Shown here one piece after another: positions 1-9,322 of a DNA stretch of 9,322 nucleotides (positions within the stretch are counted from its first letter, which is position 1; each line of letters starts with the position of its first letter). Both the position numbers and the translations under genes were made by a program. Source of the DNA: Rhizobacter sp. (GTDB lineage: Bacteria > Pseudomonadota > Gammaproteobacteria > Burkholderiales > Burkholderiaceae); NCBI GenBank assembly GCA_014379885.1, contig JACMKW010000694.1, positions 1 to 9,322 of the forward strand. The letters are read 5' to 3'. The notes under the pieces were generated by a model. It saw only the letters and a program-made list of their open reading frames with translations, was not told the origin of the DNA and did no database searches.

Positions 1-1198
<1,198 letters not shown>

Positions 1199-1212
1199 AA
1201 GCCCACCAGGCT

Positions 1213-2079
1213 CTAGTTGCCGTCGGTCGACAAGGCCTCACGGCAGCGGTAAGGCATCTCGAAGCCGCGCGAGGCGTCGTCCACCGCCCAGGCGCGGATC
1301 ATCGGCGCCTGCGAACGCACGCCACCGAAGATGGTGGCAAAGGCCACATCGGCCGCGTCGCGCCCGGTGCCGAATCGCACGAAGGCCATGGGGATGGCGG
1401 TGCCCGAGGGGTCGAAGATGTACCAGCGGTCACCCAGGTACACCTCCACATAGGCGTGAAAATCGGGTGGTCCGAGCACCGGGTCGGCACCATAGTCGGT
1501 GCCGGTCGCAAAACGCGCCGGGATGTTGACCGCGCGGCACAAGGCAATCATCAGATGCGCAAAGTCGCGGCACACCCCCACCTGCTCGATCAAGGTGTCG
1601 ACCGCCGACGTGTTGGAGTTCGACGTGTTGGAGGTGAAAGACACGTGCTTTTTCACCCAGTCCTGGATCGCCTGCACGCGGCTGTGGCCTTGCCACAGCT
1701 GGCCGAACTCGTTGATCGCCATCTTGACCAGCCGGTCTGACTGGCAGTAGCGGCTGGGGTAGATGTAGCCGATCACCTCGGGCGGCAGGTTGCATATGGG
1801 CACCTCCGCCAGTGTCAGCGGGTCAGCCCGGTGGTGCGCCATGTCCACGGTGGCCATGTACGACAGCTTCAGCTCACCCGGCAGGCCGCGCAGGCGCATG
1901 TAGCGGTTGCCGGTGCTTGGGTCGGTGTGAATCTGCGGAGTGACAGGCTGGCTCAGCACCAGGCTCTCCGACGAAATGGTCTGCCGCGGCGTGTGCGCTG
2001 CATGGATGTTGAACACAAAATCGGCGCCGTTCTGGTCGATCTCGTAGGTCAGCTCAACGTGCAATTCAATGCGGATCAT
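1213..2079 (-). CDS. Transglutaminase-like (papain-fold) domain protein
   Basis: This is a 288-residue protein of the bacterial transglutaminase-like superfamily, whose members are mostly cysteine peptidases or amidases; a true cross-linking activity is rarely shown. An N-terminal beta-rich domain (about residues 1-95, starting MIRIELHVELTYEI) precedes the catalytic core. The triad is Cys170 in GVCRDFAHL, His208 in PDFHAYVEVYL and Asp223 in YIFDPSG, all intact. No signal peptide or membrane segment is seen, so it is probably cytoplasmic. The ATG at 2079 is preferred over one at 2115 because AGGAAA lies just upstream and the conserved N-terminal strand begins there. It is transcribed divergently from the serine protease at 2191 and converges on atpE. 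Related genes often sit beside circularly permuted ATP-grasp and alpha-E genes, but those partners are absent here. The substrate is unknown. Confidence 0.9.
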   Translation of the reverse strand: MIRIELHVELTYEIDQNGADFVFNIHAAHTPRQTISSESLVLSQPVTPQIHTDPSTGNRYMRLRGLPGELKLSYMATVDMAHHRADPLTLAEVPICNLPPEVIGYIYPSRYCQSDRLVKMAINEFGQLWQGHSRVQAIQDWVKKHVSFTSNTSNSNTSAVDTLIEQVGVCRDFAHLMIALCRAVNIPARFATGTDYGADPVLGPPDFHAYVEVYLGDRWYIFDPSGTAIPMAFVRFGTGRDAADVAFATIFGGVRSQAPMIRAWAVDDASRGFEMPYRCREALSTDGN

Positions 2080-2190
2080 GTGCGGGTTTCCTGGTGACAC
2101 AGCCAAGCCATGCACTTCCCTGGGGAGTATGCGCGGCCAGGCCCGGGTGCATGCAAGGCCTGCGCCCGAAAGGTGGTATAGATCGACACG

Positions 2191-2961
2191 ATGACAGAAC
2201 CCCTGCTACTCACTGCTGCGCAAGTCTCCACCTTCGATGGCACACGCCTGCTCACGAAAGCGAGCGGATTTTTCTTTTCTCGCGACGGGCGGCTGTTCCT
2301 CGTGACCAGCCGCCACGTGCTGATCGACGAGCCCAGCAAGCACTTTCCCAACCGCATCGCGATCGAGCTGCACACCGACGCGCAGAACCTCACACGCTCC
2401 ACCGGCTTTTCGGTGCTGCTCTACAGCCACGGCAAGAGCATCTGGCGCCACGGCAAAGACCCGTCCGGTGAGATCGACGTGGCCGTGATCGAGCTCGACT
2501 ACGCGGCCCTGCCTGCCTCGGTGGTGCTGCGTTCATTCACACCCGCGCACCTGCAGGCCTCGCTGGGAGACATCGAGGTGGGCTCGCAACTTCTCATCGT
2601 TGGTTTCCCGCTGGGTTTTCACGACACGCTGCATCACCTGCCGGTGGTGCGCCAGGCGGCGATCGCCTCGTCGTTCGGGCTTCGCTTTCAGGGCCAGGGT
2701 TTCTTTCTCACCGATGCACGCACCCACCGCGGCACCAGCGGTGCACCGGTCGTGATGCGCGCGTCGGCATCGGATGAGGGCTTGGACGAGTTGCCCTGGA
2801 AGCTGCTGGGCGTGCACTCGGCACGCATGGACATGCGCACACGCGACCGGCTGGAAGACGAATCGCTGGGCCTGAACAGCACCTGGTATGCCGACATCCT
2901 GATGACGCTCACCGAGGCGCCTCCTCACGTGCCGGCGCCCGCGTCCGAGGCCTTCACTTAG
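2191..2961 (+). CDS. Trypsin-like serine protease domain protein, apparently cytoplasmic
   Basis: This 256-residue protein has a chymotrypsin-fold (S1-like) peptidase core. Catalytic residues can be placed as His42 in LVTSRHVL, Asp96 in GEIDVAVIEL and Ser183 in RGTSGAPV, with the usual spacing. The oxyanion-loop GTSG and the preceding FFLTDARTHR are typical of DegP/HtrA-like and related stand-alone proteases. VGFPLGFHD (137-145) resembles the GYP loop of such proteins. There is no PDZ domain, signal peptide or membrane segment, so an intracellular stress or regulatory protease is likely. The only clear ATG at the front is 2191. No good Shine-Dalgarno precedes it; the best candidate, AGGTGG at 2171-2176, is 14 nt away. 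Its divergent neighbour is another putative peptidase. The substrate is unknown; a catalytically active enzyme is expected. Confidence 0.87.
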   Translation: MTEPLLLTAAQVSTFDGTRLLTKASGFFFSRDGRLFLVTSRHVLIDEPSKHFPNRIAIELHTDAQNLTRSTGFSVLLYSHGKSIWRHGKDPSGEIDVAVIELDYAALPASVVLRSFTPAHLQASLGDIEVGSQLLIVGFPLGFHDTLHHLPVVRQAAIASSFGLRFQGQGFFLTDARTHRGTSGAPVVMRASASDEGLDELPWKLLGVHSARMDMRTRDRLEDESLGLNSTWYADILMTLTEAPPHVPAPASEAFT

Positions 2962-3002
2962 GCTCGCGTCAGCCGCAGTAGTTCGTCGTGCCGCCCCGCT
3001 GC

Positions 3003-3074
3003 TCAAGTGAACAGCGCGATGAGAATGATGATTGGCAGCGGCACACCAAGAACAAGCAAGAGGATTGAGCGCAT
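3003..3074 (-). CDS. 23-residue hydrophobic membrane peptide
   Basis: A very short gene encodes a peptide that begins MRSILLLVLGVP and ends PIIILIALFT. It is almost wholly hydrophobic and would form one transmembrane helix with a central Pro kink (VPLP). It is supported by an AGGAG (bases 3081-3085) placed 6 nt before the ATG. It also lies only 22 nt downstream of the membrane-protein gene that ends at 3097, so the two are probably cotranscribed. I recall similar 20-25 residue GVPxPIIILIALF-type peptides in other proteobacteria, but cannot name a family or function. A role as a small membrane partner of its upstream neighbour is possible. Its size makes it likely to be missed by automatic annotation. 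Confidence 0.72.
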   Translation of the reverse strand: MRSILLLVLGVPLPIIILIALFT

Positions 3075-3096
3075 GGGGGTCTCCTGGGTTGGGGAA

Positions 3097-4068
3097 TCAA
3101 AGGTCGCGGCGGCGCCCGCCGTAGGTCGCGGCGAGGCTGGCAACAAAAGCGCCGAGCAGCAGTGAGATGAAGAGCCACAGCGCGGTGTACGACGATGCCT
3201 TGCGCGCCTTGTCTGCTGCTTCGCGCACGCTGGCCTCGGCGCTCTTGGCCTTGGCTTGCGCACGCGCGAATGTGTCGGTCACGCGCTTCTGTGCTTCGGC
3301 GGGCGGCAGGCCGGTGCGCTGCGCGACGAGCTGGCCCAGGTAGGTGGCATCTTCCGGGGGAAGCGAACCCGAGGCGAGTGCGTTGACCAAGATACGCCCG
3401 GCCTCGGTAGATGCCCCACGCCCGCTGGCGGCGGCGCCGTCGGGGGCAGACATGGGTGCCGGCGCTGCGGCAGTGGCATTGGCATCGCGGCGAAAGAGCG
3501 TGTCGACGAAGTAGCCGGTCGGGTCGGCCGACCCATCGGCTTTCGCGTCAACGCCTGCTGCCACTGCGCCCACGGCGGCCGTGGCCGCTGCACCGCCCGC
3601 CACCGAAGCCGCGGCTTGTGTGCCACCGCCAACGATGGAGCCGACCGCCGAGGTGAGCATTGCAGCGGTGGCCAGTGTGGCCACGCCCCAGGCGAGAAAG
3701 CCGTGGGCGGTATCGCGAAAGTAAACCTCGTCGGCCTGCGTGTCATGCCAGCGTGTGCGCAGCCGGCCGGCGAGGTAGCCGCCGATGCCGGAGGCCGCCA
3801 GTTGGGTAAAACTGAGCCATGCGATGGTTGATACCCCCAAGGCCGCAGCGCCCAGGCCTCGGCCAGAGAAGGGCGAGACGGACGACAGGCCGAGGCCGGT
3901 TCCGAGGATCAACAGAATCAGCGACAACGCCGCCGCGCCGGCCGCACCGGCCAGTACCGCGCTCCACGACACCGCGGAGCTGCCAGCCTGGTCAGGCGCA
4001 TCAATGGGCGCTCGTACGCGGTGCAAACCTTCCGGTGAAGTGGTCCTGCGCAAGGTGTCGTCGTTCAT
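3097..4068 (-). CDS. Multi-pass membrane protein of unknown function
   Basis: I do not recognise an experimentally defined function. The 323-residue product starts with a polar 30-residue tail, then SWSAVLAGAAGAAALSLILLILG (helix 1, about 34-57). Helix 2 (about 72-101) ends in the Gly-rich GIGGYLAGRLR, and helix 3 lies at about 122-148. An Ala/Gly-rich stretch (150-175) is followed by a polar region with a probable amphipathic coiled segment (about 255-292, rich in Ala, Lys and Glu). A last helix (about 296-315) precedes a GGRRRDL end. The SWxAVxAG...LLxxLGxGxG pattern resembles proteins annotated as PhnA-like or plain hypothetical membrane proteins in alpha- and betaproteobacteria; this is recalled only. 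The start is firm: AGGAGG lies 5 nt before the ATG. It is followed at 22 nt by the 23-residue membrane peptide, and its promoter region is shared divergently with the gene at 4257. Confidence 0.8.
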   Translation of the reverse strand: MNDDTLRRTTSPEGLHRVRAPIDAPDQAGSSAVSWSAVLAGAAGAAALSLILLILGTGLGLSSVSPFSGRGLGAAALGVSTIAWLSFTQLAASGIGGYLAGRLRTRWHDTQADEVYFRDTAHGFLAWGVATLATAAMLTSAVGSIVGGGTQAAASVAGGAAATAAVGAVAAGVDAKADGSADPTGYFVDTLFRRDANATAAAPAPMSAPDGAAASGRGASTEAGRILVNALASGSLPPEDATYLGQLVAQRTGLPPAEAQKRVTDTFARAQAKAKSAEASVREAADKARKASSYTALWLFISLLLGAFVASLAATYGGRRRDL

Positions 4069-4146
4069 GTCGGCCTCCTGAGAAATAAAGTGGGGCGATC
4101 ATGAAGAAGGGCACCGCCATGGGGCATCAGCGCCCGCGGCAATTTG

Positions 4147-4166
4147 CTGTAGGACAGCTACTACAG
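4147..4166. promoter_or_regulatory. Inverted repeat in a divergent promoter region, possible operator
   Basis: CTGTAG (4147-4152) and CTACAG (4161-4166) form a perfect 6-bp inverted repeat with an 8-bp spacer. An overlapping GCTGT/ACAGC pair lies at 4146-4158. It sits in the 188-bp gap (4069-4256) between the divergent membrane-protein and DUF4336-like genes, 79 nt and 91 nt from the two start codons. That is a plausible place for a regulator to act on both units. No confident -35/-10 pair was found, and I see nothing else in this gap. Confidence 0.3.
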
Positions 4167-4256
4167 TGATTGCGCGCACACGCCGGTAGGCACCGCGCGA
4201 AGCAAGGCAGACCATGGGCTGAACGACTGCCCGCGCAGCCACACCAGGAGCCTCTC

Positions 4257-4976
4257 ATGACCCAACCCTTCAAACAATGGACGGTGCTGCCTCACGGCAA
4301 GCTCACCCAGATCGACGACAACATCCTCACCGTGGTGGGCCAGCTGCACATGCCACTCGCGGATCTGCCGCGCCGAATGACGGTGGTGCGCCTGCGCGAT
4401 GAACGGCTGGTGATCTTCAGCGCCATCGCACTCGATGAAGACGAGATGGACTCGCTCGAAGCGTACGGGCGCCCGGCCTTTCTGATCGTGCCGAGCGACA
4501 TCCACCGTCTCGACGCCAAGACCTGGTACGACCGCTACCCGTCAATGCAAGTCATCACCCCCGAAGGCTCACGCGCGAAGGTGGAAGAGGTGGTGGGCGT
4601 GGACGAGGTGGTGCCGCAGTTCGACGACCCCAACGTGATCTTCATCACCGTGCCTGGAACCGGCCGCCGCGAAGCCGCGCTGGTCGTTCGCACCCACAAC
4701 GGCACCACGCTCATCCTCAACGACCTGGTGGGCAACATCCGCAGCGAAGGCGGCTTCGGTGGCTGGTTGCTGCGCATGGCAGGCTTCGCGGGTGATGAAG
4801 CGCAGATCCCGCGGGTGGTGAAGATGGCCATGATCGAAGACAAAAACGCTCTGCGCGCGCAGCTGCTTCAGTGGGCCGACATCCCGTCGCTGCAGCGCAT
4901 TCTGGTGTCACACGGGCAGGTGATCGTCGATGACCCACGGCAGACCCTGCGCGAGCTCGCGGGCTCTTTGCTCTAG
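4257..4976 (+). CDS. DUF4336-type, metallo-beta-lactamase-fold-like protein
   Basis: The 239-residue soluble protein resembles the DUF4336 group, relatives of the metallo-beta-lactamase fold. The family-like core begins at RRMTVVRLRDERLVIFSAIAL (about 39-59), then PAFLIVPSDIHRLDA (73-87), where a lactamase would carry its HxHxDH motif. It continues with VITPEGSRAKVEEVV (99-113), TTLILNDLVGNIR (150-162) and ILVSHGQVI (215-223). Only parts of the metal ligands (His83, Asp86, Asp156, His219) could be present, so metal binding and hydrolysis are uncertain. The start is set by AGGAG at 4246-4250, 6 nt before the ATG; an upstream in-frame start at 4170 lacks such support. The stop is 8 nt before the flippase-domain gene, so the two are almost certainly one transcript. 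The substrate is unknown. Confidence 0.78.
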   Translation: MTQPFKQWTVLPHGKLTQIDDNILTVVGQLHMPLADLPRRMTVVRLRDERLVIFSAIALDEDEMDSLEAYGRPAFLIVPSDIHRLDAKTWYDRYPSMQVITPEGSRAKVEEVVGVDEVVPQFDDPNVIFITVPGTGRREAALVVRTHNGTTLILNDLVGNIRSEGGFGGWLLRMAGFAGDEAQIPRVVKMAMIEDKNALRAQLLQWADIPSLQRILVSHGQVIVDDPRQTLRELAGSLL

Positions 4977-4984
4977 GCCGGGGC

Positions 4985-5974
4985 ATGCACACGCGAGTGG
5001 CAGTTGACGAGCCGTCTCGCGACGCAAGCGCCGCGGTATCGGCGGCCCCTCGCGCCGTGGTCGCCATCGTGACCTTGGGCGCGGCACTCGGGTTGACGTG
5101 GTGGGCGCTGCACCGGCAGTTCGGCGTCGTGTCCTGGCAGGGCGTCAAGTCAGCGCTGGCGGCCCAGCCCGCTATACACATCGCCGCCGCCGTGGCGCTC
5201 ACCGCGCTGAGCTTTCTGGCGCTGGCGGTGTACGACCTGATCGGCACCCGCGTGGCGGTGGGCCGGCGCGTGCCCGCCCGCACCGCGCTTTTCGCCGGCG
5301 CATCGGCCAACGCCATCTCGAACACACTGGGGTTTCACGCGCTGACGGGCAGTGCCGTGCGCGCGCGCATCTACCGAGGGGCCGGCCTTGCAGGCGCAGA
5401 TGTGGCACGCATCGTGTCGCTGTCGTGGCTCTCGCTGGCGCTTGGCTTTCTGGCCATGCTGTGTGTGGCAGCCTGGGTTCAGGCAGCCGTGGGCAGCACC
5501 CCGGCCGCCTCGCTTCAATGGGGGCTGGGCCTCGCCGCGCTGCTCTTGCTGTTGATTGCCTGGCTGGCGGCGGGGCAGCGGCAGTTGGTGGTTTTCAGGT
5601 TCCGCCAACCCCTGCCTTCGGCCCGCATGGCCTTGGCGCTGATGGCCACCGGGGCCGTGGAAAGCGCAGCGGCGATCGGTGCGTTGTATGTTCTATTGCC
5701 TGCGGACCTGGCACCTTCGTTCAGCCTCTTTGCCATCGGCTGCATCGGTGCGGTGGCGCTCGGGCTGGTGGCGCATGCACCCGGCGGCATCGGTGTCTTC
5801 GAGGCCAGTGTGACGGCCTTGCTCTCGGGCGCCGGGCGTGCCGACCTTCTGGCCGCCCTGCTGCTGTACCGCGCGGTCTACAACCTGCTTCCTTTCGCAC
5901 TCGCAATAACCGCGCTAGCGTGGCATGCAAGAAGCCAACGCAGTTCGCTCAGTTCGACGGCGGGTAGCGGCTGA
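4985..5974 (+). CDS. UPF0104 / MprF-type flippase-domain membrane protein
   Basis: This 329-residue inner-membrane protein matches the lysylphosphatidylglycerol synthase transmembrane (flippase) family, UPF0104/YbhN-like. It corresponds to the N-terminal half of MprF, without the synthase half. Signature segments are SNTLGFHALTGSAVRARIY (112-130), HAPGGIGVFE (264-273) and YRAVYNLLPF (295-304). About eight hydrophobic segments can be seen, at roughly 23-42, 64-85, 102-118, 143-168, 178-196, 216-238, 245-265 and 286-314. Members of this family are thought to move lipids or hydrophobic polyprenyl compounds across the membrane. It follows the DUF4336-like gene by 8 nt. The ATG at 4985 has only a weak GGGGC upstream; translational coupling is likely. 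Its last 26 bp overlap the convergent ATP-grasp gene. The lipid moved is unknown; the nearby OlsB-like acyltransferase makes an aminolipid an attractive but untested guess. Confidence 0.85.
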   Translation: MHTRVAVDEPSRDASAAVSAAPRAVVAIVTLGAALGLTWWALHRQFGVVSWQGVKSALAAQPAIHIAAAVALTALSFLALAVYDLIGTRVAVGRRVPARTALFAGASANAISNTLGFHALTGSAVRARIYRGAGLAGADVARIVSLSWLSLALGFLAMLCVAAWVQAAVGSTPAASLQWGLGLAALLLLLIAWLAAGQRQLVVFRFRQPLPSARMALALMATGAVESAAAIGALYVLLPADLAPSFSLFAIGCIGAVALGLVAHAPGGIGVFEASVTALLSGAGRADLLAALLLYRAVYNLLPFALAITALAWHARSQRSSLSSTAGSG

Positions 5975-7049
5975 TCAAGGCCTGTTGCCGAAGGTGATGC
6001 CGTGCGAGTGCGAGCCACCCCACCGGGCGGTGCCCCAGGCGGCGCATGGACTCGCCGATGGCGAAAAGGCGCCGTTGCTTGCGAAAGATGATGCCGTAGG
6101 CCTGCGTCAGCGTGAGCGAAGGGTCCCAGGCATGCACGGCTTCCGAGCCCGCACCATTGACTTCAATGATGGTGAACTCGCCCGCGCGCAAGCAAGCGGC
6201 CGACGCGTACTTCACGTCGAAGCGGCCCACGTGGAACTCCGTCATGTCTTTCGCAATGGCGTCGATGGCACGCGTCAGCTCGGCCGTGATGAGGGCATGG
6301 CCGCTGGCGTACATGCCGCCCACCCGCGTCGACCCCACGGTCGCAATGCGCACCGCCTGCCCGGCCGCGGGCACCTGGCACACATCGCAGCAGGGCTCGC
6401 TCGCACCATCGCGGCCCAGACGCCGCGCGCGCGGGTCGGCGGCGATCAGATCGGCCACCGAGTGCACGCCGTCACCCACCACGCGGGGGTAGTGGCGCAG
6501 CACCATGCCGATCACCTGCCCGCAGGCATCGCCGGGCCCGCGCATGTAGAAAATGCCCGCCTCGCCCGAGTCGGCGACCCATTGCTGGATGACCACCCGT
6601 TCACCCCGGGGGAAGGCGGCCAGGTAGTCGCGCATCGCCGCGCCGTCATCGACCCGGCGCACACCAAAACCGCACCAGCCGAGATCGGGTTTCACCACGA
6701 TCGGGTACGACAGGCGCGCCCGCGCCATCGCTGCCTCGGCATCGGCCACTGATTCGGCGCCCGCAGCCACCACGCAGGTCGTGGTGGCCGTGGCGCCGAG
6801 CGCCTGGGTTCCCATGATGCGCAGGTATTCCATCTTGCCTTCGCCGACCAGTCCGCCTGCGGTGATGCACGGGTTGGCGCAAGACGGCAACGTGATCGAA
6901 CCATGGCGAATCGACAGCCACGCCCACTGCGCCACCAGCGGCACCAGGTTCAGCCATTTCGGCAAGCGCTCGAGGCGCCCGACGCGGCCAGCCGCCAAGG
7001 ACGAATCTGCCGCGGGCAGCACCGGGCCGCCGACCAGCGTTGGCCTCAT
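5949..7049 (-). CDS. ATP-grasp domain ligase (fourth gene of operon)
   Basis: The 366-residue protein has an ATP-grasp fold, used to couple ATP to a carboxylate via an acyl-phosphate and join it to an amine or similar group. A conserved front (RLPKWLNLVPLVAQW, 28-42; ITAGGLVGEGK, 62-72) is followed by the nucleotide part. Lys120 in VVKPD starts the Gly-rich loop DLGWCGFGVRRV (122-133), and VVIQQWV (152-158) lies near the adenine site. Mg/substrate residues are in GRFDVKY (275-281) and IIEVNGAGSEA (294-304; Glu296, Asn298). VGSTRVGGMY (238-247) is probably in the substrate or phosphate site. It is not a standard D-Ala-D-Ala ligase. The ATG overlaps the stop of the GNAT gene as ATGA, with GGAG 7 nt upstream, so the two are translationally coupled. 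The 3' end overlaps the convergent flippase gene by 26 bp. The fold is firm; the joined substrates are unknown. Confidence 0.87.
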   Translation of the reverse strand: MRPTLVGGPVLPAADSSLAAGRVGRLERLPKWLNLVPLVAQWAWLSIRHGSITLPSCANPCITAGGLVGEGKMEYLRIMGTQALGATATTTCVVAAGAESVADAEAAMARARLSYPIVVKPDLGWCGFGVRRVDDGAAMRDYLAAFPRGERVVIQQWVADSGEAGIFYMRGPGDACGQVIGMVLRHYPRVVGDGVHSVADLIAADPRARRLGRDGASEPCCDVCQVPAAGQAVRIATVGSTRVGGMYASGHALITAELTRAIDAIAKDMTEFHVGRFDVKYASAACLRAGEFTIIEVNGAGSEAVHAWDPSLTLTQAYGIIFRKQRRLFAIGESMRRLGHRPVGWLALARHHLRQQALISRYPPSN

Positions 7050-7915
7050 GTCGAAGCTCCAAAAATGCGCCGGCTGTACCGCGCGGGCATGTCTTGAAGC
7101 TGCAGCATCATGGGGAAATCGGCCGTGTTGAAAGCCGCGTCCACGGCCGGAGGGCCGAGCAGCTTGCCGCCGCAGCGCAAGTAGCCCTTGATCAAGGCGG
7201 GCACTGCGGCCGTCACCCCGTCTTCGATGCGTGGCAACGGCAACGCCCTCCTGGGCCGCACCTGCCGCTCAGCCGCCACCAGGTGCGTCAGCTTCAGGCG
7301 GTGCCACAGACGCGCGGCCAGTTCGCCACCATCGGACATGCTGACGCTGGAGCAGCCAATCATCGACTGCATGCCCTGCTGCAGCATGTAGTCACCAAGC
7401 TCACGCCAGAGCGCCATCACCACCAGCCCGTTGCGCCAGGCCGGGTCAACACACACCCGCCCCATCTCCATCGTGCGTGGCAGCAGATCGCGCAGTGGCC
7501 CCAGGTCAAACTCGCTGTCGGTGTACAGGCTGCCGGCGCAGCGCGCGCCCTCGGGCGCGAGCACGCGGCAGGTGGCGATCACCTCGCCGTGACGAACGTT
7601 GTTTTGCGCGCGCACCACCAGATGCCCGCAGAACGCGTCAAAGGGGTCATCGTCATGCGCTGGCGGCACTCCCGGCGCAGCCTGCAGGCAAGCACCCATC
7701 TCCCCGGCGAAAACCCGGTAACGCAGGCGCTGCGCTTCGCGCACCTCGGCTTGGGTGCTGGCCCAGCCCACGCTGAAAGACGCCGTGGGCGCAGGTGCTT
7801 GCGAGTTTTCGTCGCCAACGTGAGCGGCGTCTAGCAGCGACGATGCCTCTGCCACCAGCGCGCCCGGCGTGCGGCGGCGGGCACGGTGTGCGGTGACGTG
7901 ATCGCTCAGCTGCAT
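7046..7915 (-). CDS. OlsB-like GNAT N-acyltransferase (third gene of operon)
   Basis: The 289-residue product belongs to the GNAT-fold group that includes OlsB, the ornithine-acyl-ACP N-acyltransferase, and related autoinducer-synthase-like enzymes. After a variable 45-residue front come VGWASTQAEVREAQRLRYRV (49-68), FDAFCGHLVV (92-101), EVIATCRVL (111-119), MEMGRVCVDPAWR (149-161) and the telling C-terminal block LIKGYLRCGGKLLGPPAVD (241-259) with FNTADF (262-267). Family members transfer a fatty-acyl chain, usually from ACP, to an amino-acid amine. The ATG at 7915 is chosen because upstream sequence in this frame is only the shadow of the DUF1989 gene. The first 10 nt overlap the end of that gene, and the stop overlaps the ATP-grasp start by 4 nt. 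No olsA partner is visible, so ornithine-lipid synthesis is not the best guess. The acceptor is unknown. Confidence 0.85.
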   Translation of the reverse strand: MQLSDHVTAHRARRRTPGALVAEASSLLDAAHVGDENSQAPAPTASFSVGWASTQAEVREAQRLRYRVFAGEMGACLQAAPGVPPAHDDDPFDAFCGHLVVRAQNNVRHGEVIATCRVLAPEGARCAGSLYTDSEFDLGPLRDLLPRTMEMGRVCVDPAWRNGLVVMALWRELGDYMLQQGMQSMIGCSSVSMSDGGELAARLWHRLKLTHLVAAERQVRPRRALPLPRIEDGVTAAVPALIKGYLRCGGKLLGPPAVDAAFNTADFPMMLQLQDMPARYSRRIFGAST

Positions 7916-8523
7916 GGCCGCCGCACGATCTCGTAGTCGATGGGTTTGAACGAGCCGTTGTTCGACATCTCCGCAGAGCAGGCAGTCAACGCGCAAACCA
8001 TGTCCATCTCGGCACGCAGCTCGATGTAGTCGCCCGCCTTGGAGCTCGGAGGTTCCACCTTGACGGTGCCATTCGGAGCCACCGTCACGTTCATGAAAAT
8101 GTTGAACGTGGTCGAGATCTGGCTCGGCTTGACGCCATGCGCTTGGAAGGCGTGGCTCAGGTTTTCGAAGCAGCTCGGGTGGTGCCCCTTGCAGCCGTAC
8201 AAGATGTGAAACATCTCCTGGCTGCATGGTGTGAGCAGAAAGTCGTGCCGCCCCACCGTGTCGGCCACGATGGTGAACATGTGCCGGCTGTCGTTCGAAT
8301 AAAGCACGTCGCCGGTGCTGAGATAGATCTTGCTCGCGTAGTCGATGCTGCGGCCCGATGAGAGGCTGCAGGCCAGGTCACCGTCCTTGAAGGCAAACAG
8401 GTCGGCCACCTGCTCGCCGAGCGGGTCGTACACGCGCAGCACTTCACTTCTGCGGATCTTGAATGAGACCCCGCTTTGCGGGGGCACCCGCTGGATGCCT
8501 TGTGTGATCTCAGCGACCTGCAC
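7906..8523 (-). CDS. DUF1989 / urea carboxylase-associated protein (second gene of operon)
   Basis: The 205-residue protein belongs to DUF1989, once called urea carboxylase-associated. Two members (CgdA/CgdB) are known as carboxyguanidine deiminases, so the family includes enzymes that cut guanidine C-N bonds. Seen here are LRVYDPLGEQVADLFAF (29-45), HDFLLTPC (93-100), a potential metal-binding CKGHHPSC (111-118), FNIFMNV (140-146), DYIELRAEMDMVCALTACSA (165-184) and SNNG. The GTG at 8523 is preferred, with GAGG about 5 nt upstream. The ATG at 8652 would add 43 residues that read as the shadow of the conserved end of the upstream gene. It overlaps the N-hydroxylase gene by 14 nt and the GNAT gene by 10 nt. 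A CgdA/CgdB pair is absent (one copy only), as is a urea/guanidine carboxylase, so assimilation of guanidine is unlikely here. The exact start is uncertain. Confidence 0.85.
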   Translation of the reverse strand: MQVAEITQGIQRVPPQSGVSFKIRRSEVLRVYDPLGEQVADLFAFKDGDLACSLSSGRSIDYASKIYLSTGDVLYSNDSRHMFTIVADTVGRHDFLLTPCSQEMFHILYGCKGHHPSCFENLSHAFQAHGVKPSQISTTFNIFMNVTVAPNGTVKVEPPSSKAGDYIELRAEMDMVCALTACSAEMSNNGSFKPIDYEIVRRPCS

Positions 8524-9208
8524 GGGCGCCTCGGGGTGCAAAGGGGCAGCGCCAAGCGGGTCCCGTGGGGCGGCCCGAATACTGCCGGGCCTCGGAGGCG
8601 TCACCGTGGTTGGCCAGGACCGGGTTGATGTCGCCTTGCAGCGCAACGTCACGCTTTCTGATCACTTTTTGCAGGCCGGCGTATTTGCCGCTGGCGCGAA
8701 AGTTCTCGAACTGGTCGTGAAAGTTGAACACCATGCAGGGCATGGGCGCACGGCGCGCAATGCGAGACGCGACGGGGCTCAAGCCGACCACGAAGAACGC
8801 GCGCCCGGCCACACTGAAAGAGAAATCTTCGGAGGCCGGGTCGTTGCTGACGGTCTTGTCCCATGCAAATCGGCGCCTGTCATGTTCATGCACGTCTTGC
8901 AGGTGCTGCCACATGAGATGTTCGAACTGCGCTTCGTTGTCGATCACGTCGTCGAACATCGCCACAAACGTGGTCGGCTCTTCACCGGGTTGCGCAAACT
9001 CTGCCGAGAACTTTTCCAGATCGGCGCACAGGCGCGCCACCTCGCCGCCCTGGCCCAAGCCGCCATACAGCTGGAACCTCGCCGCGCCCCGGTTGATGGC
9101 CGAGCGGGCGCCAACGCACGGGAAATCGGCCGATTGCACGTAGGCCTGGAATTGCTGCGTGAAATGCTGAACGTCCGCACGCGTCGACTGGTGGGCTGGT
9201 GGGTGCAT
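8510..9208 (-). CDS. YqcI/YcgG (GntA-type) heme N-hydroxylase homologue (first gene of operon)
   Basis: The 232-residue protein is a YqcI/YcgG-family member. Characterised relatives such as GntA of guanitoxin synthesis are heme-dependent enzymes that hydroxylate a guanidine nitrogen. Family features seen are FPCVGARSAINRG (29-41), MWQHLQDVHEHD (99-110, with candidate heme-ligand His), DPASEDFSFSVAGRAFFVVG (123-142), SPVASRIARR (144-153), MVFNFHDQFE (159-168), IRKRDVALQGDINPVLANHG (183-202) and SEARQYSGR (205-213) ending near WRCPF. This is the full usual plan, so it is not truncated. The ATG at 9208 fits the family start, though no clear Shine-Dalgarno precedes it. It leads a four-gene operon, its end overlapping the DUF1989 gene by 14 nt. 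Substrate could be arginine or another guanidine compound. The family call is firm; N-hydroxylation here is inferred. Confidence 0.86.
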   Translation of the reverse strand: MHPPAHQSTRADVQHFTQQFQAYVQSADFPCVGARSAINRGAARFQLYGGLGQGGEVARLCADLEKFSAEFAQPGEEPTTFVAMFDDVIDNEAQFEHLMWQHLQDVHEHDRRRFAWDKTVSNDPASEDFSFSVAGRAFFVVGLSPVASRIARRAPMPCMVFNFHDQFENFRASGKYAGLQKVIRKRDVALQGDINPVLANHGDASEARQYSGRPTGPAWRCPFAPRGARAGR

Positions 9209-9223
9209 GAGAGATGCGCTGGG

Positions 9224-9244
9224 CTGTCACTGAAGTGGTGACAG
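9224..9244. promoter_or_regulatory. Inverted repeat upstream of the four-gene operon, possible operator
   Basis: CTGTCAC (9224-9230) and GTGACAG (9238-9244) form a perfect 7-bp inverted repeat with a 7-bp spacer. A shorter inverted pair, CACT/AGTG, lies within it. A further CTGTCA half-site occurs at 9270-9275. The repeat is 16-36 nt before the start codon of the N-hydroxylase gene, suiting a repressor site or a leader hairpin. No regulator gene is present in the window. Confidence 0.4.
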
Positions 9245-9247
9245 GTT

Positions 9248-9271
9248 AGGCGCAGCGCCCCCCTTGCGCCT
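9248..9271. repeat. Second inverted repeat upstream of the operon
   Basis: AGGCGCA (9248-9254) and TGCGCCT (9265-9271) form a 7-bp stem with a 10-nt loop containing a C-run. It lies 3 bp beyond the possible operator and could be a second leader hairpin or the end of an upstream transcription unit outside the window. No T-run follows on either strand. Confidence 0.35.
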
Positions 9272-9322
9272 GTCATCCACCGGCGCGGTGTCTTGTAAGA
9301 AAAGGCGAACTCTGGCGGCCGC

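What the first reader, a model, noticed from the sequence alone, without database searches (positions are those of the whole stretch)
5949..9208. Four-gene overlapping operon: candidate NRPS-free pathway to an acylated hydroxyguanidine-type metabolite
Seen: four minus-strand genes overlap by 14, 10 and 4 nt, so they are made together. Family knowledge: YqcI/YcgG enzymes N-hydroxylate guanidines, DUF1989 includes carboxyguanidine deiminases, OlsB-like GNATs acylate amino-acid amines, and ATP-grasp enzymes form amide bonds. Inference: guanidine N-oxidation, then C-N processing or rearrangement, then acylation and ligation would yield a small lipo-amino-acid, signal, metallophore or toxin. I know of no described pathway with just these four proteins and no NRPS.
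Basis: partly seen in the sequence, partly recalled or inferred. Interest (0 to 1): 0.78.

Follow-up and report, generated by a model that had tools for sequence, protein, structure and literature searches.

The report
Four-gene oxidised-arginine lipid operon
Four overlapping bacterial genes, at least three of which appear to recur together on nine other DNA fragments, are predicted to oxidise an arginine-like amino acid and then would attach a fatty acid and a further building block to it, a likely assembly-line-free route to a small lipid-like molecule that our literature searches did not turn up.

Summary
They are two joined modules. Module A is a YqcI/YcgG (GntA/AglA-type) heme-enzyme homologue plus a DUF1989 protein. 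This pair is itself conserved: 10 of 10 above-cut-off genome loci and the 14 closest plasmid records, in three phyla, usually without module B. Module B is a PF13444 N-acyltransferase plus an ATP-grasp ligase; it recurs without module A, in some loci beside lipid movers (LplT, VTT domain). The combination recurs: YqcI, GNAT and ATP-grasp share nine further contig lengths (0 such triples in 100 shifted controls). In related loci of the same ligase lineage the oxidation slot holds an HDO oxidase plus a methyltransferase. Best explanation: guanidine N-hydroxylation, DUF1989 processing, N-acylation and ATP-dependent ligation, giving a small acylated N-oxidised arginine-type amide, probably lysolipid-like. 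All chemistry is inferred. The GNAT misses the OlsB cut-off, DUF1989 misses the UAAP1/UAAP2 cut-offs, and no cupin or further guanitoxin gene is in view. YqcI + ATP-grasp + GNAT has a precedent (argolaphos), so this is a new variant of a known kind.

The parts
8510..9208 (-). YqcI/YcgG (GntA/AglA-type) predicted thiolate-heme guanidine N-hydroxylase, Cys31 as predicted heme ligand
7906..8523 (-). DUF1989 protein, predicted 3-Cys Zn enzyme acting on the N-oxidised guanidine
   Evidence: PF09347 190.7 bits; aligns with 3ORU and TMAO demethylase; the three Cys columns are present in 16 of 17 aligned sequences, the UAAP1 row lacking them; they are Cys100, Cys118 and Cys182 counted from GTG 8523; overlaps YqcI by 14 nt
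7046..7915 (-). PF13444 GNAT N-acyltransferase (OlsB-related, not OlsB by cut-off)
   Evidence: PF13444 89.6 bits; OlsB model NF052554 139.3 bits, cut-off 350; overlaps DUF1989 by 10 nt
5949..7049 (-). ATP-grasp ligase, cyanophycin-synthetase/LysX/RimK-like fold
4985..5974 (+). convergent MprF-flippase-like membrane gene, overlapping the ATP-grasp end by 26 nt; neighbour, not shown to belong
   Evidence: PF03706 32.4 bits, just under cut-off 33.4; NF033480 177.4 bits, cut-off 600; no tblastn match in the loci printed

Best explanation
The four overlapping genes are likely one operon of two joined modules and are predicted to make a small acylated, N-oxidised arginine-type amide, probably a lysolipid-like molecule, without an NRPS. 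Predicted steps: (1) the YqcI/YcgG protein would N-hydroxylate the guanidine of arginine or a close relative with a thiolate-bound heme (fold and ligand position shown by comparison with AglA; activity inferred). (2) The DUF1989 protein would use its Zn site to deiminate, cleave or rearrange the N-hydroxyguanidine (inferred from TMAO demethylase, a DUF1989 enzyme that acts on an N-O compound, and from carboxyguanidine deiminase, recalled to be a DUF1989 enzyme). (3) The PF13444 GNAT would acylate the alpha-amine with a fatty acyl group (inferred). (4) The ATP-grasp enzyme would activate a carboxylate and join an amine or amino acid to it (fold and conserved residues shown; substrates unknown). 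Shown directly: gene order, overlaps and the conservation of each module; the recurrence of the combination is read from equal contig lengths and one related locus.
For: Overlaps 14/10/4 nt. Nine further contig lengths are shared by YqcI, GNAT and ATP-grasp hits; 0 triples in 100 shifts. In one, the YqcI hit is JWQ07_420 and the ATP-grasp JWQ07_423, which leaves room for two genes if the tags run on. Pairwise distances of the three proteins over ten contigs correlate (Mantel r 0.78-0.83, permutation p 0.0002-0.0004), as co-inheritance predicts, though any genes inherited together would do so. YqcI is an AglA-fold protein with the heme-ligating Cys aligned (ligand from PMC12866846, passages). 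DUF1989 keeps the Zn cysteines (PMC12560246, passages). A related GNAT lies in the fetched stretch of 16 of 20 ligase loci, up to about 4 kb away. LplT lies beside the ligase in L043 and L044 (449.5 and 463 bits, cut-off 297). In the sister group of ligases the oxidation slot holds HDO + methyltransferase in 4 of 5 genome loci.
Against: No substrate or product evidence at all. In the 399-genome family sample only one genome (G044) has YqcI-DUF1989 beside the ligase, and there the GNAT is missing; its only GNAT hit is 34% identical and on another contig. The pair occurs without module B in 9 of 10 genome loci and in all 14 examined plasmid records, so its chemistry does not need acylation. No plasmid record holds even 80% of the four-gene stretch in one place. 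No lipid mover was found among the ten scanned window proteins except the convergent MprF-like one. DUF1989 was not traced on the nine contigs. AglA itself prefers a modified arginine and is nearly inactive on free arginine (PMC12866846, passages).
Confidence: 0.45

Rival explanations
1. The pair yields a simpler amino acid such as N-hydroxyornithine or N-hydroxycitrulline, and the GNAT makes an ornithine-lipid-like membrane lipid that the ATP-grasp caps: a variant aminolipid, not a secreted metabolite.
For: The best curated matches of the GNAT are OlsB models (139.3 and 128.4 bits); LplT-type transporters lie beside the ligase in L043, L044 and, just below the cut-off (278.4 of 297), L046; a VTT domain is fused to the ligase in Azospirillum.
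Against: OlsB cut-offs not reached; no O-acyltransferase family among the ten window proteins scanned.
Confidence: 0.25
2. YqcI-DUF1989 is an independent guanidine-handling or nitrogen-salvage pair that merely travels upstream of an unrelated lipid-ligase pair.
For: The pair has no ligase or GNAT nearby in 9 of 10 genome loci and 14 of 14 plasmid records; the DUF1989 relatives UAAP1/UAAP2 lie beside a urea carboxylase gene in Caballeronia.
Against: YqcI, GNAT and ATP-grasp share nine further contig lengths; the genes overlap; YqcI-linked ligases form one clade, 100/99 support, though sampling favoured that. No Rfam family, guanidine riboswitches included, reached its gathering score in 11 sources.
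Confidence: 0.15
3. The operon makes a graminine-like (C-diazeniumdiolate) lipid metallophore, with DUF1989 replacing the SznF/GrbD-type cupin.
For: YqcI proteins act with a second, SznF-like enzyme in graminine and chalkophomycin pathways (PMC6771848, PMC9679993, PMC10849742, passages); for chalkophomycin a heme enzyme is reported to replace an HDO domain, and here the slot before the ligase holds HDO or YqcI.
Against: No evidence that DUF1989 forms N-N bonds; no siderophore receptor or uptake family among the ten scanned window proteins.
Confidence: 0.12
4. It is part of a guanitoxin-type cluster, as the NCBIfam name suggests.
For: NF041366 270.5 bits, cut-off 145.
Against: None of the other nine scanned window proteins matches another step of that pathway (its gene list recalled), though the contig ends just upstream; the same name is given to the pair in Deinococcus, Chryseobacterium, Hymenobacter, Skermanella and sphingomonads without such genes in the stretches shown.
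Confidence: 0.01

Closest known systems
Argolaphos cluster, Streptomyces monomycini
   Same: YqcI/YcgG protein AlpD, ATP-grasp ligase AlpC and GNAT-fold proteins AlpF and AlpO in one cluster (PMC8976061, passages); same heme-enzyme fold as AglA of that species
   Different: Phosphonate pathway; AlpF is PF13480 and was proposed as an aminoacyl-tRNA ligase, not a PF13444 acyltransferase; no DUF1989 in the passages seen
Graminine module GrbD/GrbE and chalkophomycin ChmN/ChmM
   Same: A YqcI/YcgG enzyme with a second enzyme makes an N-oxidised amino acid from arginine (PMC6771848, PMC9679993, PMC10849742, passages)
   Different: The second enzyme is SznF-like, not DUF1989; NRPS assembly
Mangotoxin mbo operon
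   Same: NRPS-free oxidase + ATP-grasp logic on an arginine-containing peptide (PMC13185094, passages)
   Different: HDO oxidase with its own reductase; two ATP-grasps; no acyltransferase in the passages seen
Ornithine, glutamine and glycine aminolipid pathways (OlsB, GluB, GlsB)
   Same: PF13444 N-acyltransferase as first step (PMC11631085, passages)
   Different: Second step is an O-acyltransferase; OlsB cut-offs not reached here
DUF1989 enzymes: UAAP1/UAAP2 (recalled as carboxyguanidine deiminase) and TMAO demethylase
   Same: Same domain; three-Cys Zn site shared with TMAO demethylase and UAAP2
   Different: UAAP2 of Caballeronia is 31.4% identical; UAAP cut-offs not reached; no GcvT-like domain; more distant DUF1989 genes had no YqcI nearby in 6 of 6 records examined

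Membership tests
YqcI/YcgG heme guanidine N-hydroxylases (AglA/GntA) | Family profile match | tested here: met
   PF08892 186.7 bits, cut-off 27; NF041366 270.5 bits, cut-off 145
YqcI/YcgG heme guanidine N-hydroxylases (AglA/GntA) | AglA sandwich fold | tested here: met
YqcI/YcgG heme guanidine N-hydroxylases (AglA/GntA) | Heme-ligating cysteine (AglA Cys44) | tested here: met
   Cys31 invariant in 43 of 43, aligned to AglA Cys44 by profile at E about 0.001; ligand from PMC12866846, passages
YqcI/YcgG heme guanidine N-hydroxylases (AglA/GntA) | Binds heme and hydroxylates a guanidine | not testable with these tools
   needs protein
Guanitoxin cluster | Other gnt genes nearby | tested here: inconclusive
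   ten window proteins scanned, no such match (pathway list recalled), but the contig ends 114 nt upstream of the gene
DUF1989 | Profile match and three Zn cysteines | tested here: met
   PF09347 190.7 bits, cut-off 27; three Cys columns (Zn role from PMC12560246, passages)
UAAP1/UAAP2 | Curated cut-off of the models | tested here: not met
   UAAP2 119 vs 284.7 and UAAP1 98.4 vs 205.95 bits
TMAO demethylase | C-terminal GcvT-like domain | tested here: not met
   205 aa protein with the DUF1989 match only; 98 of 1100 bits
OlsB ornithine N-acyltransferase | Curated cut-off of the models | tested here: not met
   139.3 vs 350 and 128.4 vs 320 bits; PF13444 itself met
ATP-grasp ligases | Fold and conserved Lys/Asp/Glu/Asn positions | tested here: met
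Graminine (GrbD/GrbE) module | SznF/GrbD-type cupin partner in the gene set | tested here: not met
   none of the four genes, nor the other six scanned window proteins, matches a cupin family; the far upstream side is not on the contig
HDO + ATP-grasp pathways | HDO oxidase (PF14518) in the gene set | tested here: not met
   no match among the ten scanned window proteins; present in related loci

The most novel reading that the evidence does not exclude
YqcI-DUF1989 is a widespread, cupin-free two-enzyme module that first puts an N-O bond on a guanidine and then rearranges it at a Zn site, giving an N-N bonded (diazeniumdiolate-like) or NO-releasing amino acid; it is used alone across several phyla, often on plasmids, and in this operon it has replaced an HDO + methyltransferase to feed an NRPS-free acylating ligase that builds the first lipid of this kind.
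Probability: 0.12. Interest if true: 0.85.

Novelty: new variant of a known kind. Interest (0 to 1): 0.6.

Why it matters
It puts two unexplained, conserved gene pairs on the map with a direct test for each. The YqcI-DUF1989 pair asks what a DUF1989 enzyme does to a hydroxyguanidine, in a family (YqcI/YcgG) whose partners in the papers I saw include SznF-like enzymes but not DUF1989. The GNAT-ATP-grasp pair looks like a recurrent, perhaps undescribed way to build amino-acid lipids. The exchange of HDO + methyltransferase for heme enzyme + DUF1989 in front of one ligase lineage mirrors the HDO-to-heme replacement reported for chalkophomycin (PMC10849742, passages) and suggests that both feed the same kind of intermediate.

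Tried and rejected

Limits to tell: the nine contigs were found by equal contig length and shared source labels, not by reading their DNA. Only the best 120 hits per protein were compared (of 1447, 847 and 2615), so contigs with a weaker YqcI are missed. Besides the nine triples, one search shows 4 lengths with YqcI + ligase only, 3 with YqcI + GNAT only and 20 with ligase + GNAT only (one is the window itself, whose YqcI is listed under a shorter contig); short lengths among these can be coincidences. Length 6093 has two ligase entries; the one with the matching source was used. The YqcI-linked ligases in the tree were picked from hits close to the window, so their clade is partly built in; three end branches are long and the root is by midpoint. 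Two genomes with YqcI hits below the cut-off (G259, G287) and weaker extra hits in G001 and G219 were not examined. Of 25 family-sample genomes with a ligase match over 100 bits, 20 had their neighbourhood fetched, G262 only as fragments, and G165, G277, G104 and G084 only as the short stretches, which were not analysed. Some GNAT hits beside the 38-44% ligases are only 32-35% identical and could be ordinary OlsB genes. The label VTT comes from a fused VTT-ATP-grasp query and does not by itself show a VTT domain. L001 and L093 are the same locus; L118 and L123 come from two plasmids of one strain. One search lists 60 of 512 plasmid records.
Full report
Check of the observation. The four minus-strand genes are at the stated places and overlap by 14, 10 and 4 nt (ORFs, sequence). 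DUF1989 is taken from GTG 8523, as its homologues suggest; an earlier in-frame GTG at 8652 exists. The ATP-grasp gene also overlaps a convergent membrane gene by 26 nt. Ten window proteins were scanned; none matches an NRPS, cupin or O-acyltransferase family. No whole genome is held for the window; its nearest named protein relatives are Rhizobacter and Ramlibacter MAGs, so a Burkholderiales origin is inferred.

Module A. In a 399-genome family sample, 9 genomes (10 loci) hold a GntA-type protein over the cut-off, and all 10 loci have a DUF1989 gene next to it on the same strand (stretches). Among 512 plasmid records with a DUF1989 match, 60 were listed; the 14 listed at 49.5% identity or more to the window all have YqcI directly upstream on the same strand, and 6 of 6 examined at 36.4% or less do not. 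The 14 come from Comamonas (2), another Comamonadaceae bacterium, Deinococcus, Skermanella, Sphingobium (2), Sphingomonas (2), Novosphingobium (3, two from one strain), Hymenobacter and Chryseobacterium. In these 24 loci the ligase is found nearby once (L042) and the GNAT never, so the pair is a unit by itself. None of the 30 papers listed (of 42) holds both DUF1989 and YcgG.

Module B. The ATP-grasp has matches over 100 bits in 25 of 399 family genomes. Of 20 neighbourhoods fetched, 16 have a related GNAT in the stretch, adjacent or up to about 4 kb away. The six closest ligases (53-71% identity) are: one with YqcI-DUF1989-ATP-grasp and no GNAT (L042); four with an HDO and a methyltransferase nearby, in one of them on the other strand (L044-L047); one with GNAT and LplT only (L043). 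LplT is called at 449.5 and 463 bits (cut-off 297) in L043 and L044 and at 278.4, just below, in L046. Variovorax sp. PDNC026 has the order HDO, methyltransferase, ATP-grasp, GNAT, and Komagataeibacter plasmids have HDO and methyltransferase divergent from the ligase. In Azospirillum the ligase is fused to a VTT domain. These partners point to a lipid-like product, by inference.

The combination. Protein searches with YqcI, GNAT and ATP-grasp (best 120 each) share nine contig lengths above 4,000 bases; 100 shifted controls give no triple. At least one source label is common to all three hits in each of the nine, and three are named alike in all three searches (Rhizobacter once, Ramlibacter twice). 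The method agrees with one known case: the 14,185-base length is that of L042, which does carry YqcI and the ligase. In one Ramlibacter MAG, tags 420 (YqcI) and 423 (ATP-grasp) leave room for two genes if numbered in a row. Distances of the three proteins over ten contigs correlate at r 0.78-0.83, as for any genes inherited together. In a 22-row tree the YqcI-linked ligases are one clade (100/99); five HDO-linked ligases and L043 form its sister group and the HDO-linked Komagataeibacter ligase lies outside both if the VTT-linked ones are the root. This suggests one exchange of HDO + methyltransferase for YqcI + DUF1989; the sampling favours that result and some branches are long. Against it: no plasmid record covers 80% of the four-gene stretch, and only one genome of the family sample has the pair beside the ligase.

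How it likely works. Guanidine N-hydroxylation by gene 1, metal-dependent processing of the N-hydroxyguanidine by gene 2, N-acylation by gene 3 and ATP-dependent amide formation by gene 4. Each chemical step is inferred from relatives. Precedents: AlpD + ATP-grasp + GNAT proteins in argolaphos (PMC8976061, passages); YqcI proteins with SznF-like enzymes in graminine and chalkophomycin pathways (PMC6771848, PMC9679993, PMC10849742, passages); HDO + ATP-grasp in mangotoxin, in a paper that counts at least 25 kinds of HDO + ATP-grasp clusters (PMC13185094, passages); and an early prediction of oxygenase-cupin + ATP-grasp operons and of a conserved N-terminal Cys in YqcI/YcgG, there guessed to be an anchor (PMC2922099, passages). 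Searches for this gene set in print (an open-access library, capped listings judged by title, start of abstract and term counts) showed no paper that describes it.

Verdict. It is a new variant of a known kind: NRPS-free amino-acid N-oxidation plus ligation, with a new partner (DUF1989) and an acyltransferase.

Noticed in passing
window 929-1198 (+): A lone F0F1 ATP synthase subunit c homologue (NF005363 95.1 bits, cut-off 71); no other ATP synthase subunit was matched among the ten window proteins scanned.
   Followed up: no
window 4985-5974 (+): MprF-flippase-like membrane gene that ends 26 nt inside the ATP-grasp gene on the other strand; a possible lipid mover next to a possible lipid ligase, but no match in the related loci printed.
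   Followed up: partly
L044 3162-8263; L002 about 6762-11750: Gene row HDO, methyltransferase, ATP-grasp, GNAT, LplT in Variovorax-type genomes: a probable aminolipid or lipopeptide pathway that my searches did not find described (LplT profiled only in L044).
   Followed up: partly
L074 4118-8707; L008 2985-7455: Komagataeibacter plasmids carry the ligase divergent from HDO + methyltransferase, next to an ABC transporter (annotated FetB iron exporter in L008) and near ars genes.
   Followed up: no
L006 5879-7549; L075 5362-7080: Azospirillum proteins annotated only as VTT-domain carry this ATP-grasp at the C-terminal side.
   Followed up: partly
L115 3501-4075: Hymenobacter plasmid: the DUF1989 partner of gntA matches in two pieces and has no annotated gene, so it looks interrupted; described only.
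   Followed up: no
L092 and L093 (genome G001), L044: One Variovorax genome holds two YqcI-DUF1989 pairs and, elsewhere, the HDO version of the ligase row.
   Followed up: partly
L003, L004, L007, L112-L118, L122: The name 'guanitoxin biosynthesis heme-dependent pre-guanitoxin N-hydroxylase GntA' is given to many YqcI-DUF1989 pairs with no other guanitoxin genes in the stretches shown; the label is likely misleading.
   Followed up: partly
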